A stretch of 64,000 nucleotides of DNA from contig JAIUPH010000002.1 in assembly GCA_020161065.1 (NCBI GenBank), positions 38,556 to 102,555 on the forward strand, written 5' to 3'. Numbering within the stretch: the first letter of the stretch is position 1; the number at the start of each line of letters is the position of its first letter. Below are positions 1 through 64,000 of the stretch, piece by piece. The notes below the pieces were generated by a model. The model saw only the letters and a list, made by a program, of their open reading frames with translations, searched no databases and had not been told where the DNA came from. Made by a program: the position numbers and the translations under genes. This DNA is from Pseudomonadota bacterium (GTDB lineage Bacteria; Pseudomonadota; Gammaproteobacteria; Burkholderiales; Burkholderiaceae_C).

Positions 1-38
1 GCTTGCCAACGCCCAGCCGCCGCGCCCGCCCCACGCCG

Positions 39-530
39 ATGAACCAAGCCCGTCCGCTGCTGGTGATCGCGCGCGGCCGCCGCACGCAAGGCGACGATGC
101 CCTGGCGCCGCTGTTGCTGGACCTGCTGCGCAAGGCGCTCGACGACGACGAGTCGCTGCGCCTGGACCTGCTGGAAGAGCAGCAGTACCAGCCCGAGCTG
201 GCACTGGCGCTGGCCGGCCGCGAGCGCGTGCTGCTGCTCGAAACCGACCTCCATGTCAGCCCCCCGTTCGTCACCGAGACGGTGGAGCCCGGCCGCGACG
301 CCAGCCTGGCCAGCCAGGCGCTGACGCCGGCGTCGCTGCTGGCCGTGGTGCGCGAGCTGCACGGCCGCGCCCCGCCGCCGACCACGCTGCTGCGCCTGCA
401 CGCGCACCGCTTCGAGCCCGGCCGCCGCCCCAGCCGCGCCGGCGCCGAGGCGCTGCCGTCGGCGCTGCTGTGGGTGCTGGGCTGGGTCGACGGCAGCCGC
501 GCGGCCGGCCAGCCGCCGGTCAACGGGTGA
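39..530 (+). CDS. Hydrogenase maturation protease (peptidase M52-like)
   Basis: The 163-residue product resembles the nickel-dependent endopeptidases that clip the C-terminal tail of the [NiFe]-hydrogenase large subunit after metal insertion. Support is the N-terminal beta strand followed by a Q-GDDAL-P loop (the family has GN-x-RGDDALGP), a YQPELA segment near residue 56 and an ERVLLLETD strand where the family usually has an Asp-Ala turn. The usual GNP and the second acidic ligand are altered (GRRTQ, ETD), so activity is less certain than the fold. ATG at 39 is chosen because it opens directly on the conserved strand; the frame stays open to the window edge. The stop codon ends one base before the stop of the convergent protease gene. 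The hydrogenase genes themselves would lie off the left edge. Confidence 0.7.
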   Translation: MNQARPLLVIARGRRTQGDDALAPLLLDLLRKALDDDESLRLDLLEEQQYQPELALALAGRERVLLLETDLHVSPPFVTETVEPGRDASLASQALTPASLLAVVRELHGRAPPPTTLLRLHAHRFEPGRRPSRAGAEALPSALLWVLGWVDGSRAAGQPPVNG

Positions 531-3161
531 TCAGCGGGTGATTGAGTCCGAAGTCTCGGTGTTGAGCGCCGGCTTGTAGGTGTAGCCGGCGATCGTGACG
601 TTGGTCACCGTGAAAGTCAGCACCCCGGCGGCGCCCAGCGGTGCGGCAATGAAGTTGACGGTGCCGGTGCTGCCGGTGACGCCGCTTGGCGAGCCGCTGG
701 CAATGCCCGACCAGGTGCCGCTGACCGTGGCGCCGGACACGACCGCGCCGAGCTGGTTGACCACCGTGACCGCGGCCGTGCCGTAGGGGCGCTGGCCGCC
801 CGCCGTCTGCAGGCCCATGGTGATGCCGGCGATGCGCACCGTGGGCGCCGGCGCCGCCACCGTGATGGTGGTCGTCTTGGTGCTGCTGAGCCCCAGGTTG
901 TCGGTCACCTTGAGCTGCGCCGTGTAGCTGCCGGCGGCGGTGTAGACGTGGCTGGCGCTGGCCCCGCTGGCGCTGCCGCCGTCGCCGAAAGTCCACTGGT
1001 AGCTGGCGATGCTGCCGTCGGCGTCGGCCGATCCGGCGGCCGAGAAGGCCACGGTCAGCGGCGCGGTGCCGCTCACCGGCGTGGCGCTGAGCACCGCCGT
1101 CGGCGCCTGGTTGACGACGGCGATCGAGTCCGAGGTCTCGGTGTTGGCCGCCGGCGTGTAGGTGTAGCCGTTGATCGTCACGCCGGTCACCGTGAACACG
1201 AAGCTGCCGACGCCGCCGCTGGCCGCGCTGGTGAAGCTGGCGACGCCGCTGCCGTTGGTCGTGACGCTGCCGCTGCCCGTCGCCAGGCCCGACCAGGTGC
1301 CGCTGACCGTGGCGCCGGCGATCGCCGCGCCCTGGCCGTTGACGACCTTGACGGCGGCCACGCCGACGTTGAGGCTGCCCGACTTGGCCACGCTCATCGC
1401 GATGTCGGCCACGCGCACGGTCGGCGGCGGCGCGGCCGCGCTGACCGTGATGGCCACCGTCTTGCTGCTGCTGGCCCCCAGGTTGTCGGTGACGGTGAGC
1501 TGTGCCGTGTAGCTGCCGGCGGTCGAGTAGACGCGGCTGGCCGTCGCGCCGCTGGCGGTGGCGCCGTCGCCGAAGGTCCACAGGTAGCTGGCGATGCTGC
1601 CATCGGGGTCGCTCGAACCGGCCGCCGAGAAGGCCACCGTCAGCGGCAGCGTGCCGCTGGTCGGCGTCGCGCTCAGCACCGCCACCGGCGGCTGGTTGGC
1701 CACCGCCAGCGAGGTGATCTTCAGGCTGTAGTTGCCCAGGCTGCCGTAGTTGCTGTAGCCGTCGGTCGCCGGGTTGCCCTTGCCGACGCCCTGCACGCTG
1801 ACGTAGTAGACGCCCGCCGTCGTGACGTTGAAGCTGATGCCGGCGTTCAGCGCGTCGGTCGGGTTGGCGCTGGCCAGCACGGTGCCGGCGGCGTTGCGCA
1901 ACTGGATCAGCGCGTCGAGGTTGGGCGAGCGCGCGGCCGGGCTCAGCGTCACCGTCACGGCGCCGGCAGCGGCGCTGAAGCTGAACATGTCGACGTCGGT
2001 CGGCCGCTCGATCACGCCCGACACGCCATAGCTGTTGATGCCGCCCGCGGTGGTCGGCGTCAGGATGGTTGCCGTGGCCTGGGTGTCGCCGTGGTCGTCC
2101 AGGCGGATCGGCAGGCCGTTGGCCTCCATCACCACGTAATCGTCCTGCACGTTGTTGGCGCCGCTGTACTGGCCCTTGCTCCACTGCACCAGCAGCTTGG
2201 TGTAGCCCGAGCCCATGATCGGCGCCCAGCCGGTGGCGCCGCTGCCATGGCCGGAGTAGTAGGCCGTGGTCGCGGTGCCGTCGTGCTGCAGCCCCATGTT
2301 GTGGCCGGCCTCGTGCGAGACGGCCTCGGCCACGTACTTCTCGTTGCCCGTGCCCAGCATGTCGTAGAACACCAGCGCCGGCTTGTGGCTGTTGCCGACC
2401 TCGTCGAAGGCGCCGACGTAGGCCACGCCGCCGCAGCTGCAGTTGTAGACGCCGCTCAACTTCGTAATGACGACCGTGGTGCCGAACACCTGGTCGGCGC
2501 TGCTGCTGCGGGTCAGCACGTCGGCCGCCGGTGCCTCGGTGGTGACGTCGACGTCGAAAGGCGCGTAGTCCTCGGCCACGCGCTGCCAGATGGCCTGGAT
2601 GCGCTGCAGCTCGGCGGTGTTGAACGAATAGGGCAGCCCGTCCAGGTCGAAAGGCAGCGCGGTGATCGTCGTGCTGCCGCTGTTCCAGGCGGTGCCGGCA
2701 ATCGTCGCGCCCTTGAAGTTGAGGTAGATCGTGCGCTTGGCGCCGGGCCGGCTGTGCAGCAAGAAGGTCTGGTCCACCGGCAGCAGGTTGCCGTCGAGCA
2801 CGCTCTGCTCGGCCGCCGTGGCCGCCGGCAGCGGGCCTTCGAGCTGGTCTTCGACGAACAGCCGGCCGTTGCGGTCGATGCGCAGGTTGCGGTCGTTCAG
2901 CAGCAGCGCCTTGAACTCGTCGGCCGACTTGCCGTAGTACGCCGCCACATCGGGCAGCGCCGTGCCCAGCAGCTCGACGGCGCGCGCCCCGCCCGACTTG
3001 GGGTCGATCAGCACCAGCTCGGGGAACGCCGCCTTGGCGCCGTGCACGCGCAAGGCCGCGGGGTTGGGCGGGTCGGCGGCCAGCGTCGTCAGTGGTGACA
3101 CGACGCCGGCGGCCAACAGCAAGGCCGCCGCGGCCCAGCGCAGCAAGGGTTTCAGGCTCAT
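531..3161 (-). CDS. Secreted zinc metalloprotease with two PKD/Ig-like modules
   Basis: An 876-residue exported protein. A signal peptide (about 1-29, hydrophobic core then LAA) precedes a metzincin-type catalytic region with HEAGHNMGLQHD at about 283-294, the HExxHxxGxxH zinc site with an Asp after the third His, and an upstream segment with paired cysteines (YNCSCGG). A PPC-like beta domain follows (about 355-485), then PKD1 (490-573, WTFGDG), an Ig-like domain (580-680), PKD2 (685-768) and a second Ig-like domain (775-874). The two PKD-Ig units are near copies, each ending in NTETSDSI. It probably digests extracellular protein, with the PKD parts binding substrate or spacing the enzyme from the surface. 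The substrate is unknown. It converges on the M52-like gene with no intergenic base. Confidence 0.87.
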   Translation of the reverse strand: MSLKPLLRWAAAALLLAAGVVSPLTTLAADPPNPAALRVHGAKAAFPELVLIDPKSGGARAVELLGTALPDVAAYYGKSADEFKALLLNDRNLRIDRNGRLFVEDQLEGPLPAATAAEQSVLDGNLLPVDQTFLLHSRPGAKRTIYLNFKGATIAGTAWNSGSTTITALPFDLDGLPYSFNTAELQRIQAIWQRVAEDYAPFDVDVTTEAPAADVLTRSSSADQVFGTTVVITKLSGVYNCSCGGVAYVGAFDEVGNSHKPALVFYDMLGTGNEKYVAEAVSHEAGHNMGLQHDGTATTAYYSGHGSGATGWAPIMGSGYTKLLVQWSKGQYSGANNVQDDYVVMEANGLPIRLDDHGDTQATATILTPTTAGGINSYGVSGVIERPTDVDMFSFSAAAGAVTVTLSPAARSPNLDALIQLRNAAGTVLASANPTDALNAGISFNVTTAGVYYVSVQGVGKGNPATDGYSNYGSLGNYSLKITSLAVANQPPVAVLSATPTSGTLPLTVAFSAAGSSDPDGSIASYLWTFGDGATASGATASRVYSTAGSYTAQLTVTDNLGASSSKTVAITVSAAAPPPTVRVADIAMSVAKSGSLNVGVAAVKVVNGQGAAIAGATVSGTWSGLATGSGSVTTNGSGVASFTSAASGGVGSFVFTVTGVTINGYTYTPAANTETSDSIAVVNQAPTAVLSATPVSGTAPLTVAFSAAGSADADGSIASYQWTFGDGGSASGASASHVYTAAGSYTAQLKVTDNLGLSSTKTTTITVAAPAPTVRIAGITMGLQTAGGQRPYGTAAVTVVNQLGAVVSGATVSGTWSGIASGSPSGVTGSTGTVNFIAAPLGAAGVLTFTVTNVTIAGYTYKPALNTETSDSITR

Positions 3162-3265
3162 GGGGGACTACGGCAGGAACGACAACAGCGCGCGACTCTA
3201 GGGGGGGCGGCCGGCGCCGCGATGCGGTCAACTGCAAGCGTTCGTTACCAGTGGTCACCGATCGC

Positions 3266-4447
3266 TCAGCCGTTGGTGATCGTCGGTGATGGGGGCGATG
3301 GTGTTGGCACGGCGGTGGCGCCGGCGTCGGGCACCGTGGGCGCGGGCGCTGCCGCGTTTGCAGGGTTCGCCGGGTTCGCCGGCGCGCCGCCGGCCGCGGC
3401 TGCGCGGCCGAGCAGCCGCGCCACCACGCCCATCTTGTGCACCACCGCCGGCGGCAGCAGGAAGGGATAGCTGTCGCTCAAGCCCAGGCTGCGGTTCATC
3501 GCGTTGAGGAACTGGGCCACGGGCAGCCATTGCGACAGCAGCAACTGGTCGGGCGGCAGCGCCTGCAGCGGCTGTTGCGCCGGGTCGGCCTGGGCGGCGG
3601 CGCTGTGCAGGCTCAGGCCCCAGGCGCCGGCGGTCTGCACGGCGTCCTGCACCAGCAGCCAGTGGGCGCAGGTCTCGGCCCAGTCTTCGTGCGGGTGGGC
3701 GCTGGCGTAGGCGCTGATGTAGCGCGACGCCCAATCGCCCGGCGGGCCTTCGCGGTGGTAGCGCATCAAGGCGTCGCCGTAGTCGGCGCGCTCGTCGCCG
3801 AAAGCGGCGCGGAACTCGTCGGCGGCGGCGGCGTCGCCGGCAATCCAGCGGTGGTGCAGGTAGTGCGCGCCTTCGTGCCGCAAATGGCCCAGCAGCGTGC
3901 GCCAGGGTTCGCCGAAAGCGGCGCGCGCCATCTCGCGGCGCACGTCGTCGGCCTCGTCGAGGTTGAGCGTGATCAGCCCGGTGGCGTGGCCGGTCATCAC
4001 CGGCTCGGCGCCGGGCTGCGGCGCCAGGATGTGCAGGCCGAGGCCGAGCGCATCGTCGGGCCCCTGCTTGGGCTGCGGCGAAAGCCCCAGCCGCAGCAGC
4101 GTGTACAGCCAGCGCCGCTTGGCCTGCTCGACGCGCGCCCAACGATCGAGATGCCCTGGCTGCGAGAGGTCGGGGATCGTCAGGTTGAGCCGGCAGCTGC
4201 GGCACAGCGGATGCGGGTCACCGGCGTCGAGCATCCAGTTGCACACGCCGTACTGGCTGCTGTTGGCGCAGGGCCGCAGCGGGGCGCCGCTGTCGCCTTC
4301 GGCCGGAGCGTCGATCGCCGCGTCGGGCGCCCAGGCCAGCAGCCGCAGCAAGCCCGGCACGAAGCCGAGCCGCGCGCCGCAGTTGCCGCATTGGTGGTTC
4401 TCGAAAAAAACGGTTTGTTGGCAGCGGCTGCAGGCGAAAGGCGTCAT
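3266..4447 (-). CDS. Zinc-ribbon putative metallopeptidase (DUF2248/Peptidase_Mx-like)
   Basis: A 393-residue soluble protein. The N-terminus carries paired CxxC sites (CSRC at 6-9, CGNC at 20-23) and further Cys pairs around residues 60-87, consistent with zinc ribbons. The core holds HEGAH at 191-195, an HExxH site, with a downstream HEDWAETCAHW segment that can supply the third ligand. This matches the family of putative zinc-binding metallopeptidases found in many proteobacteria, whose substrate is not known. No signal peptide is seen, so it should act in the cytoplasm. ATG 4447 is preferred over upstream starts because the zinc ribbon begins right there and the upstream in-frame residues are low-complexity and fall on a short tandem repeat. 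The C-terminal 40 residues are Ala/Pro-rich. Confidence 0.78.
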   Translation of the reverse strand: MTPFACSRCQQTVFFENHQCGNCGARLGFVPGLLRLLAWAPDAAIDAPAEGDSGAPLRPCANSSQYGVCNWMLDAGDPHPLCRSCRLNLTIPDLSQPGHLDRWARVEQAKRRWLYTLLRLGLSPQPKQGPDDALGLGLHILAPQPGAEPVMTGHATGLITLNLDEADDVRREMARAAFGEPWRTLLGHLRHEGAHYLHHRWIAGDAAAADEFRAAFGDERADYGDALMRYHREGPPGDWASRYISAYASAHPHEDWAETCAHWLLVQDAVQTAGAWGLSLHSAAAQADPAQQPLQALPPDQLLLSQWLPVAQFLNAMNRSLGLSDSYPFLLPPAVVHKMGVVARLLGRAAAAGGAPANPANPANAAAPAPTVPDAGATAVPTPSPPSPTITNG

Positions 4448-4553
4448 GACGAGATGAGACCAGCACCGGCCGGCCGCCGGCAGCCGCCGACGGCGCGTGC
4501 GCGTGTAGGACGAGGACGACAGCACGCTGGGAACGACACGCAAAAGAGCGACA

Positions 4554-4589
4554 CGCGATTCGGCCCGCGATTCAGCCCACGATTCGGCC
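4554..4589. repeat. Three 12-bp tandem repeats upstream of the metallopeptidase gene
   Basis: Three back-to-back copies of CGCGATTCGGCC with one or two mismatches (4554-4565, 4566-4577, 4578-4589). They lie about 110-140 bases upstream of the ATG at 4447 on the minus strand, in the otherwise geneless 4448-4698 interval, where they could affect promoter spacing. No function can be read from them. Confidence 0.7.
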
Positions 4590-4698
4590 GCCGCCGACAT
4601 CACGTCGGTCGGCCCTTCCCACGCCGGCATGCGACGTTGTCCGACAGCGGCGCCCCAGCCGCGGCGAGACGATGGCGCATCCCTGATCGGAGCCGATC

Positions 4699-5322
4699 AT
4701 GCCTACCACCCGCCACCTGCTGCCCCGTCTGTCGATGGTCTTGCTGCCGGCCGCGGCCGTGCTGATGGCTTCGCTCGCTGCGCAAGCGCAGACTGGCGTG
4801 CAGAGCGACGTCGAAGCCGCCACCGCCGCGGCGTTGCGCGAGCAATCGTCGCTGCGCGTGGAGCTGACGCAGACCGCCGTGATGCCGTCGTCGGCGGCCA
4901 CGCCGAAGGCTCCGGCAATGCCGGTCGCGGGCCAGCCCGCCGCCTTCGACGCCGCCACGCAGACCACGGTGTGGGCCGGCGTCGGCCGTGCCGCCATCGG
5001 CCTGGGCGTTCAGCAGCCCTGGCGCGCGCCGACCTGGGCCGCGCCGGCGGCGGCCGAACCGCAGCGCGACGGCCACTTGCTGCTGGCCCTGTCGCTCAAG
5101 ACCTCGGGCAACAGCCGCGTCGTCTGGCAGTCCGAGCCGCTGGGCGCCACGCCGGCCGATGGTGGCATCGCGGCACCGGCGCGCACGCTGGACCTGCGCC
5201 GCAGCGACCCCTACCGCAGCCTGCTGCGCGGTTCGCTGCGCATGCAATTGGGTCGCGACACGGCGCTGACGCTCAAGCCGCGCGGCCGCCGCCTCGGCGT
5301 GGTGCTCAGCAGTCAGTGGTAG
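4699..5322 (+). CDS. Exported protein of unknown function
   Basis: A 207-residue protein that I do not recognise. It starts with a clear signal peptide (hydrophobic stretch about 11-25, then SLAAQAQ as a likely cleavage region). The mature part is rich in Ala, Pro and Gln up to about residue 120, followed by a segment with alternating hydrophobic residues (LLLALSLK, SLRMQLGR, LTLKPRG, LGVVLSSQW) that looks like beta strands ending in an aromatic residue. The family may be a small periplasmic or outer-membrane-associated beta protein, but that is inference. A short GGAG lies about 8 bases before the ATG. It stands alone, divergent from the metallopeptidase gene and 98 bases upstream of the hybrid kinase. 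Confidence 0.6.
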   Translation: MPTTRHLLPRLSMVLLPAAAVLMASLAAQAQTGVQSDVEAATAAALREQSSLRVELTQTAVMPSSAATPKAPAMPVAGQPAAFDAATQTTVWAGVGRAAIGLGVQQPWRAPTWAAPAAAEPQRDGHLLLALSLKTSGNSRVVWQSEPLGATPADGGIAAPARTLDLRRSDPYRSLLRGSLRMQLGRDTALTLKPRGRRLGVVLSSQW

Positions 5323-5364
5323 GCGCCCTTCGCGCTCGCCCGTTTCGCGGGGTGCGCGGCCGAC

Positions 5365-5382
5365 TGTAGGAGCCAGACTACA
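5365..5382. promoter_or_regulatory. Inverted repeat upstream of the hybrid-kinase operon
   Basis: TGTAG at 5365-5369 and its complement CTACA at 5378-5382 are separated by 8 bases, 39 bases before the ATG of the kinase gene. The outline GTAGGA-N6-CTAC-like recurs at 23534-23549. It may be an operator or the -10/start region of the promoter. Confidence 0.35.
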
Positions 5383-5420
5383 TACGCCGCGGCGGCCGCT
5401 GGGCAGAATCGCCCGGCCCC

Positions 5421-8400
5421 ATGCCGCCCATGCCGAATACCGCCGACGCCGCCCCCACCGCCGCTTCCGCCGCCACGTCCATCCCCGTTCGCTCGCGCGG
5501 CTGGCTGCCGCTAGGCACCGGCGTCGCTTTCGCGGCGGCGCTGGTCGCCATCGTGCTGATCGCGCTGGTGACCTTCTATGCCACGGTCGGCACGCGCGAG
5601 GCCTCGGCGCGCACCAAGACCTCGATGGAGACGCTGGAGCAGCTGCAGACCCTGCTGTCGGGCCTCAAGGATGCCGAGACCGGCCAGCGCGGCTTCCTGC
5701 TGACCGGCGCCGAGCCCTACCTCGAGCCCTACAACAGCGGCCGCGCCGCGCACGCCGCGCACGAGCAGAAGCTGCGCGAGCTGCTGGCCGACGACCGGCG
5801 GCAGATGGAGCGGCTCGACGCGCTGGCGCCGCTGGTGGCGCAGCGCATGGCCGAGCTGGAAGAGTCGATCGAGCTGCGCCGCAAGGGCGACATCGCGTCC
5901 GCGGTCGACATGGTGCGCAACAACCGCGGCAAGGCGACGATGGATCGCATCCGCCAGGTGGTGGCGACGATGATCGCCGACGAGCAGGCCACGCTGCAGC
6001 AGCGCCAAGCGGGCTGGGACGCCAGCTCCGCGCGCACCGCGCGCATCGTGCTCGGCGGCGCGCTGCTGCTGCTGGCGCTGACGCTGGCGGCGGCGATCGT
6101 CGCCGCGCGCGACCACCGCGCGCGCGAAGACGAGCTGTGGATCCGCGCCGGCACCACCGCGCTGGTGCGCGAGCTGCAGGGCGAGCAGCGGCTGGACCAG
6201 CTGGCCGAACGGCTGCTGGCGCTGCTCGGCCGCCTGCTCGACGCCCCGCTGGCAGCGCTGTACGGGCGCGAGGCCGACGGCAGCCTGCAACTCCTGGCCG
6301 CGCTCGGCGCCGCGCGCGACACGCTGCCGCCGCGCATCGCGCCCGGCGACGGGCTGGCGGCCCAAGCCGCTGCCAAGGGCCGCGCGCTGCATGTGCGCGA
6401 GCTGCCGGCCGAACACGCGCTGCAGCTCGGCTCGGCACTCGGCCGCAGCCGCCCGCGCGAGCTGATGGTGGTGCCGGCGCGCCACCACGGCCAGGTGCAG
6501 GCGGTGCTGGAGCTCGGCTTTCTGCGCCCGGTCGACGCGGCGCAGCGCAGCTTGCTGGCGCGCGCCGCCGATGCGCTGGCCGCCGCCGTCGACGGCGCTC
6601 GCGACCGCAGCCGGCTGGAGCAGTTGCTCGAAGAAACGCGCCGGCAGGCCGAGGAGCTGCAGGCGCAGGAAGAAGAGCTGCGCGTCAGCAACGAAGAGCT
6701 GGAGCAGCAAAGCAGCGTGCTGCGCGAATCGCAGGTCGAGCTGCAGGCGCAGACGCGCGCGCTGGCCGCCGCCAGCCGCTACAAGAGCGAGTTCCTGGCC
6801 AACATGTCGCACGAGTTGCGCACGCCGCTGAACAGCTCGCTGATCCTCTCGCGGCTGCTGATCGACAACAAGCCCGGCACCCTGGACGCCGAACAAGTGC
6901 GTTATGCGCGCGCCATCCACGACGCCAACAACGACCTGCTGGCGTTGATCAACGACATCCTCGACCTGTCCAAGATCGAGGCCGGCCGCGCCGACCTGCA
7001 CGCCGAAAGCGTCGACCTCGCGGCGCTGGTGCAGCGCCTGCGCAGCGGCTTCGAGATGACGGCGCGCGACAAGGGCCTGCAGTTCGACACCGTCATCGAG
7101 CCCGGCACGCCGGCCACCCTGCGCAGCGACGGCCAGCGCCTGGCCCAGGTGCTGAAGAACCTGCTGTCCAACGCCATCAAGTTCACCGCCCAGGGCCGCG
7201 TGGCGCTGCGGCTGCGGCCGTCCGCGGCGCTCGGCGGCGACGGCGGCGTGCGCTTCGAGGTGCACGACACCGGGCTCGGCATCGCGCCGGACAAGCAAGG
7301 CCTCATCTTCGAAGCCTTCCGCCAGGCCGACGGCAGCACCAGCCGCCAGTTCGGCGGCACCGGGCTCGGCTTGTCGATCTCGCGCGAGCTGGTGCAGCGC
7401 ATGGGCGGCCACATCGCGGTGGACAGCACGCCGGGCCGCGGCAGCGTGTTCAGCGTGGAGCTGCCGGCCGAGCTTCCGGCGCAGGCCGAGGCATCGGCCG
7501 CGCCGGCTGCCCCCGCCGCGGCGGCGCCGTGGTCGGCGGCCATGCCATCCTTGCCGCCGGCGCCCTTGCCACCGCCGGCCGCGGCGGCGGCGCCGGCCAC
7601 CCCGCGCCCGGCCGACGGCCGCCGCGTGCTGCTGGCGGTGGAAGACGACAGCCGCTTCGCCGACGTGCTGCAAGGCCTGGTGCACGAGGCCGGCTTCGAC
7701 TGCGTGGTCGCCGGCAGCGCCGCCGAGGCGCTGGCGCTGGCGCGCGAGCTGCTTCCCGCCGGCGTGCTGTTGGACGTGGGCCTGCCCGACGTGTCGGGCC
7801 TGTCGGTGCTGGAGCGGCTGAAGGCCGACCCCGCCACCCGCCACATCCCGGTGCACGTGGTCTCGGCCAGCGAGCGCAGCCCGGCGGCGCTGCAGATGGG
7901 CGCCATCGGCCACCTCGTCAAGCCGGCGCGGCGCGAGCAGCTCGTCGAGGCCATCGAACGGCTGCGCGACCATGCCGACCAGCGGCCGCGCCGGCTGCTC
8001 ATCGTCGAGGACGACGCCACGCTGCGCGACAGCCTGCAGCAACTGCTGGGCGGCAGCGGCGTCGAGATCGTCACCGTGGGCACCGTGGCGGCCGCGCTGC
8101 AGGCGCTGGCCGGCAACAGCTTCGACTGCATGGTGACCGACCTCTCGCTCCCGGACGGCAGCGGCTTCGACCTGCTGGAGCGCATGGCCACCGACCCGGC
8201 CAGCGCCTTCCCGCCCGTCATCGTCTACACCGGCCGCGCGCTGAGCCGCGACGATGAGACGCGCTTGCGGCGTTATTCGCAGTCCATCATCGTCAAGGGC
8301 GCGCGCTCGCCCGAGCGGCTGCTCGACGAAGTGACGCTGTTCCTGCACCGCGTGGAGTCGCAGCTGCCCGGCGAGCAGCAGCGACTGCTGCGCGCCGCGC

Positions 8401-8816
8401 GCCAGCGCGACGCCGTGCTCGACGGCCGCCGCATCCTGCTGGCCGAGGACGACGTGCGCAACATCTTCGCGCTGAGCGCGGTGTTCGAGCCGCTCGGCGT
8501 CAAGCTCGACATCGCGCGCAACGGCCGCGAGGCGGTGCAGCGGCTGCAGGCCGCCGACGCGCCCGACATCGACCTCGTGCTGATGGACGTGATGATGCCC
8601 GAGATGGACGGCCTGGCCGCGATGCGCGCCGTGCGCGCCAGCGCCGCGCCGCGGCTGCGCGACGTGCCCATCATCGCGCTCACCGCCAAGGCCATGGCCG
8701 ACGACCGCCAGCAATGCCTGGACGCCGGCGCCAACGACTACCTGGCCAAGCCGATCGACATCGACCGCCTGGTCTCGCTGTGCCGGGTGTGGATGCCCGT
8801 GTGGATGCCCAAATGA
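5421..8816 (+). CDS. Hybrid sensor histidine kinase (CHASE3-GAF-HK-REC-REC-REC)
   Basis: A 1131-residue inner-membrane kinase. Transmembrane helices at about 30-54 and 208-229 bracket a periplasmic CHASE3 domain (DAETGQRGFLLTG near 85-97). A GAF domain (about 240-390) and a Glu/Gln-rich coiled coil (395-450) lead to the dimerisation domain with His464 in SHELRTPLN, then a HATPase domain with the N box (NLLSNAIKFT), DTGLGI and GGTGLGL. An Ala/Pro linker (680-730) joins three receivers with predicted phospho-Asp at 785, 907 and 1056. The first lacks the usual acidic pair in full form (VEDDSR), the second and third look canonical. The gene opens a four-gene operon; its TGA overlaps the next ATG as ATGA. 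Three receivers suggest a relay feeding the CheR/CheB-like and receiver proteins that follow. The input ligand is unknown. Confidence 0.93.
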   Translation: MPPMPNTADAAPTAASAATSIPVRSRGWLPLGTGVAFAAALVAIVLIALVTFYATVGTREASARTKTSMETLEQLQTLLSGLKDAETGQRGFLLTGAEPYLEPYNSGRAAHAAHEQKLRELLADDRRQMERLDALAPLVAQRMAELEESIELRRKGDIASAVDMVRNNRGKATMDRIRQVVATMIADEQATLQQRQAGWDASSARTARIVLGGALLLLALTLAAAIVAARDHRAREDELWIRAGTTALVRELQGEQRLDQLAERLLALLGRLLDAPLAALYGREADGSLQLLAALGAARDTLPPRIAPGDGLAAQAAAKGRALHVRELPAEHALQLGSALGRSRPRELMVVPARHHGQVQAVLELGFLRPVDAAQRSLLARAADALAAAVDGARDRSRLEQLLEETRRQAEELQAQEEELRVSNEELEQQSSVLRESQVELQAQTRALAAASRYKSEFLANMSHELRTPLNSSLILSRLLIDNKPGTLDAEQVRYARAIHDANNDLLALINDILDLSKIEAGRADLHAESVDLAALVQRLRSGFEMTARDKGLQFDTVIEPGTPATLRSDGQRLAQVLKNLLSNAIKFTAQGRVALRLRPSAALGGDGGVRFEVHDTGLGIAPDKQGLIFEAFRQADGSTSRQFGGTGLGLSISRELVQRMGGHIAVDSTPGRGSVFSVELPAELPAQAEASAAPAAPAAAAPWSAAMPSLPPAPLPPPAAAAAPATPRPADGRRVLLAVEDDSRFADVLQGLVHEAGFDCVVAGSAAEALALARELLPAGVLLDVGLPDVSGLSVLERLKADPATRHIPVHVVSASERSPAALQMGAIGHLVKPARREQLVEAIERLRDHADQRPRRLLIVEDDATLRDSLQQLLGGSGVEIVTVGTVAAALQALAGNSFDCMVTDLSLPDGSGFDLLERMATDPASAFPPVIVYTGRALSRDDETRLRRYSQSIIVKGARSPERLLDEVTLFLHRVESQLPGEQQRLLRAARQRDAVLDGRRILLAEDDVRNIFALSAVFEPLGVKLDIARNGREAVQRLQAADAPDIDLVLMDVMMPEMDGLAAMRAVRASAAPRLRDVPIIALTAKAMADDRQQCLDAGANDYLAKPIDIDRLVSLCRVWMPVWMPK

Positions 8817-9667
8817 CGGCGCCGCCGGCTGGCGCCGAGCAAGGCGACGGCGCGCTGTTCGACCTCGAGCTCAAGCTGCTGCTGGAGGCGGTGTACCTGC
8901 GCTACCAGTACGACTTCCGCCACTACGCCTTGAGCTCGCTGCGCCGCCGCGTGCGCCAGGCGCTGGGGCAGCTGGGCTTCGCGCGCATTGCCGACCTGCA
9001 GCCGCAGGTGCTGCGCGACCCACAGCTGTTCGCGCGGCTGCTGCAGTTCCTCACCGTGCAGGTCAGCGAGATGTTCCGCGACCCCGCGCAGTTCGCCGCG
9101 CTGCGCCGCCTCGTCGTGCCCGAGCTGCAGACCTATCCGTCGCTCAAGGTCTGGGTGGCCGGCTGCGCCAACGGCGAGGAGGTGTGGTCGCTGGCCATCG
9201 TGCTGCACGAGGCGGAACTCCTCGAACGCTGCCTGATCTATGGCACCGACATCAACGCCGAGGCGCTGGCGCGGGCCGAAGCCGGCGTTTATCCGTTGGA
9301 CCGCGCGGCCCTCTTCAGCAGCAACTACCTGGCCGCCGGCGGCCAGCATTCGCTGTCGCAATACTTCACCGAGGCCTACGGCAGCATCGCGTTCGACCGC
9401 TCGCTGCGCCGCCACCTCGTCTTCGCCGACCACAGCCTGGCCACCGATGCCGTGTTCTCCGAAGTGCACCTCGTGTTCTGCCGCAACGTGCTGATCTACT
9501 TCGACCGCAGCCTGCAAGACCGCGCCGTGGGCTTGTTCCGCGACGCGCTGGTGCGCCGCGGCTTCCTCGGCCTGGGCAGCCGCGAGACGCTGCAGTTCGG
9601 CGCCCACGCCGGCGCCTTCGAGCCCTTGCAGGTGGACGCCGGCGTGCGCCTGTACCGCCGCCGCTGA
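8813..9667 (+). CDS. CheR-type protein-glutamate methyltransferase
   Basis: A 284-residue single-domain protein. It shows the CheR N-terminal helical region (YDFRHYALSSLRRRV) and the SAM-binding fold: a Glu-rich glycine motif WVAGCANGEEVWSLAI (about 118-133), the acidic TDIN strand end (near 150), and VFCRNVLIYFD near 228-238. The family transfers methyl groups from S-adenosylmethionine to glutamate side chains, classically of chemoreceptors. No chemoreceptor is encoded here, so the target may be the CHASE3 kinase or a receptor elsewhere. The start is translationally coupled to the kinase gene by the ATGA overlap, and the CheB-like gene begins 5 bases after its stop. Confidence 0.92.
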   Translation: MTAPPAGAEQGDGALFDLELKLLLEAVYLRYQYDFRHYALSSLRRRVRQALGQLGFARIADLQPQVLRDPQLFARLLQFLTVQVSEMFRDPAQFAALRRLVVPELQTYPSLKVWVAGCANGEEVWSLAIVLHEAELLERCLIYGTDINAEALARAEAGVYPLDRAALFSSNYLAAGGQHSLSQYFTEAYGSIAFDRSLRRHLVFADHSLATDAVFSEVHLVFCRNVLIYFDRSLQDRAVGLFRDALVRRGFLGLGSRETLQFGAHAGAFEPLQVDAGVRLYRRR

Positions 9668-9672
9668 AGGCC

Positions 9673-10290
9673 ATGGCAGCCGTCTGGCCCGAGGTCGATG
9701 CCGTGGTGCTGGGCGCCTCGGCCGGCGGCGTGGAAGCGCTGCTGGCGCTGCTGCCGGCGCTGCCCACCGCGGCGCCGGCGCCTTCTTGGCTGATCGTCCT
9801 GCACCGCGGCGTGCAGTCGCACGGCGACCCCTCGCTGGCCGCGCTGCTGGCGCGCGCGTGCCCGCTGCCGCTGGCCGAGGCCGAAGACCGCCAGCCGCTG
9901 TGCGGCGGCCAGGTGCTGCTGGCGCCGGCCGACTACCATCTGCTGGTCGACCGCGACGGCGCGCAGCCGGTGGCCGCGCTGTCGGTGGACGCGCGGGTGC
10001 GCTGGTCGCGGCCGGCGATCGACCCGCTGTTCGAAAGCGCGGCGCAGGTCTTCGGCGACCGCCTGCTGGCCATCGTGCTGACCGGCGCCAGCGCCGACGG
10101 CAGCGACGGCGCCGCCGCCGTGCGCGCGGCCGGCGGCGAGCTGTGGGTGCAAGACCCCGACGAAGCCACCGTGGCGACCATGCCGCGCGCCGCGCGGCAA
10201 CGCGCCGGCGGCGCCGACCGCGTGCTGACGCTGGCCGCGCTGCGCGCCGCGCTGGCCGCCACCGCCGCGCGCGGCGCAGATCCCTTGTAG
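9673..10290 (+). CDS. CheB-type methylesterase, catalytic domain only
   Basis: A 205-residue protein equal to the C-terminal half of chemotaxis methylesterase CheB. The catalytic serine sits in GASAGGVEALL (about residues 14-24), the histidine in VLHRGVQSH (near 41) and the aspartate in LTGASADGSDGA (near 140). The N-terminal receiver domain of classical CheB is absent, so it cannot be switched on by phosphorylation in the same chain; the separate receivers of the neighbouring proteins may do this. It would hydrolyse glutamyl methyl esters or deamidate glutamine, opposing the CheR-like product made from the gene just upstream. The gene ends 20 bases before the next ATG. Confidence 0.92.
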   Translation: MAAVWPEVDAVVLGASAGGVEALLALLPALPTAAPAPSWLIVLHRGVQSHGDPSLAALLARACPLPLAEAEDRQPLCGGQVLLAPADYHLLVDRDGAQPVAALSVDARVRWSRPAIDPLFESAAQVFGDRLLAIVLTGASADGSDGAAAVRAAGGELWVQDPDEATVATMPRAARQRAGGADRVLTLAALRAALAATAARGADPL

Positions 10291-10310
10291 TAGGAGCGGA
10301 GTAGGACGAC

Positions 10311-11351
10311 ATGCCCACGAGAGTGCTCAACATCCTGGCGGTGGACGACACGCCGCAGAACCTGCTGGCGCTGCAGGGCCTGCTCGACCTGCCCGAGACG
10401 CGGCTGCTGAGCGCCGAGTCGGGCCCGGCGGCGCTGGAGATGCTGCTGCGCAACGACGACATCGCGCTGGCCCTGCTCGACGTGCAGATGCCCGGCATGG
10501 ACGGCTACGCGCTGGCCGAGCTGATGCGCGGCACCGAGCGCACGCGCCACGTGCCCATCATCTTCCTCACCGCCAACGGCCCCGAGGAGCAGCGCCGCTT
10601 CCGCGGCTACGAGGCCGGCGCGGTCGACTTCCTCATCAAGCCGCTCGACCCGCTGGTGCTGCGCAGCAAGGTGCAGGTCTTCGTCGACCTGTACCGCCAG
10701 CGCCTGCAGCTGGCGCAGCGCGTCGACGAGCTGGAGCGCATGCGCCGGCTCAACACCACGATGCTGGCGGCGCTGTCGAACGACCTGCGCACGCCGCTGG
10801 CGGCGCTGACACTCAACGCCGAGCTGCTGCTGCGCCGCGGCGACCAGGCCGGCGCCCGCATCAAGGCCGCCACCGTGGTGCTGGCGCGCCAGGTCGAGCA
10901 CCTGCTCAACCTGGGCGGCGAGCCCTGCGCGCGGCTGCAGCCGCAGCTGGCCGAGCAGGCGCTGGCCGCGCTGGTGCAGCAACGCCTGGCGGCGCCCGCC
11001 AACCAGGAGCTGCTGGGCGGCAGCGTGGCCTGCAACGCCGAAGGCGACGACCGCGTGCGCGTCGACGCCGAGCTGCTGGGCCGCGCCATCGACGACCTGC
11101 TGCTGCAGGCCGCCACCCACGCCAACCAGGGCCCGGTGCGCGTGCGCATCGACGGCCTGGGCCCGCAGGCGGTGCTGCTGGAGGTGGCCTTCGACGCCCC
11201 GCTGCCGACCGCCGCGCGCGAGCACCTGCTCGACTCCGGCCTCGAGCTGCCGCAGCGCGTGGCCCACGCCCACGGCGGCACGCTGATCGCCCGCTCGAAA
11301 GAACGCGAGGGCACGCGCTTCGAGATGATGCTGCCGCGCGGCGCGGGCTGA
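10311..11351 (+). CDS. Receiver domain fused to a degenerate histidine-kinase domain
   Basis: A 346-residue protein. Residues 1-125 form a canonical receiver: acidic pair DD near 12-13, phospho-Asp57 in LLDVQMPGMDG, and Lys in LIKPLDP near 110. A coiled linker leads to a kinase dimerisation-like helix reading ALSNDLRTPLAAL at about 154-166, where the phospho-accepting His is Asn157. The ATPase-like part (about 250-346) keeps the overall pattern and a final GTRFEMMLP strand but lacks a clear N box and the DxGxG motif. It is therefore predicted to be a non-catalytic pseudokinase that may dimerise with or inhibit another kinase. AGGAC sits 7-8 bases before the ATG. It is the last gene of the signalling operon and converges on the glucan synthase. 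Confidence 0.88.
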   Translation: MPTRVLNILAVDDTPQNLLALQGLLDLPETRLLSAESGPAALEMLLRNDDIALALLDVQMPGMDGYALAELMRGTERTRHVPIIFLTANGPEEQRRFRGYEAGAVDFLIKPLDPLVLRSKVQVFVDLYRQRLQLAQRVDELERMRRLNTTMLAALSNDLRTPLAALTLNAELLLRRGDQAGARIKAATVVLARQVEHLLNLGGEPCARLQPQLAEQALAALVQQRLAAPANQELLGGSVACNAEGDDRVRVDAELLGRAIDDLLLQAATHANQGPVRVRIDGLGPQAVLLEVAFDAPLPTAAREHLLDSGLELPQRVAHAHGGTLIARSKEREGTRFEMMLPRGAG

Positions 11352-11378
11352 AGCGCCGCGGCGCGCGGCCGGCCGGCG

Positions 11379-14300
11379 TCAAGGCGGCGGCAGCGGCAGC
11401 GTCACCACCCGGACCTCGCCGTCGCGCAGCGCGCGCAGGTCGAGCGGCGCGCCGACGGCCAGCGCGTGGTCGGCATCGGCGCCCTCGCCGCCTGCGCCAC
11501 CTTTTGTCACCAGCCGCAGCGTCAGCGTGCGGCCGCGGTGGCGCAGCGTCAGCGTCAGCTCGCGCCAGTGCGGCGGCAGGCAGGGCCGCAGGCGCACGGT
11601 GTCGCCCGCGCGCGTCAGCCCGGCCAGCGACTCGACGGCGGCGCGCAGCAGCCAGCCGGCCGAGCCGCTGTACCAGCTCCAGCCGCCGCGGCAGGCGTGC
11701 GGCGGCCGCGTGTGGATGTCGCCGGCCAGCACGAAAGGCTCCAGCGCATAACGCTCGCCTTGAACGGCATCGCGCCAGCGGTGCGCCGGGCTGACGGCCT
11801 GCCAGACCTGCCACGCGGCGTCGGCGTCGCCCTGCGCGGCAAAGGCCATCAGGCCCCAGACGGCGGCGTGGTTGTACTGGCCGCCGTTCTCGCGCACGCC
11901 GCCGGGGTAGGCCTGGATGTAGCCGGCGCTCGGCCGCGCATGCTGCAGCGGCGGCGCCAGCAGCGGCAGCAACGCCTGGCGGACATCGAGCAGCTGCTCG
12001 CGCACGCTGTGCATCGCCTGCTGCGCGCGCTCGGCGTCGCCGGCGCCGGACAGCACGGCCCAGGCCTGCGCGATCAGGTCGATGCGGCATTCGTCGCCGG
12101 CGTCACTGCCCAGCGGCGTGCCGTCGTCGAAGAAGGCGCGGCGGTACCAGCGGCCGTCCCAGCCGTCGGCGTCCAGCGCGCGCTGCCAGGCGCGGCGCGC
12201 CGCGCTCCAACGTTCGACGCGATCGGCATCGCCGCGCGCCGCGGCCAGCGGCAGGTAGGCGCGCACCACGTCGCACAGGAACCAGGCGAGCCACACCGAT
12301 TCGCCGCGGCCCTGGAAGCCGACGCGGTTCATGCCGTCGTTCCAGTCGCCGCTGCCGATCAGCGGCAGGCCGTGGGCGCCGGTGCGCAGGCTGTGGTCGA
12401 TGGCGCGCGCGCCGTGCTCGTAGAGGCTGGCACGCTCGGCGCTGACGGTCGGCGTTTCGTAGACGTCCTCGCGGTCGGCCGGCACCTCGGCGCCGGCCAG
12501 GAAGGGCAGTGGCTCGTCGAGCAGCGCCGCGTCGCCGCCGCGCTCGACGTGCAGCGCCAGCGCGTAGGGCAGCCACAGCAGGTCGTCGCTGACGTGGGTG
12601 CGCACGCCGGCGCCGGCGGGCGGGTGCCACCAGTGCTGCACGTCGCCGGCCGCGAACTGCCGCGTGGCGTGCAGGCGGATCTGCGCGGCCAGCCGCTCGG
12701 GCGCGTGCCAGACGAGGCCCATCGCGTCCTGCAACTGGTCGCGAAAGCCGAAGGCGCCGCCGGCCTGGTAGAAGCCGGCGCGCGCCCACAGCCGGCAGGC
12801 CAGCGTCTGGTACGGCAGCCAGTGGTTGACCAGCGCGTCGAAGCGCGGGTCGGGGCTTTGCACCTGCACCGAGTCGGCGGCCTGCGTCCAGTCCCATTGC
12901 GCACGCTGCGCCTGCAGCCGTTGCGCGGGGTCGGTCGCCAGCGCCGACAGCGCCAGCCGGCGCGCCGCCGCCGGCGTCGGCGCATGGCCCAGCAGCAGCG
13001 TGGCGCGGCCGCGCGCGCCGGCCGCCAGTGGCAGCGTGCAGGCGATGGCGCCGCAGGGGTCCAGCCCCAGGCCGGCGCGGCGGCCCAGGCGCGCCGGCAG
13101 CACGCGGCGGCCGCGCGCGTCGAACAGCTCGCGGCGGTCGCAGGTCCAGTCGCCGTCGTCGCCGCGGTCGTCGCCGCGGTTGTCGTCTTGATCATCGCAG
13201 TCGTCGTCGGGCTCGTCGGCCGCGCGCGGCGCGCGCTCGCGCCGCCAGGCCAGGAAGGCGGTGGCCGGCGTGCCCAAGCCGGGCCCGGGGTCGAGCTGCG
13301 TGGCCAGCAGCACGGTCTGCGCCGCGGCGGCCGGCAGGCCCACGCCCTGCGGGCCGGTGACCAGCCGCTCGGCGCGCGTGGCCACGCTGGCCGCGGCGGC
13401 GCGCGAGTCGCCGAGCTGCCATTCGGCCACCGCCACCAGGCGCAGGCGGCGCGGCTCGCGGCCGAGGTCGTCGATCTCGATGCGCAGTTGCTTGACCGCG
13501 TCGTCCGCGTCGACGCACCAGGTGAGCTCGATCTGCAGCCCGGCGATCGCCTGGCGGATGCGCGTCCAGCCCGGCGCGTGCGTCACCTGCGCGGCGGCGG
13601 CCGGGCCCAGCGGCCAGACGCGGCCGCGGTCGACGTCGTGCAGCAGCAGCCATTCGCCGGCGGGGTCGCGCAGCGGGTCGTTCGACCACGGCGTGATCTG
13701 GTGCTGGCGGCTGTTCCAGGCCCAGCTCATGCCGGCGCCGATCTCCGAGACCTGGCAGCCGAAGCCGGCGTTGGCGAGCACGTTGACCCACGGCCGCTGC
13801 GGGCGGCGATCGGGCTCGATGGCAAAGCCGAAGGCGCCGTCGGCGGCGTCGAACGCGCCCTGCGGCGCCGGCAGCAGCTGCGGCGGCAGCAGCGGGTCGT
13901 CGACCACCAGGCGCGGCAGCGCGGCCAGGCGCTCGGCGTCGCGCTGCAGCTCGTCGAGCACGCGGTCCAGCTGCTGCGCCAGGCTGCGGCCGTCGGCGGC
14001 CAGGCGCACGCGGGCCAGCGCCAGCAGCGTCTGCCGCTCGCCGAGCTGCAGGTCGTCGTCGCGCAGCAGGTGCAGCTTGCAGCGCTGGGGCTCGGGCCAG
14101 CGCTCGTCCTGCTGGGCGAGGTGGCGCTCGCGCAGCTGCTGCAACTGGCGCTGCACCGGCATCAGGTACGACGCCGGCTCGCCGTTGACGAACACCAGGT
14201 CGACGCCCAGCCCGGCGGCCGACCAGCCGCGCGAGGCGCTCTTCAGCAACTGCAGCAGCGGCAGGCCGCTGTCGTCGGCCACGTGCACCAGCAGCAGCGG

Positions 14301-17300
14301 CCGCTCGCCCGACAGGCCCAGCCGCCACAGCAGCGCGCGCTCGCAGGCGTCGCCATCGCGGCGCTGGGCCAGCGCCGGCTCGCGCGGGGCCGACCAGGCC
14401 AGCAGCGTCTGCAGCCGCTGCAGCGCGTGCCAGTTGGCGGCGTCGACCGCCAGCTCGCGCAGCCGGATGGCCGACATGGTGTGCGCCATCGCGCTGGCGC
14501 GCTGCACCTGGGCCGGGTGGCGATAACGGTCGATCCGCGCGGCCAGGGCGTCGGCGTCGCGCGCCGCGGCGCAGGCGAAGACGAGGCTGGTCTTGGCGCC
14601 CGGCGCCAGCGTCAGCCGCACGCGCAGCACGGCCACCGGGTCGAGCCCGGTGTCCAGCGGCTGCCCGGGCAGGCCGGCCACGGCATCGGCCTGCGGCAGC
14701 GCCTGCGCGCCGCCGTCGCCGCGCGGCCAGGCGCTGCTGCCGTGGCGGCCCAGCCAGCGCGCGCGGTCGACGCAGGCCTGCAGCGGCGGCTCGCCGCCGT
14801 CGGCGGTGCCCACGAGACCACTCGCAAGGCCACCCGCGACGCCACCCGCAACGCCACCGCCGGCGACGAAGAAGGCCGCCAGCATCGGCGCTTCGTCGGG
14901 CAACCGCGGCTGGCGGTGCAGGTACAGCGCGCGGTCTTCGGCGTCCCAGTGGGCGCGCACGAAGAGGTTGGAGAAGGCCGGGTGCGCCAGGTCGGCGGCC
15001 GGCGCGGCCAGCGTCACCTCGGCGGCGAAGCTGATCACCAGCGCCAGCGGCGCGTCGCCGCGGTGCTGCAGTTCCACCTGGCGCAGCTCGCAATCGTCCT
15101 CGGGGCTGATCCACACCGTGCTGCGCGCCAGCAGTTCGCCGGGCCAATCGGCGTCGAACACCGCGCGGTCGGGGTGCAGCCGCGTGCGGTAGCGCGCCGC
15201 CGGATCGGGCGCCGGGTGCGCCGTCAGCGAATGGCGCCGCGGCGGCGGGCGGGCGCCGGCGTCGTCGGCTTGTTCGTCGCCATCACCATCGCCATCGCCA
15301 TCGCTATCGCTATCCCCATCGAAGCGGCGCCCGACCTCGCGTTCGACGTACAGCCAGCTGCCGTACGCGTCGCGCAGCAGGTCGTCGCGCCAGCGGGTCA
15401 GCGCCACGCCCTGCCAGCGGCTCAAGCCGCCGCCGTCGCTGCGCAGCCAGGCGGCCTGCGCGCCGTTGCCCAGCAGCAGCGTGGCGGGCAGCGCGTCGGC
15501 CAGCGGCGTGGTTTCCAGCGACCACTGCTGGCGCGCGCCGCCGCGGTCGGCGCGGCCGGGCGGCACGGCCGGCGGCTCGGCCAGGCGCGGCAGCTCGCGC
15601 GGCGGACGTTCGTGCAGCAGCGTGGCGACGGCGCGCAGATACGGCTCGACGCTTGCCCATTGGCGCGGACCCCGATCGCGGTCGGGCAGCACGGCGCGCG
15701 GGCCCGCCTCCTCCTGCGTCAGCAGATCGGTGAAGGCCAGCAGGCTCATCGCCTGGTGGTGCGCCATGAAGGTGTGCACCAGCACCGGCCCCGGCGCTTG
15801 GCCGCTCTGGCGCTGCGGCGTGTAGTCGAGCGACTCGATGAAGCCCAGCGAGCGCCGCGCGCCCAGGCCCTGCAGCGCCTGCAGGTTGGCCAGCGCGGCG
15901 TCGGGGTCGACCAGCGCGGCCAGCGCGGTGGCGTAGGGCGCCAGCACGCGCTCGTCGGCCGGCGTGCGGCGCAGCGCGAGGCGGGCCACGCCCTGCGGGC
16001 CGTACTGGTAGGCGAACGTCTCGTCCTGCACCGCGATGGCCGATTCCGAGATGCCCCAGGGCGTGCCGTGCGCCGCCCCCTCCTGCTGCTGCAGCCGCAC
16101 CGCGCTGCGCGTGGCCTCGGCCAGCACGCTGCCGGCCGGTTCGTCGAGCAGCAACGAAGGCATCAGGTACTCGAACATCGAGCCGGCCCACGACTTCAGC
16201 CCGGCATGGCTGCCGCGCGCGAAGAACGGCCGGCCGAGCGCCGCCCAGTGCTCGGCCGGCAGGTCGCCCTTGGCGATGGCGACCAGGCTGGTCAGCCGCG
16301 CCTCGCTGGCCAGCAGGTCGTAGTGGCTGTCGTCGAGCTGGCCGCTGTCGGCGCGCAGGCCGATGTGCAGCAGCCGGCGCCGGCGGTCGTACAGGCAGCG
16401 GTAGTCGGGCTGCAGCGCCAGGCGGCGCGCGCGCTGGGCCAGCGCGCGCAGCCGCTCGGTGCTGGCCGCGGCGGCGCCTTCGGCCGTGTCGCGCAGCGCC
16501 GATTCCAGCGTCGCCAGGTGGTCGTGCAGCAGCCACAGCGGGCCGGTCTCGTCGGCGGCGTTCAAGCCGTGGCCGCCGAGGTTCAAGTCGTCCAGCTCGC
16601 GCCGCGCCGCCTGCAGCCGCTGCGCCAGCGCCGGCCGTTCGGCATCGGCCGGCGGCCACGGCGGCGCCTGCGTGGCCAGCAGCGACAGCGCGCCCAGCGT
16701 CGGCGCGGCCGCCAGCACCGGCAGCAGCGGCCGCAGCCGGCGCGCCGACTGCTCCAGCGCCTGCTGCACGGCGTGGTCTTGCGCGGCGCCGCGGCAGCCG
16801 CGTTCGGCCAGCCGCTCGCAGGCCTGGGCCAGCACCAGCAGCGCCGCCGAGGCGTTGCCGCTGTCGACGGTGGACACGTAGGCCGGCGGCAGCAGCGCCA
16901 GCGTGCGGGTGTCGATCCAGTTGTAGAAGTGGCCGCGGTGGCGCGGCAGCCGCTCCAGCGTGTCCAGCGTGGCGGCGACGCGCTCGGCCATGTCGGCGCA
17001 GCCGATGAAGCCCAGGCGCTGGGCGCAGGCCACCGCCAGCAGGTACATGCCGATGTTGGTGGGCGAGGTGCGGTGCGCCACCATGGTGTGCGGCTGCATC
17101 TGCACGCTGTCGGGCGGCAGGTGGTGGTCTTCGGCGCCGACGTAGCGTTCGTACAGCCGCCAGGTGTCGCGCGCCAGTTCGTGCAGCGTTTCGCGCTCGG
17201 CCTCGTCGAGGCGCTCGCGGCGCGGCCGCGCGTGTGGGCGGCTGGCCAGCCACACCCACAGCGGCGCCGCCGCCCACAGCGCCAGCAAGGCCAGCAGCGG

Positions 17301-20300
17301 CAGCCAGTCCACCGGCGCGCCGGCCAGCGCCAGCAGGCCCGACAGCAGCAGCAGCCCGGCCGCCGCCGCCGGCGTGCGCGCGTGCTGCGCGGCGATGCTG
17401 CGCAGGTCGGGCCGCGCCGCGGCCTGCGCGGCGGCCGCGGTGGTCCACTGCAGCAGCTCGCGGCGGGTGACGAAGTGGCGCAGCAGCGCGCGCACGATGG
17501 CGTCGCCGTCGAGCAGCGCGCGGTCGAGCAGCAGCGCCACGTGCCACACCGGCGTGAGCAGCGCGCGCGCCAGGTCGGCGCCGCCGGCGCGGAAGAAGGG
17601 CGCCAGCGCGATGTCGTCGCGGCTGGGCGCCAGCGCCGCCAGCGCGCCCAGCAACGGGCCGGCGCCGTAGGCGGCGGCCACCACCGCCAGCGTCCAGCCG
17701 ATGGGCAGCGCGCCGCTCCACAGCACCCACAGCAACAGCAGCGCCGCCAGCGGCGCCACCAGCGAGCGGCGCAGGTTGTCGACCAGCTTCCAGCGGTCGA
17801 TCATCGGCAGGCCGTCGCGGCCAGCGCGGCGCAGGAAGGGCAGCAACTGCCAGTCGCCGCGCGTCCAGCGGTGCAGGCGCGAGGCGGCCACGTCGGCGTG
17901 CAGCGGCGCGTCTTCGACGAAGACGATGTCGCTGACCACCGCGCAGCGCGCGTAGCTGCCTTCCAGCAGGTCGTGGCTAAGCACCTGCTGCTCGGGCAGC
18001 CGGCCGACCAGCACGCGGCGCGCAGCGGCCACGTCGATCAGCCCCTTGCCGCTGAAGCTGCCTTCGCCGAACAGGTCTTGATAGACCTCGGAGCTGGCGG
18101 CGCTGTAGGGGTCGACGCCGGTGCGGCCGGCGAACAGCCAGTGGAAGCCGGTCTGCGTCTCGCCGGCCGGCAGCGGCGTCTGCAGGCGCGGCTGCAGGAT
18201 GCCGTGGCCGGCGACGACGCGGCGCTGCGCCGCGTCGAGCTGCGGCCGGTTGAGCGGATGCGCGGCCACCGCCACCAGCGCGTGCAGCCGGCCGGGCGGC
18301 ATGTCGGTGTCGCTGTCCAGCGTGACGACGTGGCGCACGCCGGCCGCCGGCCGCGACAGCGCGCCGAGGTCGATGAAGGGCGACGGCGTGGCGCCGCCAC
18401 CGCCAGCAGCGCCAGCAGCGCCCGCATCGACCGCATCGCCCGCACCGCCCGCGTCGCCCGCGTCGCCCGCATCGCCTTCGTCAGCGTTCTCGGCCGCCAG
18501 CAGCCGCACCAGCTGTTCGAGCTTGCCGCGCTTGCGCTCCCAGCCGATGAAGCGTTGCTGCGTCTCGCACCAGGTGCGCGGCCGGTGCAGCAGCAAGAAG
18601 CGCAGCGGCTGCCCGGCGGCCGCCGGATGGCGCTGGTTGAGGCCGTCGATCGCCTGCCGCGCCAGCGCCAGCTGCGCCTCGTCGGCCGGCGCGCTGGCGG
18701 CTTCGGCATCGGGCCAGTCGCTGAGCAGCGCGAACTGCACCGGCCCTTCCGGGTTGGCCAGGTGGTGCTGTTCGAGCTGCGCGGCCAGCGCTGCAATGGC
18801 CTCGGCGCTGCCCAGCAGCGCGGGAATGACGACCAGCGTGCGCTGCGCCTCGGGGATGCCATCGGCCAGCGCCAGCCGCGGCAGGCGCTGCGGACGCAGC
18901 GATTCGCTGATCAGCCGGTTGACCATGGCCACCACCGCCTCGCTGGCCGGGGCCATCAGCAGCAGCGCGGTGAGCGCGAGCATCCAGCCCGGCAGCGCCG
19001 GCGGCGCGGCGTGGTGCAGCAGCCAGGCGGTGCCGCCGGCGCTGGCCAGCAGCAGGCCGGGCAGCATCAGCAACGTGGCCCAGCGGCGCAGCGCCGCGCT
19101 GCCCTGGCGCGGCCAGCGGCGCGGCCGCAAGCCCAGGCCCTGGCGCAGCACGGCTTCGCCGTCGCCGTCCCACCACCAGCCGGGGGCGCCGCGCGGGTCT
19201 TCGGCGTCCAGCGCGCGGCGGCACAGGTCGCGCAGCAGCCGCGCCACCTCGGCCTCGGACTGGCCCGACTCGCGCGCCAGCCGCTGCACGGCCAGCAGGG
19301 TGCGGTTCTGCGTGCCGTCGCTTTCGGCGGCGTAGACGGGGCATTCGGCCAGCCGCTGCAAGGCCTGGCAATCGCGCTGGAACAGCTCGGCCCAGTCGAT
19401 GCGGTCAATGCGGCGCAGCGAGGTGATCGCGTTGCGCACGCTTTGCTGGTCTTCGATGGCCTGCGCCTGCTGCCGCGCCTCGGCTTCGGCGGCGTGCGGC
19501 AGGCGCAGCGTGAGCCAGGCCGCGAGGTCGCGCTCGCGCTCGACGCTCAGCTCGTCCTGGCGCTGTTCGAGCTGCAGCAAGAAGGCCTCGGCAACGCCGC
19601 GGCGGTTCAGCTCGGCGTGCAGCGCGTCGAGCGCGTCGATGCTGCGCGCGGCCTCGGGCGTGTCGAACCATTGGTGTGCCGCGTCGCGCGCGGCCTGGGT
19701 GGCGACCACGCGCTCGGCCAGCCGGCGCAGGTTCTCCACCAGCACCACGCGCAAGGTGGTGGGCAGCGCCCACAGCTCGGCCAGCGTCAGCGCCTGGCGT
19801 CGCTGGTAGGCGCCGAGGTAGGCGCCGAGCAAGGCCTCGTCGAGGTGGCTGTCGCTGTGCGCGACGTAGGCCCAGGCCAGGCCGTAGATGCGCGGCAGGC
19901 CGGCCAGCGGGGCGTCGCGCAGGCGCGGCAGCCGGCGGTAGAAGCTGCGCGACAGCGCGCCGCGGATGGCCTGCGACTGCTCGGCGATGAGCGGCGCGTT
20001 GTCCAGCAGCCAATGGCCCGCCGGCCCCAGGTGGGCGCCTTCGCGGGCCCGCCGCTCCAGCAGCGCGCCGGCGCGGCGCAGCACGGCCACGTTGTCCTGC
20101 AACCGGGGGAAGAAGGGCTCGGCGCGCGCGCCGTTGGCGCGCTCGGCATTGCCGGCGCTGCTGGCGGTGCTGCCTTGGGCTTGCGGCTGCAGCCGGTGCA
20201 CCGCGGCCAGGCTGTCGCCATGCTGCTCGAAGCGCGCGGGGCCGAAGATCTCGGCGCGGATCGGCGCTTCGACCGGTGCCACCGCCGGCACCACGTAGGC

Positions 20301-20366
20301 CAGCGCCGGCAGGCCTTCGCCGATGCCCGCGACGCGCGCGGCAGCAGCGGCGGCCCCGGCGGTCAC
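11379..20366 (-). CDS. ndvB: Cyclic beta-1,2-glucan synthase (GT84/GH94)
   Basis: A protein of about 2995 residues, in the size range of NdvB/ChvB. It polymerises UDP-glucose into beta-1,2-glucan and cyclises it for the periplasm, where the glucan helps osmotic balance and surface interactions. The start of the family pattern APIRAEIF-ARFEQHGDSLA is near residue 25. Transmembrane helices lie at about 430-480, 860-910 and 990-1045. The glucosyltransferase Asp motif VTLDSDTDMP is near 683 and RWTRGDW follows. A glucoamylase-like region precedes the C-terminal GH94 part with GSGDWNDGMNR near 2672-2682 and YPGGVRENGGQYNHAA. GTG 20366 is the first start downstream of the preceding small gene; the true start could be a little downstream. 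Several loops are swollen by simple repeats of Asp, Gly and Ala. Confidence 0.9.
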   Translation of the reverse strand: MTAGAAAAAARVAGIGEGLPALAYVVPAVAPVEAPIRAEIFGPARFEQHGDSLAAVHRLQPQAQGSTASSAGNAERANGARAEPFFPRLQDNVAVLRRAGALLERRAREGAHLGPAGHWLLDNAPLIAEQSQAIRGALSRSFYRRLPRLRDAPLAGLPRIYGLAWAYVAHSDSHLDEALLGAYLGAYQRRQALTLAELWALPTTLRVVLVENLRRLAERVVATQAARDAAHQWFDTPEAARSIDALDALHAELNRRGVAEAFLLQLEQRQDELSVERERDLAAWLTLRLPHAAEAEARQQAQAIEDQQSVRNAITSLRRIDRIDWAELFQRDCQALQRLAECPVYAAESDGTQNRTLLAVQRLARESGQSEAEVARLLRDLCRRALDAEDPRGAPGWWWDGDGEAVLRQGLGLRPRRWPRQGSAALRRWATLLMLPGLLLASAGGTAWLLHHAAPPALPGWMLALTALLLMAPASEAVVAMVNRLISESLRPQRLPRLALADGIPEAQRTLVVIPALLGSAEAIAALAAQLEQHHLANPEGPVQFALLSDWPDAEAASAPADEAQLALARQAIDGLNQRHPAAAGQPLRFLLLHRPRTWCETQQRFIGWERKRGKLEQLVRLLAAENADEGDAGDAGDAGGAGDAVDAGAAGAAGGGGATPSPFIDLGALSRPAAGVRHVVTLDSDTDMPPGRLHALVAVAAHPLNRPQLDAAQRRVVAGHGILQPRLQTPLPAGETQTGFHWLFAGRTGVDPYSAASSEVYQDLFGEGSFSGKGLIDVAAARRVLVGRLPEQQVLSHDLLEGSYARCAVVSDIVFVEDAPLHADVAASRLHRWTRGDWQLLPFLRRAGRDGLPMIDRWKLVDNLRRSLVAPLAALLLLWVLWSGALPIGWTLAVVAAAYGAGPLLGALAALAPSRDDIALAPFFRAGGADLARALLTPVWHVALLLDRALLDGDAIVRALLRHFVTRRELLQWTTAAAAQAAARPDLRSIAAQHARTPAAAAGLLLLSGLLALAGAPVDWLPLLALLALWAAAPLWVWLASRPHARPRRERLDEAERETLHELARDTWRLYERYVGAEDHHLPPDSVQMQPHTMVAHRTSPTNIGMYLLAVACAQRLGFIGCADMAERVAATLDTLERLPRHRGHFYNWIDTRTLALLPPAYVSTVDSGNASAALLVLAQACERLAERGCRGAAQDHAVQQALEQSARRLRPLLPVLAAAPTLGALSLLATQAPPWPPADAERPALAQRLQAARRELDDLNLGGHGLNAADETGPLWLLHDHLATLESALRDTAEGAAAASTERLRALAQRARRLALQPDYRCLYDRRRRLLHIGLRADSGQLDDSHYDLLASEARLTSLVAIAKGDLPAEHWAALGRPFFARGSHAGLKSWAGSMFEYLMPSLLLDEPAGSVLAEATRSAVRLQQQEGAAHGTPWGISESAIAVQDETFAYQYGPQGVARLALRRTPADERVLAPYATALAALVDPDAALANLQALQGLGARRSLGFIESLDYTPQRQSGQAPGPVLVHTFMAHHQAMSLLAFTDLLTQEEAGPRAVLPDRDRGPRQWASVEPYLRAVATLLHERPPRELPRLAEPPAVPPGRADRGGARQQWSLETTPLADALPATLLLGNGAQAAWLRSDGGGLSRWQGVALTRWRDDLLRDAYGSWLYVEREVGRRFDGDSDSDGDGDGDGDEQADDAGARPPPRRHSLTAHPAPDPAARYRTRLHPDRAVFDADWPGELLARSTVWISPEDDCELRQVELQHRGDAPLALVISFAAEVTLAAPAADLAHPAFSNLFVRAHWDAEDRALYLHRQPRLPDEAPMLAAFFVAGGGVAGGVAGGLASGLVGTADGGEPPLQACVDRARWLGRHGSSAWPRGDGGAQALPQADAVAGLPGQPLDTGLDPVAVLRVRLTLAPGAKTSLVFACAAARDADALAARIDRYRHPAQVQRASAMAHTMSAIRLRELAVDAANWHALQRLQTLLAWSAPREPALAQRRDGDACERALLWRLGLSGERPLLLVHVADDSGLPLLQLLKSASRGWSAAGLGVDLVFVNGEPASYLMPVQRQLQQLRERHLAQQDERWPEPQRCKLHLLRDDDLQLGERQTLLALARVRLAADGRSLAQQLDRVLDELQRDAERLAALPRLVVDDPLLPPQLLPAPQGAFDAADGAFGFAIEPDRRPQRPWVNVLANAGFGCQVSEIGAGMSWAWNSRQHQITPWSNDPLRDPAGEWLLLHDVDRGRVWPLGPAAAAQVTHAPGWTRIRQAIAGLQIELTWCVDADDAVKQLRIEIDDLGREPRRLRLVAVAEWQLGDSRAAAASVATRAERLVTGPQGVGLPAAAAQTVLLATQLDPGPGLGTPATAFLAWRRERAPRAADEPDDDCDDQDDNRGDDRGDDGDWTCDRRELFDARGRRVLPARLGRRAGLGLDPCGAIACTLPLAAGARGRATLLLGHAPTPAAARRLALSALATDPAQRLQAQRAQWDWTQAADSVQVQSPDPRFDALVNHWLPYQTLACRLWARAGFYQAGGAFGFRDQLQDAMGLVWHAPERLAAQIRLHATRQFAAGDVQHWWHPPAGAGVRTHVSDDLLWLPYALALHVERGGDAALLDEPLPFLAGAEVPADREDVYETPTVSAERASLYEHGARAIDHSLRTGAHGLPLIGSGDWNDGMNRVGFQGRGESVWLAWFLCDVVRAYLPLAAARGDADRVERWSAARRAWQRALDADGWDGRWYRRAFFDDGTPLGSDAGDECRIDLIAQAWAVLSGAGDAERAQQAMHSVREQLLDVRQALLPLLAPPLQHARPSAGYIQAYPGGVRENGGQYNHAAVWGLMAFAAQGDADAAWQVWQAVSPAHRWRDAVQGERYALEPFVLAGDIHTRPPHACRGGWSWYSGSAGWLLRAAVESLAGLTRAGDTVRLRPCLPPHWRELTLTLRHRGRTLTLRLVTKGGAGGEGADADHALAVGAPLDLRALRDGEVRVVTLPLPPP

Positions 20367-20379
20367 GGCGCCGCCGTCG

Positions 20380-20664
20380 TCAGTGGCCGCCGGCAGCCGC
20401 CACCAGCAGCAGCAAGGCGGCGGTGGCGCCGACCAGCGTGGTGACGAAGCGCGGCGCCAGGCGCTGGTGCATGCGCTCGGCCCACAGCGCTGCGCGGAAC
20501 CAGCGGCCGCAGCCGGCGCGGCAGTGCTGCAGGTGGCGGCCCAGCGCCTCGGCATCGGCCTGCTGATGGTCGGCCTGACGATGCAACGCCTGCAGCGGCA
20601 GCGGACCGGCCACCGCGGCGGTGGAAACGGCCATCGAGGCCAGGGCGCTGGCACGCACGCTCAT
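20380..20664 (-). CDS. Small membrane protein upstream of glucan synthase
   Basis: A 94-residue protein I do not recognise. ATG 20664 is preceded by GGAG at 8-9 bases, a good ribosome site for this genome. The N-terminal half is polar and His/Gln/Ala-rich; the C-terminus has one hydrophobic helix (TTLVGATAALLLLVAAAGG) reaching almost to the stop. The stop falls 13 bases before the likely GTG of the glucan synthase, so the two are probably co-transcribed and coupled. It may be a helper or anchor of the synthase; this is inference from position only. A competing frame runs through the same DNA as an N-terminal extension of the synthase, but that reading is full of Trp, Pro and Cys and has no ribosome site. 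Confidence 0.5.
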   Translation of the reverse strand: MSVRASALASMAVSTAAVAGPLPLQALHRQADHQQADAEALGRHLQHCRAGCGRWFRAALWAERMHQRLAPRFVTTLVGATAALLLLVAAAGGH

Positions 20665-20747
20665 CGCAATCACTCCACGACAACAACAGGGTTCAACGGG
20701 ACGGAGGGTCGCCGCGCGGCAGCCGAAGCAGGCTGCCGCGGCGCCGA

Positions 20748-21206
20748 TCAGCTGCCGATTTCGAGCCGGTTCTCGACGTTGGTCACGCCCTTGACGCCGG
20801 CGGCCAGGCGCGTGGCGCGCTCGCGCGAATCGGCGTCCGGCGCCTTGCCGGTCAGCGTGACGCGGCCGTTGCTGGTGTCGACGTTGATCTTCAGCGCGCT
20901 GAGCTTGTCGTCCTTGGCCAGCTCGCCGTTGACGCTGGCGGTGATGGCGGCATCGCTGACGGCGTCGCCGACGCGGGCGGCGGCGTTCTCCACCTTCTGG
21001 CCGGCCTGGTCGGCGGCGCGTTCGGTGGCGGCCTTGGCTTCCTCGGCCTTCTTCTCGACGGTGGCGACGGCGCTGTCGACCTTCTGGCCGACCGAGCGGT
21101 CGTCCTGGCGGTTGCAGGCGCCCAGCAGCAGCAGGGCGGCCGCCGCGGTGGCCAGCACGGCGGCGTTGCGGACGGGGTGGCGAACGGGATGGCGGTTGCG
21201 GTTCAT
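20748..21206 (-). CDS. BON-domain lipoprotein
   Basis: A 152-residue lipoprotein of the OsmY type. The signal peptide ends in a lipobox, LLLLGAC, with Cys at residue 31. A charged Ala/Lys/Glu helix (about 40-85) precedes one BON domain (about 84-150: ITASVNGELAKDD, LKINVDTSNGRVTLTGKA, GVTNVENRLEI). BON proteins sit in the periplasm or outer membrane and are usually induced by osmotic or envelope stress. A perfect 7-bp inverted repeat (21292-21311) lies about 95 bases before its start and is a likely control site. The Crp/Fnr regulator gene is immediately upstream in the same direction. Confidence 0.85.
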   Translation of the reverse strand: MNRNRHPVRHPVRNAAVLATAAAALLLLGACNRQDDRSVGQKVDSAVATVEKKAEEAKAATERAADQAGQKVENAAARVGDAVSDAAITASVNGELAKDDKLSALKINVDTSNGRVTLTGKAPDADSRERATRLAAGVKGVTNVENRLEIGS

Positions 21207-21291
21207 GGCGGGTCGGTCCAGGCGGGTGATGGGGAGGCCCTCACTGTCGGCCGGCGCCAGCAGCGCGGCCATCGTCCTGGGCGACATTCGC

Positions 21292-21311
21292 GTGTCGGAC
21301 AGCGCCGACAC
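21292..21311. promoter_or_regulatory. Palindromic operator candidate, site 1
   Basis: GTGTCGG-N6-CCGACAC, perfect over 7 bp per arm, centred about 95 bases upstream of the BON lipoprotein start. The same core, TGTCGG-N6-CCGACA, recurs at 24539-24556 and, with one mismatch, at 26892-26909, each about 90-110 bases before a gene start. The spacing of two half-sites with a 6-base gap fits a Crp/Fnr-type dimer. Confidence 0.55.
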
Positions 21312-21328
21312 CCCGGCTACCTGCCGTT

Positions 21329-22111
21329 TCAAATGAGCGGCGCGCGCGCCATCTCCAGCGGCCAGCGCAGGCGCGCCATCTGGGCCAGCGCCTTGGGATC
21401 GGGCAGCACCAAGCGCCCACCGTCCTGCAGCTCGTACAAGCCGCGCTGGCGCAGCTGGCGCAGCACGCGGTGCGTATGGACCAGCGACAGCCCCATCGCA
21501 TCGGCGATGTGCTGTTGCGTCAGCGGAAAGCGCAGGCCCAGGGTGGCGGCCTCGTCGTCGTGCGGCAGCGCGCGCGCGTACAGCGTGACCAGCAACGCGG
21601 CCACGCGCTCCAGCGCGCTGCGCCGGCCGACGCTGAGCAGGTTGTCGTCGACCAGGCTGTTCTGGTTGGCCGACAGCCAGGTGATGCCGTAGCCCAGCGA
21701 GGGCAGCTCGCGGTGCAGCGTCCACACCGCATCGCGCGCGAAGCGGCACACGTGCACGTCGGTCAGCGCCTGCACGCCGTGGCTGGCGGCGTCGCTCATC
21801 TTCTGCTGCAGCCCGATGAAGTCGCCCGGCAGCAACACGTGCAGGATCTGCCGGCGGCCGCCGCCCAGCGTCTTGAAGCGAATGGCCCAGCCGCGCAGCA
21901 AGGTGAACAGCGGCGTGTCGTCGGTGTTCTCGGCGATCAGCATCTCGCCGGCGCGGTAGCTCACGTCGGCGCGCTTGAGCTCGTCGATCAGCGTCAGCTC
22001 GGTGTCGTTGACCGGCTGGTACAGGTCCAGCCGCCGCAGCGGGCACTCCACGCAGCGCACCGCGCCGCCGAGGTCGCCGCCGGCGCTGCGCGCAACAAGC
22101 TTGTCGGACAC
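21329..22111 (-). CDS. Crp/Fnr-family transcriptional regulator
   Basis: A 260-residue regulator. Residues about 38-130 form a cyclic-nucleotide-type beta barrel (RAGEMLIAENTDDTPLFTLLRGWAIRF, ILHVLLPGDFIGLQ). A long dimer helix follows, and the C-terminus has a winged helix with LTQQHIADAMGLSLVHTHRVLRQL at about 196-219. Four cysteines of an FNR iron-sulfur cluster are not present (only C20 and C23 plus C120), so direct oxygen sensing by a [4Fe-4S] cluster is unlikely. In the recognition helix the Arg matching Crp Arg185 is kept but the Glu181 position is Val, predicting a different half-site. It sits at the head of the stress cluster and could bind the TGTCGG palindromes nearby, one half-site of which overlaps its own first codons. 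Confidence 0.88.
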   Translation of the reverse strand: MSDKLVARSAGGDLGGAVRCVECPLRRLDLYQPVNDTELTLIDELKRADVSYRAGEMLIAENTDDTPLFTLLRGWAIRFKTLGGGRRQILHVLLPGDFIGLQQKMSDAASHGVQALTDVHVCRFARDAVWTLHRELPSLGYGITWLSANQNSLVDDNLLSVGRRSALERVAALLVTLYARALPHDDEAATLGLRFPLTQQHIADAMGLSLVHTHRVLRQLRQRGLYELQDGGRLVLPDPKALAQMARLRWPLEMARAPLI

Positions 22112-22160
22112 GGCATCTCCTGCTGCTCTGGGGACCTCCGCACCTCCGAAGGCGTTTGCG

Positions 22161-22772
22161 TCACGCCGCCGCTTGCGGTGCGCCGCCGGCCGGCGTGTCG
22201 GGGTCGGGGTCCGTATCGGGGCGCGGTGGCGGCGCGGGCGACGACGCCGCGGCCGCGCCGCTGCCGCTGGCCAGCACGGCGCCGATGATCAGCGACTGCA
22301 AGGGCGCGCGGCTCAACTGCCGCAGCAGCCAGCGCCCGGCGCGGCCGGGCAACGGCCGCAGCTGCTGCGCCACCAGCGGCCAGCGCCAGGGCTTGGCCAC
22401 CGCCACCGCGGCCGCGGCGGCAGCCACCAACGCCACGCTGGCAAAGGGATGGCGGCGCACCACGGGCGTCAGCGATTGATGCACTTCCTCGGCCACCGCT
22501 TCGCCGGCGGCGCGCCAGGGGTTGGCGCGCCACCAGTCGGCCGCCGCCTCGAAGACGAAGCCGACGATGGCATTGCCCGCCAGCTGCCGGCGCCAATGGC
22601 GCCAGGTGGCCGCCAAGCGGCGCGGACCGCGAGCGCCGCTGGCCGCGGCGGCACGCGGCAGCCACGCCTGCTGAAGCTGGTTGCGCGAGGCCTGCAGACG
22701 TGCCAACGCCCGCTGGCGCGGGTCGTCGGCATCGATGCGGTTTTCAGCAGGGGTCGGCAGCGCTTCGTCCAC
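22161..22772 (-). CDS. Membrane-associated protein of unknown function (DUF883 neighbour)
   Basis: A 203-residue protein that is not clearly assignable. It starts with GTG, has a basic Arg/Gln-rich N-terminal third, two possible membrane-associated helices (about 110-126 and 160-180, Ala/Val and LIIGAVLAS) and a Pro/Asp-rich tail. It is 28 bases downstream of the DUF883 gene in the same direction. That arrangement recalls enterobacterial yqjD-yqjE-yqjK, inner-membrane proteins linked to ribosome binding in stationary phase, but sequence likeness to YqjE/YqjK was not established here. Confidence 0.6.
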   Translation of the reverse strand: MDEALPTPAENRIDADDPRQRALARLQASRNQLQQAWLPRAAAASGARGPRRLAATWRHWRRQLAGNAIVGFVFEAAADWWRANPWRAAGEAVAEEVHQSLTPVVRRHPFASVALVAAAAAAVAVAKPWRWPLVAQQLRPLPGRAGRWLLRQLSRAPLQSLIIGAVLASGSGAAAASSPAPPPRPDTDPDPDTPAGGAPQAAA

Positions 22773-22800
22773 GGATCGACCCCCAGTCTTTCAGCTTCGG

Positions 22801-23160
22801 TCAGCGGTCGCTGCGGCCCCGCGACAGCCAGCCGATCAGCGCCGCCACCGCGGCACCGGCGACCGCTGCGATCAACACCGACTTGACCGGCTCGTCGCGG
22901 ATGTAGTCGGCGCTGCGGTCGCCGGCCTTGGCCACTTGTTCCTTCACCTGGTGCGTGGCGTGGCGCGCACGGTCCATGCTGCGACGGGTGAGGTCTTCCA
23001 CCTGGGCGGCAGCGCGGCTGAGCACGCTGGGGGCCGCTTCACGCAGCTTCTCGATGCCGGACTCCAGCGTGTCGAGGCCGTTGTTGACGAGGTCGCGGGT
23101 GTTCTCGATCGCGGCCGCGGTGTCGTTCGTGCCGATGGTGGAACCGATCTTGGCGGTCAT
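22801..23160 (-). CDS. DUF883 (ElaB/YqjD-like) membrane-anchored protein
   Basis: A 119-residue protein with an amphipathic, coiled-coil-like body and a C-terminal glycine-zipper transmembrane helix (YIRDEPVKSVLIAAVAGAAV...) followed by an Arg-rich end, the pattern of the ElaB/YqjD/DUF883 family. E. coli members are tail-anchored inner-membrane proteins that bind ribosomes in stationary phase. A clear AGGAG lies 10 bases before the ATG. It sits between a DUF1328 gene and the unknown membrane protein gene, all in one direction, which suggests a stress operon. Confidence 0.85.
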   Translation of the reverse strand: MTAKIGSTIGTNDTAAAIENTRDLVNNGLDTLESGIEKLREAAPSVLSRAAAQVEDLTRRSMDRARHATHQVKEQVAKAGDRSADYIRDEPVKSVLIAAVAGAAVAALIGWLSRGRSDR

Positions 23161-23209
23161 GGATTTCTCTCCTGTGGTTGAAGGATAAGCGCTGAGCGCT
23201 GGGTCAGGG

Positions 23210-23374
23210 TCAAGGTTTGCGGATGAGGCCGAACAGGAAGGTGGCGATGGCCATGATCACGAACACGAAGAACAGGATCTTGGCGATGCCGGCGGCGCCA
23301 GCGGCAATGCCGCCGAAACCGAACAGCGCAGCGATCAGCGCGATCACGAAGAAGACGACGGCATAGTGCAGCAT
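23210..23374 (-). CDS. DUF1328 small membrane protein (copy 1)
   Basis: A 54-residue protein made of two hydrophobic helices separated by a [14 protein letters not shown] hinge, diagnostic of the YtjA/DUF1328 family. AGGAG is placed 7 bases before the ATG. Such proteins are very common in beta- and gammaproteobacteria, often stress-induced, and their job is not known. A second member is encoded at 24171-24347 with the same hinge, so the pair likely arose by duplication around the ferritin-like gene. Confidence 0.88.
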
Positions 23375-23429
23375 GATGAGTCTCCTGAGGTTGGGCGGGC
23401 TTACGGGGCCTGGGGTCTGTCGGGTTGCT

Positions 23430-23454
23430 CATCGCAGGCTTGCGGTCTGCGATG
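23430..23454. promoter_or_regulatory. Hairpin between DUF1328 copy 1 and the ferritin-like gene
   Basis: CATCGCAG (23430-23437) and CTGCGATG (23447-23454) form a perfect 8-bp stem with a 9-base loop. It lies 92 bases downstream of the ferritin-like stop and 56 bases upstream of the DUF1328 start. There is no T-run on either strand, so it may be a weak terminator or a leader structure. Confidence 0.4.
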
Positions 23455-23531
23455 GAGTTACTTTAGGTTTGGGGCCGGGCTGTCGGCAGCGGTGGGCATC
23501 GCGTGATGCTGTAGTCGCAACCGGCATCGCT

Positions 23532-23551
23532 GCGTAGGACCGGGCCTACGC
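23532..23551. repeat. Inverted repeat across the ferritin-like gene stop codon
   Basis: GCGTAGG-N6-CCTACGC, a perfect 7-bp inverted repeat whose right arm contains the stop codon of the ferritin-like gene. It shares the GTAGGA...CTAC outline with the repeat at 5365-5382. Confidence 0.5.
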
Positions 23552-24136
23552 GTGCAGCAGGTCGGCCAGTTCGTCGGCGTGCTCTTCCTCGTCGTGCAGG
23601 ATGTCTTCCAGCAAGCGGCGCGTGGTGGGGTCCTTGTCGCCGATCAGCGTGATCATCTGGCGATAGCCTTCGACGGCCACGCGCTCGGCCACCAGGTTGG
23701 CGCGCAGCATCGCCTTGAGGTCGAGCGAGGCGTCGTAGTCGGCGTGGCTGCGCTTGAGCAGCGTGTCGGGCGCGAAGTCGGGCTCGCCGCCGAGTTGCAC
23801 GATGCGCTCGGCCAGGCGGTCGCCGTGGCCGGTTTCCTCGTTGGCGTGGACGAGGAATTCGCTGGCGATCGCCGGCGAGTTCATGCCCTTGGCGGTGAAG
23901 TGATGGCGCTTGTAGCGCAGGATGCACACCAGCTCGGTGGCCAGCGCGTCGTTCAGCAGCTTGACGATGGCGTCGCGCCAGGGCCCGTAGCTCGGCGTGA
24001 CGGCGCCTTCGTCGAGATGCTGGCGCGCCCGGTCGAGCGCGCTTTCATCGAGCGTCAGCGCGTTGGCGTCGCTGGCGCGTTCGTTCTTCTGGCCGTTCTT
24101 CTTCGGGGCGGTCTTGCGGGCGGATGGCTGGCTCAT
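23546..24136 (-). CDS. Ferritin-like/bacterioferritin-type protein
   Basis: A 196-residue four-helix protein. After a Lys/Ala-rich N-terminal tail (1-25), helix motifs carry the di-iron ligands expected for this group: LATELVCILRYKRHHF (Glu and later His near 66-78), HANEETGHGDRLAERI (Glu-x-x-His near 97-102), NLVAERVAVEGYRQM (Glu near 145) and DEEEHADELADLL (Glu-x-x-His near 184-189). It resembles the bacterioferritin-like proteins encoded in stress clusters of Burkholderiales and could store iron or consume peroxide; a haem ligand is not obvious. The basic tail could bind DNA, which is inference. It is flanked by two DUF1328 genes. Confidence 0.87.
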   Translation of the reverse strand: MSQPSARKTAPKKNGQKNERASDANALTLDESALDRARQHLDEGAVTPSYGPWRDAIVKLLNDALATELVCILRYKRHHFTAKGMNSPAIASEFLVHANEETGHGDRLAERIVQLGGEPDFAPDTLLKRSHADYDASLDLKAMLRANLVAERVAVEGYRQMITLIGDKDPTTRRLLEDILHDEEEHADELADLLHA

Positions 24137-24170
24137 GGCGTTACCTTTCGGGTTCGGGGGTGATGACGGC

Positions 24171-24347
24171 CTACTTCTTGATCGCGTTGACGCCCATCAG
24201 GATCATCGCGACGACGACCAGGAAGGCGACCAGGAACAGCACGAACAGCACCTTCGCGATGCCGGCAGCGCCGGCCGCGACGCCGCCGAAGCCGAGGACG
24301 CCGGCGACGATGGAGATCAGTGCAAAGATCAAAGCCCACTTCAGCAT
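24171..24347 (-). CDS. DUF1328 small membrane protein (copy 2)
   Basis: A 58-residue two-helix membrane protein with the family hinge [14 protein letters not shown]; it is a paralogue of the protein encoded at 23210-23374. AAGGA lies 8 bases before the ATG. It is 34 bases upstream of the ferritin-like gene in the same direction. Its upstream region holds a 12-bp perfect stem-loop (24421-24451) framed by two TGTAGGA copies, and GTCGG-N7-CCGAC at 24381-24397, a near match to the palindrome seen at other starts of the cluster. Confidence 0.88.
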
Positions 24348-24420
24348 GGCGATTCCTTTTCAGCGCAAGGCGGACCGGACGTCGGCCGCGTTCCGACACT
24401 GTTCGACCACTGTAGGAATC

Positions 24421-24451
24421 GTCCGCCGCGCCAGGCATCGGCGCGGCGGAC
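24421..24451. promoter_or_regulatory. Perfect 12-bp stem-loop flanked by TGTAGGA repeats
   Basis: GTCCGCCGCGCC (24421-24432) and its exact complement (24440-24451) enclose a 7-base loop, AGGCATC. TGTAGGA occurs 4 bases before the stem and again 8 bases after it. No T-run follows on either strand. It sits 74 bases upstream of DUF1328 copy 2 and may be a leader structure or a protein-binding site. Confidence 0.5.
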
Positions 24452-24538
24452 GCGGCGCTGTAGGACGAAGCCGCTTGCGCTGCTAGATCACGTGCAGCGC
24501 GCGGCCGCCTGCAGCGCGCGACGGCCGCGCGCCGCGGT

Positions 24539-24556
24539 TGTCGGACTCGGCCGACA
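24539..24556. promoter_or_regulatory. Palindromic operator candidate, site 2
   Basis: TGTCGG-N6-CCGACA, perfect over 6 bp per arm, centred about 90 bases before the ATG at 24638 and about 200 bases upstream of DUF1328 copy 2 on the other strand. It has the same core and spacing as the site at 21292-21311. Confidence 0.55.
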
Positions 24557-24637
24557 CGCCGAGGCGCCATCGGCCGGGTGCGCGGCGCCCGCGCGCCGAC
24601 GACGATGCGATCGCAACGCGCCCAAAGGAGCCGCACG

Positions 24638-25063
24638 ATGCCCTCCACGCCGACCACGCCCACCCCGACGCCGGCCTCGATGACCGAGCTGCCCACCTCG
24701 TTCGGCGCGCTCAAGCCCGTCGGCCACGTGCTGATCGCGCTGCGCACGCCGCAGCAGCAGAGCATCCTCGAAGTGGCGTTGCAGGAAGACGGCTGGCCGC
24801 CCGAGCACGTGGCCGAATTCAAGCCGCGCGACAGCGTGCAGGAACTCAGCGCGATGCTCGACAACGCCGGCGCGATGGCCGGGTTCGGCTACGAGATCAC
24901 GCTGATGCGGCGTTATCTGCAACTGGCGCGCGACGGCCACCGCTGGCTGCTGGTGCGCGCCGACGACGACGCCAGGGCGCAGCGCGTAGGCGAACTGGCG
25001 CGGCTGTACGGCGCCTCGGCCGCGGTGCGCTACCGCACGTTCACGATCGAGGAGCTGGTGTAG
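24638..25063 (+). CDS. Conserved-looking soluble protein, unknown function
   Basis: A 141-residue protein that I do not recognise. ATG 24638 is chosen because AGGAG precedes it by 8 bases and upstream in-frame residues are Arg-rich noise. After a Thr/Pro-rich tail, an alpha/beta pattern appears (VGHVLIALRT, ILEVALQEDGW, MAGFGYEITLMRRYLQLA, HRWLLVRADDDARAQRVGELARLYGASAAVRY). The RADDD-RAQRV-ELARLYGA segment resembles a nucleotide- or small-ligand-type fold but without a named motif. It has a TGTCGG palindrome about 90 bases upstream, so it may belong to the same stress response. Its last 23 bases overlap the end of the convergent YihY-type gene. Confidence 0.65.
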   Translation: MPSTPTTPTPTPASMTELPTSFGALKPVGHVLIALRTPQQQSILEVALQEDGWPPEHVAEFKPRDSVQELSAMLDNAGAMAGFGYEITLMRRYLQLARDGHRWLLVRADDDARAQRVGELARLYGASAAVRYRTFTIEELV

Positions 25064-25949
25064 CCGTCGTCGCCGCCGGCGCACTGTCGCGCCGCGAGCC
25101 CACGCGGTGCGCGAAGACCCAGGTGAACTCGGCACCGAACAGGAAGATCTGCGCCGAGTAGTAGACCCACACGAGCACGGCGACCAGCGAACCCGCGGCG
25201 CCGAAGCCCGAGCCGACGGCGCCGCGGCCGATGTACAGGCCGATCAACTGGCGCCCCACCGCGAACAGCGCCGCGGTGACGACGGCGCCCACCCAGACGT
25301 CGGACCACGCGATGCGCACGCGCGGCATCAGCTTGTAGATCAGCGCGAACAACACCGTGACGAGCGCGAAGTCGAAGATCGAGCCGATCAAGTCGACCAC
25401 CACCTGCCAGTCGGCCACGTACGGCAGCCACCAGGTGCGCAGCGCGGCCATCGCGGCGCTGGCCAGCAGCGAGACGATGAGCAGGAAGCCCACGCCCAGG
25501 ATCAAGCCGAACGACAGCACGCGGGCGCGAAAGAAGGCCCACCAGCCGCCGAGCGGCTGCGCCGGCGCGCGCCAGATGTGGTCCAGCGTGCCCTGCAGCT
25601 CGGCAAACACCGTGGTCGCGCCGATCAGCATCAGCACGAGCCCGGTGACCGTGGCCAGCGCGCTGCCGGCCGGCCAGTTGACGCTGGCCAGCAACTCCTG
25701 CACGGCGGCGGCGCCGGGGCCGCCCAGCAGCCCTTCGAGCTGCGCCGCCACCTCGCCGCGCGCCGCGTCGGCGCCGAACAACAGCCCGGCCACCGAGACC
25801 ACGATGAGCAGCAGCGGCGCCATCGAGAACAGCGTGTAGTACGACAGCGCCGCGCCCAGGCTGGTGCAGCGGTCGTCCAGCCAGGCCTCGGCGGCCTGGC
25901 GCGTGATCGTCCAGGCCTCGCGCGGTGACAGCGCCTGATGCCAGGGCAC
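25041..25949 (-). CDS. YihY/BrkB-family inner-membrane protein (UPF0761)
   Basis: A 302-residue polytopic membrane protein. It shows the family opening AAEAWLDDRCTSLGAALSYYTLFSMAPLLLIVVSVAGLLFG (in about 17-58) and at least five more hydrophobic helices, with VLVWVYYSAQIFLFGAEFTWVFAHRVGS close to the C-terminus. Members were once called ribonuclease BN by mistake; their real function is unclear. The start is GTG, 3 bases after the stop of the upstream gene, so the two are probably coupled. The 3' end overlaps the convergent gene at 24638-25063 by 23 bases. Confidence 0.88.
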   Translation of the reverse strand: MPWHQALSPREAWTITRQAAEAWLDDRCTSLGAALSYYTLFSMAPLLLIVVSVAGLLFGADAARGEVAAQLEGLLGGPGAAAVQELLASVNWPAGSALATVTGLVLMLIGATTVFAELQGTLDHIWRAPAQPLGGWWAFFRARVLSFGLILGVGFLLIVSLLASAAMAALRTWWLPYVADWQVVVDLIGSIFDFALVTVLFALIYKLMPRVRIAWSDVWVGAVVTAALFAVGRQLIGLYIGRGAVGSGFGAAGSLVAVLVWVYYSAQIFLFGAEFTWVFAHRVGSRRDSAPAATTATPAPRS

Positions 25950-25952
25950 CGC

Positions 25953-26789
25953 TTACTCGGTGTCGACCGGCGCGCCGGCGGCATCGGCATCGACGGGGCC
26001 GCTGAGCGGCCGCTCGCCGGCCGGCAGTTCGTCGGGCTTGATCTCGTCGAGCTTGACCTCGTCGACCTTGATCTCGTCGGGCTTGGCCAGCGGCTGGTCA
26101 TCGGCCGCCGGCGAGCGCCGATGGTCGTTGGAAGGCAGCGGCGCGGTGGCCTCGTCGATCAACCGGTCGGTGCTCATGCGTTGATCATCCACCGGCGCGG
26201 CAGCGCGCTCGTCGATGGGCGCGGCGACCGGCGCGGCACCGGCCGCGGCCGGGCCGAAGCCGGGCATCGACGCCGGCGCCGCCAGCGGCAGCGTGAGCGC
26301 CTGCGTCGCCGGCTGCGGCTCGGATGACGGTGACACCGCGGCCGCGGCCATCGTCACGCCCGCCGCCCGGCTTTGCTGCGCGGCCAGCAGGCGCTGGTGT
26401 TCGGCCTCGTAGCGCGCCATCAAGGTCTGCGCCTGCCGCTGGTTGTAGGCGACGCGCGCGCGCAGCAACTCGGGGCGATCGGCCAGTTCGCCGGCGGCCG
26501 GCATCAGGCCGGCGCCGCGCGCCTCGGCCAGTTCACGGCGCACGTCGGCGCGCGAGGCCTGGCCGCTGATCATCGCCATCACGCGCCGCTCGACCTCCGG
26601 CGGCATCGCTTCGCCGCCGGCGTACACGGCCTCGGTGACGGCAGCCTGCAGCGCCGGCGGCAAGGTGGATGCCGAGCCGTCCGCCGACGCGAAGGCCGGC
26701 GCGGCGAGCAGCAGGCCGGCGCCGAGAAGGGCAATCGCCGACGTCGTTCGCGACGGTTGGATGCGTTCGGTTCGTGTGTTAGCAGTCAT
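25953..26789 (-). CDS. Exported protein with DEIK-type repeats, unknown function
   Basis: A 278-residue exported protein that I do not recognise. ATG 26789 has GGAG 9 bases upstream and opens a signal peptide (hydrophobic core about 19-32, then AFASA). A helical part (about 40-125) has QAAVTEAVYAGGEAMPPEVERRVMAMISGQ and many Arg/Ala/Glu residues. The rest is low-complexity and ends with about four 5-residue units of D-E-(I/V)-K-x near residues 236-255. The palindrome at 26892-26909 lies about 111 bases upstream. It probably forms an operon with the YihY-type gene. Confidence 0.65.
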   Translation of the reverse strand: MTANTRTERIQPSRTTSAIALLGAGLLLAAPAFASADGSASTLPPALQAAVTEAVYAGGEAMPPEVERRVMAMISGQASRADVRRELAEARGAGLMPAAGELADRPELLRARVAYNQRQAQTLMARYEAEHQRLLAAQQSRAAGVTMAAAAVSPSSEPQPATQALTLPLAAPASMPGFGPAAAGAAPVAAPIDERAAAPVDDQRMSTDRLIDEATAPLPSNDHRRSPAADDQPLAKPDEIKVDEVKLDEIKPDELPAGERPLSGPVDADAAGAPVDTE

Positions 26790-27155
26790 GAGCCGCTCCG
26801 ATGCAGTTGCAAAAGAAACCCGGCCGCAGCCGAGCCCTCGCATCGTCACCGCCGCAAGGGCCGGGACTTGTCGGCTGAAAGTGTCGCTTCGTGTCGGCGT
26901 CGTCCGACGCCGTCGAAGGCCACGCCTGCCGCAGCCCGCCGCCGCGCGCCGGTCCGACCGCTGCCGGTCGCTGCCGGTCGCTGACCGCGCGGGTTACCGT
27001 GGGATACCAATTGGCGGCCATTGCCGGCGACGACGGATGCGACACGTTGCGCCCGAGCCAAGGCCCTGACCAGCGGCAGCGCCAGCGGGCGACCCGCCGG
27101 CGTCGAGGGCCTTGCGCGGGCTTTGGCCGTCGAGCTGGCGGCGCGGCCGCTCGAT
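26790..27155. other. Intergenic region between nrdJ and the DEIK-repeat gene
   Basis: No gene is visible in these 366 bases. They hold three imperfect 10-bp direct repeats of CCGGTCGCTG around 26960-26988, the palindrome at 26892-26909, and the ribosome site of the downstream gene. The GC content is slightly lower close to 26800-26890. No terminator with a T-run was found after the reductase gene. Confidence 0.6.
26892..26909. promoter_or_regulatory. Palindromic operator candidate, site 3
   Basis: TGTCGG-N6-CCGACG, one mismatch from the perfect palindromes at 21292-21311 and 24539-24556, with the same 6-base gap. It is centred about 111 bases upstream of the start at 26789. Confidence 0.45.
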
Positions 27156-30119
27156 TCAGCCGCACTGCCCCACGTAGCCGCAGGCGGTGCAGAAGTCGCA
27201 GCCGTCCTTGTGGATCACGGTGCGGTTGCCGCATTCGGGGCAGGGCCGGCCGGCCTGCGGCGCGGCGGGACCGGCGCCGGCCGCCGCGGCCGGCGCGCCG
27301 GGCGGCACTTCGAGCACGCCCATCTCGCGCAGCGGAAAGCCCTGCTCGTCCAGCACGCCCAGCATCGCGTAGCGGTGGATGATCAGCCGCGCCAGGTAGG
27401 CCACGGTGGACGGCCACAGCTGCTGGCGCTGCTGGCCGTGCGGCAGCCCGGGCACGAAGGCCATGAAGTGGCCCAGCGGCTCGGCGTAGTTGAGCAGCTT
27501 GCGCAGCTTCATGCCGATCCACGCGGGGTCGATGACGCGCATGTCCAGCGACAGCAGCCGCGCCAGCCCGTCCAGCGCGCGCGGGTAGTTGCCCGAGAAG
27601 CCGATCGCGCAAGGCCGCGTCACCGGCAGCCCGTCGGGGCCGGGGATGGTGATCTCTTTGAGGGTTAGCGTGAAGCGCTCGTCGGCCGCCGGGTTGTGCA
27701 GGTCGACCGCCCAGGCCAGCGTGCCGGAGGGGCCGGTGAGCGGCTCCTTGCGCGCGAAGAGGGCGTCCATCACCGGCGTGGGGCGCCCATCACCGTCCAC
27801 CGGCAGCGCGCCGAGCTGCTGGCAGCGCCAGCGGATCACGGCCGCCGTGGCGGCCACGACGCCGGGGAACAGCCGCTTCTCGCCGTGCGGCGGGAACGGC
27901 ATCTCGAAAGAACGCTCTTCGGCGACGGTGGCCAGCGCGTCGAGCTTGAGCTGCAGCCAGGCGGGGTCGTTGGCGCGCAGGTCCATCGACAAGGTCTTGG
28001 CCATCGCGCCCAGGCCGCGCGGCTGCTCGGCGCCGTTGACCCAGACCTCGAAGGGGCGCGAGCGCGCCGCGCCATCGTCCGGGATCTCGCCGACGAAGAG
28101 GCCGAAGTCGCCGAAGGGGTGCTGCACCATGTAGGTCCAGGCCGGGTTGCCGCCGGGCAGTTCAGGGCGCCCCGGCCAGCGCAGCGAGGCCAGCACCGGC
28201 GCCGGCAGGCGGTCCAGCGCGAGGCGGCGGTTGGCTTCGTCGGGCAGCGGCATCGGCTCGGGCGTGGCGGCGGCCGGCGCGGCGCTCAGCACCGAGCCGA
28301 CCACGGCATTCGGCCGGTAGGTGGCCAGGCCCTTGAGGCCGGCCTTCCAGGCCTGCAGGTACAGGCCCTGGAAGTCGGCGTAGGGGTAGTCGGCCGGCAC
28401 ATTGACGGTCTTGCTGATCGCGGTGTCGACGAAGGGCGCGACGGCGGCCACCATCGCCGCGTGGTCGGCGGCGCGCATCTCCAGCGCGGTGACGAAGGCG
28501 GCGGGCAGCGGCGCGTCGGCGCCCTTCAGGTGGCGGAACAGGCGCCAGGCGTGGTCTTCCACCGGGTACTCGCGCAGGCTGCCGTCGCTCATGCGCTTCT
28601 TGCGCGTGTAGGTCCAGCTGAAGGGCGGCTCGATGCCGTTGCTGGCGTTGTCGGCAAAGGCCAGGCTGATGGTGCCGGTGGGCGCAATGGACAGCAGGTG
28701 CGAGTTACGCAGCCCATGCTGGCGGATGCGCTCGCGCAGCGGCGCCGGCAGCCGCGTGGCGAAGGTGCCGCCGGCGAGGTAGAGGTCGGCGTTGAACAGC
28801 GGAAAGGCGCCGCGCTCGCGCGCCAGCTCCACGCTGGCCTCGTAGGCGGCGTCGCGCATCTGCTCGGCAATGCGGCGCGCCATGGTGCGCGCGGCCTCGC
28901 TGTCGTAGCGCAGGCCCAGCATCGCCAGCGCGTCGCCCAGGCCGGTGAAGCCCAGCCCGATGCGGCGCTTGCGCCGCGCCTCGTCGGCCTGCTGCGGCAG
29001 CGGCCAGACGCTGACGTCGAGCACGTTGTCGAGCATGCGCACGGCCACCTGCACCAGCGCCGCGAAGCCCGCCGCGTCGAAGGCCGCATCGCCCTCGAAA
29101 GGCCGCTGCACGAAGCGCGTGAGGTCGATCGAGCCGAGGCAGCAGCAGCCATAGGGCGGCAAGGGCTGCTCGCCGCAGGGGTTGGTGCTGGCGATGGTCT
29201 CGCAGTAGGCGAGGTTGTTGTCGCGGTTGATGCTGTCGATGAACAGCACGCCGGGCTCGGCGTGGTCGTAGGTGGACCGCATGATCTGGTCCCACAGCTC
29301 GCGCGCCGGCAGCTTGCGGTAGACCCACAAGCCGCCGCCGCCGGGGCCATCGGCATCGCTGCGCTGGTAGGCGCCGGCAGCCTTCAGGCGCGGGCCGGGC
29401 TCGGCGCGGTGCACCAGCTCGACCTCGGCGTCGGCCTCCACGGCCTGCATGAAGGCGTCGGTCACGCCGACCGAGATGTTGAAGTTCTTCAGGTCGCCGG
29501 CGTCCTTGGCGTGGATGAACTCCTCGATGTCGGGGTGGTCGCAGCGCAGCACGCCCATCTGCGCGCCGCGGCGCGCGCCGGCGCTTTCCACCGTCTCGCA
29601 ACTGCGGTCGAACACGCGCATGTAGCTCACCGGGCCCGAGGCGCTGCTTTGCGTGCTGCCGACCCAGGCGCCGCGCGGGCGGATGCGGCTGAAGTCGTAG
29701 CCGACGCCGCCGCCGCGGCGCATGGTCTCGGCGGCCTCGGTCAACGCGGTGTAGATGCCGGGGTGGCCGTCTTCGATCTGCGCGATGGAGTCGCCCACCG
29801 GCTGCACGAAGCAGTTGATCAGCGTGGCCGCCAGCTCGGTGCCGGCCGCCGACTGGATGCGCCCGGCCGGGATGAAGCCCTGCTGCAGCGCCCACAGGAA
29901 GCGCTGTTCCCACTCGGCGCGCCGGGCGGGCGGCTCGGCCAGCGCCAGCGCGCGCGCCACGCGCTGGTGGACCTGCAGCGCGGTGGTCTCGTCGCCCTTG
30001 GCGTACTTCTCTTTCAGCACCTCGGCGCTGATGGGTTGGGCGGGCAGCTCGGCGCGGCTGGCCGCGGTGGCAGGGGCGGCGCCGGCGGCGGCGGCCGAAG
30101 GGCGATCGGTCTCTTGCAT
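27156..30119 (-). CDS. nrdJ: Adenosylcobalamin-dependent ribonucleotide reductase (class II)
   Basis: A 987-residue enzyme that reduces ribonucleotides to deoxyribonucleotides with a B12-generated radical, independent of oxygen. Family segments are [54 protein letters not shown], and the active-site run [33 protein letters not shown] is further on. The C-terminal third has TSCPD-like domains in two copies ([12 protein letters not shown] and [15 protein letters not shown] regions) and a final Cys-rich zinc ribbon, CPECGNRT...CDFCTACGY, likely used to regenerate the active-site disulfide. ATG 30119 has GAGGAG about 11 bases upstream. I looked for a cobalamin riboswitch in the 233 bases before the gene and saw none. 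Confidence 0.93.
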
Positions 30120-30352
30120 GCAGGGGTCTCCTCGGGGGCCGCAACGCGGGCGGCGCGGCACGATAGGGCAGCCGCCGCGGGCCGCCGCTGACCGCCATCA
30201 AGCGCGGCCGCCTTCATTGTTGCCGCCCCGTCGACGCCGATGGCGGAGAAACCCTGTCGCTGGTAGAGGCGCCGCGCCGCGCGTGGCGGATCGGCGGGGC
30301 CGGCGCGGGACGGCGCGGGACGGCGGCCGTTGCGGGCCCGATCGCCGCGCGG

Positions 30353-31624
30353 TCAGCCCTTGGCCAACGACAGCAAGGCGTCGCAAGCGCGGGCGATCGC
30401 CGCCGGGCCCGATTCGTCCGGCGCTCGCATGCGCTGGGCGATCGCAGCGGCGCGCTCGCGGATCATCGGGTCGCTGCATAACGCCTGAAGCGAGGCACCC
30501 GCGCGCTCGGCATCGTAGTGGGCCGGCAGCAGCTCGATGCCAACGCCCAGCCGCCCGACACGCGCCGCGTTGTCGAACTGGTCGTAGGCCACCGGGCGCA
30601 CGAGTTGCGGCACGCCGGCGCGCAAGGCCTGCGCCGTCGACCCGATGCCGCCATGGTGCACGAAGGCCGCGGCGCGCGGCAGCAGCAGGCCGTAGGGCGC
30701 ATAGCTCACGGCGCGCACGTCGGGCGGCAGATCGGCCGGCAACTGCTCCGGCACGTGCGACATCAGCAGCCCGCGCAAGCCGGCGCGCCGGCACGCGGCG
30801 ACCGAGCTTTCGAAGAAGGATCGCGCCGTGCGCGTGGCCGTGCCCGCCGAGAACACCACCGGCGCCGGCCCGGCGGCGAGAAAGGCATCGAGTTCGCGGT
30901 CGAGCCGGGGCGGTTCGTCGCCGCCTTCCGAGCCATCGACGCCGAAGAAGCCCGTCAGCCGCAGCCGCTCCGGCCAATCCGCCGCCGGCGGCGCGTACCA
31001 GGCCGGGAAGGCACCGATCAAGGCATCGGCACCGTCGGTCCAGCCCACCGCATGCGCGATGGCCGGCAGCCCCAGTTCGTGGCGCCAACGGTTCAGCGGC
31101 TTCGTGAAATGGCGGTCGTAGTAGCGGTCGAGGCCCCACCACCACAGCCGCTTGACGAAGCCCGGCGTGTCCGCGCCGATGCCGCGCGCCAGCAGCCGCG
31201 GCGGCGCGTCGTTCGAGCGCAGCGCGGCCGGCGCCAGGTGCACCGTGGCGCAAGGCACGCCCGCCCGTTCGCGCCAGACCATGGGCGCGAACAGCAACGG
31301 CGGCCCCGCGCTGACGACGGGCTCGGCGGGCTCTCGCAGCCGCTGCAGCGCCGCCAGATACGGCGGCGCCAGGGCCAGCAGCTCGCTGGCGATGCGAGCA
31401 AAGGCGAGCCGGGGGTCGTGCTCGACGGGCACGCTGAACATCGCGCGGTAGCCGTCGGCCGTGCCGACCTCGACGAAGTCGAGCCCCGCCGCCGCGGCGT
31501 ACGGCCGGAACACCGGATTGGCCAGCAGCACCGCGTGATGACCGCGCGCCCGGCATTCGCGGCCGAGGGCCACGAAAGGCAGCACGTCGCCATGGCTGCC
31601 GGCGGCGCAAAGCAGAACCTTCAT
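30353..31624 (-). CDS. GT1-family glycosyltransferase (UGT/MGT-like)
   Basis: A 423-residue GT-B enzyme. The N-terminal domain starts [29 protein letters not shown], the glycine-rich acceptor-side loop of sterol, rhamnosyl and macrolide glycosyltransferases. The C-terminal donor domain has [10 protein letters not shown] near 270 and [32 protein letters not shown] near 337-366, corresponding to the nucleotide-sugar signature of the family. It transfers a sugar to a small lipid or secondary metabolite; neither donor nor acceptor can be told from sequence. The ATG overlaps the stop of a small repeat-containing reading frame as ATGA. The GC content of this gene is already lower than its left-hand neighbours. 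Confidence 0.9.
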   Translation of the reverse strand: [423 protein letters not shown]

Positions 31625-31773
31625 GCGCGCGCGTCGGAGAAGAAGGCCCGCTCGACCGCATCCCTTAGCGGCCCGGATCCCCGAGGCCCAGGGGGCAGGC
31701 GGTCGCTGCTGTCGTTGCTGTCGCTGCTGTCGCTGCTGTCCCTGCTGTCCTTGTCGAATGGAACCTTGCTCAT
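31621..31773 (-). CDS. Possible small acidic Ser/Asp-repeat peptide
   Basis: A 50-codon frame beginning ATG at 31773 and ending with TGA that overlaps the ATG of the glycosyltransferase. The product opens SKVPFDKD and then carries a Ser-Ser-Asp repeat from a 9-bp minisatellite. The ATGA overlap with the next gene and the smooth acidic composition favour translation; the lack of a ribosome site and the repeat itself count against it. It could act only as a coupling leader for the glycosyltransferase. Confidence 0.3.
   Translation of the reverse strand: MSKVPFDKDSRDSSDSSDSNDSSDRLPPGPRGSGPLRDAVERAFFSDARA
31703..31747. repeat. 9-bp minisatellite, five units
   Basis: Five tandem copies of TCGCTGCTG with single-base variants. 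On the minus strand they encode Ser-Ser-Asp-type triplets in the possible small peptide upstream of the glycosyltransferase. The unit length keeps the reading frame when copies are gained or lost. Confidence 0.8.
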
Positions 31774-31871
31774 CATCGCGTTCGAGCCAGCCAAGTTTGC
31801 GAGAGTGTGCACCGCGCGGCGACGGACCGCGCGACCTATCATGCGCCGCACACCAACGCCCGCCGCCAGCC

Positions 31872-32222
31872 GTGCCCGATTCGCTCCGCCACCTCACGCT
31901 GCAACTGAGCCGCTTCGCGCAGGAGCGCGACTGGGAGCAATTCCACTCGCCCAAGAACCTCGCGTCTGCGCTGGTCGTCGAAGCTGGCGAATTGCTGGAG
32001 CATTTTCAATGGCTCACCGAAACGCAGAGCCGCGAGCTGCCAACCGACAAGCGCGATGCCATCGCCGCTGAACTCGCGGACGTGCTGCTGTACCTCGTAC
32101 AGCTGGCCGGTGCACTGGGCATCGATCCCATCCAGGCGGCGCAGCGCAAGCTGGCGGCGAACGCCCTGAAGTACCCCGTCGATCGGGCGCGAGGCACGAG
32201 CAAGAAGTACAACGAGCTCTGA
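31872..32222 (+). CDS. MazG-like nucleotide pyrophosphohydrolase
   Basis: A 116-residue all-alpha NTP pyrophosphohydrolase of the short MazG/dCTPase type. The start of the domain is SLRHLTLQLSRFAQERDWEQFHSPKNLA, and the metal-binding acidic helices are EAGELLEHFQW (about 34-44) and KRDAIAAELADVLLYL (about 60-75), giving the ExxE...ExxD signature. Such enzymes cut (d)NTPs to the monophosphate and pyrophosphate. GTG 31872 is picked because the domain begins immediately after it. The helicase-like gene starts 25 bases downstream in the same direction, so the two form an operon. Base composition is lower in GC than the flanking core genes, suggesting acquisition. Confidence 0.88.
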   Translation: MPDSLRHLTLQLSRFAQERDWEQFHSPKNLASALVVEAGELLEHFQWLTETQSRELPTDKRDAIAAELADVLLYLVQLAGALGIDPIQAAQRKLAANALKYPVDRARGTSKKYNEL

Positions 32223-32247
32223 CCACCGTGGCGGGGGGGCCGCGAAG

Positions 32248-34683
32248 TTGATCATCTACCAGGCCACGAAGGCGCAGTTTCTCGACCACGCGCTGCGCGA
32301 CGACATCGAAGACATCGTGTCGCGGCAGTTCGTCAGCGTCACCGGCCACACGGTCGGACGATCGGAGATGCATGCCTGGAAGCACTCGCTGTTGGAAATG
32401 GCCAAGGTGCTGCAGGACGAAGAGATCCCGCCTTCGGCCGGCGTGGGCATCGAATACCAGCTACCGCAAACCGCCAAGCGCATCGACTTCGTCATCACCG
32501 GCGAAGACGCCCAGGCCCGACCCAGCGTCATCATCGTCGAGCTGAAGCAGTGGTCGGAATCGCGCCACAGCGACAAGGATGCCATCGTCTGGGCCCGCCG
32601 CGGCGGCCGCGCGGCGGAGACCGAAGGCCCGCACCCGTCATACCAAGCCTGGTCGTACGCCGCGCTGCTGCAGGACTTCAACGCCGCCGTTCAGGACGGC
32701 CAGATGGCGCTGCAGCCCTGCGCCTACCTGCACAACCACCCGCGCGATGGCGAGATCGACCATCCCGCCTACCGCGACCACATCGAACGGGCGCCGCTGT
32801 TCTTGAGGCGGGAGCGCGCCAAGCTGCAGGCATTCATTCGCCAGCACGTACGACACGGCGACCGAAAGGGCACGCTCTATGCCATCGAGAACGGCCGCAT
32901 CCGACCGTCGAAGATGCTGGCCGACAGCGTGGCCGGTCTGCTGCAGGGCAAGCCCGAGTTCGTGCTCATCGACGACCAGAAGGTCGTGTTCGAGACGATC
33001 CTGCAAATGGACCAACGCGCCGAACAGCGCAAGCAGGTCGTCATCGTGCAGGGCGGTCCCGGAACGGGCAAGTCGGTGCTGGCCGTCAATCTCGTCGGCG
33101 CGCTGCTGGCCCGCGGCCGCAATGTCCGCTACGTCTCCAAGAACGCTGCACCCCGCGCGGTGTACGAAGCCAAGCTGACCGGCAAGTTCACCAAGAGCCG
33201 CATCAGCAACCTGTTCAGCGGCTCGGGTGTCTTCGTGAACGTCGAGCCCGACGTCTACGACACGCTGATCGTCGACGAGGCGCACCGGCTCAACGAGAAG
33301 AGCGGCCTGTACCGCAACCTGGGTGACAACCAGGTGAAGGAGCTGATCCGAGCCGCCCGATGCACCGCGTTCTTCGTCGACGAGGATCAGCGAGTGACGC
33401 TGCTGGACATCGGCAGCGTGGATCAGCTGCGCGATCAGGCCAGTGCAGCAGGGGCGGAAGTGACCGAACTGCAGCTGTCGTCGCAGTTTCGGTGCAACGG
33501 CTCGGACGGCTACCTGGCGTGGCTGGACGACGTGCTGGCCATCCGGTCGACCGCGAACACGACGCTGGACACCCGAGCGTTCGACTTCAGGGTGTTTGAC
33601 AACCCGGCCGAATTGCATGCGCTGGTCGAGCTGAAGAACCGCGCGAACAACCGATCGCGAATGGTTGCCGGCTACTGCTGGGCTTGGTCGAGCAAGCGCG
33701 ACCCGGACGCGTGGGACATCGAACTGCCCGGGTTCGGCTATCGGCGCCGCTGGAATCTGGACAAGGACGGCAGCCTGTGGATCGTGGCACCGGGCTCGGT
33801 GGATCAGGTCGGATGCATCCACACGTGCCAGGGGCTCGAGTTGGACTACGTCGGCGTCATCATCGGCCCGGACTTGGTGTACCGGGACGGACGCGTGCAG
33901 ACGGACGCAACCCAGCGCGCGAGCTCCGACCAGTCCGTCAAGGGCATCAAGCGGATGTTGCGCGACCACCCGGCCAACGCCAAGGCTCTGGCCGACCGGG
34001 TCGTCAAGAACACCTACCGGACGCTGATGACGCGCGGCATGAAGGGGTGCTACGTGTACTGCACCGACTCCGCCTTGGCCGCCTACCTGCGCACGCGGTT
34101 GACGGTCCGCGACGATGCGAAGCCGCGGGTGAGTCGACCCGACGTCCAGCCTGCTGCCGAGCGGCCCAGGGCAAACGTCGTGCCGCTGCACCGAGTCACA
34201 CGGCAGGAAAGAGAGGCGGGCGTCGCCGCAGCGCCCTTGGTCGACCTGCGGTTTGCGGCTGGCGCGTTCTCGAACTTCCAGGCCTTCGAGCAGGACAGCG
34301 CCGACTGGGTCGCCCTTCCGGATTGGGTGCGACCACAGCCGGGACTGTTCATCGCGCAGGTTGTCGGCGAATCGATGAACCGACGCATACCCAACGGCGC
34401 TTGGTGCCTTTTTCGGTTGCATCCCACCGGTACGCGCGAAGGCAAGGTCGTCGTCGCCGAGCATCGCAGCATCGAAGATCCCGACCTCGGCGGGTGCTAC
34501 ACCGTGAAGCTGTACTCAAGCGAGAAGGTGGCGTCCGACGAAGGCGGATGGCGGCATCGGCGGATTGCCCTGATCCCTGATTCGGATCGCCCGGGCTTCG
34601 AGCCGATCGTGTTTCTCGACGCCGAGGACGCGCAGGAGTTATCGATCGTTGCCGAGTTGCTGCTCGTCATGCCGTCTGCATAG
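32248..34683 (+). CDS. Nuclease-like / DUF2075 helicase / S24-peptidase fusion
   Basis: An 811-residue three-part protein. Residues 1-215 look like a PD-(D/E)xK-type domain: RIDFV with Asp80 and VELKQW with Glu98 and Lys100. Residues about 260-615 are a DUF2075 (Schlafen-like superfamily 1) ATPase: Walker A GGPGTGKS at 269-276, Walker B LIVDEAHR with Asp343-Glu344, the SSQFRC motif near 411, and HTCQGLELDYVGVI near 525. A linker leads to a LexA/UmuD-type S24 domain with VGESM (Ser709) and YTVK (Lys754), the expected catalytic pair, and an Ala-Gly pair at 671-672 at the distance of the usual self-cleavage site. The start is TTG, fitting the family opening MIIYQATK. It is paired with the MazG-like gene. 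A role in phage defence or DNA-damage response is inferred. Confidence 0.85.
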   Translation: MIIYQATKAQFLDHALRDDIEDIVSRQFVSVTGHTVGRSEMHAWKHSLLEMAKVLQDEEIPPSAGVGIEYQLPQTAKRIDFVITGEDAQARPSVIIVELKQWSESRHSDKDAIVWARRGGRAAETEGPHPSYQAWSYAALLQDFNAAVQDGQMALQPCAYLHNHPRDGEIDHPAYRDHIERAPLFLRRERAKLQAFIRQHVRHGDRKGTLYAIENGRIRPSKMLADSVAGLLQGKPEFVLIDDQKVVFETILQMDQRAEQRKQVVIVQGGPGTGKSVLAVNLVGALLARGRNVRYVSKNAAPRAVYEAKLTGKFTKSRISNLFSGSGVFVNVEPDVYDTLIVDEAHRLNEKSGLYRNLGDNQVKELIRAARCTAFFVDEDQRVTLLDIGSVDQLRDQASAAGAEVTELQLSSQFRCNGSDGYLAWLDDVLAIRSTANTTLDTRAFDFRVFDNPAELHALVELKNRANNRSRMVAGYCWAWSSKRDPDAWDIELPGFGYRRRWNLDKDGSLWIVAPGSVDQVGCIHTCQGLELDYVGVIIGPDLVYRDGRVQTDATQRASSDQSVKGIKRMLRDHPANAKALADRVVKNTYRTLMTRGMKGCYVYCTDSALAAYLRTRLTVRDDAKPRVSRPDVQPAAERPRANVVPLHRVTRQEREAGVAAAPLVDLRFAAGAFSNFQAFEQDSADWVALPDWVRPQPGLFIAQVVGESMNRRIPNGAWCLFRLHPTGTREGKVVVAEHRSIEDPDLGGCYTVKLYSSEKVASDEGGWRHRRIALIPDSDRPGFEPIVFLDAEDAQELSIVAELLLVMPSA

Positions 34684-34919
34684 CGCAGCGACGTCATGGC
34701 TTGTGCCAATGCACATCGTGCCGCAGGCAGGTGTTGAAGTCTTTGCGCGCAAGGCAGGCATGCAGCGTCAGCAAATTGCATCGTGCGAGCCCACTGAGTA
34801 GAGGCGGTGCGTGTCGGGAAGCTCTGGCGAACGATGCCCCAAGGCTGATTCGGCGGCCCCGCTGCGGCTGCATGCGATACACCACCGTGCCGGCGGTGAT
34901 CAGCTCGGCGCACCGGCGC
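34684..34919. other. Intergenic region with lower GC
   Basis: These 236 bases after the fusion gene show no convincing gene on either strand. Base composition is clearly less GC-rich than the surrounding chromosome, as in the gene before it. No terminator with a T-run and no repeat of the tRNA-Phe 3' end were seen here. Confidence 0.55.
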
Positions 34920-35114
34920 CTACCGCTGGTGCCGGCGCCGAGACAGCATCTCGTCAATGGCACCCAGCATCAACAGCACCGGCCATCCGAGCACGACGGC
35001 GGTCACCAGGCCGGCGCCCAGCGCCGTGAGGCGATCGGCACCGACCGCCAGCCCAAGCAATGCCAGCGGCACACCGATGCCCACCATCCAGATGCACCAA
35101 ACGATGCCTCGCAT
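34920..35114 (-). CDS. Small two-helix membrane protein
   Basis: A 64-residue protein I do not recognise. ATG 35114 has a strong ribosome site (AAGGAG, 9-10 bases upstream). The sequence is two hydrophobic helices (about 3-22 and 30-52) joined by a GADRLTAL loop, then a basic tail RRRHQR, so the tail should face the cytoplasm. It lies alone between the accessory module and tRNA-Phe. Confidence 0.6.
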   Translation of the reverse strand: MRGIVWCIWMVGIGVPLALLGLAVGADRLTALGAGLVTAVVLGWPVLLMLGAIDEMLSRRRHQR

Positions 35115-35267
35115 GGCCAGCTCCTTCAGCGCCACGACTCTACCCGTCAGCGCCGACCTTCGCATCGTCTGGCGCCGAAGGCGCGCGCGTGCGCGCGGTC
35201 ATGCGTGCTTGGTTGTGACCAACGCGAGCCGCACGATCTGCAGCACAAAGCGGGTCCAGAAGCGACA

Positions 35268-35292
35268 ACGGCGGCCCTTCCGAGGCCGCCGT
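35268..35292 (-). terminator. Stem-loop downstream of tRNA-Phe
   Basis: ACGGCGGCC (35268-35276) pairs perfectly with GGCCGCCGT (35284-35292) around a 7-base loop. On the minus strand it follows the tRNA by about 37 bases and is followed by TTGTCGCTTCT, only partly T-rich. It is a plausible transcription terminator or processing stop. Confidence 0.55.
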
Positions 35293-35295
35293 CCG

Positions 35296-35320
35296 TTCCA
35301 AGTGCATGTCGCGCTTGGAA
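35296..35320. terminator. Second stem-loop next to tRNA-Phe
   Basis: TTCCAAG (35296-35302) pairs with CTTGGAA (35314-35320) across an 11-base loop. Read on the plus strand it is followed by AGTTTTCTT, so it could stop transcription coming from the accessory module; on the minus strand it lies in the tRNA trailer. Confidence 0.4.
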
Positions 35321-35328
35321 AGTTTTCT

Positions 35329-35404
35329 TGGTGGCCTGGGGCGGAATCGAACCACCGACACGCGGATTTTCAATCCGCTGCTCTACCAACTGAGCTACCA
35401 GGCC
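35329..35404 (-). tRNA. tRNA-Phe (GAA)
   Basis: The 76-base minus-strand sequence folds as a full cloverleaf with the CCA end encoded. The acceptor stem is GGCCTGG/CCAGGCC, the D arm contains AGCTCAGTTGGTAGAGC, and the anticodon stem GCGGA/TCCGC holds the 7-base loop TTGAAAA with anticodon GAA. The T arm has GGTTCGATTCC. It reads phenylalanine codons. It lies between the lower-GC accessory stretch and the NtrX-like gene. Confidence 0.97.
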
Positions 35405-35413
35405 GAGCCCGCG

Positions 35414-35419
35414 AGTATA
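35414..35419 (-). promoter_or_regulatory. Probable -10 box of tRNA-Phe
   Basis: TATACT on the minus strand ends 10 bases before the first base of the tRNA, the right distance for transcription to start at or next to the tRNA 5' end. A convincing -35 box was not seen. Confidence 0.5.
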
Positions 35420-35454
35420 GCGGCCCCGTGCCGGCCGAACCGACGAGCCGCCCG

Positions 35455-36162
35455 TCAGCTGGCGCCGCGCTTGTTGCGGCTGAGGTCCACGCCCAGCTGC
35501 TTGAGCTTGCGGTACAGGTGCGTGCGCTCGAGCCCGGTCTTCTCGGCCACGCGCGTCATCGAGCCGCTTTCCTTGGCGAGGTGGAACTCGAAGTAGCTCT
35601 TCTCGAAGGCGTCGCGCGCCTCGCGCAGCGGGCGGTCGAGGTCGAAGGTCTGCTCGGCCTGCGGGCCGCTGGGCACCAGCGGCGGCAAGGGCTGCGCGTG
35701 GGCGCCGTTGACGCCACCCTCGCCGCCGGCGCCGCCTTCGCCGCGCGCCGCGCCGCCACTGCTGCCGCCGCCGCCGGGGCCGGCGGCGCGCGCGCTGCCG
35801 GGCTTGACCAGCGCCTGCTCCACCGCGCGCAGCAGCTTCTGCAGCGTGATCGGCTTTTCGAGGAAGGCGCTGGCGCCGAACTTGGTGGCTTCGACCGCGG
35901 TGTCGATGGTGCCGTGCCCGCTCATCATGATGACGGGCATGCTCAGCATGCCGGTGGCGCCCCATTCCTTGAGCAGGCTGATGCCGTCGACGTCGGGCAT
36001 CCAGATGTCCAGCAGCACGAGGTCGGGCCGCAGGGACTCGCGCACGCTTCGGGCCTGGGCGGCGTTCTCGGCCAGTTCGACGGTATGTCCCTCGTCGCTA
36101 AGGATCTCCGACAGCAGGGCCCGGATGCCCAGCTCGTCGTCTACGACCAATATCGTTGCCAT
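35455..36162 (-). CDS. NtrX-like response regulator without AAA+ domain
   Basis: A 235-residue regulator. Residues 1-120 are a receiver with acidic pair Asp8-Asp9, phospho-Asp52 in LLDIWMPD and Lys in LEKPITL. A Gly/Ser/Glu/Ala-rich linker (about 122-150) replaces the sigma-54-activating AAA+ domain of classical NtrX. The C-terminus is a Fis-type helix-turn-helix (FEKSYFEFHLAKESGSMTRVAEKTGLERTHLYRKLKQLG). It should bind DNA as a dimer but cannot remodel sigma-54 polymerase. ATG 36162 lies 8 bases after the kinase stop; an in-frame TTG at 36174 would overlap it. The partner is the NtrY-like kinase. Confidence 0.88.
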   Translation of the reverse strand: MATILVVDDELGIRALLSEILSDEGHTVELAENAAQARSVRESLRPDLVLLDIWMPDVDGISLLKEWGATGMLSMPVIMMSGHGTIDTAVEATKFGASAFLEKPITLQKLLRAVEQALVKPGSARAAGPGGGGSSGGAARGEGGAGGEGGVNGAHAQPLPPLVPSGPQAEQTFDLDRPLREARDAFEKSYFEFHLAKESGSMTRVAEKTGLERTHLYRKLKQLGVDLSRNKRGAS

Positions 36163-36170
36163 GCGCGCAT

Positions 36171-38471
36171 TCAAAGCACCTGGTGCATGCCGCCGCTGCC
36201 GGCGGCGGTGCCGTCAGGCGACGGTGCGGCGCCGGACGGGGGTGCGAAGTTGGAAAATGATAGCGAAACTCGTGCGCCCACCATGGGCGCCTCGGGGTCG
36301 TCGCCCTCGTGCAGGTTGGCCACCCGCAGGCTGGCGTGGTGTTCGTCGGCGATCTTCTTGACCACCGCCAGCCCCAGCCCGGTGCCCTTGACCTTGGTGG
36401 TGACGTAGGGTTCGAAGGCCCGCTTCAGCACCTTCTCGGCGAAGCCGGGGCCATTGTCGATGACGGTCAGGCGCACGGCGAGCAGCTCGCCGTGCTCGCC
36501 CACGGCCTTGGAGGTCAGCACCTGCACCTGGCCGTCGTCCTGCTCGGAGACGGCGTCGAGCGCGTTCTGCACGAGGTTGTGGATCACCTGGCGCAGTTGC
36601 GTGGGGTCGCCCATCACGCGCGGCAGCCCGGGCTCGGTGTGCGCCACCAACACGCCGCTGTCGTGCGCCTGGCCGTACAGCGCCAGCACTTCCTGCACCA
36701 GCGGGTTGAGGTCCAGCGCCTTCAGCTGCGCCGCCGGCAGCCGCGCATAATCCCGAAACTCGTTCACCAGGCGCTGCATGGCCTGCACCTGGCTGACGAT
36801 GGTGGCCACGCTGCGCAGCAGCAGGCTCTGGTCGGCGCCTTCGAGCTTGGCTTCCAGCCGGTGCTGCAGCCGCTCGGCCGAAAGCTGGATCGGCGTCAGC
36901 GGGTTCTTGATCTCGTGCGCCAGGCGGCGCGCCACCTCGGCCCAGGCGGCGCTGCGCTGGGCGGAGACGACGTCGCTGATGTCGTCGAAGACCAGCAGCC
37001 GCATGGTGCCCGGCAGGTGGGCGCCGCGCACCAGCAGGCTGATGCCGCTGCCGTCGCCGCGCGCCAGCTCGTAGCTTTCCTGCCAATGGTCGCGCTCGCC
37101 GGCCTCGGGGCTGGTGTGCAGCAGCTCGAAGCGCTGCTCGATGCTGCGCGCCAGCGCTTCCAGCTCGGGCACCTCGCCGAGCCGGCGGCCGCGCCAGGCG
37201 GCGAAGGGCAGGCGCAGGATGCGCGTGGCGCCGGGGTTGACGGTGTCGATGCGGCCTTCGCGGTCGAGCACGATGACGCCGGCGCTCAGCGTGTCGAGGA
37301 TGGTCTGCAGCCGCGTGCGCGCGCCTTCGAGCTGGGCCACGCCGCGCTGCACCTGCTCGCGCGCCTCGGCCAGCTGCGCGGTCATGTCGGCGAACGAGCG
37401 CGTCAGCCCGCCCAGTTCGTCGCGCGAGGCGAACACCGGCTTGGCCGTCAGGTCGCCGGCGGCCACCTGGCGCACGCCGTCGGCCAGCAGCAGCAGCGGC
37501 CGCGCCAGCTGGGTGCCCAACAGGATGGCCAGCAGCACGGCGCCGAACACGGCCAGGATCAGCGCCAGCGTCAGCGTGCCGATGTACATGCGGCGCAGAC
37601 CGTCGCGGGCCAGCGCGCGCTGCTGGTACTCGGCATAGGCGTCCTGCACGGCCAGCGCGTTGAGCGCCAGCGCGCGCGGCAGCGCCTGCTCCAGCAGCAG
37701 GTAGCGCTCGTCGCCGCGCGCCAGCACCATCTCGCTGCCGAGCACGCGCGCCAGCGCGCGCACGCGGGCGCCGCCGTCGGATCGGGCCAGCGTGTCTTCG
37801 TCCAGGCCGATGAACTGGCTGGCCACGCCGGTGGCGGCGGCCTGGCCCAGCAAGGTGGCGCTGGGGCGCTCGGGCGCCACGGTGACGGTGCCGCCGCCGG
37901 CCGTCAGCAGCACCTGGCCGGTGCCGCCCACCAGCGCGAGGTCGGCCACGCCGGCTTGTTCGCGCAGCCGCTCCAGCGTGACGGCGGTGGTGCCGGCGGC
38001 GCCGGCCTCGCGCACGCGCTCGGCGGCCAGCCGCGCCTTGCGCGCCAGGTCGGCGGCCAGCGTGTCGAGCGTGCCCTTGCCGAGCGACAGCCCGGCGTCC
38101 AGCGCGCCGGCCATGCGGGCGTCGAACCACACCTCGATGCTGCGGGCGACGAACTGGTACGACACGGTGTAGATCGTCAGCCCCGGCAGCACGCCCACCA
38201 GCGCGAAGATGCCGGCCAGCTTGATCAGCAGCCGGCTGCCGAATTTGCCGCGCCGCAGCCGCAGCGCCAGCCGGATGGCGGCGAAGCCGATCACCAGCGT
38301 CAGCATCGCGGCCACCGCGACGTTGGCCCAGAACAGCCAGAAGAAGCGCCGCTCGCTGATGGCGCTGCCGGGCGTGTCGGTGCCCATGCGCACGACGAAG
38401 GCCAGCACCAGGCCGAGGCCGGTGGTGGCCGTCAGCGCGACGATCCAGGCCCAGCGCGCGGAACGGGTCAT
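36171..38471 (-). CDS. NtrY-like sensor histidine kinase
   Basis: A 766-residue membrane kinase. Transmembrane helices lie at about 8-26, 43-67, 82-106 and 287-309, with a periplasmic region between the third and fourth. HAMP (about 307-360), PAS (about 375-480, VIVLDREGRIDTVNPGA), the dimerisation helix with His near 518 in RRLAHEIKNPLTPIQLSAERL, and an ATPase domain (NLVQNALDAV, DNGPGF, GTGLGLAVVKKI) follow. In other proteobacteria NtrY affects nitrogen metabolism or respiration and envelope control; the signal is not certain. The stop precedes the regulator start by 8 bases, and its ATG touches the stop of the DUF4390 gene. Confidence 0.92.
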   Translation of the reverse strand: MTRSARWAWIVALTATTGLGLVLAFVVRMGTDTPGSAISERRFFWLFWANVAVAAMLTLVIGFAAIRLALRLRRGKFGSRLLIKLAGIFALVGVLPGLTIYTVSYQFVARSIEVWFDARMAGALDAGLSLGKGTLDTLAADLARKARLAAERVREAGAAGTTAVTLERLREQAGVADLALVGGTGQVLLTAGGGTVTVAPERPSATLLGQAAATGVASQFIGLDEDTLARSDGGARVRALARVLGSEMVLARGDERYLLLEQALPRALALNALAVQDAYAEYQQRALARDGLRRMYIGTLTLALILAVFGAVLLAILLGTQLARPLLLLADGVRQVAAGDLTAKPVFASRDELGGLTRSFADMTAQLAEAREQVQRGVAQLEGARTRLQTILDTLSAGVIVLDREGRIDTVNPGATRILRLPFAAWRGRRLGEVPELEALARSIEQRFELLHTSPEAGERDHWQESYELARGDGSGISLLVRGAHLPGTMRLLVFDDISDVVSAQRSAAWAEVARRLAHEIKNPLTPIQLSAERLQHRLEAKLEGADQSLLLRSVATIVSQVQAMQRLVNEFRDYARLPAAQLKALDLNPLVQEVLALYGQAHDSGVLVAHTEPGLPRVMGDPTQLRQVIHNLVQNALDAVSEQDDGQVQVLTSKAVGEHGELLAVRLTVIDNGPGFAEKVLKRAFEPYVTTKVKGTGLGLAVVKKIADEHHASLRVANLHEGDDPEAPMVGARVSLSFSNFAPPSGAAPSPDGTAAGSGGMHQVL

Positions 38472-39038
38472 TCAGTCCAGCCGGATGGCGCGTTCGACGC
38501 CGAGCGCGAAGTCGCTGCCGCCGCCCAGGCCGATCAGCATCGGGCTGGGCAGCTGCGAGGTGTCCAGCCGCCACGAGAACTCGACGTAGTGGCGGCTGTC
38601 GGGGTCGATCAGCGACAGCTCGGCCAGCCGCCACTGCGAGGCGCGCGTGACCACCGCCATCGCCTCGGCCAGCGTGGCGTAGGTCTGGTTCAGCCCGCCG
38701 AGGCCGACGCGCCAGTTGGCGGTGAGCGGCTGGTAGGCCACGCGCCAGTTGCGGTGCACGCGGGCGATGCGCTCGTCGCGCCAGTACCAGCGGCTGCGCC
38801 ACAGCGTGGCCTGGGCGACGAAGTACACCGGCACGCCGCGCTGCAGCGCGTCTTCCACGGCGCGCGGCAGTGTCACGCGGGTAATGAAGTCGATCATCAG
38901 CGCGCCATCGGCGCGCTGCGCCTGCAGCAGCAGCAACTCCGCCTGCGCCAGCGCCGGCCGCGGCAGCGCCAGGGCGGCCAGCAGCCCCGCCCCCAGCCCC
39001 AGCAGCGAGCGTCTGTCGATGTGCCGCCGGTGGTGCAT
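38472..39038 (-). CDS. DUF4390 exported protein
   Basis: A 188-residue protein with an N-terminal signal or anchor (Arg-rich, then SLLGLGAGLLAALALPRPALAQ). The rest matches DUF4390 in style: FITRVTLPRAVEDALQRGVPVYFVAQATLWRSRWYWRDERIA and VGLGGLNQTYATLAEAMAVV. The twin-Arg stretch before the hydrophobic core is RRSLLG, close to a Tat motif but weak. It is always seen between rsmB and ntrY in Burkholderiales and may pass an envelope signal to the kinase, which is inference. The stop codon abuts the kinase ATG. Confidence 0.88.
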   Translation of the reverse strand: MHHRRHIDRRSLLGLGAGLLAALALPRPALAQAELLLLQAQRADGALMIDFITRVTLPRAVEDALQRGVPVYFVAQATLWRSRWYWRDERIARVHRNWRVAYQPLTANWRVGLGGLNQTYATLAEAMAVVTRASQWRLAELSLIDPDSRHYVEFSWRLDTSQLPSPMLIGLGGGSDFALGVERAIRLD

Positions 39039-39062
39039 GGTGGGCAGGCCGAAATAGGGGCG

Positions 39063-40469
39063 TCAGGGCTTGTGGATCAGCGCGTAGAAGAAGCCGTCCT
39101 GCCAGGCGACGGACTGCAGCGGCGCGGCGGGGTGTTGGACAGCCTGCGGATTGTCGGCCAGCGGCAGCAGGTGGCCCGGCGAGCGCGGGTCCGGCTGCGC
39201 CGCGCCGGCCGGCAGGCGTTGCAAAAATGCGTCGATCGCCTGCTGGCCCTCGGCCTTGAAGATCGAGCAGGTGGCGTAGAGCAGCCGGCCGCCGGGCTTC
39301 AGCAGCGGCCACAGCGCCCACAGCAGCTCAGCCTGCACGCGAGTAAGCGCTGACAAGTCGTCGGCGCGGCGCAGCCAGCGGATGTCCGGATGGCGGCGCA
39401 CGATGCCCGACGCGCTGCAGGGCGCGTCCAGCAAGATGGCGTCGAAAGGCCGGCCGTCCCACCAGGCGGCCGGCAAGCGGGCATCGGCGGCGCGCACCTC
39501 GGCGTGCAGGTGCAGGCGCTGCAGCGTCTGGTGGATGCGCGGCACGCGCTGCGGGTCGCTGTCCAGCGCCAGCAGGTCGAGGTCGGCGCGCTCCAGCAAT
39601 TGCGCGGTCTTGCCGCCCGGGGCGGCGCAGGCGTCGAGCACGCGGGCGCCGGGCGGCAGCGCCGGTTCGCCTGCCCCCAGCAGCAGGCTGGCGGCGCGCT
39701 GCGCAGCGGCGTCCTGCACCGAGACCTCGCCTTCGGCGAAGCCCGGCAGCGCCTGCACCGGGCAGGGCTCGGCCAGCAGCACGGCCTGGCCGGCGAGCAT
39801 GGGGTCGTCCAGCAGCGTGGCGGCGTGGCCGGCGTCGGCCAGCTTGTGCAGGTAGGCCGCGCCGCTCAGGCGCCGGGCGTTGACGCGCAGCGTCATCGGC
39901 GGCCGCTGGTTGGCCGCCAGCAGCAGCGCCTGCCATTGCGCCGGCCAGTCGCGGCGCACGCGCTCGATCCACCAGGTCGGGTGGTTGTAGGCGGCCTCGG
40001 GCTGGCGCTCGGCCGCCGCCACCAGCACCGCGCGCTCGCGGATGAAGCGGCGCAGCACCGCGTTGATGAAGCCGGCGGCGGCCGGCGTGCGCTGGCGCGC
40101 CGCGTCGACGGCCTGGTCGACCAGCGTGTGCTCGGCATAGGGCGGCGCCGGCTGCGGCCACAGCAGCGCCAGCGCGCTGCACAGCAAGGCGTCGACGGCG
40201 GGCGGCGGCACCTTGGGCGCGAGTTGCTTGCGCACCTCGGCGGCGGCGCCCAGGCGGCGCAGCACGTCGAAGCCCAGCGCCTGCACGCCAGCGCGGGCAT
40301 CGGGTGGGCAGCGCGCCATCCAGTCGGTGGCCGAGCGGCCGGTGCGCACCGCCTGCACCAGCTCGGCGCAAAGGTCGAGCAGCCGCGACAGCGGCGGGCC
40401 ATGCGGGCCGTGCGGGCCGTGTGGGCCATGCGGGCCATGCGGGCCATGCGGAGCGGTGGCGGCGTTCAC
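39063..40469 (-). CDS. rsmB: 16S rRNA (cytosine-967 C5)-methyltransferase RsmB
   Basis: A 468-residue RNA methyltransferase (Sun/Fmu). The N-terminal NusB-like domain (about 28-165) has VDQAVDAARQRTPAAAGFINAVLRRF. The SAM-dependent domain shows LDACAAPGGKTAQLLE, an acidic LALDSDPQRV strand, and the two cysteines of the family in LDAPCSASGIVRRHPDIRW and YATCSIFKAEGQ. It modifies C967 in the small-subunit rRNA. The GTG start is followed by a run of His-Gly-Pro triplets (about 8-26) from a 9-bp minisatellite, not part of the family; translation could begin later. It heads the operon with DUF4390 and the NtrYX-like pair. Confidence 0.93.
   Translation of the reverse strand: MNAATAPHGPHGPHGPHGPHGPHGPPLSRLLDLCAELVQAVRTGRSATDWMARCPPDARAGVQALGFDVLRRLGAAAEVRKQLAPKVPPPAVDALLCSALALLWPQPAPPYAEHTLVDQAVDAARQRTPAAAGFINAVLRRFIRERAVLVAAAERQPEAAYNHPTWWIERVRRDWPAQWQALLLAANQRPPMTLRVNARRLSGAAYLHKLADAGHAATLLDDPMLAGQAVLLAEPCPVQALPGFAEGEVSVQDAAAQRAASLLLGAGEPALPPGARVLDACAAPGGKTAQLLERADLDLLALDSDPQRVPRIHQTLQRLHLHAEVRAADARLPAAWWDGRPFDAILLDAPCSASGIVRRHPDIRWLRRADDLSALTRVQAELLWALWPLLKPGGRLLYATCSIFKAEGQQAIDAFLQRLPAGAAQPDPRSPGHLLPLADNPQAVQHPAAPLQSVAWQDGFFYALIHKP
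40396..40449. repeat. 9-bp minisatellite in the rsmB 5' end, six units
   Basis: Six tandem units of GGGCCATGC with two point variants. Read on the minus strand they give six His-Gly-Pro triplets at the RsmB N-terminus. Unit number can vary without breaking the frame. Confidence 0.88.
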
Positions 40470-40550
40470 CGCGGCAGTCTAGGGCCTGCCCCCGACGCGA
40501 CGATGCCCTTGCCAGCAGAATGCGCAACCCGCCCCGAAGGAGACCGACCC

Positions 40551-41297
40551 ATGCCCCAGCCGCCGACGGCGCCGGCCGATGCACCCGCCCGACTGCTGCG
40601 CAGCGAAGACGAACTGGCGCGGCTGCCGGCCTCCGAGCGCATCCGCTACCGGCTGGTGACGGCCGACTGCCGCCACCACGCCAACGACAACATCGCCGCC
40701 TACATCCGCCCCGGCGAGCTCGACGAGCTGAAGGCCGAGGTGCAGGCGCGCATGCAGGAGGTGTTGCGCGCGCTGGTGATCGACACCGACAGCGACCACA
40801 ACACGCAAGACACCGCGCAGCGCGTGGCGCGCATGTTCGTCGACGAGGTGTTCCGCGGCCGCTACGCGGCGATGCCCGCGGTGACCGAGTTCCCCAACGC
40901 CGAGCGCCTGAACGAGCTGATGATCGTCGGCCCGGTCACCGTGCGCAGCGCCTGCAGCCACCACCTGTGCCCCATCCTCGGCAAGGTGTGGATCGGGCTG
41001 CTGCCCAACGAGCACAGCAACCTGATCGGGCTGTCGAAGTACGCGCGCATCTGCGACTGGATCATGAGCCGGCCGCAGATCCAGGAAGAGGCGGTGACCA
41101 TGCTGGCCAACGAACTGCAGCAGCGCGTGCGCCCCGACGGCCTGGCCATCGTGATGGAGGCCGACCATTTCTGCATGCATTGGCGCGGCGTCAAGGACGA
41201 CCAGGCGGCGATGGTCAACAGTGTGATGCGCGGCGCCTTCCTGAAGGACGCCAACCTGCGGCGCGAGTTCCTCTCGCTGCTGTCGCGCAAGACCTGA
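40551..41297 (+). CDS. folE: GTP cyclohydrolase I
   Basis: A 248-residue enzyme that opens GTP to dihydroneopterin triphosphate, the first step to tetrahydrofolate. The active-site segment is VRSACSHHLCPILGKVWIGLLPN (Cys and His zinc ligands near 142-145), and the third ligand is the Cys of EADHFCMHWRGVK near 206-213. DTDSDHNTQDTAQRVARMFVDEVFRGRY matches the family core. The usual CEHH-x-VPF is CSHHLCPI, a variant. The N-terminal 50 residues exceed the minimal enzyme. AGGAG lies 9 bases upstream. The BLUF gene starts 17 bases after the stop, so both are likely on one transcript. Confidence 0.9.
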   Translation: MPQPPTAPADAPARLLRSEDELARLPASERIRYRLVTADCRHHANDNIAAYIRPGELDELKAEVQARMQEVLRALVIDTDSDHNTQDTAQRVARMFVDEVFRGRYAAMPAVTEFPNAERLNELMIVGPVTVRSACSHHLCPILGKVWIGLLPNEHSNLIGLSKYARICDWIMSRPQIQEEAVTMLANELQQRVRPDGLAIVMEADHFCMHWRGVKDDQAAMVNSVMRGAFLKDANLRREFLSLLSRKT

Positions 41298-41314
41298 TCA
41301 CGGGAGACACGGCC

Positions 41315-41749
41315 ATGCTCGTCCGCCTGATGTACGCCAGCCGCGCCGCCGCCGCGGCGCTGGACCACGAGGAGCTGCAGGCCATCCTGCGCCAGTCGCA
41401 CCACAACAACCCGGCGCAGGGCATCACCGGCGTGCTGTGCGTGTGCCCGGCCAGCGGCATCTTCCTGCAGGTGCTGGAGGGCGGGCGCAGCGCCGTCAAC
41501 CGGCTGTACCAGCGCATCGTGGCCGACCGCCGCCACAGCGCGGTGGAGCTGCTGGCCTTCGAGGAGATCACCGAGCGCCGCTTCGCCGGCTGGGCGATGG
41601 GCCAGGTCGATATGTCGCGCCTGAACCCGGCGCTGCTGCTGAAGTACAGCGAGAAGCCGCAGCTCGACCCCTACGCGCTGCCGGGCTCGGCCTCGCTGGC
41701 GCTGCTGCAGGACTTGATGGCCACCGCTTCGGTGGTGGGCAACGCTTGA
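41315..41749 (+). CDS. BLUF-domain blue-light photoreceptor
   Basis: A 144-residue single-domain FAD sensor. The family residues are in place: Tyr7 in LMYASRA, Asn31/Asn32 in HHNNPAQGITGVL, and the Gln of FLQVLEGG (near 50), with Trp in FAGWAMGQV (near 92). Blue light shifts the Tyr-Gln-flavin hydrogen bonds. There is no attached output domain, so it must act through a partner. GGGAG precedes the ATG by 11 bases. Position directly after folE suggests shared expression; a direct effect of the sensor on pterin synthesis is not shown. Confidence 0.92.
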   Translation: MLVRLMYASRAAAAALDHEELQAILRQSHHNNPAQGITGVLCVCPASGIFLQVLEGGRSAVNRLYQRIVADRRHSAVELLAFEEITERRFAGWAMGQVDMSRLNPALLLKYSEKPQLDPYALPGSASLALLQDLMATASVVGNA

Positions 41750-41764
41750 GCTGACTGTCCGTAT

Positions 41765-42397
41765 CTACTTCGTGCCGAAGATGCGGTCGCCGGCGTCACC
41801 GAGTCCGGGCACGATGTAGCCGTGCTCGTTGAGCTGGCGGTCGATGGCGGCGGTGTAGACCGGCACGTCGGGGTGGTGGCCGTGGAAGTTGCGCAGCCCC
41901 TCGGGCGCGGCCAGCAGGCTGACGAAGCGGATCGACTTCGGCCGCGTTTCCTTCAGCCGGTCGACCGCCGCGACGGCCGAGTTGCCGGTGGCCAGCATCG
42001 GGTCCAGCACGACGGCGTCGCGCTCGTGCATGTCGTGCGGCATCTTGAAGTAGTACTCCACCGCGCCCAGCGTCTTCGGGTCGCGGTACAGGCCCACGTG
42101 GCCGACGCGCGCGCCGGGCACCACTTCGAGCATGCCGTCGAGGAAACCATCGCCGGCGCGCATGACGACGACGAAGACCGTCTTCTTGCCGTCGATCACC
42201 GGCGCCTTCATCGCTTCCAGCGGCGTCTCGATGTCGATCAACTGCGTCGGCATGTCGCGCGTCACTTCGTAGGCCATCAGCATGCCGATCTCGTGCAGCA
42301 GCCGGCGGAAGCTGTTGGTGCTGCGGTTCTTCTGCCGCATCAGCGTCAGCTTGTGCTGCACCAGCGGGTGGTCGATCACGTGCACGCTTGCGTTCAT
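41765..42397 (-). CDS. upp: Uracil phosphoribosyltransferase
   Basis: A 210-residue enzyme joining uracil and PRPP to UMP. It has the family opening [17 protein letters not shown], the [14 protein letters not shown] loop, [17 protein letters not shown] as the PRPP-binding site, and the C-terminal [17 protein letters not shown] uracil-binding end. GGAGAGGA lies just upstream of the ATG. It is the third gene of the minus-strand set urc1-urc4-upp; the yeast URC route uses the same enzyme type (URC6) to make UMP before ring breakdown, so it may serve catabolism as well as salvage. Confidence 0.95.
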
Positions 42398-42416
42398 CGC
42401 TCGTCCTCTCCAATCC

Positions 42417-43853
42417 TTAAAAAACGGTGCCGTCGCTGTCGATCTGCAGCGGCGGCGCGCCGCCAGCGCGGCGCTCGGCGGCGATCTCGCGGCCGGCGGC
42501 CCAGGTGCCGCCTTCCAGCACGCAGGCCAGCGGCAACTGCTCGGCGCCGACGCCCAGCTCGCGGCGCACCAGCTCGGCCAGCTCGTCGAGCAGCGTGACG
42601 GTCAGCGCGCGCCATTCCACCACCGCTTCGTCGCCGGGCTTCCACTTGCGCTGCAGCATCGCGGCCTGGCGCGGCACGATGACGCCGCTGTCCAGCAGCA
42701 GGCCGCCGTTGCGGTACTCGGGAAGACCGGTCAGCGCGTCGAGCCCGGTGACCTCGATGCCGGCCCATTGCAGCGGCTCCAACAGCGAGTAGCTCAGCCA
42801 CTGGCTGAGCTTGTGGAAGGGCACCCAGCCGCGGGTGACGGGGTCGTCGCCAGCGCCCTGCTCATCGGCGGTCGCGGCGCCGGTCGCGGCGCCGGCCCAG
42901 CGGTGCGGCCAGACGTCGCCGGCGCGCACGCCCATCACCTGGCTGCCGCTGGTCCAGATCGGCCCCAGCGTCCGCAGCACCTGGCGCAGGACTTCGGCGG
43001 CGCTGACGCTGCGCCGCGTGCCGCCGGCACTCAGGCGGTCGAACAGCAGCGCGGGCCGCGCCGGCGTGCCGTCGCGCCGGCTCTCGTCCTGCAAGGCTTC
43101 GCCCAGGCGGGCCAGCAAGCCGGCGCGGCCTTCCAGCCCGACCAGCGGGTTGGACGGGCTGGCCTGGAACACGCCGCGCAGCACCGCGGCGTCGATCTGG
43201 CGCAGCGCCTTGGCGTCCACGCGGCAGGGCTCGGCCGGCAGCGACGAGAAGGCGCCGGCCATGAAGGCGCGGAAACTGGCGACGCCCAGCCCTTCCGAAC
43301 GGCCGTAGCGCGCGGCCGCGGGCGTGTCCGGCGCCGGCACCGGTGCGGCCGCCGGCGACGCGGCACTGGCACCGGCGCCGGCCTGGTCCAGCGCGGCCAG
43401 CAGTTCGTCGCGGCCCACGCGTTCGGCGGGCAGCGCGCTGGCCGGCAGCGCCGCGGCGGCGTGCTCGGCATAACGCCAATCGCCACCGGCACCGGCGTCG
43501 AGCAGCACGCTGACGACGGTGAGGTCGAACTGCGCGCGCGCACGGTCGGCGGCCGGCAGCCCGGCCAGCTTGGCGTCCAGTTCGGCCTTGCGGTCGACGC
43601 CGCCGGCCTCGAAGTGGCGCCAGCGGCTGTGGAATGGAATGCGCAGGTCGGGGTAGCGCCGCCGCGTCACCGCGGCGACGCGCGCCGCGGCTTCGGGCAG
43701 CCGCGTGCGGTCGAGCCGGAACCAGCCCGAGCGCTCGTCGGCCACCGCCGCGGTGATCGCGGCGCAGCGCACGCGGATGGTCTGCGGGCGGCGCAGCACC
43801 GCCAGCAGGTCGGGCCGATCGGAGCCGTCGGCGGCAGCCTCGGAATCACTCAA
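42417..43853 (-). CDS. URC4/Urg3-family protein (DUF1688)
   Basis: A 478-residue protein of the DUF1688 family, required for the URC uracil-breakdown route in some yeasts; its exact reaction is not settled. Recognisable segments are [50 protein letters not shown] and [20 protein letters not shown]. It starts with TTG inside the end of the urc1-like gene (8-base overlap), so translation is probably coupled. An Ala/Pro insert (about 155-180) and an acidic Gly insert near 330-345 differ from a minimal family member. The upp gene follows 19 bases downstream. Confidence 0.88.
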
Positions 43854-45105
43854 GGCCGCGGCCTTTCACGCTGGCCAGGCGCTCGCCGTCGGGCACCGCG
43901 CCGTCGGTGAAGTAGCCGGCCGCGATCTTGGCCTCGATCTCCACCTTGGCGTCGGCCGGCACCAGCTCGTCGGGGATCTTCACGCGCTCGCCCACCTCGA
44001 TGCCGCTGCCGGTGATGGCGTCGTACTTGTCGTTGCTCATGCTCACCAGGCGGTGGATGCGGCGCACGCCCAGCCAGTGCAGCACGTCGGGCATCAGTTC
44101 CTGGAAGCGCATGTCCTGCACGCCGGCCACGCATTCGGTGCGCAGGAAGTACTTGTCGGCGCGGTCGCCGCCCTGCTGCCGCTTGCGCGCGTTGTAGACC
44201 AGGAACTTGGTGACCTCGCCGAGGGCGCGGCCCTCCTTGCGGCTGTAGGCGATGAGCCCGACGCCGCCTTGCTGCGCGCCGTGGATGCATTCCTCGATCG
44301 CGTGCGTCAGGTACGGCCGGCAGGTGCAGATGTCGCTGCCGAAGACGTCGGAGCCGTTGCACTCGTCGTGCACGCGCGCGGTCAGCGTCACGCGCGGGTC
44401 GGCCAGCGCGCGCACGTCGCCGAAGACGTACAGCGTCTGCCCGCCGATCGGCGGCAGGAAGACTTCCAGGTCGCTGCGCGTCACCAGCTCGGGGTACATG
44501 CCGCCGGTCTCTTCGAACAACGCGCGACGCAACTCGGCCTCGCTGACCCTGAAGCGGCGCGCGACGCCGGGCAGCCACCACACCGGCTCGACCGCGATCT
44601 TGGTCACCGCGGCGCTGGCGTCGTCGAGCAGCACGCGGCCGTCGATGGCCAGGCGCTGGAAGGCGATCGCCTGCTTGATCTCCGGCAGGTGGATGTGGGC
44701 CTTGGTGACGGCGATGGTCGGCCGGATGTCGTAGCCCTGGGCCAGGTAGTCGGCGTAGACCGTCTGCACGCTGGCGCCCCAGGGATCGATGGAGACGATG
44801 CGGTCGGCCTCGCCCCACGCCGGGTAGGGGCCGACCGGGTCGGTGGGCGCGGTGTCGGTCAGGTCGGCGCGGTGGCCGCGCGTCAGGTTGCCCGCCGCCA
44901 CCGCCAGCGCGCGGTAGACGCCGTAGCTGCCGCTGTGCGTGCCCACCACGTTGCGCTGACCGCGGTTGCTGGTGGTGCCGACGATGGGGCCGCGCTGCAA
45001 GGGATCGGCCTCGCCCCAGCGGATGACCGGCGCGCCCGCGGGGCCCTGGCCGGGATGCGAGGTCAGGCGGATGTGGCGAACCGGCGCCGGGGTCTGCTCG
45101 GGCAT
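43846..45105 (-). CDS. GTP cyclohydrolase II homologue, URC1/Urg1 type
   Basis: A 419-residue RibA-like protein. The zinc-site segment VHDECNGSDVFGSDICTCRPYLTHAI (two Cys close together, third Cys after) and the catalytic RKEGRALGEVTKFLVYNARK are clear. It is twice the length of ordinary GTP cyclohydrolase II, with an N-terminal domain (about 1-190) containing GTHSGSYGVYRALAVAAG, as found in URC1/Urg1 proteins. In the yeast pathway this protein acts on uracil-derived ribotides rather than in riboflavin synthesis. The neighbours urc4-like and upp-like support that role here. GGAG lies 11 bases before the ATG. Confidence 0.88.
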   Translation of the reverse strand: MPEQTPAPVRHIRLTSHPGQGPAGAPVIRWGEADPLQRGPIVGTTSNRGQRNVVGTHSGSYGVYRALAVAAGNLTRGHRADLTDTAPTDPVGPYPAWGEADRIVSIDPWGASVQTVYADYLAQGYDIRPTIAVTKAHIHLPEIKQAIAFQRLAIDGRVLLDDASAAVTKIAVEPVWWLPGVARRFRVSEAELRRALFEETGGMYPELVTRSDLEVFLPPIGGQTLYVFGDVRALADPRVTLTARVHDECNGSDVFGSDICTCRPYLTHAIEECIHGAQQGGVGLIAYSRKEGRALGEVTKFLVYNARKRQQGGDRADKYFLRTECVAGVQDMRFQELMPDVLHWLGVRRIHRLVSMSNDKYDAITGSGIEVGERVKIPDELVPADAKVEIEAKIAAGYFTDGAVPDGERLASVKGRGLE

Positions 45106-45161
45106 GGGGGGGTCTCCGACAAGCGGCGAGCATACTGCCGCCCCGCGCCGGGCCATCACCC

Positions 45162-46424
45162 TCAGCGCTGGCGGTTGACCGCCAGCGCATCCACCGCCGA
45201 GGCGCGGTTGCCGAAGCGCCAGCGCACCTGGCTGACGATGGCGGCCACTTCCTCGTCGCCCAGCAGCGTGGCGAACGGCGGCATGCCCGGCGGCCGCGGC
45301 TGCGCGGCGGTGGACGGCCCGAAGCCGCCGCCCAGCACCATGCGCACCACGTTGACCGGCGAGGCCAGCGCGACGGCGCGGTTGCCGGCCAGCGGCGGGC
45401 CATCGTCGGCCACGCCTTCGCCTTGCTTGCCGTGGCAATCGCCGCAATGCCGCTCGTAGAGCTTGTCGCCGAGCGCCAGCGTGGCGGCACTGGGCGCCGG
45501 CGTCGACCGCGGCGCCGGCGCCGGCAGCGCGGGCAACTGGTGCAGATAGGCGGCGACGGCGGCCGCGTCGGCATCGCTCAAATACTGCGTGCTGTGCGCC
45601 ACCACCACCGCCATCGGGCCCGACACCGTGGCCTGCGCGTTGCGGCCGTTCTTCAGCAGGGCCGCGGTCTCGGCCACCGGCCAGGCCGAGGCGCCGGCGG
45701 CGCGCGGGTCCTGCAGCGACGGCGCCAGCCAGCCCTGCTCCGGAATGATGCCGCCGCGGAAGTCCCAGGCGCCGGCGGTGGCGCCCCAGCGGTCGCGCTC
45801 GCCATGGCAGGCGCTGCAGTGGCCGAGGCCGCCGACGAGGTAGGCGCCGCGGCGCAGCGTGCTGTCCGCCAACTCGGGCAAGCGAGCCGGTTGGAAGTGC
45901 AGCGCGCGCCACACCGTCAAGGCCGCCGGCAGCGCGTAGGGCCAGCGCAGTGCGTGCGGCGGCACGGCCTGCGCCGCCGCGGGCAGGCTTTGCAGGTAGG
46001 CCCAGAGGTCGTCGGCATCGGCGTCGGCGATCAGGCTGAAGTTCGGATAGGGACAGGCCGGCAGCAGCGCGCGGCCGTCGGCCGAGCGCCCTTGCTGTAA
46101 CGCGCGACGAAAGGCGGCGGCCGTCCAGCGGCCGAGGCCGTGCTGCGCGTCGGGCGTGAGGTTGGCCGCCACCACGGCGCCGAACGGCGTGTTGATGACG
46201 CGACCGCCGGCGTAGTCGGCCGAGCCGGGCGAGGTGTGGCAACCGGCGCAGTGGCCGACGCGGGCAAGGTAGGCGCCGCGCGCGACGGCGGCCGCGGCCG
46301 GTGGGGCCGGTGCGGCCGGTGCAGCCCGCCGCAGATCGTCGGCGCGGTCCCACCAGCCGGCGCTGGCGGCGACGGCCAGCGCCAGGGCGCCGATGGCCAG
46401 CAGGCCGGCCGCGGCGCGCGTCAT
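45162..46424 (-). CDS. Triheme membrane-associated cytochrome c
   Basis: A 420-residue exported cytochrome with three CxxCH haem sites: CAGCH (near 60), CSACH (near 207) and CGDCH (near 335). An N-terminal hydrophobic helix (about 6-24) is a signal or anchor. The pattern GAYLARVGHCAGCHTSPG...NTPFGAVVAANLTPD and the tail resemble the cytochrome subunits that take electrons from membrane alcohol/aldose dehydrogenases. No dehydrogenase is encoded in this window, so the donor is unknown. ATG 46424 overlaps the stop of the upstream cytochrome gene (TGATG). Confidence 0.88.
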   Translation of the reverse strand: MTRAAAGLLAIGALALAVAASAGWWDRADDLRRAAPAAPAPPAAAAVARGAYLARVGHCAGCHTSPGSADYAGGRVINTPFGAVVAANLTPDAQHGLGRWTAAAFRRALQQGRSADGRALLPACPYPNFSLIADADADDLWAYLQSLPAAAQAVPPHALRWPYALPAALTVWRALHFQPARLPELADSTLRRGAYLVGGLGHCSACHGERDRWGATAGAWDFRGGIIPEQGWLAPSLQDPRAAGASAWPVAETAALLKNGRNAQATVSGPMAVVVAHSTQYLSDADAAAVAAYLHQLPALPAPAPRSTPAPSAATLALGDKLYERHCGDCHGKQGEGVADDGPPLAGNRAVALASPVNVVRMVLGGGFGPSTAAQPRPPGMPPFATLLGDEEVAAIVSQVRWRFGNRASAVDALAVNRQR

Positions 46425-47176
46425 CACGGCGCCACCGCCACCGTCGTGCCGCAGCGCAGCGGCATCGGCTGCGGCAGCGCCGCCACGGGCGCCGCCGCCG
46501 AGCCGGTCGTGGGCACCGGCTGCGCGGCCAGCCAGGCGGCCAGCAGCGCCACCTCGTCTGGCGCCAGGCGGCGCGCCACGTCGGCCATGCAGTCGGGCGC
46601 ACGGGCAGCGCGCGTGCCGGTGCGCCAGGCGCCGAGCTGGGCGTTGAGGTAGTCGCGCGGCAGCCCCAGCAGCGCCGGCACGCCGGGCAGCGCGCCGGTC
46701 AGCTCGGCGCCATGGCAGGCGCTGCAGGCCGGCAGTTGGCGCGCCGCGTCGCCTTGCGTCAGCAGCCGGCGCGCGCGGGCCTGCGCCGCGGCGTCGGCGG
46801 CCAGGTCGGGCGGCAGCGGCAGCGGCGGCTCGTAAGGCAGCTTCAACGCCGCGAAGTAGGCGGCCAGGTCGCGCAGGTAGTCGTCGGACAAGGGTTCGAG
46901 CAGATGCGTCATCAAGGCGTACTGGCGGCGCCCGTCGCGGAAGGCGAGCAACTGGTCGAACAGATAGGCCGCCGGCTTGCCGGCCAGCCGCGGGTAGTAG
47001 CCGTCGGGCGCGGCGCGGCCTTGCTGGCCGTGGCAGCCGGTGCAGGCGCGCGCGCGGCGGGCCAGCGTGTCGTCGTCGGCCGCGGCGGCGGGGCGCGCCG
47101 CGAACAGCGACGCCAGCGCAGCCAGCAAACCCACGGTCAGCAAAGCCGCGGCCCGCGGCGAGGCGCGACGGTGCAT
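46424..47176 (-). CDS. Diheme cytochrome c4-like protein
   Basis: A 250-residue periplasmic protein with a signal peptide (about 1-33, ending AARPAAAA) and two haem sites, CTGCH near 45-49 and CSACH near 151-155. Two halves each resemble a class I cytochrome domain, with GYYPRLAGKPAAYLFDQLLAFRDGRR in the first and GVPALLGLPRDYLNAQLGAWRTG in the second, typical of cytochrome c4. It probably hands electrons between the triheme protein and a terminal oxidase. It overlaps the triheme gene and follows xth by 4 bases. Confidence 0.9.
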   Translation of the reverse strand: MHRRASPRAAALLTVGLLAALASLFAARPAAAADDDTLARRARACTGCHGQQGRAAPDGYYPRLAGKPAAYLFDQLLAFRDGRRQYALMTHLLEPLSDDYLRDLAAYFAALKLPYEPPLPLPPDLAADAAAQARARRLLTQGDAARQLPACSACHGAELTGALPGVPALLGLPRDYLNAQLGAWRTGTRAARAPDCMADVARRLAPDEVALLAAWLAAQPVPTTGSAAAPVAALPQPMPLRCGTTVAVAP

Positions 47177-47180
47177 CGCG

Positions 47181-47969
47181 CTACAGCTTGAAGTCGTAGT
47201 CGATGGTCAGCGGCGCGTGGTCGCTGAAGCGCTCGGCCTTGTAGATCGAGGCCTTGCGCGCCGTCTGCGCCAGCGCCGGCGTCGCGATGTGGTAGTCCAG
47301 CCGCCAGCCCACGTTGTTGGCCCAGGCCTGGCCGCGGTTGCTCCACCAGGTGTAGGCGCTGCCGGTGGCCTCGGGCTCCAGCGTGCGGTAGACGTCGACC
47401 AGCCCGGCGCGGTCGAACAGCGTGGTGAGCCAGGCGCGTTCCTCGGGCAGGAAGCCCGAGTTCTTCTGGTTGCTGCGCCAGTTCTTGAGGTCGATTTCCT
47501 TGTGCGCGATGTTGACGTCGCCCATCAGGATGAAGTCGCGCTGCTTCCTGAGCTTGACCAGGTGCGGGTGGATGGCCGCCAGGAAGCGGTACTTGGCCTG
47601 CTGCCGCTCCTCGCCGCTGGAGCCGCTGGGGAAGTAGCAGCTGATCAGGCTGAGCTTGCGCCCGGGCTTGTCGAAGCGCTTCTCGATCCAGCGGCCTTCG
47701 TCGTCGAACTCGGGCACGCCGATCTTGGCGACCACGTCGCTCGGCTCGTCGCGCGTGTACAGGCCGACGCCGGCATAACCTTTTTTCAGCGCGTAACAGA
47801 AGTGGCCCTTCATGCCGGGCGGGCTGCAGAACACGCCGTCGACGTGCTCGTGCTGCGCCTTGACCTCCTGCACGCCCACGGCATCGGCCTTCTGCAGCGG
47901 CAGCCAGTCGAAGAAGCCCTTGTTGGCGGCCGAGCGGATGCCGTTCAGGTTGGCCGAAATCACTCTCAA
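47181..47969 (-). CDS. xth: Exodeoxyribonuclease III / AP endonuclease
   Basis: A 262-residue Mg-dependent phosphodiesterase acting at abasic sites in base-excision repair. The order of motifs is ISANLNGIRSA, VQEVKA (catalytic Glu), SCYFPSGSSG, LMGDVNIAHKEID (Asp-Asn), WWSNRGQAWANNVGWRLDY and RFSDHAPLTIDYDF (His). The length fits the family only if TTG 47969 is used, which has AGGGG about 9 bases upstream and starts the first strand; an upstream GTG adds a poor 12-residue tail. The cytochrome genes follow in the same direction; pyrE is divergent. Confidence 0.93.
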   Translation of the reverse strand: MRVISANLNGIRSAANKGFFDWLPLQKADAVGVQEVKAQHEHVDGVFCSPPGMKGHFCYALKKGYAGVGLYTRDEPSDVVAKIGVPEFDDEGRWIEKRFDKPGRKLSLISCYFPSGSSGEERQQAKYRFLAAIHPHLVKLRKQRDFILMGDVNIAHKEIDLKNWRSNQKNSGFLPEERAWLTTLFDRAGLVDVYRTLEPEATGSAYTWWSNRGQAWANNVGWRLDYHIATPALAQTARKASIYKAERFSDHAPLTIDYDFKL

Positions 47970-48021
47970 CGCGGGTCCCCTTCGTGCTTGCCTGAGTCCG
48001 GGCACCGCGGGCGGTGCCTCC

Positions 48022-48027
48022 TACAAT
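48022..48027 (+). promoter_or_regulatory. Possible -10 box of pyrE
   Basis: TACAAT ends 9 bases before the ATG, so transcription would begin at or within a few bases of the start codon, giving a very short or absent leader. No clear -35 box was seen at the normal distance. Confidence 0.35.
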
Positions 48028-48036
48028 CCCCGGCCC

Positions 48037-48708
48037 ATGACTGCCGAGCGCGCCACCGACCCCCTTGCCCAGGACTTCGTCCGCTTCGCCGTCGATGCCG
48101 GCGTGCTGCGCTTCGGCGAGTTCAAGACCAAGGCCGGGCGGGCGTCGCCGTACTTCTTCAACGCTGGGCTGTTCGACGACGGCGCCAAGCTGGGGGCGCT
48201 CGGATCATTCTATGCACGCCGCCTGCTGGCCAGCGGCATCGCCTTCGACATGCTGTTCGGCCCCGCGTACAAGGGCATCACGCTGGTGGCGGCGCTGGCC
48301 ATCGAGCTGGCGCGCCTGGGCCGCAACGTGCCCTTTGCCTACAACCGCAAGGAGGCCAAGGACCACGGCGAAGGCGGCACGCTGGTCGGCGCGCCGGTGC
48401 GCGGCCGCGTGCTGATCGTCGACGACGTGATCTCGGCCGGCACCTCGGTGCGCGAATCGATCGCGCTGATCGAGGCCGCCGGCGCCACGCCCTGCGGCGT
48501 GGCGCTGGCGCTCGACCGCCAGGAAAAGGCCACCGAAGACGGCCGCGACCTGCCCTATTCGGCGGTGCAGTACGTCACGCGCGAATGGGCGCTGCCGGTG
48601 TGCGCGGTTGCCGGCCTGGACGACTTGCTACAGTATCTGGCGCCCGACCCCGCGCTGCAGGCCCGCGCCGCCGCCGTGCAGGCCTACCGCGACCGATACG
48701 GAGTTTGA
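48037..48708 (+). CDS. pyrE: Orotate phosphoribosyltransferase
   Basis: A 223-residue enzyme of de novo pyrimidine synthesis that makes orotidine monophosphate. Segments include FKTKAGRASPYFFNAGLFDDG, FGPAYKGITLVAA, AYNRKEAKDHGEGGTLVGAPVRG (flexible loop with the catalytic Lys) and VLIVDDVISAGTSVRESI (PRPP-binding acidic pair). Length is normal. The next gene begins with the ATG directly after the TGA. Confidence 0.96.
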   Translation: MTAERATDPLAQDFVRFAVDAGVLRFGEFKTKAGRASPYFFNAGLFDDGAKLGALGSFYARRLLASGIAFDMLFGPAYKGITLVAALAIELARLGRNVPFAYNRKEAKDHGEGGTLVGAPVRGRVLIVDDVISAGTSVRESIALIEAAGATPCGVALALDRQEKATEDGRDLPYSAVQYVTREWALPVCAVAGLDDLLQYLAPDPALQARAAAVQAYRDRYGV

Positions 48709-49458
48709 ATGCCTCTCAGCACCCCCGGGCCCGGGCGGCCCCGGCGGCCCGGCCTGCTGCTGTTGCTGCTGCCGCTGTTGCCGCTGCTGTCGATCAGCGC
48801 GCCGGTGCTGGCGCAGCAGCCGCGCGCCGACGGCACGCCGATCTACAGCTGCGTCGACGACCGCGGCCGCCGGCTGACCTCCGACCGGCCGATCGCCGCC
48901 TGCACGGCCAAGGAGCAGCAGATCCTCAACCGCGACGGCTCGGTGCGCGGCGTGCACCCGCCGACGCTGACGGCCGACGAGCGCGCCGCCATCGAAGCGC
49001 GCGAGCGCAAGGCCGGCGCCGAGCGCATGGCGCTGGTCGAAGCGACGCGGCGCGACAAGAACCTCGTCAACCGCTACCCGAGCGAAGCCGCGCACCGCAA
49101 GGCGCGCGAGGCGGCGCTGGACACCGTGCGCCTGGCCATCAAGGCCACCGACGACCGGCTGAAGGAATTGCAGGCCGAGCGCAAGCCGCTGATCAGCGAA
49201 GCCGAGTTCTACAAGGGCAAGCGGCTGCCGGCCAAACTGCGCGGACAGATGGAAGCCAACGACGCCGCGGTGGACGCCCAGCGCGAGGCGGCCGCCAACC
49301 AGCAGGCCGAGTTGGAGCGCGTGAACCGCATCTACGACATCGAGCTGGCGCGGCTGCAAAAGCTGTGGGCCGGCGCCGCGCCGGGCTCGATGGGCCCGCT
49401 GCCGACCGACCGGCCGGCCGCCGCCACGGCGGCGACCAAGCCGGCCAGCGCGCCCTAG
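48709..49458 (+). CDS. DUF4124-domain exported protein
   Basis: A 249-residue exported protein. A Leu-rich signal peptide (about 14-35) is followed by a DUF4124 segment, IYSCVDDRGRRLTSDRPIAACTAKEQQ (near 44-70), then a long charged helical region (about 90-220) predicted as coiled coil and an Ala/Pro tail. The role is unknown; such proteins usually sit in the periplasm. It shares a transcript with pyrE (TGAATG junction). Confidence 0.82.
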   Translation: MPLSTPGPGRPRRPGLLLLLLPLLPLLSISAPVLAQQPRADGTPIYSCVDDRGRRLTSDRPIAACTAKEQQILNRDGSVRGVHPPTLTADERAAIEARERKAGAERMALVEATRRDKNLVNRYPSEAAHRKAREAALDTVRLAIKATDDRLKELQAERKPLISEAEFYKGKRLPAKLRGQMEANDAAVDAQREAAANQQAELERVNRIYDIELARLQKLWAGAAPGSMGPLPTDRPAAATAATKPASAP

Positions 49459-49470
49459 CGTCGACCGGCG

Positions 49471-50912
49471 CTAACCCAGCGCCTTCTTCAGCAGCTCGCT
49501 GGCCTGCGCCGGGTTGGCCTTGCCGCGGCTGGCCTTCATCACCTGGCCGACCAGGGCGTTGAAGGCCTTGTCCTTGCCGGCGCGGTACTCGTCCACCGAC
49601 TTGGCGTTGGCGGCGATCACCTCGGCAACGATGGCCGCCAGCGCGCCGCTGTCGTTCATCTGCTTGAGGCCCTTGGCCTCGATCAGCGCGTCGACCTCGC
49701 TTCCGTCGCCGCTCCACAGCGCCTCGAAGACCTGGCGCGCGCCGTTGTTGGAGACGGTGCCGTCGACCACGCGCGCGATCAGCGCCGCCAGCTGCGCCGG
49801 CGACACCGGCGCGGCCTCGATCGACAGGCCGGCGGCGTTGAGCCGCTTGGAGACCTCGCCCATCAGCCAGTTGGCGGCCAGCTTGGGCTGGCCACACGCA
49901 TCGCGCGTCGCCTCGTAGAAGCGCGCGAACGGCAGGCTCTGCGTCATCATCGCCGCGTCGTCGGCGGGCAGCGCGTCGTCGCGCTGCAGCCGCGCGGCCA
50001 TCACGGCCGGCAGCTCGGGCATGTCGCCTTGCACGCGCGCCACCCAGTCGGGCGCGATCACCAGCGGCGGCAGGTCGGGGTCGGGAAAATAACGGTAATC
50101 CTGAGCGTCTTCCTTGCTGCGCATCGCCCGCGTCTCGCCGGTGTCGGGGTTGAACAGCACGGTGGCCTGCTCGATCGCCAAGCCGTCTTCCAGGCGGTCG
50201 ATCTGCCACTGGATCTCGAAGTCGATCGCCTGCTGCAGGAAGCGGAAGCTGTTGAGGTTCTTGATCTCGCGCCGGGTGCCCAGCGGCGCGCCGGGCTTGC
50301 GCACGCTGACGTTGGCGTCGCAGCGGAAGCTGCCTTCCTGCATGTTGCCGTCGCAGATGGCCAGCCACACCACCAGCGTGTGCAGCGCGCGCGCGTAGGC
50401 CACGGCCTCGGCGCTGCCGCGCATGTCGGGCTCGCTGACGATTTCCAAGAGCGGCGTGCCGGCGCGGTTGAGGTCGATGCCCGACTGGCCGTGGTAGTCC
50501 TCGTGCAGGCTTTTTCCCGCGTCCTCTTCCAGATGGGCGCGGGTCAGGCGCACGCTCTTCTTCTGCTCGCCGAGCAGGAAGTCGACGCGGCCGCCCTGCA
50601 CCACCGGAATCTCGTACTGGCTGATCTGGTAGCCCTTGGGCAGGTCGGGGTAGAAGTAGTTCTTGCGCGCGAAGATCGACAGCGGCGCGATCGTCGCGCC
50701 CACCGCCAGCCCGAAGCGGATGGCGCGCTCGACGGCGCCGCGGTTCATCACCGGCAGCGTGCCGGGCAGCGCGAGGTCGACCGCGCAGGCCTGGGTGTTG
50801 GGCTCGGCGCCGAAGGCGGTGGCAGCGCCGCTGAAGATCTTGCTGGCGGTGCTGAGCTGGGCGTGGGTCTCCAGGCCGATCACGACCTCGTAGCCGCGGA
50901 TGAGCAACGCAC

Positions 50913-50916
<4 letters not shown>
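49471..50916 (-). CDS. gatB: Asp/Glu-tRNA(Asn/Gln) amidotransferase subunit B
   Basis: A 481-residue subunit that binds misacylated tRNA and activates the acyl group. It shows [73 protein letters not shown] and [12 protein letters not shown]. The C-terminal YqeY-like tail ends [11 protein letters not shown] 50916 overlaps the gatA stop as GTGA. It is the last gene of gatCAB. Confidence 0.96.
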
Positions 50917-52480
<1,564 letters not shown>

Positions 52481-52484
<4 letters not shown>

Positions 52485-52780
52485 TCGATCACCTTGGGCA
52501 CGAGGAACAGGCCGTCTTCCACCAGCGGCGCGCTGCGCTGGTTGGCGGCGCGCTCGTCGCCTTCGGTGACCACGTCGTCGCGCAGCCGCAGCGCCACGGC
52601 CTGCACGGCCGACAGCGGGGTGTACAGCGGCTCGACGCCGCCGGTGTCGACCGCGCTCATGCGCTCGACGATGCCGAAGAAGCCGCCGATCTGCTGCAGC
52701 ATCGCCGCTTCCTCGGCGGCCGAGAGTTCCAGCCGCGCCAGATGGGCGATGCGGCCGACGTCCTGCGGAGTGAGTGCCAT
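52481..52780 (-). CDS. gatC: Asp/Glu-tRNA(Asn/Gln) amidotransferase subunit C
   Basis: A 99-residue linker subunit. It shows the family pattern [49 protein letters not shown] and [32 protein letters not shown]. It wraps around GatA and GatB to stabilise the complex. The TGA overlaps the gatA ATG as ATGA. It starts the gat operon, divergent from mreB across 273 bases. Confidence 0.95.
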
Positions 52781-52837
52781 GGGAGACTGTGCAAGCGAGG
52801 AAACAAGTGTTGGCGGCGAGGCCGCGCAAAGCCTTGA

Positions 52838-54097
<1,260 letters not shown>

Positions 54098-54133
54098 GCG
54101 CCGCCGCCGCGGCCGGCTTCGCAAGCGCAAGCC

Positions 54134-55099
54134 ATGCCACTGGGCACGCTGGACCGCACGCCGCCGCCCTTCTTCCGCCAGGGCCCGTCGGCGCTGACCA
54201 AGCTGGTCTTCTTCTCGGCGCTGGCCGTGTTCCTGATGGTGGCCGACGGGCGGCTGCGCCTCGTGCAGCCGCTGCGCGCCGGCCTGGCCGTGGTGCTGCT
54301 GCCGGTGCAGCGCGTGCTCAACGTGCCGGTGCAGCTGTGGGCCTCGGCGGCCAGCTACCTGGGCGGGCTGGACCACGCGCTGCAGGCCAGCCGCGCCGCC
54401 GAGGCGCGGCTGACGGCGCAGGCCGAGACGACCTCGCGCGTCGAGCAATTGCGGCTGGAGAACGAGCGCCTGCGCGCGCTGCTCGAACTGCGCCCGGCGA
54501 TCGCCACCCGCACGCTGACCGCCGAGGTGCTGTACGAGGCGGCCGACCCCTATTCGCGCAAGCTGTTCATCGACCGCGGCCAGACCCAGGGCGTCAGCGC
54601 CGGCTCGCCGGTGATCAACGACGCCGGCGTGCTGGGCCAGGTGACGCGGCTGTACCCGCTGACCGCCGAGGTCACGCTGCTGGTCGACAAGGACGCCGCG
54701 ATCCCCGTGCTCAACAGCCGCACCCAGCAGCGCGGCGTGGCCTTCGGCGGCCAGCAGCTGGCCAGCGGCGGCGCGATGGAGCTGCGCTTCATGCCCGGCA
54801 ATGCCGACGTCAAGCCCGGCGACGCGATGGTCACCTCGGGCATCGACGGCGTCTACCCGCCCGGGCTGCCGGTGGGCCGCGTGAGCACGGTCGACCGCCG
54901 CACCGACAGCAACTTCGCGCGCATCGTCGTCGAGCCGGCGGCGCAGGCCGACGCGGTGCGCCACGTGCTGGTGCTGCAGCCCATCGGCGAGCAACTGCCG
55001 CCGCGGCCGGCCGCCACCGCGGCCGATGCCGGCGCGCCGGCGGCCAGCGCGGCGGGCCCGGCGCCGGTCCCGCGGGGCGCAAGCGGAGGCCGCCGATGA
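54134..55099 (+). CDS. mreC: Rod-shape protein MreC
   Basis: A 321-residue protein with one N-terminal membrane helix (about 22-42), a coiled coil (about 80-115, SRAAEARLTAQAETTSRVEQLRLENERLRALLEL) and a periplasmic beta-barrel pair with IDRGQTQGVSAGSPVINDAGVLGQV and MVTSGIDGVYPPGLPVGRV. It activates PBP2-RodA. The C-terminal 30 residues are Ala/Pro-rich. The stop overlaps mreD as ATGA. Confidence 0.96.
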   Translation: MPLGTLDRTPPPFFRQGPSALTKLVFFSALAVFLMVADGRLRLVQPLRAGLAVVLLPVQRVLNVPVQLWASAASYLGGLDHALQASRAAEARLTAQAETTSRVEQLRLENERLRALLELRPAIATRTLTAEVLYEAADPYSRKLFIDRGQTQGVSAGSPVINDAGVLGQVTRLYPLTAEVTLLVDKDAAIPVLNSRTQQRGVAFGGQQLASGGAMELRFMPGNADVKPGDAMVTSGIDGVYPPGLPVGRVSTVDRRTDSNFARIVVEPAAQADAVRHVLVLQPIGEQLPPRPAATAADAGAPAASAAGPAPVPRGASGGRR

Positions 55100-55617
55100 T
55101 CATGCCGCGCGCCGGCGACCAGCTGCTGCTGCCGGTCAACCCCTTCTTCATCGGCTTCACGCTGCTGGTGGCGCTGGCCGTGAACCTGCTGCCGGCCGGC
55201 CGCCACCCGGCGCAGCCCGACCTGCTGGCCGTGGTGCTGGTGTTCTGGAACGTGCACCAGCCGCGCCGCGTGGGCGTGGGCGCGGCCTTCCTGTTCGGGC
55301 TGCTGATGGACGTGCACCAGGGCAGCCTGCTCGGCCAGCACGCGCTGTCGTACACGCTGCTCAGCTACGTGGCCATCAGCGTGCACCGGCGGCTCACCTG
55401 GTTCGGCCTGGCCGAGCAGGCGCTGCAGATCCTGCCGCTGTTCGCCGCCGCGCACGGCGTGGCGCTGCTGGTGCGCATGATCGCCGGCGACATGTTCCCC
55501 GGCTGGTCGCTGCTGCTGGCGCCGCTGTTCGAATCGCTGCTGTGGCCCTTGGCCACGTTGCTGTTGCTGGCACCACAGCGCCGCGCGCCGGACCCGGACG
55601 AAAATCGGCCCTTATGA
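55096..55617 (+). CDS. mreD: Rod-shape protein MreD
   Basis: A 173-residue membrane protein with about five helices; FLFGLLMDVHQGSLLGQHALSYTLLSYVAI carries the Asp in the membrane typical of MreD. GGAGG lies 6-7 bases before the ATG. It overlaps mreC upstream and mrdA downstream, both as ATGA. Confidence 0.94.
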   Translation: MIMPRAGDQLLLPVNPFFIGFTLLVALAVNLLPAGRHPAQPDLLAVVLVFWNVHQPRRVGVGAAFLFGLLMDVHQGSLLGQHALSYTLLSYVAISVHRRLTWFGLAEQALQILPLFAAAHGVALLVRMIAGDMFPGWSLLLAPLFESLLWPLATLLLLAPQRRAPDPDENRPL

Positions 55618-57653
55618 CCGAACTGCGCGACCTCGAGCGCGAGCTGGGCGCGTTCCGCGGCCGGCTGCTGGCCGCCGCGGTCTTCGTGCTGTTGCTGTTC
55701 GGGCTGCTGCTGGCGCGGCTGGTGGTGCTGCAGGTGGTGCGCCACGACGACCTGGCGACGCAGGCTGAGAACAACCGCATCTCGGTGCTGCCCATCGTGC
55801 CCAACCGCGGCCTCATCGTCGACCGCAACGGCGTCGTGCTGGCCAGCAACTACTCGGCCTACACGCTGGAGATCACGCCGTCCAAGGCCGGGCCGCTGGA
55901 GCCGCTGATCGAGCGCTTGGCCGCCGTGGTGGACGTGACGGCGCGCGACCGCAAGCGCTTCAAGCGGCTGCTGGAGGAGAGCAAGAGCTTCGAGTCGCTG
56001 CCGCTGCGCACCAAGCTCAGCGAGGAAGAGGTGGCCCGCTTCACCGCGCAGCGCTTCCGCTTTCCCGGCGTGGAGGTGAAGGCGCGCCTGTTCCGCAACT
56101 ACCCGCTGGGCGAGGTCGGCAGCCACCTGCTGGGCTACATCGGCCGCATCAACCAGGCCGAGAAGAAGGCCATGGAAGACTGGACCGACGAGGAGCAGGG
56201 CAACTACAAGGGCACCGAGTACATCGGCAAGCTGGGCATCGAGCAGGCCTACGAGCGCGAGCTGCACGGCAGCACCGGCTTCGAGGAGATGGAGACCAGC
56301 GCCGGCGGCCGCGCCGTGCGCCGGCTGGCCAGTCAGGCGGCGACCACCGGCAACACGCTGGTGCTGTCGGTCGACATCCGGCTGCAGGCGCTGGTGGAAG
56401 ACCTGTTCGGCGAACGCCGCGGCGCGCTGGTGGCGATCGACCCGCGCAACGGCGAGGTGCTGGCCTTCGTCAGCAAGCCGACCTTCGACCCCAACCTGTT
56501 CGTCGACGGCATCGACGTCGAGAGCTGGAAGGAGCTCAACGAAAGCATCGACAAGCCGCTGCTGAACCGGGCCCTGCGGGGGACGTACCCGCCGGGCAGC
56601 ACCTACAAGCCGTTCATGGCGATGGCCGCGCTCAACAGCGGCAAGCGCACGCCGCAGACCATCATCAACGACACCCTGGTCTACATGTTCGGCGGCCACC
56701 GCTTCGGCAGCCCCGAGACCGAGCGCGGCGGTCTGATGGACATGAACCGCGCGATCGTGCAGTCGAGCAACGTGTACTTCTACAGCCTGGCCAACGAGAT
56801 GGGCGTGGACCTGATGCACGAGCAGCTCTCGCCGATGGGCTTCGGCCGCAAGACCGGCATCGACCTCGAAGGCGAGGTCACCGGCGACCTGCCGTCCACC
56901 GAATGGAAGCGGCGCAAGTTCAAGCGCCCCGAGCAGCAGAAGTGGTACGCCGGCGAGACCATCTCGCTGGGCATCGGCCAGGGCTACAACAACTTCACGA
57001 TGCTGCAGATGGCCAGCGCCACGGCGACGCTGGTCTCCGGCGGCCAGCGCTTCAAGCCGCGCCTGGTGCGCGAGATCGAAGACGTGGCCAGCGGCCAGCG
57101 CCGCCGCCTGGCCAGCGACGCGCTGGAGCCGCTGCCCTACAAGCCCGAGCACGTGGAGGTGATCCGCCACGCGCTGCAGGGCGTGACGCAGGAGGGCACC
57201 TCGCGCGCCTCGTTCGGCGGCATGACGGCTTATCAAAGCGGCGGCAAGACCGGCACCGCGCAGGCCGTGGGCGCGCGCGGCGGCGAGCGCTACAGCGCCG
57301 CGCGCATCGAGGAGCACCGGCGCGACCACGCGCTGTACATCGCCGCCGCGCCGATCGAGGCGCCGACGGTGGCGCTGGCGGTGATCGTCGAGAACGCCGG
57401 CTGGGGCTCGGACTCGGCGGCGCCGATCGCCCGCCGCGTCTTCGACTACCTGCTGCTCGGCCAGTACCCCAGCGAGGAAGACCTCGCCGCGATGCGCCTG
57501 GGCAAGGCCAAGGCGCCGATCGGCAAGCCGCGGCCGGCCGCCGACATCCCGCTGCCGGGCGGCGCCGCGCAGGCCGCTGCGGCCGCCGCACAAGCGCAAG
57601 CGCCGATGGATGCGCGGCTGGCGGCGCTGGCGGCCTCGGGGGGGCCGCGGTGA
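55614..57653 (+). CDS. mrdA: Penicillin-binding protein 2
   Basis: A 679-residue transpeptidase for side-wall peptidoglycan. One membrane helix (about 18-38) leads to the PBP dimer domain (PNRGLIVDRNGVVLASNYSAYTLEI) and the transpeptidase with STYK (active Ser near 326), SSN near 385 and KTGTAQ near 545. The C-terminal 50 residues after the domain are Ala/Gln/Pro-rich and not part of the fold. It overlaps rodA as GTGA. Confidence 0.96.
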   Translation: MTELRDLERELGAFRGRLLAAAVFVLLLFGLLLARLVVLQVVRHDDLATQAENNRISVLPIVPNRGLIVDRNGVVLASNYSAYTLEITPSKAGPLEPLIERLAAVVDVTARDRKRFKRLLEESKSFESLPLRTKLSEEEVARFTAQRFRFPGVEVKARLFRNYPLGEVGSHLLGYIGRINQAEKKAMEDWTDEEQGNYKGTEYIGKLGIEQAYERELHGSTGFEEMETSAGGRAVRRLASQAATTGNTLVLSVDIRLQALVEDLFGERRGALVAIDPRNGEVLAFVSKPTFDPNLFVDGIDVESWKELNESIDKPLLNRALRGTYPPGSTYKPFMAMAALNSGKRTPQTIINDTLVYMFGGHRFGSPETERGGLMDMNRAIVQSSNVYFYSLANEMGVDLMHEQLSPMGFGRKTGIDLEGEVTGDLPSTEWKRRKFKRPEQQKWYAGETISLGIGQGYNNFTMLQMASATATLVSGGQRFKPRLVREIEDVASGQRRRLASDALEPLPYKPEHVEVIRHALQGVTQEGTSRASFGGMTAYQSGGKTGTAQAVGARGGERYSAARIEEHRRDHALYIAAAPIEAPTVALAVIVENAGWGSDSAAPIARRVFDYLLLGQYPSEEDLAAMRLGKAKAPIGKPRPAADIPLPGGAAQAAAAAAQAQAPMDARLAALAASGGPR

Positions 57654-58810
57654 GCGTTGTCTTCGAGCGGCCGTCGACGTGGCAGCGATTGAAGCCGGTG
57701 TTCAGCGGCTTCGACCTGCCGCTGGCGCTGGCCATGCTGTGGCTGGCGGCGATCGGCCTCGTCACGATGTACTCGGCCGGCTACGACCACGGCACGCGCT
57801 TTGCCGACCACGGCCGCAACATGCTGCTGGCCTTGGGCGTGCTGTTCCTCGTCGCCCAGGTGCCGCCGCAGAAGCTGCAGCGCCTGGCGGTGCCGCTGTA
57901 CGTGGTGGGCGTCGCGCTGCTGGTGGTCACCGCCTTGCCCGGCGTCGGCATCACCAAGAAGGGCGCGACGCGCTGGCTCAACCTGGGCATCGTGATCCAG
58001 CCCAGCGAGATCCTCAAGATCGGCCTGCCGCTGATGCTGGCCTGGTGGTTCCAGAAGCGCGAAGGCCAGTTGCGCGTGACCGATTTCGTGGTGGCCGGCA
58101 GCCTGCTGCTGCTGCCGGTGGCGCTGGTGGCCAAGCAGCCTGACCTGGGCACCGCGCTGCTGATCCTGTTCGGCGGGCTGTACGTGATCTTCTTCGCCGG
58201 TCTGTCGTGGCGGCTGGTGCTGCCGGTGCTGCTGCTGGGCGCCGCGGCCATCACCGCGGTGGTGCTGGCCGAGCCGCAGATCTGCGCCGACGGCGTGCGC
58301 TGGCCGGTGCTGCGCGAGTACCAGCAGCACCGCATCTGCACGCTGCTGGACCCCGCGCGCGATCCGCTGGGCAAGGGCTTCCACATCATCCAGGGCATGA
58401 TCGCCATCGGCTCCGGCGGCCTCTCGGGCAAGGGCTTCATGAGCGGCACGCAGACGCACCTGGAGTTCATCCCCGAGCGCACCACCGACTTCATCTTCGC
58501 CGCCTTCTGCGAAGAGTTCGGCATGGCCGGCGCGGCGCTGCTGATCGCCGGCTTCCTGTTCCTGATCCTGCGCGCGCTGATGATCGCCGCCGAAGCGCCC
58601 ACCGTGTTCTCGCGGCTGCTGGCCGCCGCGGTGGCGATGAGCCTGTTTTCCTACGCGTTCGTCAACATGGGCATGGTCAGCGGCATCCTGCCGGTGGTGG
58701 GCGTGCCGCTGCCCTTCATCAGCTACGGCGGCACCGCGATGGTCTCGCTGGGGCTGGCGATCGGCATCCTGATGTCGGTGGCGCGCAGCCGGCGCCTCAT
58801 GCAAAGCTAA
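57650..58810 (+). CDS. rodA: Peptidoglycan glycosyltransferase RodA
   Basis: A 386-residue SEDS protein with about ten membrane helices. It shows GATRWLNLGIVIQPSEILKIGLPLMLAW, KQPDLGTALLILFGGLYVIFFAG, GFMSGTQTHLEFIPERTTDFIFAAFCEEFG and LPFISYGGTAMVSL, all family signatures, including the catalytic Asp in the large loop. It polymerises lipid II with PBP2. The GTG start is coupled to mrdA. Confidence 0.97.
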   Translation: MSVVFERPSTWQRLKPVFSGFDLPLALAMLWLAAIGLVTMYSAGYDHGTRFADHGRNMLLALGVLFLVAQVPPQKLQRLAVPLYVVGVALLVVTALPGVGITKKGATRWLNLGIVIQPSEILKIGLPLMLAWWFQKREGQLRVTDFVVAGSLLLLPVALVAKQPDLGTALLILFGGLYVIFFAGLSWRLVLPVLLLGAAAITAVVLAEPQICADGVRWPVLREYQQHRICTLLDPARDPLGKGFHIIQGMIAIGSGGLSGKGFMSGTQTHLEFIPERTTDFIFAAFCEEFGMAGAALLIAGFLFLILRALMIAAEAPTVFSRLLAAAVAMSLFSYAFVNMGMVSGILPVVGVPLPFISYGGTAMVSLGLAIGILMSVARSRRLMQS

Positions 58811-58820
58811 CGACGCCGCT

Positions 58821-58856
58821 CCCCCTGGTCGCCTGTGGCGACCGGTCCCCGAGGGA
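58821..58856. repeat. Hairpin repeat-like element after rodA
   Basis: GGTCGCC (58827-58833) and GGCGACC (58837-58843) form a perfect 7-bp stem with a TGT loop, within CCCCC...CCCCGAGGG context. It follows the rodA stop by 16 bases and may end the mre operon transcript. It looks like a dispersed intergenic hairpin, similar in style to the element at the end of gatA. Confidence 0.45.
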
Positions 58857-58888
58857 ACGGGGCGCTGGCGGAATTGAGGAGAAAGGCA

Positions 58889-59839
58889 GTGGACAAGCCC
58901 CGCATCGGCGTGATCGGCGTCGGCAACATGGGCCTCGGCATCGCGCTGCGGCTGTGCGATCAAGGCCTGGCCGTCGCGGTGCGCGACATCGACCCCGCGC
59001 GCGAGGCGCTGGCGCGCGTCGGCGGCTGCACGGTGGCGCCGACGCCGGCGGCGCTGGCGGCGGCGGTGGATCTGTTGATCATCGTCGTGGTCGATGCCGC
59101 GCAGACGCGCGACGTGCTGTTCGGCGCCGACGGCGCGGCCGCCGCCTTGCCGGCCGGCGCCACGGTGATGCTGTGCCCGACCATCGCGCCGGGCGACACC
59201 GCCGCGGCCGCCGCCGAGCTGGCGCGCCGCGGGCTGGCGGTGATCGACGCGCCGATGTCCGGCGGCCCGCAGCGCGCCCGCGAAGGCCGCATGAGCCTGA
59301 TGGTGGCCGCCGACGACGAAGTCTTCGAACGCTGGCAGCCCTGGCTGCAGCGCCTGGCCGAGCCGGTGTTCCGCGTCGGCCGCCGGCCGGGCGACGGCGC
59401 GCGCACCAAGCTCGTCAACAACCTGGCGGCGGCCATCAACCTGTCCGGCGCCTGCGAGGCGCTGGCGCTGGCGGCGCGGCTGGGGCTGGACCCGGCCGTC
59501 ACGCTCGACGTCATCGAGCGCTCCAGCGGCCAGAGCTGGGCCGGCAGCGAGCGGCTGCGCCGCGCGCTGGCCGGGCGCGACGAGCCGCTGGCCCACATGA
59601 CGCTGCTGGCCAAGGACTCGGCGCTGGCGATGGCCGAGGCGCAGGCGCTGCAGCAGCCGGCGCCGGTGGGCGCCGCGGCCAGCGCCACCTTCGCCCGCGC
59701 GCTGGCCGCCGGGCTGGCGCGCCACGACGATTCGGCGCTGTACCGCTGGCTGCTTCAAGCGCAATCGCAGCCGCAAGCGCAGCAGCCGCCGGGCGATGCG
59801 CTCAGTCCGCCGCCGCCTGCACCGGAAAGCGCACCGTGA
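58889..59839 (+). CDS. 3-hydroxyisobutyrate dehydrogenase-type NAD(P) oxidoreductase
   Basis: A 316-residue beta-hydroxyacid dehydrogenase-family protein. The dinucleotide site is IGVIGVGNMGLGIALRL near 6-22, the substrate segment is IDAPMSGGPQRAREGRMSLMVAA (family DAPVSGG) near 119-141, and the catalytic Lys lies in KLVNNLAAAINLSGACEAL near 176. It probably oxidises a 3-hydroxyacid or reduces its semialdehyde; the substrate is unknown. GTG 58889 is chosen for GAGGAG about 8 bases upstream. The 3' end overlaps the convergent kinase gene by 38 bases. Confidence 0.86.
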   Translation: MDKPRIGVIGVGNMGLGIALRLCDQGLAVAVRDIDPAREALARVGGCTVAPTPAALAAAVDLLIIVVVDAAQTRDVLFGADGAAAALPAGATVMLCPTIAPGDTAAAAAELARRGLAVIDAPMSGGPQRAREGRMSLMVAADDEVFERWQPWLQRLAEPVFRVGRRPGDGARTKLVNNLAAAINLSGACEALALAARLGLDPAVTLDVIERSSGQSWAGSERLRRALAGRDEPLAHMTLLAKDSALAMAEAQALQQPAPVGAAASATFARALAAGLARHDDSALYRWLLQAQSQPQAQQPPGDALSPPPPAPESAP

Positions 59840-61292
59840 ACAGCGCGCCGGCCGGGCCGCCGGCGCCGGCGCGCGGGTGGGCATCGCCGACGCTGATCTC
59901 GGCCTCGTGCTGCTGGGCGATCTCCTGCACGATGGCCAGGCCCAGGCCAGTGCCGTCGACGTTGGTACCCAAGGCGCGGTAGAAGGGCCTGAAGATCAGC
60001 TCGCGCTCGGCGGCGGGCACGCCGGGGCCGGTGTCTTCCACCTGCAGCACGATCACCTGGCCGAAGGGGTCGGGCATCACGCGGGCGGTGACGGTGCCGC
60101 CGCGCGGCGTGTACTGCAGCGCGTTGTCGACCAGGTTGCGCACCATCTCGCGCAGCAGCACGGGCTGCGCCTGGATGGGCGCGATCTGGCCGGCCTCCGG
60201 GCCTTCGTAGCCGAGGTCGATGCGCTTGTCCAAGGCCTTGGGCACGAAGTCGCGCACCACGTCGCGCACCAGCTCGGCAAGGTCCAGGCTTTGCCGGCGC
60301 AGCGCCTGCTCGCGGTCTTCGGCGCGCGCCATGGCCAGCAACTGGTTGACCATGTGCGCGGCACGCTGGCTGCCCAGCGCGATCTGCTGCAGCGTGTGCT
60401 TGAGCGTCTGCTTCAGCGCCTGCGGGTCGCCGTGGCCGCTGTCGAGCTCGCGCTCGGCGATCTCGGCCTGCGTGCGCAGGCCGGCCAGCGGCGTCTTCAA
60501 CTGATGCGCGGCGTCGGCCAGGAAGTGGCGCTGGGTGCTGATCGACTGGTCCAGGCGCTGCAGCAGGTCGTTGATCGCGCTGACCAGCGGCGCCACCTCT
60601 TCCGGCACGTCGCGCTCGCGGATCGGGCTCAGGTCGGTGCTCTCGCGGCGGCGGATGCGCTGCTGCAGCTCGGCCAGCGGGCGGATGCCGCGCGCCAGCG
60701 CCAGCCACACCAGCAGCACGGCCAGCGGCAGGATCACGAACTGCGGCAGGATGACGCCCTTGATGATCTCGGTGGCCAGCCGCGAGCGCTTGTCCAGCGT
60801 CTCGGCGATCTGCACCATCGGCCCACTGCCCTCGGTGGCGGCCGGGTCGCCGGTGCCGGGCAGCCACAGCCAGGCCACGCGCACCGGCTCGTCGCGCAGC
60901 ACGTCGTCGCGGTAGCGCACCTCGGTGCCCATGCCCTGCGCGTCCACCGGCACCGGCAGGTCGGCGTCGCCGGCCACCAGTTCGCCACGCTGGCCCAGCA
61001 CCTGGAAGTAGATGCGGTCTTCGTCGTCGGCGCGCAGCAGCCGCGCCACCGCCAGGTCCATCTCGCTGCGCGCGCGCCGGCGCTGGGCCGCCTCGGGCGC
61101 CGACAGCGCGGCGGCCTGCGTCGCGATCTCGCGCGCCAAGTCGCCCAGTTCACGGTCGTAGGGGCGGTTGGCGATGCTTTGCGCCACCAGCCAGGTCAGC
61201 GCCACGCTCATCGGCCACAGCAGCAGCAGCGGCGCGAGCATCCAGTCGAGGATCTCGCCGAAGAGGGAGAGTTGTTCGCGGCGGCTGGCCAT
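59802..61292 (-). CDS. TctE/QseC-like sensor histidine kinase
   Basis: A 496-residue kinase. Two membrane helices (about 17-39 and 178-200) bound a periplasmic 2CSK-type N-terminal sensor domain. HAMP follows, then the His in FLADAAHQLKTPLAGLRTQAE (near 268), and the ATPase motifs NLVDNALQYTP, VEDTGPGVP, RPFYRALGTNVDGTGLGLAIV. The layout resembles TctE, a sensor of tricarboxylates, and QseC. It follows its regulator gene by 91 bases. Confidence 0.92.
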   Translation of the reverse strand: MASRREQLSLFGEILDWMLAPLLLLWPMSVALTWLVAQSIANRPYDRELGDLAREIATQAAALSAPEAAQRRRARSEMDLAVARLLRADDEDRIYFQVLGQRGELVAGDADLPVPVDAQGMGTEVRYRDDVLRDEPVRVAWLWLPGTGDPAATEGSGPMVQIAETLDKRSRLATEIIKGVILPQFVILPLAVLLVWLALARGIRPLAELQQRIRRRESTDLSPIRERDVPEEVAPLVSAINDLLQRLDQSISTQRHFLADAAHQLKTPLAGLRTQAEIAERELDSGHGDPQALKQTLKHTLQQIALGSQRAAHMVNQLLAMARAEDREQALRRQSLDLAELVRDVVRDFVPKALDKRIDLGYEGPEAGQIAPIQAQPVLLREMVRNLVDNALQYTPRGGTVTARVMPDPFGQVIVLQVEDTGPGVPAAERELIFRPFYRALGTNVDGTGLGLAIVQEIAQQHEAEISVGDAHPRAGAGGPAGALFTVRFPVQAAAD

Positions 61293-61383
61293 GGGGCGGC
61301 GATGGTGCCATGCCAGCGCCGCTCAACCGGCGCCAACCGTATGCGGCACACGCGCCGCGCACGCCGCGCGGCGGGCGCGGGAC

Positions 61384-62055
61384 TCAGGCGGCGATCTTCT
61401 CCAGGCAGTAGCCGAGGCCGCGCACGGTGGCGATGCGCACCGGCCCTTGCTCGATCTTCTTGCGCAGGCGGTGGATGTAGACCTCGATGGCGTTGTTGCT
61501 GACCTCTTCGCCCCATTCGCACAGCCGCTCGACCAACTGGTCCTTGCTGACCAGCCGGCCCGAGCGCTGCAGCAGCACTTCCAGCAGGCTCAGCTCGCGC
61601 GCCGACAGCTCGATCATCTGCTCGTTGAGGTAGGCCACGCGGCCGGTGGCGTCGAAGCTCAAGGGCCCGTGCTTGATCACGTTGGACGCCGTGCCCAGCC
61701 CGCGCCGCGTGAGCGCGCGCACCCGCGCTTCCAGCTCCTGCAGCGAGAAGGGCTTGGCCATGTAGTCGTCGGCGCCCAGGTCGAGGCCCTTGACGCGCTG
61801 CTCCACGCTGTCGGCCGCGGTGAGGATCAGCACCGGCACGCTGGAGCCGCGGCCGCGCAGCTTGCGCAGCACGTCGAAACCATGCATGCGCGGCAGGCCG
61901 AGGTCGAGGATCAGCAGGTCGAACTCGTGCGAGGCGAGCGCCGCATCGGCCTCGGTGCCGGTGCCGACCTGGTCGACCGCATAGCCCGAGGCGCGCAGCG
62001 AGCGCAGCAGCCCGTCGGCCAGCAGTTGGTCGTCCTCGGCAATCAGTATCCGCAT
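61384..62055 (-). CDS. OmpR/TctD-type response regulator
   Basis: A 223-residue regulator: receiver with Asp51 in LLILDLGLPRMHG and Lys in YMAKPFSLQEL, then a winged-helix domain with LSARELSLLEVLLQRSGRLVSKDQLVERL and NAIEVYIHRLRKKIEQGPVRIATVRGLGY. AAGGAG is 9 bases before the ATG. It is divergent from recA; its promoter must lie in the same 183 bases as the SOS-controlled recA promoter. Confidence 0.95.
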   Translation of the reverse strand: MRILIAEDDQLLADGLLRSLRASGYAVDQVGTGTEADAALASHEFDLLILDLGLPRMHGFDVLRKLRGRGSSVPVLILTAADSVEQRVKGLDLGADDYMAKPFSLQELEARVRALTRRGLGTASNVIKHGPLSFDATGRVAYLNEQMIELSARELSLLEVLLQRSGRLVSKDQLVERLCEWGEEVSNNAIEVYIHRLRKKIEQGPVRIATVRGLGYCLEKIAA

Positions 62056-62187
62056 CGATGTCTCCTTGGCGCGGGCCAGGCTGCCGGCTTGGGCGCCGGT
62101 CGGTGCGATCGCTTCTTGCCCGCTTCGATCCATTCTAGGGACCGCGCCCGATCTTGATGTTGCGGGGCCAAAGATTCGCCGGAATAC

Positions 62188-62203
62188 CTGTACAAACATC
62201 CAG
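62188..62203. promoter_or_regulatory. LexA (SOS) box upstream of recA
   Basis: CTGT-N8-CCAG, one base from the LexA consensus CTGT-N8-ACAG, 35 bases before the recA start and overlapping the likely -35 region. LexA bound here would block recA transcription until DNA damage. Confidence 0.75.
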
Positions 62204-62216
62204 CTTTGATGATAAT
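62189..62216 (+). promoter_or_regulatory. recA promoter
   Basis: A -35-like TGTACA (62189-62194, four of six consensus bases) and a -10-like GATAAT (62211-62216) are 16 bases apart. The -35 part lies inside the SOS box. Confidence 0.6.
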
Positions 62217-62238
62217 CGCGGCCATGAAGGAGAAGCCC

Positions 62239-63262
<1,024 letters not shown>

Positions 63263-63282
<20 letters not shown>

Positions 63283-63815
63283 ACCCGCCCTCGATCAAGG
63301 CCCGCGCGCTGCGCCTGCTGGCGCAGCGCGAACATTCGCGCGCCGAGCTGGAGCGCAAGCTCTGGCCACGGCTGCTGAAGGACCTGGCGGAGCCCGGCGC
63401 CGCTGACAACGTCGACGCCGCGCCCCTCGACGAAGACGCGCAGCATGCGCTGCGCGCCAAGCTCCAGCAGACGCTGGACGAACTACAGCAGCGCGGGCTG
63501 CTGAGCGACCAGCGCACCGCCGAAGCGCTGCTGCACGCCAAGGCGCCGCGCTACGGCACGCGCCGGCTGTCGCTGCTGTTGCGCGCCAAGTCGCTGGCGC
63601 CCGAGCTGGTGGACGAGACCTTGCAGCGCGCCCGCGAGACCGAGCAGGCCCGCGCCTTCGAAGTCTGGCGCCGCCGCTTCCAAGCGCCGCCGTCCGATGC
63701 CCACGAACGCGCCCGCCAAAGCCGCTTTCTGCTGGCGCGCGGCTTCGAGGCCGCGGTCGTGCAGCGGGTGCTGAAGCAGGCCACCGACGAGGCCGAGCCC
63801 CAAGGTAAACCCTGA
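63263..63815 (+). CDS. recX: RecX regulator, start region out of frame
   Basis: From 63288 to 63815 the frame encodes a typical Rec[25 protein letters not shown] at the beginning, then [29 protein letters not shown] and [21 protein letters not shown]. RecX binds RecA filaments and limits them. This frame has no ATG or GTG at all and its first TTG is at 63579, in the middle of the protein. An ATG at 63263 in another frame would read MAERPSKP, a fitting RecX N-terminus, and joins the RecX frame if one base is skipped near 63284-63290 (CCCGCCC). So the gene either has a +1 frameshift, a sequencing error, or a non-standard start such as the CTG at 63309. Confidence 0.75.
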
Positions 63816-63871
63816 GCGGCCTGCTACATTTGGCGGTTGACCCGACCCCACCCTCAGCGAGGACCCGCCCG

Positions 63872-64000
63872 ATGAAGATCCACGAATACCAGGCCAAGGA
63901 ACTGCTGCGCGCGCACGGCGTGCCGGTGCCGCGGGGCTACGCCGCCTTCAGCGTGCGCGAGGCCGAGGAAGCCGCCGCCAAGCTCGGCGGCTCGGTGTGG
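63872..64000 (+). CDS. sucC: Succinyl-CoA synthetase beta subunit, 5' part
   Basis: The first 43 codons of sucC, cut by the window edge. [35 protein letters not shown] is the standard N-terminal ATP-grasp opening. The enzyme makes ATP or GTP from succinyl-CoA in the TCA cycle. GAGG lies 11 bases before the ATG. It follows recX by 56 bases, the usual order in Burkholderiales. Confidence 0.93.

What the first reader, a model, noticed from the sequence alone, without database searches (positions are those of the whole stretch)
31872..34683. MazG-like enzyme paired with a nuclease-like/DUF2075 helicase/S24 fusion: candidate defence module
Seen: two adjacent same-strand genes, 25 bases apart, less GC-rich than the core genes on both sides, near tRNA-Phe. 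Known: MazG-type enzymes hydrolyse nucleotides, DUF2075 is a Schlafen-like SF1 ATPase, PD-(D/E)xK folds cut nucleic acid, S24 domains self-cleave or sense RecA filaments. Inference: the pair could sense DNA damage or phage replication and act on both DNA/RNA and the nucleotide pool. I am not aware of a described system with exactly this set.
Basis: partly seen in the sequence, partly recalled or inferred. Interest (0 to 1): 0.78.

Follow-up and report, generated by a model that had tools for sequence, protein, structure and literature searches.

The report
Nuclease-helicase defence pair with self-cleaving cap
Two neighbouring genes, one for a nucleotide-destroying enzyme and one for a DNA-cutting motor protein with a tail resembling the self-cutting bacterial protein LexA, form a mobile pair seen in many bacteria and some archaea; it probably fights viruses and may switch itself off or on when the cell's DNA is damaged.

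Summary
The two ORFs are real, 25 bases apart and clearly less GC-rich than their surroundings (65.4% against 73.0%). The pairing is not chance: of 89 distinct relatives whose flank could be read, 70 have the MazG-like gene directly beside the helicase gene, across at least seven phyla by record title, and on archaeal and Bacillota plasmids and a cyanophage. No other neighbour recurs nearly as often. In its genus the helicase is patchy: 9 of 60 genomes match, against 55 of 60 for the flanking ntrY.

The MazG partner is closest to dCTP pyrophosphatase 1. The large protein is a PD-(D/E)xK-like nuclease, a Schlafen-group-3 helicase and a LexA-type S24 domain. Among 60 relatives Ser709 is kept in 60, Lys754 in 59 and the scissile Gly in 59. 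In three genomes a GIY-YIG-like domain replaces the nuclease.

The same S24 domain also caps two Type III Res-like proteins and one Type I HsdR-like protein. It looks like a portable self-cleaving switch on restriction-type nuclease-helicases. I favour a built-in off switch; activation is the close rival. Defence itself is inferred. My literature searches found no description of the pair.

The parts
31872..32222 (+). MazG-like gene, dCTP pyrophosphatase 1-like (116 aa)
   Evidence: MazG-like PF12643 7.4e-17; the profile of 45 relatives best matches dCTP pyrophosphatase 1 in the PDB, E 9e-36; E37, E40, E67 and D70 kept in 45 of 45
32248..34683 (+). nuclease / SLFN-g3 helicase / S24 fusion gene (811 aa, TTG start)
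   Evidence: AlphaFold2 model mean pLDDT 85.2, pTM 0.72
32248..32952 (+). N-terminal PD-(D/E)xK-like nuclease domain (about residues 1-235)
   Evidence: D80, E98, K100 and Q101 in 60 of 60; NERD below cut-off; isolated-domain model pLDDT 92.5; best Foldseek hits are nucleases but weak, E 0.02 and above
33031..34068 (+). Schlafen group 3 helicase domain (residues 262-607)
   Evidence: PF09848 7.6e-103; Walker A lysine K275 and DEAH residues D343, E344, H346 in 60 of 60; structural matches RecD, DSH9, RecD2, SLFN11
34210..34680 (+). C-terminal LexA-type S24 domain (about residues 655-811)
   Evidence: Peptidase_S24 above cut-off; profile of 40 relatives matches LexA structures, best E 0.003
34258..34263 (+). 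predicted scissile bond Ala671-Gly672
   Evidence: Position 671 is Ala in 51, Cys in 8, Val in 1; Gly672 in 59 of 60; Ala670 in 60 of 60; aligned with the AAG of LexA
34372..34374 (+). catalytic Ser709 codon
   Evidence: 60 of 60; also kept in the GIY-YIG, Res and HsdR fusions aligned
34507..34509 (+). catalytic Lys754 codon
   Evidence: 59 of 60
35329..35404 (-). tRNA-Phe beside which the pair lies (context, not part of the module)
   Evidence: tRNA-Phe follows ntrX in 16 of 16 ntrX loci examined, and in one of them (L131) a second pair also lies beyond it

Best explanation
A mobile two-gene anti-phage (or anti-plasmid) module. The large protein is a nuclease-helicase effector that loads on and degrades foreign nucleic acid, most likely DNA. 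The MazG-like partner hydrolyses dCTP or 5-modified dCTP, starving phage replication or removing the modified nucleotides with which phages protect their DNA. The C-terminal LexA-type S24 domain is a safety cap: when RecA filaments form on damaged host DNA, the cap cuts the protein between Ala671 and Gly672. This leaves a 671-residue nuclease-helicase ending in hydrophobic-Ala-Ala, a ClpXP-type degron as on cleaved LexA (recalled), so the effector is destroyed: a built-in form of restriction alleviation. Shown here: gene pairing, domain make-up, conservation of all four active sites, exchange of the nuclease module, portability of the S24 cap onto Type I and Type III restriction subunits. Inferred: defence, substrates, RecA dependence, cleavage itself, and the sign of the switch (off favoured over on, about 55 to 45 if cleavage is real).
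For: Pairing: 70 of 89 distinct relatives with readable flank have MazG adjacent on the same strand; 7 of 7 other genomes in an even phylum sample have it beside a copy; gene order is reversed in several Halomonas-type loci. Patchiness: 11 of 250 family and 9 of 60 genus genomes against 55 of 60 for ntrY. Mobile carriers: archaeal, Bacteroidota and Bacillota plasmids and a cyanophage. Neighbours: 105 PADLOC families for 140 near genes, 7 for 124 random genes. Active sites kept. Nuclease swap to a GIY-YIG-like domain in three genomes with MazG still upstream. Type I restriction is known to need DNA-damage-linked ClpXP destruction of HsdR (PMC11109961, passages). Sister clades lack S24 altogether, so the cap is not needed for basic function.
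Against: No phenotype exists. MazG relatives are common without the helicase (92 of 250 family genomes), so MazG may be a housekeeping gene recruited next to it; 19 of 89 relatives lack it nearby. The window's own flanks are core-looking genes. Farther genes (over 6.5 kb) also match 54 PADLOC families, so the gradient is not steep, and the random control comes from Pseudomonadota only. Nuclease domain: no PDB profile hit, Foldseek E 0.02 and above, NERD below cut-off. Degron idea: 8 of 60 have Cys and 1 Val at the last position, and the Res-like L219 lacks the Gly of the site. In the one well-studied case restriction alleviation did not need the SOS response. No LexA box upstream of the pair.
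Confidence: 0.5

Rival explanations
1. Same module, opposite sign: the S24 domain keeps the nuclease-helicase latent and RecA-triggered cleavage activates it, in the manner of UmuD, so that phage replication or DNA damage launches degradation and nucleotide depletion, possibly as abortive infection.
For: Same anatomy and conservation. The residues around the site (Ala/Cys-Gly-x-Phe-Ser) resemble those of UmuD and phage repressors as I recall them; UmuD is activated by cleavage (recalled). DNA-replicating phages make single-stranded DNA.
Against: Whole clades work without the cap, so it is not needed to hold the effector silent. The cap also sits on HsdR and Res, enzymes that must act at once on entry and already tell self from non-self by methylation. 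The residues left on the N-terminal fragment fit a degron in 51 of 60.
Confidence: 0.35
2. A DNA-repair or nucleotide-sanitation module: MazG cleans damaged or modified dCTP and the nuclease-helicase processes damaged DNA, with S24 linking it to the SOS state. Not defence.
For: Relatives of MazG and dCTP pyrophosphatase are house-cleaning enzymes (PMC10014863, search listing; PMC10742078, passages). A MutT gene stands close by in the Priestia plasmid locus. A SOS-type domain is present.
Against: Patchy distribution, plasmids and phage carriers, swapped nuclease domain, restriction and abortive-infection genes nearby, and the cap's presence on HsdR and Res.
Confidence: 0.12
3. An unrelated neighbourhood: two accessory genes that travel together by chance near a tRNA hotspot.
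For: MazG is common alone; 19 of 89 relatives lack it nearby; tRNA genes lie near several copies.
Against: Adjacency in 70 of 89 relatives in many phyla, both gene orders, also with the GIY-YIG-like version; correlated divergence of the two proteins, r 0.62 over 65 pairs against a largest permuted value of 0.20 in 1000, though shared ancestry alone could give part of this.
Confidence: 0.03

Closest known systems
Schlafen (SLFN) proteins, group 3, for example SLFN11
   Same: Same helicase domain family (PF09848); SLFN11 is among the best structural matches (rank 4, E 5.7e-11)
   Different: No Schlafen core domain (SLFN_AlbA_2) in the Pfam scan; a PD-(D/E)xK-like or GIY-YIG-like domain stands in its place
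LexA / UmuD / phage repressor family (peptidase S24)
   Same: Pfam S24 above cut-off, Ser-Lys pair and Ala/Cys-Gly site conserved, profile match to LexA structures
   Different: No DNA-binding repressor domain; fused behind a nuclease-helicase and restriction subunits
dCTP pyrophosphatase 1 (DCTPP1, RS21-C6)
   Same: Best structural relative by sequence, E 9e-36, aligned over nearly the whole protein with the metal-binding acidic residues
   Different: Bacterial gene tied to a nuclease-helicase; substrate unknown
Nuclease-helicase defence systems such as Nhi and AbiO (PADLOC), Gabija, Hachiman
   Same: Nuclease plus helicase architecture; PADLOC AbiO 1.1e-11 and Nhi 3e-11 match residues 237-417; candidate PDC-S41 1.9e-16 matches residues 402-605
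   Different: Matches cover only part of the helicase; PADLOC has no match to the MazG partner (0 families); Gabija and Hachiman are named from recall
ClpXP restriction alleviation of Type I enzymes (EcoKI)
   Same: Damage-linked proteolytic removal of a restriction motor to protect the host (PMC11109961, passages)
   Different: There HsdR has no LexA-like cap and the process did not need SOS; here the protease would be built in

Membership tests
Schlafen group 3 helicases (PF09848) | SLFN-g3 helicase domain with Walker A and B | tested here: met
   344.9 bits, cut-off 24; K275 and D343/E344 invariant in 60 of 60
Schlafen proteins in the strict sense | Schlafen core (SLFN_AlbA_2) RNase domain | tested here: not met
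   Absent from the 25 best Pfam families shown for the protein at E up to 1 (27 found); the N-terminal part alone matches only NERD
Peptidase S24 / LexA-type self-cleaving domain | Ser-Lys catalytic pair | tested here: met
   Ser709 60 of 60, Lys754 59 of 60
Peptidase S24 / LexA-type self-cleaving domain | Ala/Cys-Gly scissile bond upstream of the Ser | tested here: met
   Position 671 Ala 51, Cys 8, Val 1; Gly672 59 of 60; aligned with the LexA site
Peptidase S24 / LexA-type self-cleaving domain | RecA-filament-stimulated self-cleavage | not testable with these tools
   Needs biochemistry
LexA repressor | N-terminal DNA-binding helix-turn-helix | tested here: not met
   None in the Pfam listing of the 811-residue protein
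MazG / DCTPP1-like pyrophosphohydrolases | Acidic metal-binding motif (EExxE...ExxD type) | tested here: met
   E37, E40, E67, D70 in 45 of 45; PF12643 above cut-off
MazG / DCTPP1-like pyrophosphohydrolases | Hydrolysis of dCTP or 5-modified dCTP | not testable with these tools
   Inferred from nearest structure only
PD-(D/E)xK nucleases / NERD | D...ExK catalytic residues | tested here: met
   D80, E98, K100 in 60 of 60 and also in the 62-sequence set with S24-less relatives
PD-(D/E)xK nucleases / NERD | Fold or family match above threshold | tested here: inconclusive
   NERD 16.9 to 19.2 bits, cut-off 22.1; Foldseek top six are restriction-type nucleases but E 0.02 to 0.18; no PDB profile hit
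Nhi / AbiO defence systems | Match across the PADLOC profile | tested here: not met
   Only profile positions 176-331 of about 470 match
Anti-phage defence system | Protection against phage | not testable with these tools
   Comparative evidence only

The most novel reading that the evidence does not exclude
A portable LexA-type self-cleaving cap is fused to several unrelated restriction-type nuclease-helicases (SLFN-g3 with PD-(D/E)xK-like or GIY-YIG-like nuclease, Type III Res, Type I HsdR) and makes their life span depend on RecA filaments: a built-in, gene-encoded restriction alleviation or SOS gate that has not been recognised, here combined with a dCTP-destroying partner in a new widespread defence system.
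Probability: 0.35. Interest if true: 0.9.

Novelty: new variant of a known kind. Interest (0 to 1): 0.74.

Why it matters
Bacteria must keep DNA-cutting defences from killing them when their own DNA breaks. A self-cleaving LexA-like tail shared by several unrelated restriction motors would be a direct, testable link between the SOS response and immunity, and the MazG pairing would add nucleotide depletion to a nuclease-helicase in one two-gene module found across bacteria and archaea. MazG-type domains have been listed as predicted but unvalidated defence domains (PMC13092281, passages); this pair gives a concrete system in which to test one.

Tried and rejected
Site-specific integration at tRNA-Phe: no second copy of the tRNA 3' end in the window, so tRNA association is positional only. 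SOS-box control: no box near the pair in the window; in 250 bases upstream of other loci, one-mismatch boxes occur in 2 of 67 S24-type and 3 of 24 S24-less loci, background about 0.06 per region, so no enrichment in the S24 type. Search for the helicase in E. coli by DNA with one relative (L068): no match (DNA-level only). Viral contigs: 6 distant helicase relatives without S24. The S24 subfamily outside the SLFN fusion is rare: in 250 family genomes all 6 matches are SLFN fusions; in 269 phylum genomes 5 of 6 are, the sixth a 236-residue repressor-like protein; plasmids gave 1 record, which is a SLFN fusion, and phages none. Of 3 viral contigs, two are the Res and HsdR fusions and the third is a 293-residue repressor-like protein; a repeat scan found the same two.

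Rows dropped before the 70-of-89 count: loci repeating one already used (L131, L136, L137, L138, L091), the split or fragmentary L012, L024, L050 and L099, every relative scoring under 500 bits or lacking its start in the profile (among them L010, L011, L044, L080, L095-L098, L115, L116, L118-L120, L175-L177), and two duplicate sequences (L001 = window, L171 = L026). Four rows had too little flank. L054 counts as lacking MazG although a borderline MazG (E 1e-5) lies 8 bases away.

PADLOC comparison: 140 of 397 near genes, 140 of 267 far genes and 124 of 160 random genes were scanned; the tallies count families, not proteins, and one protein can match several families.

Papers: DUF2075 with MazG, with nucleotide pyrophosphohydrolase, and with defense gave 0 papers each; DUF2075 alone 5, none on defence by title (listing only); MazG with defense island, helicase, nuclease and phage 0; S24, LexA, autoproteolysis, anti-phage and nuclease, at least four of five terms, 8 papers, none on such a fusion by title and abstract start. 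The library lacks most subscription papers and bioRxiv preprints. A preprint on bacterial Schlafens (10.1101/2025.07.24.666596) is known to me only from a reference list and is not held; Burroughs 2015 (PMC4678834) and Makarova 2011 (PMC3194920) are not held, so I could not check whether they list this pair.
Full report
Observation. Its GC is 65.4% against a mean of 73.0% in 545 same-size windows of the remaining sequence, none as low. Pfam gives MazG-like for the small protein, and SLFN-g3 helicase and Peptidase_S24 for the large one.

Is the pair real? The helicase protein is accessory: 11 of 250 genomes of the family, 9 of 60 of the genus at E up to 1e-30 (two of the nine are a 93-residue fragment and the Type III fusion described below), and 8 of 398 in an even sample of the phylum, own genome included each time. 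The flanking ntrY is in 55 of 60 genus genomes. In the family sample 8 of 11 genomes have MazG next to the helicase, and the other three have a MazG relative elsewhere in the genome. In the phylum sample the 7 genomes other than the own one all have MazG beside a copy; a second copy in one of them has none. On a tree of 95 rows (93 different), 70 of 89 distinct sequences with readable flanks have MazG adjacent. These rows are mostly the best 80 hits of one capped scan, so they lean towards close relatives of the window. By record title the MazG-adjacent ones include Proteobacteria of several classes, Nitrospira, Acidobacteriota, Kiritimatiellota, Bacteroidales, Verrucomicrobia and Lentisphaerae. 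In five Halomonas-type loci of that scan the MazG gene lies downstream instead of upstream. Among neighbours called in these loci, the MazG family recurs in 45 loci, the next family (short-chain dehydrogenases by eye) in 10. The converse does not hold: MazG relatives occur in 92 of 250 family genomes, many beside unrelated genes.

Mobile carriers. Of 23 plasmid records with a helicase relative I opened three: Halalkalicoccus (archaeon), Marivirga and Priestia plasmids; each has MazG directly upstream, though the Marivirga helicase is broken into pieces. In the Priestia plasmid the pair sits between an MrcB_N gene and hsdM/hsdS genes. Of 4 phage records with a relative I opened one, Microcystis phage Mwe-JY31, which carries MazG and the helicase side by side, preceded by a TPR protein.

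Neighbourhood. Genes within 3 kb of the helicase (140 of 397 scanned) match 105 PADLOC families at 1e-15, genes beyond 6.5 kb (140 of 267) match 54, and genes from 19 arbitrary 10-kb stretches of Pseudomonadota genomes (124 of 160) match 7. Near hits include AbiEi/AbiEii, Fic, Gabija-type helicase, HerA and a type IV restriction enzyme. Caveats: families are counted, not proteins; the far genes are also rich; the control differs in taxonomy.

The MazG partner. A profile of 45 partners matches dCTP pyrophosphatase 1 best (9e-36), and the four acidic residues are invariant. The mammalian enzyme is a specific 5-methyl-dCTP hydrolase according to a passage of PMC10742078.

The large protein. D80, E98, K100 and Q101 of the putative nuclease, the Walker A lysine and the DEAH box are invariant or nearly so in 60 relatives (the A of DEAH is S in one). 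The AlphaFold2 model is good (pLDDT 85.2; N-terminal domain alone 92.5). The whole model resembles RecD, DSH9, RecD2 and SLFN11. The N-terminal domain's best six Foldseek hits are restriction-type nucleases (Card1, EcoO109I twice, MspJI, BstEII, EndoMS; that these share the PD-(D/E)xK fold is recalled), but none reaches E 0.001, and ranks 7 and 8 are acetyltransferases.

A swapped nuclease. In three genomes of the phylum sample (G442, G338, G547) the helicase carries a different N-terminal domain, GIY-YIG-like. Pfam scores are 20.2 and 21.4 bits, just under the cut-off of 22.6, in two; the third has no listed match but is 66% identical to the first along its length. All three have MazG upstream, in one with a shortened reading frame, and two keep S24; the contig of the third ends before it. 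Exchange of the cutting domain under a constant partner and motor is what one expects of an effector.

The S24 cap. Ser709 is kept in 60 of 60, Lys754 in 59, Ala670 in 60, position 671 is Ala in 51, Cys in 8 and Val in 1, Gly672 is kept in 59, and position 669 is always hydrophobic. The profile matches only LexA chains in the PDB up to E 0.5 (13 sequences, best 0.003), with the AAG sites aligned. The domain has no DNA-binding partner domain in this protein. S24 is absent from 24 of 95 rows of the tree, in several clades; the tree needs at least 5 gains or losses. The tree program warned of long branches meeting for the most distant rows.

A portable cap. A weak hit in the same genus (G297) led to a 1113-residue Type III Res-like protein beside a DNA methylase gene with the same S24 domain at its C-terminus; two IMG/VR contigs gave a 1061-residue Res-like protein beside a Type III methylase and a 1214-residue HsdR-like protein, each with the S24 domain above Pfam's cut-off. 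The Ser, Lys and site are kept in two of the three; in L219 the Gly of the site is missing. This subfamily is otherwise nearly confined to the SLFN fusion.

How it most likely works. Step 1 (inferred from families): the nuclease-helicase attacks invading nucleic acid. Step 2 (inferred): MazG destroys dCTP or modified dCTP, which starves the phage or strips its protective base modification; the latter would make its DNA cuttable. Step 3 (inferred from conserved residues): RecA filaments trigger cleavage at Ala671-Gly672. Step 4 (inferred, weakest): the fragment ends hydrophobic-Ala-Ala, as in the ClpXP-sensitive LexA fragment (recalled), and is destroyed. I prefer this off switch because S24-less relatives exist, because the cap also sits on HsdR and Res, which need no activation, and because Type I enzymes are known to be removed by ClpXP after DNA damage (PMC11109961, passages). 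Against it: in that study the process did not need SOS, and 9 of 60 sites would not leave Ala-Ala. The on switch remains close.

Comparison with the known. It is not a Schlafen protein in the strict sense, not a LexA repressor, and not Nhi or AbiO, whose PADLOC profiles match only part of the helicase; a PADLOC candidate, PDC-S41, also matches part of it. MazG domains have been named as predicted, unvalidated defence domains by the DefensePredictor paper (PMC13092281, passages). I found no description of this pair or of LexA-capped restriction enzymes, within the searches listed under tried and rejected.

Verdict. Observation confirmed; interpretation partly supported and extended.

Noticed in passing
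window 62206-63279, + strand: A RecA gene (by eye from its sequence) lies about 28 kb from the pair; probably coincidence, but RecA is the expected trigger of a LexA-type domain.
   Followed up: no
window 30353-31624, - strand: The glycosyltransferase-like gene next to the pair is also accessory: 2 of 60 genus genomes have a match at 1e-60, own included, so the variable region may extend beyond the pair.
   Followed up: partly
window 31700-31760: A CTGTCG/CTGCTGTC-type simple repeat lies just upstream of the MazG gene; function unknown.
   Followed up: no
L131 and L136: In G255 a second pair lies 4.7 kb beyond the same ntrX-tRNA-Phe; in G195 the pair lies beside tRNA-Met.
   Followed up: partly
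L147 and L148: MazG relatives without the main helicase: one beside a Schlafen AlbA_2 protein, one beside a distant SLFN-g3 helicase; MazG may partner several Schlafen-type systems.
   Followed up: partly
L089 10001-13779: Rufibacter has two tandem nuclease-helicase genes, only distantly alike, behind one MazG.
   Followed up: no
L199 5001-8739: On a Marivirga plasmid the helicase beside MazG is broken into several open pieces, apparently of two copies; described only.
   Followed up: no
L005 3967-5121 and L085 7914-8936: Helicases lacking MazG are followed by other nuclease-type or defence-type genes: a NOV_C protein and an HNH_2 protein.
   Followed up: partly
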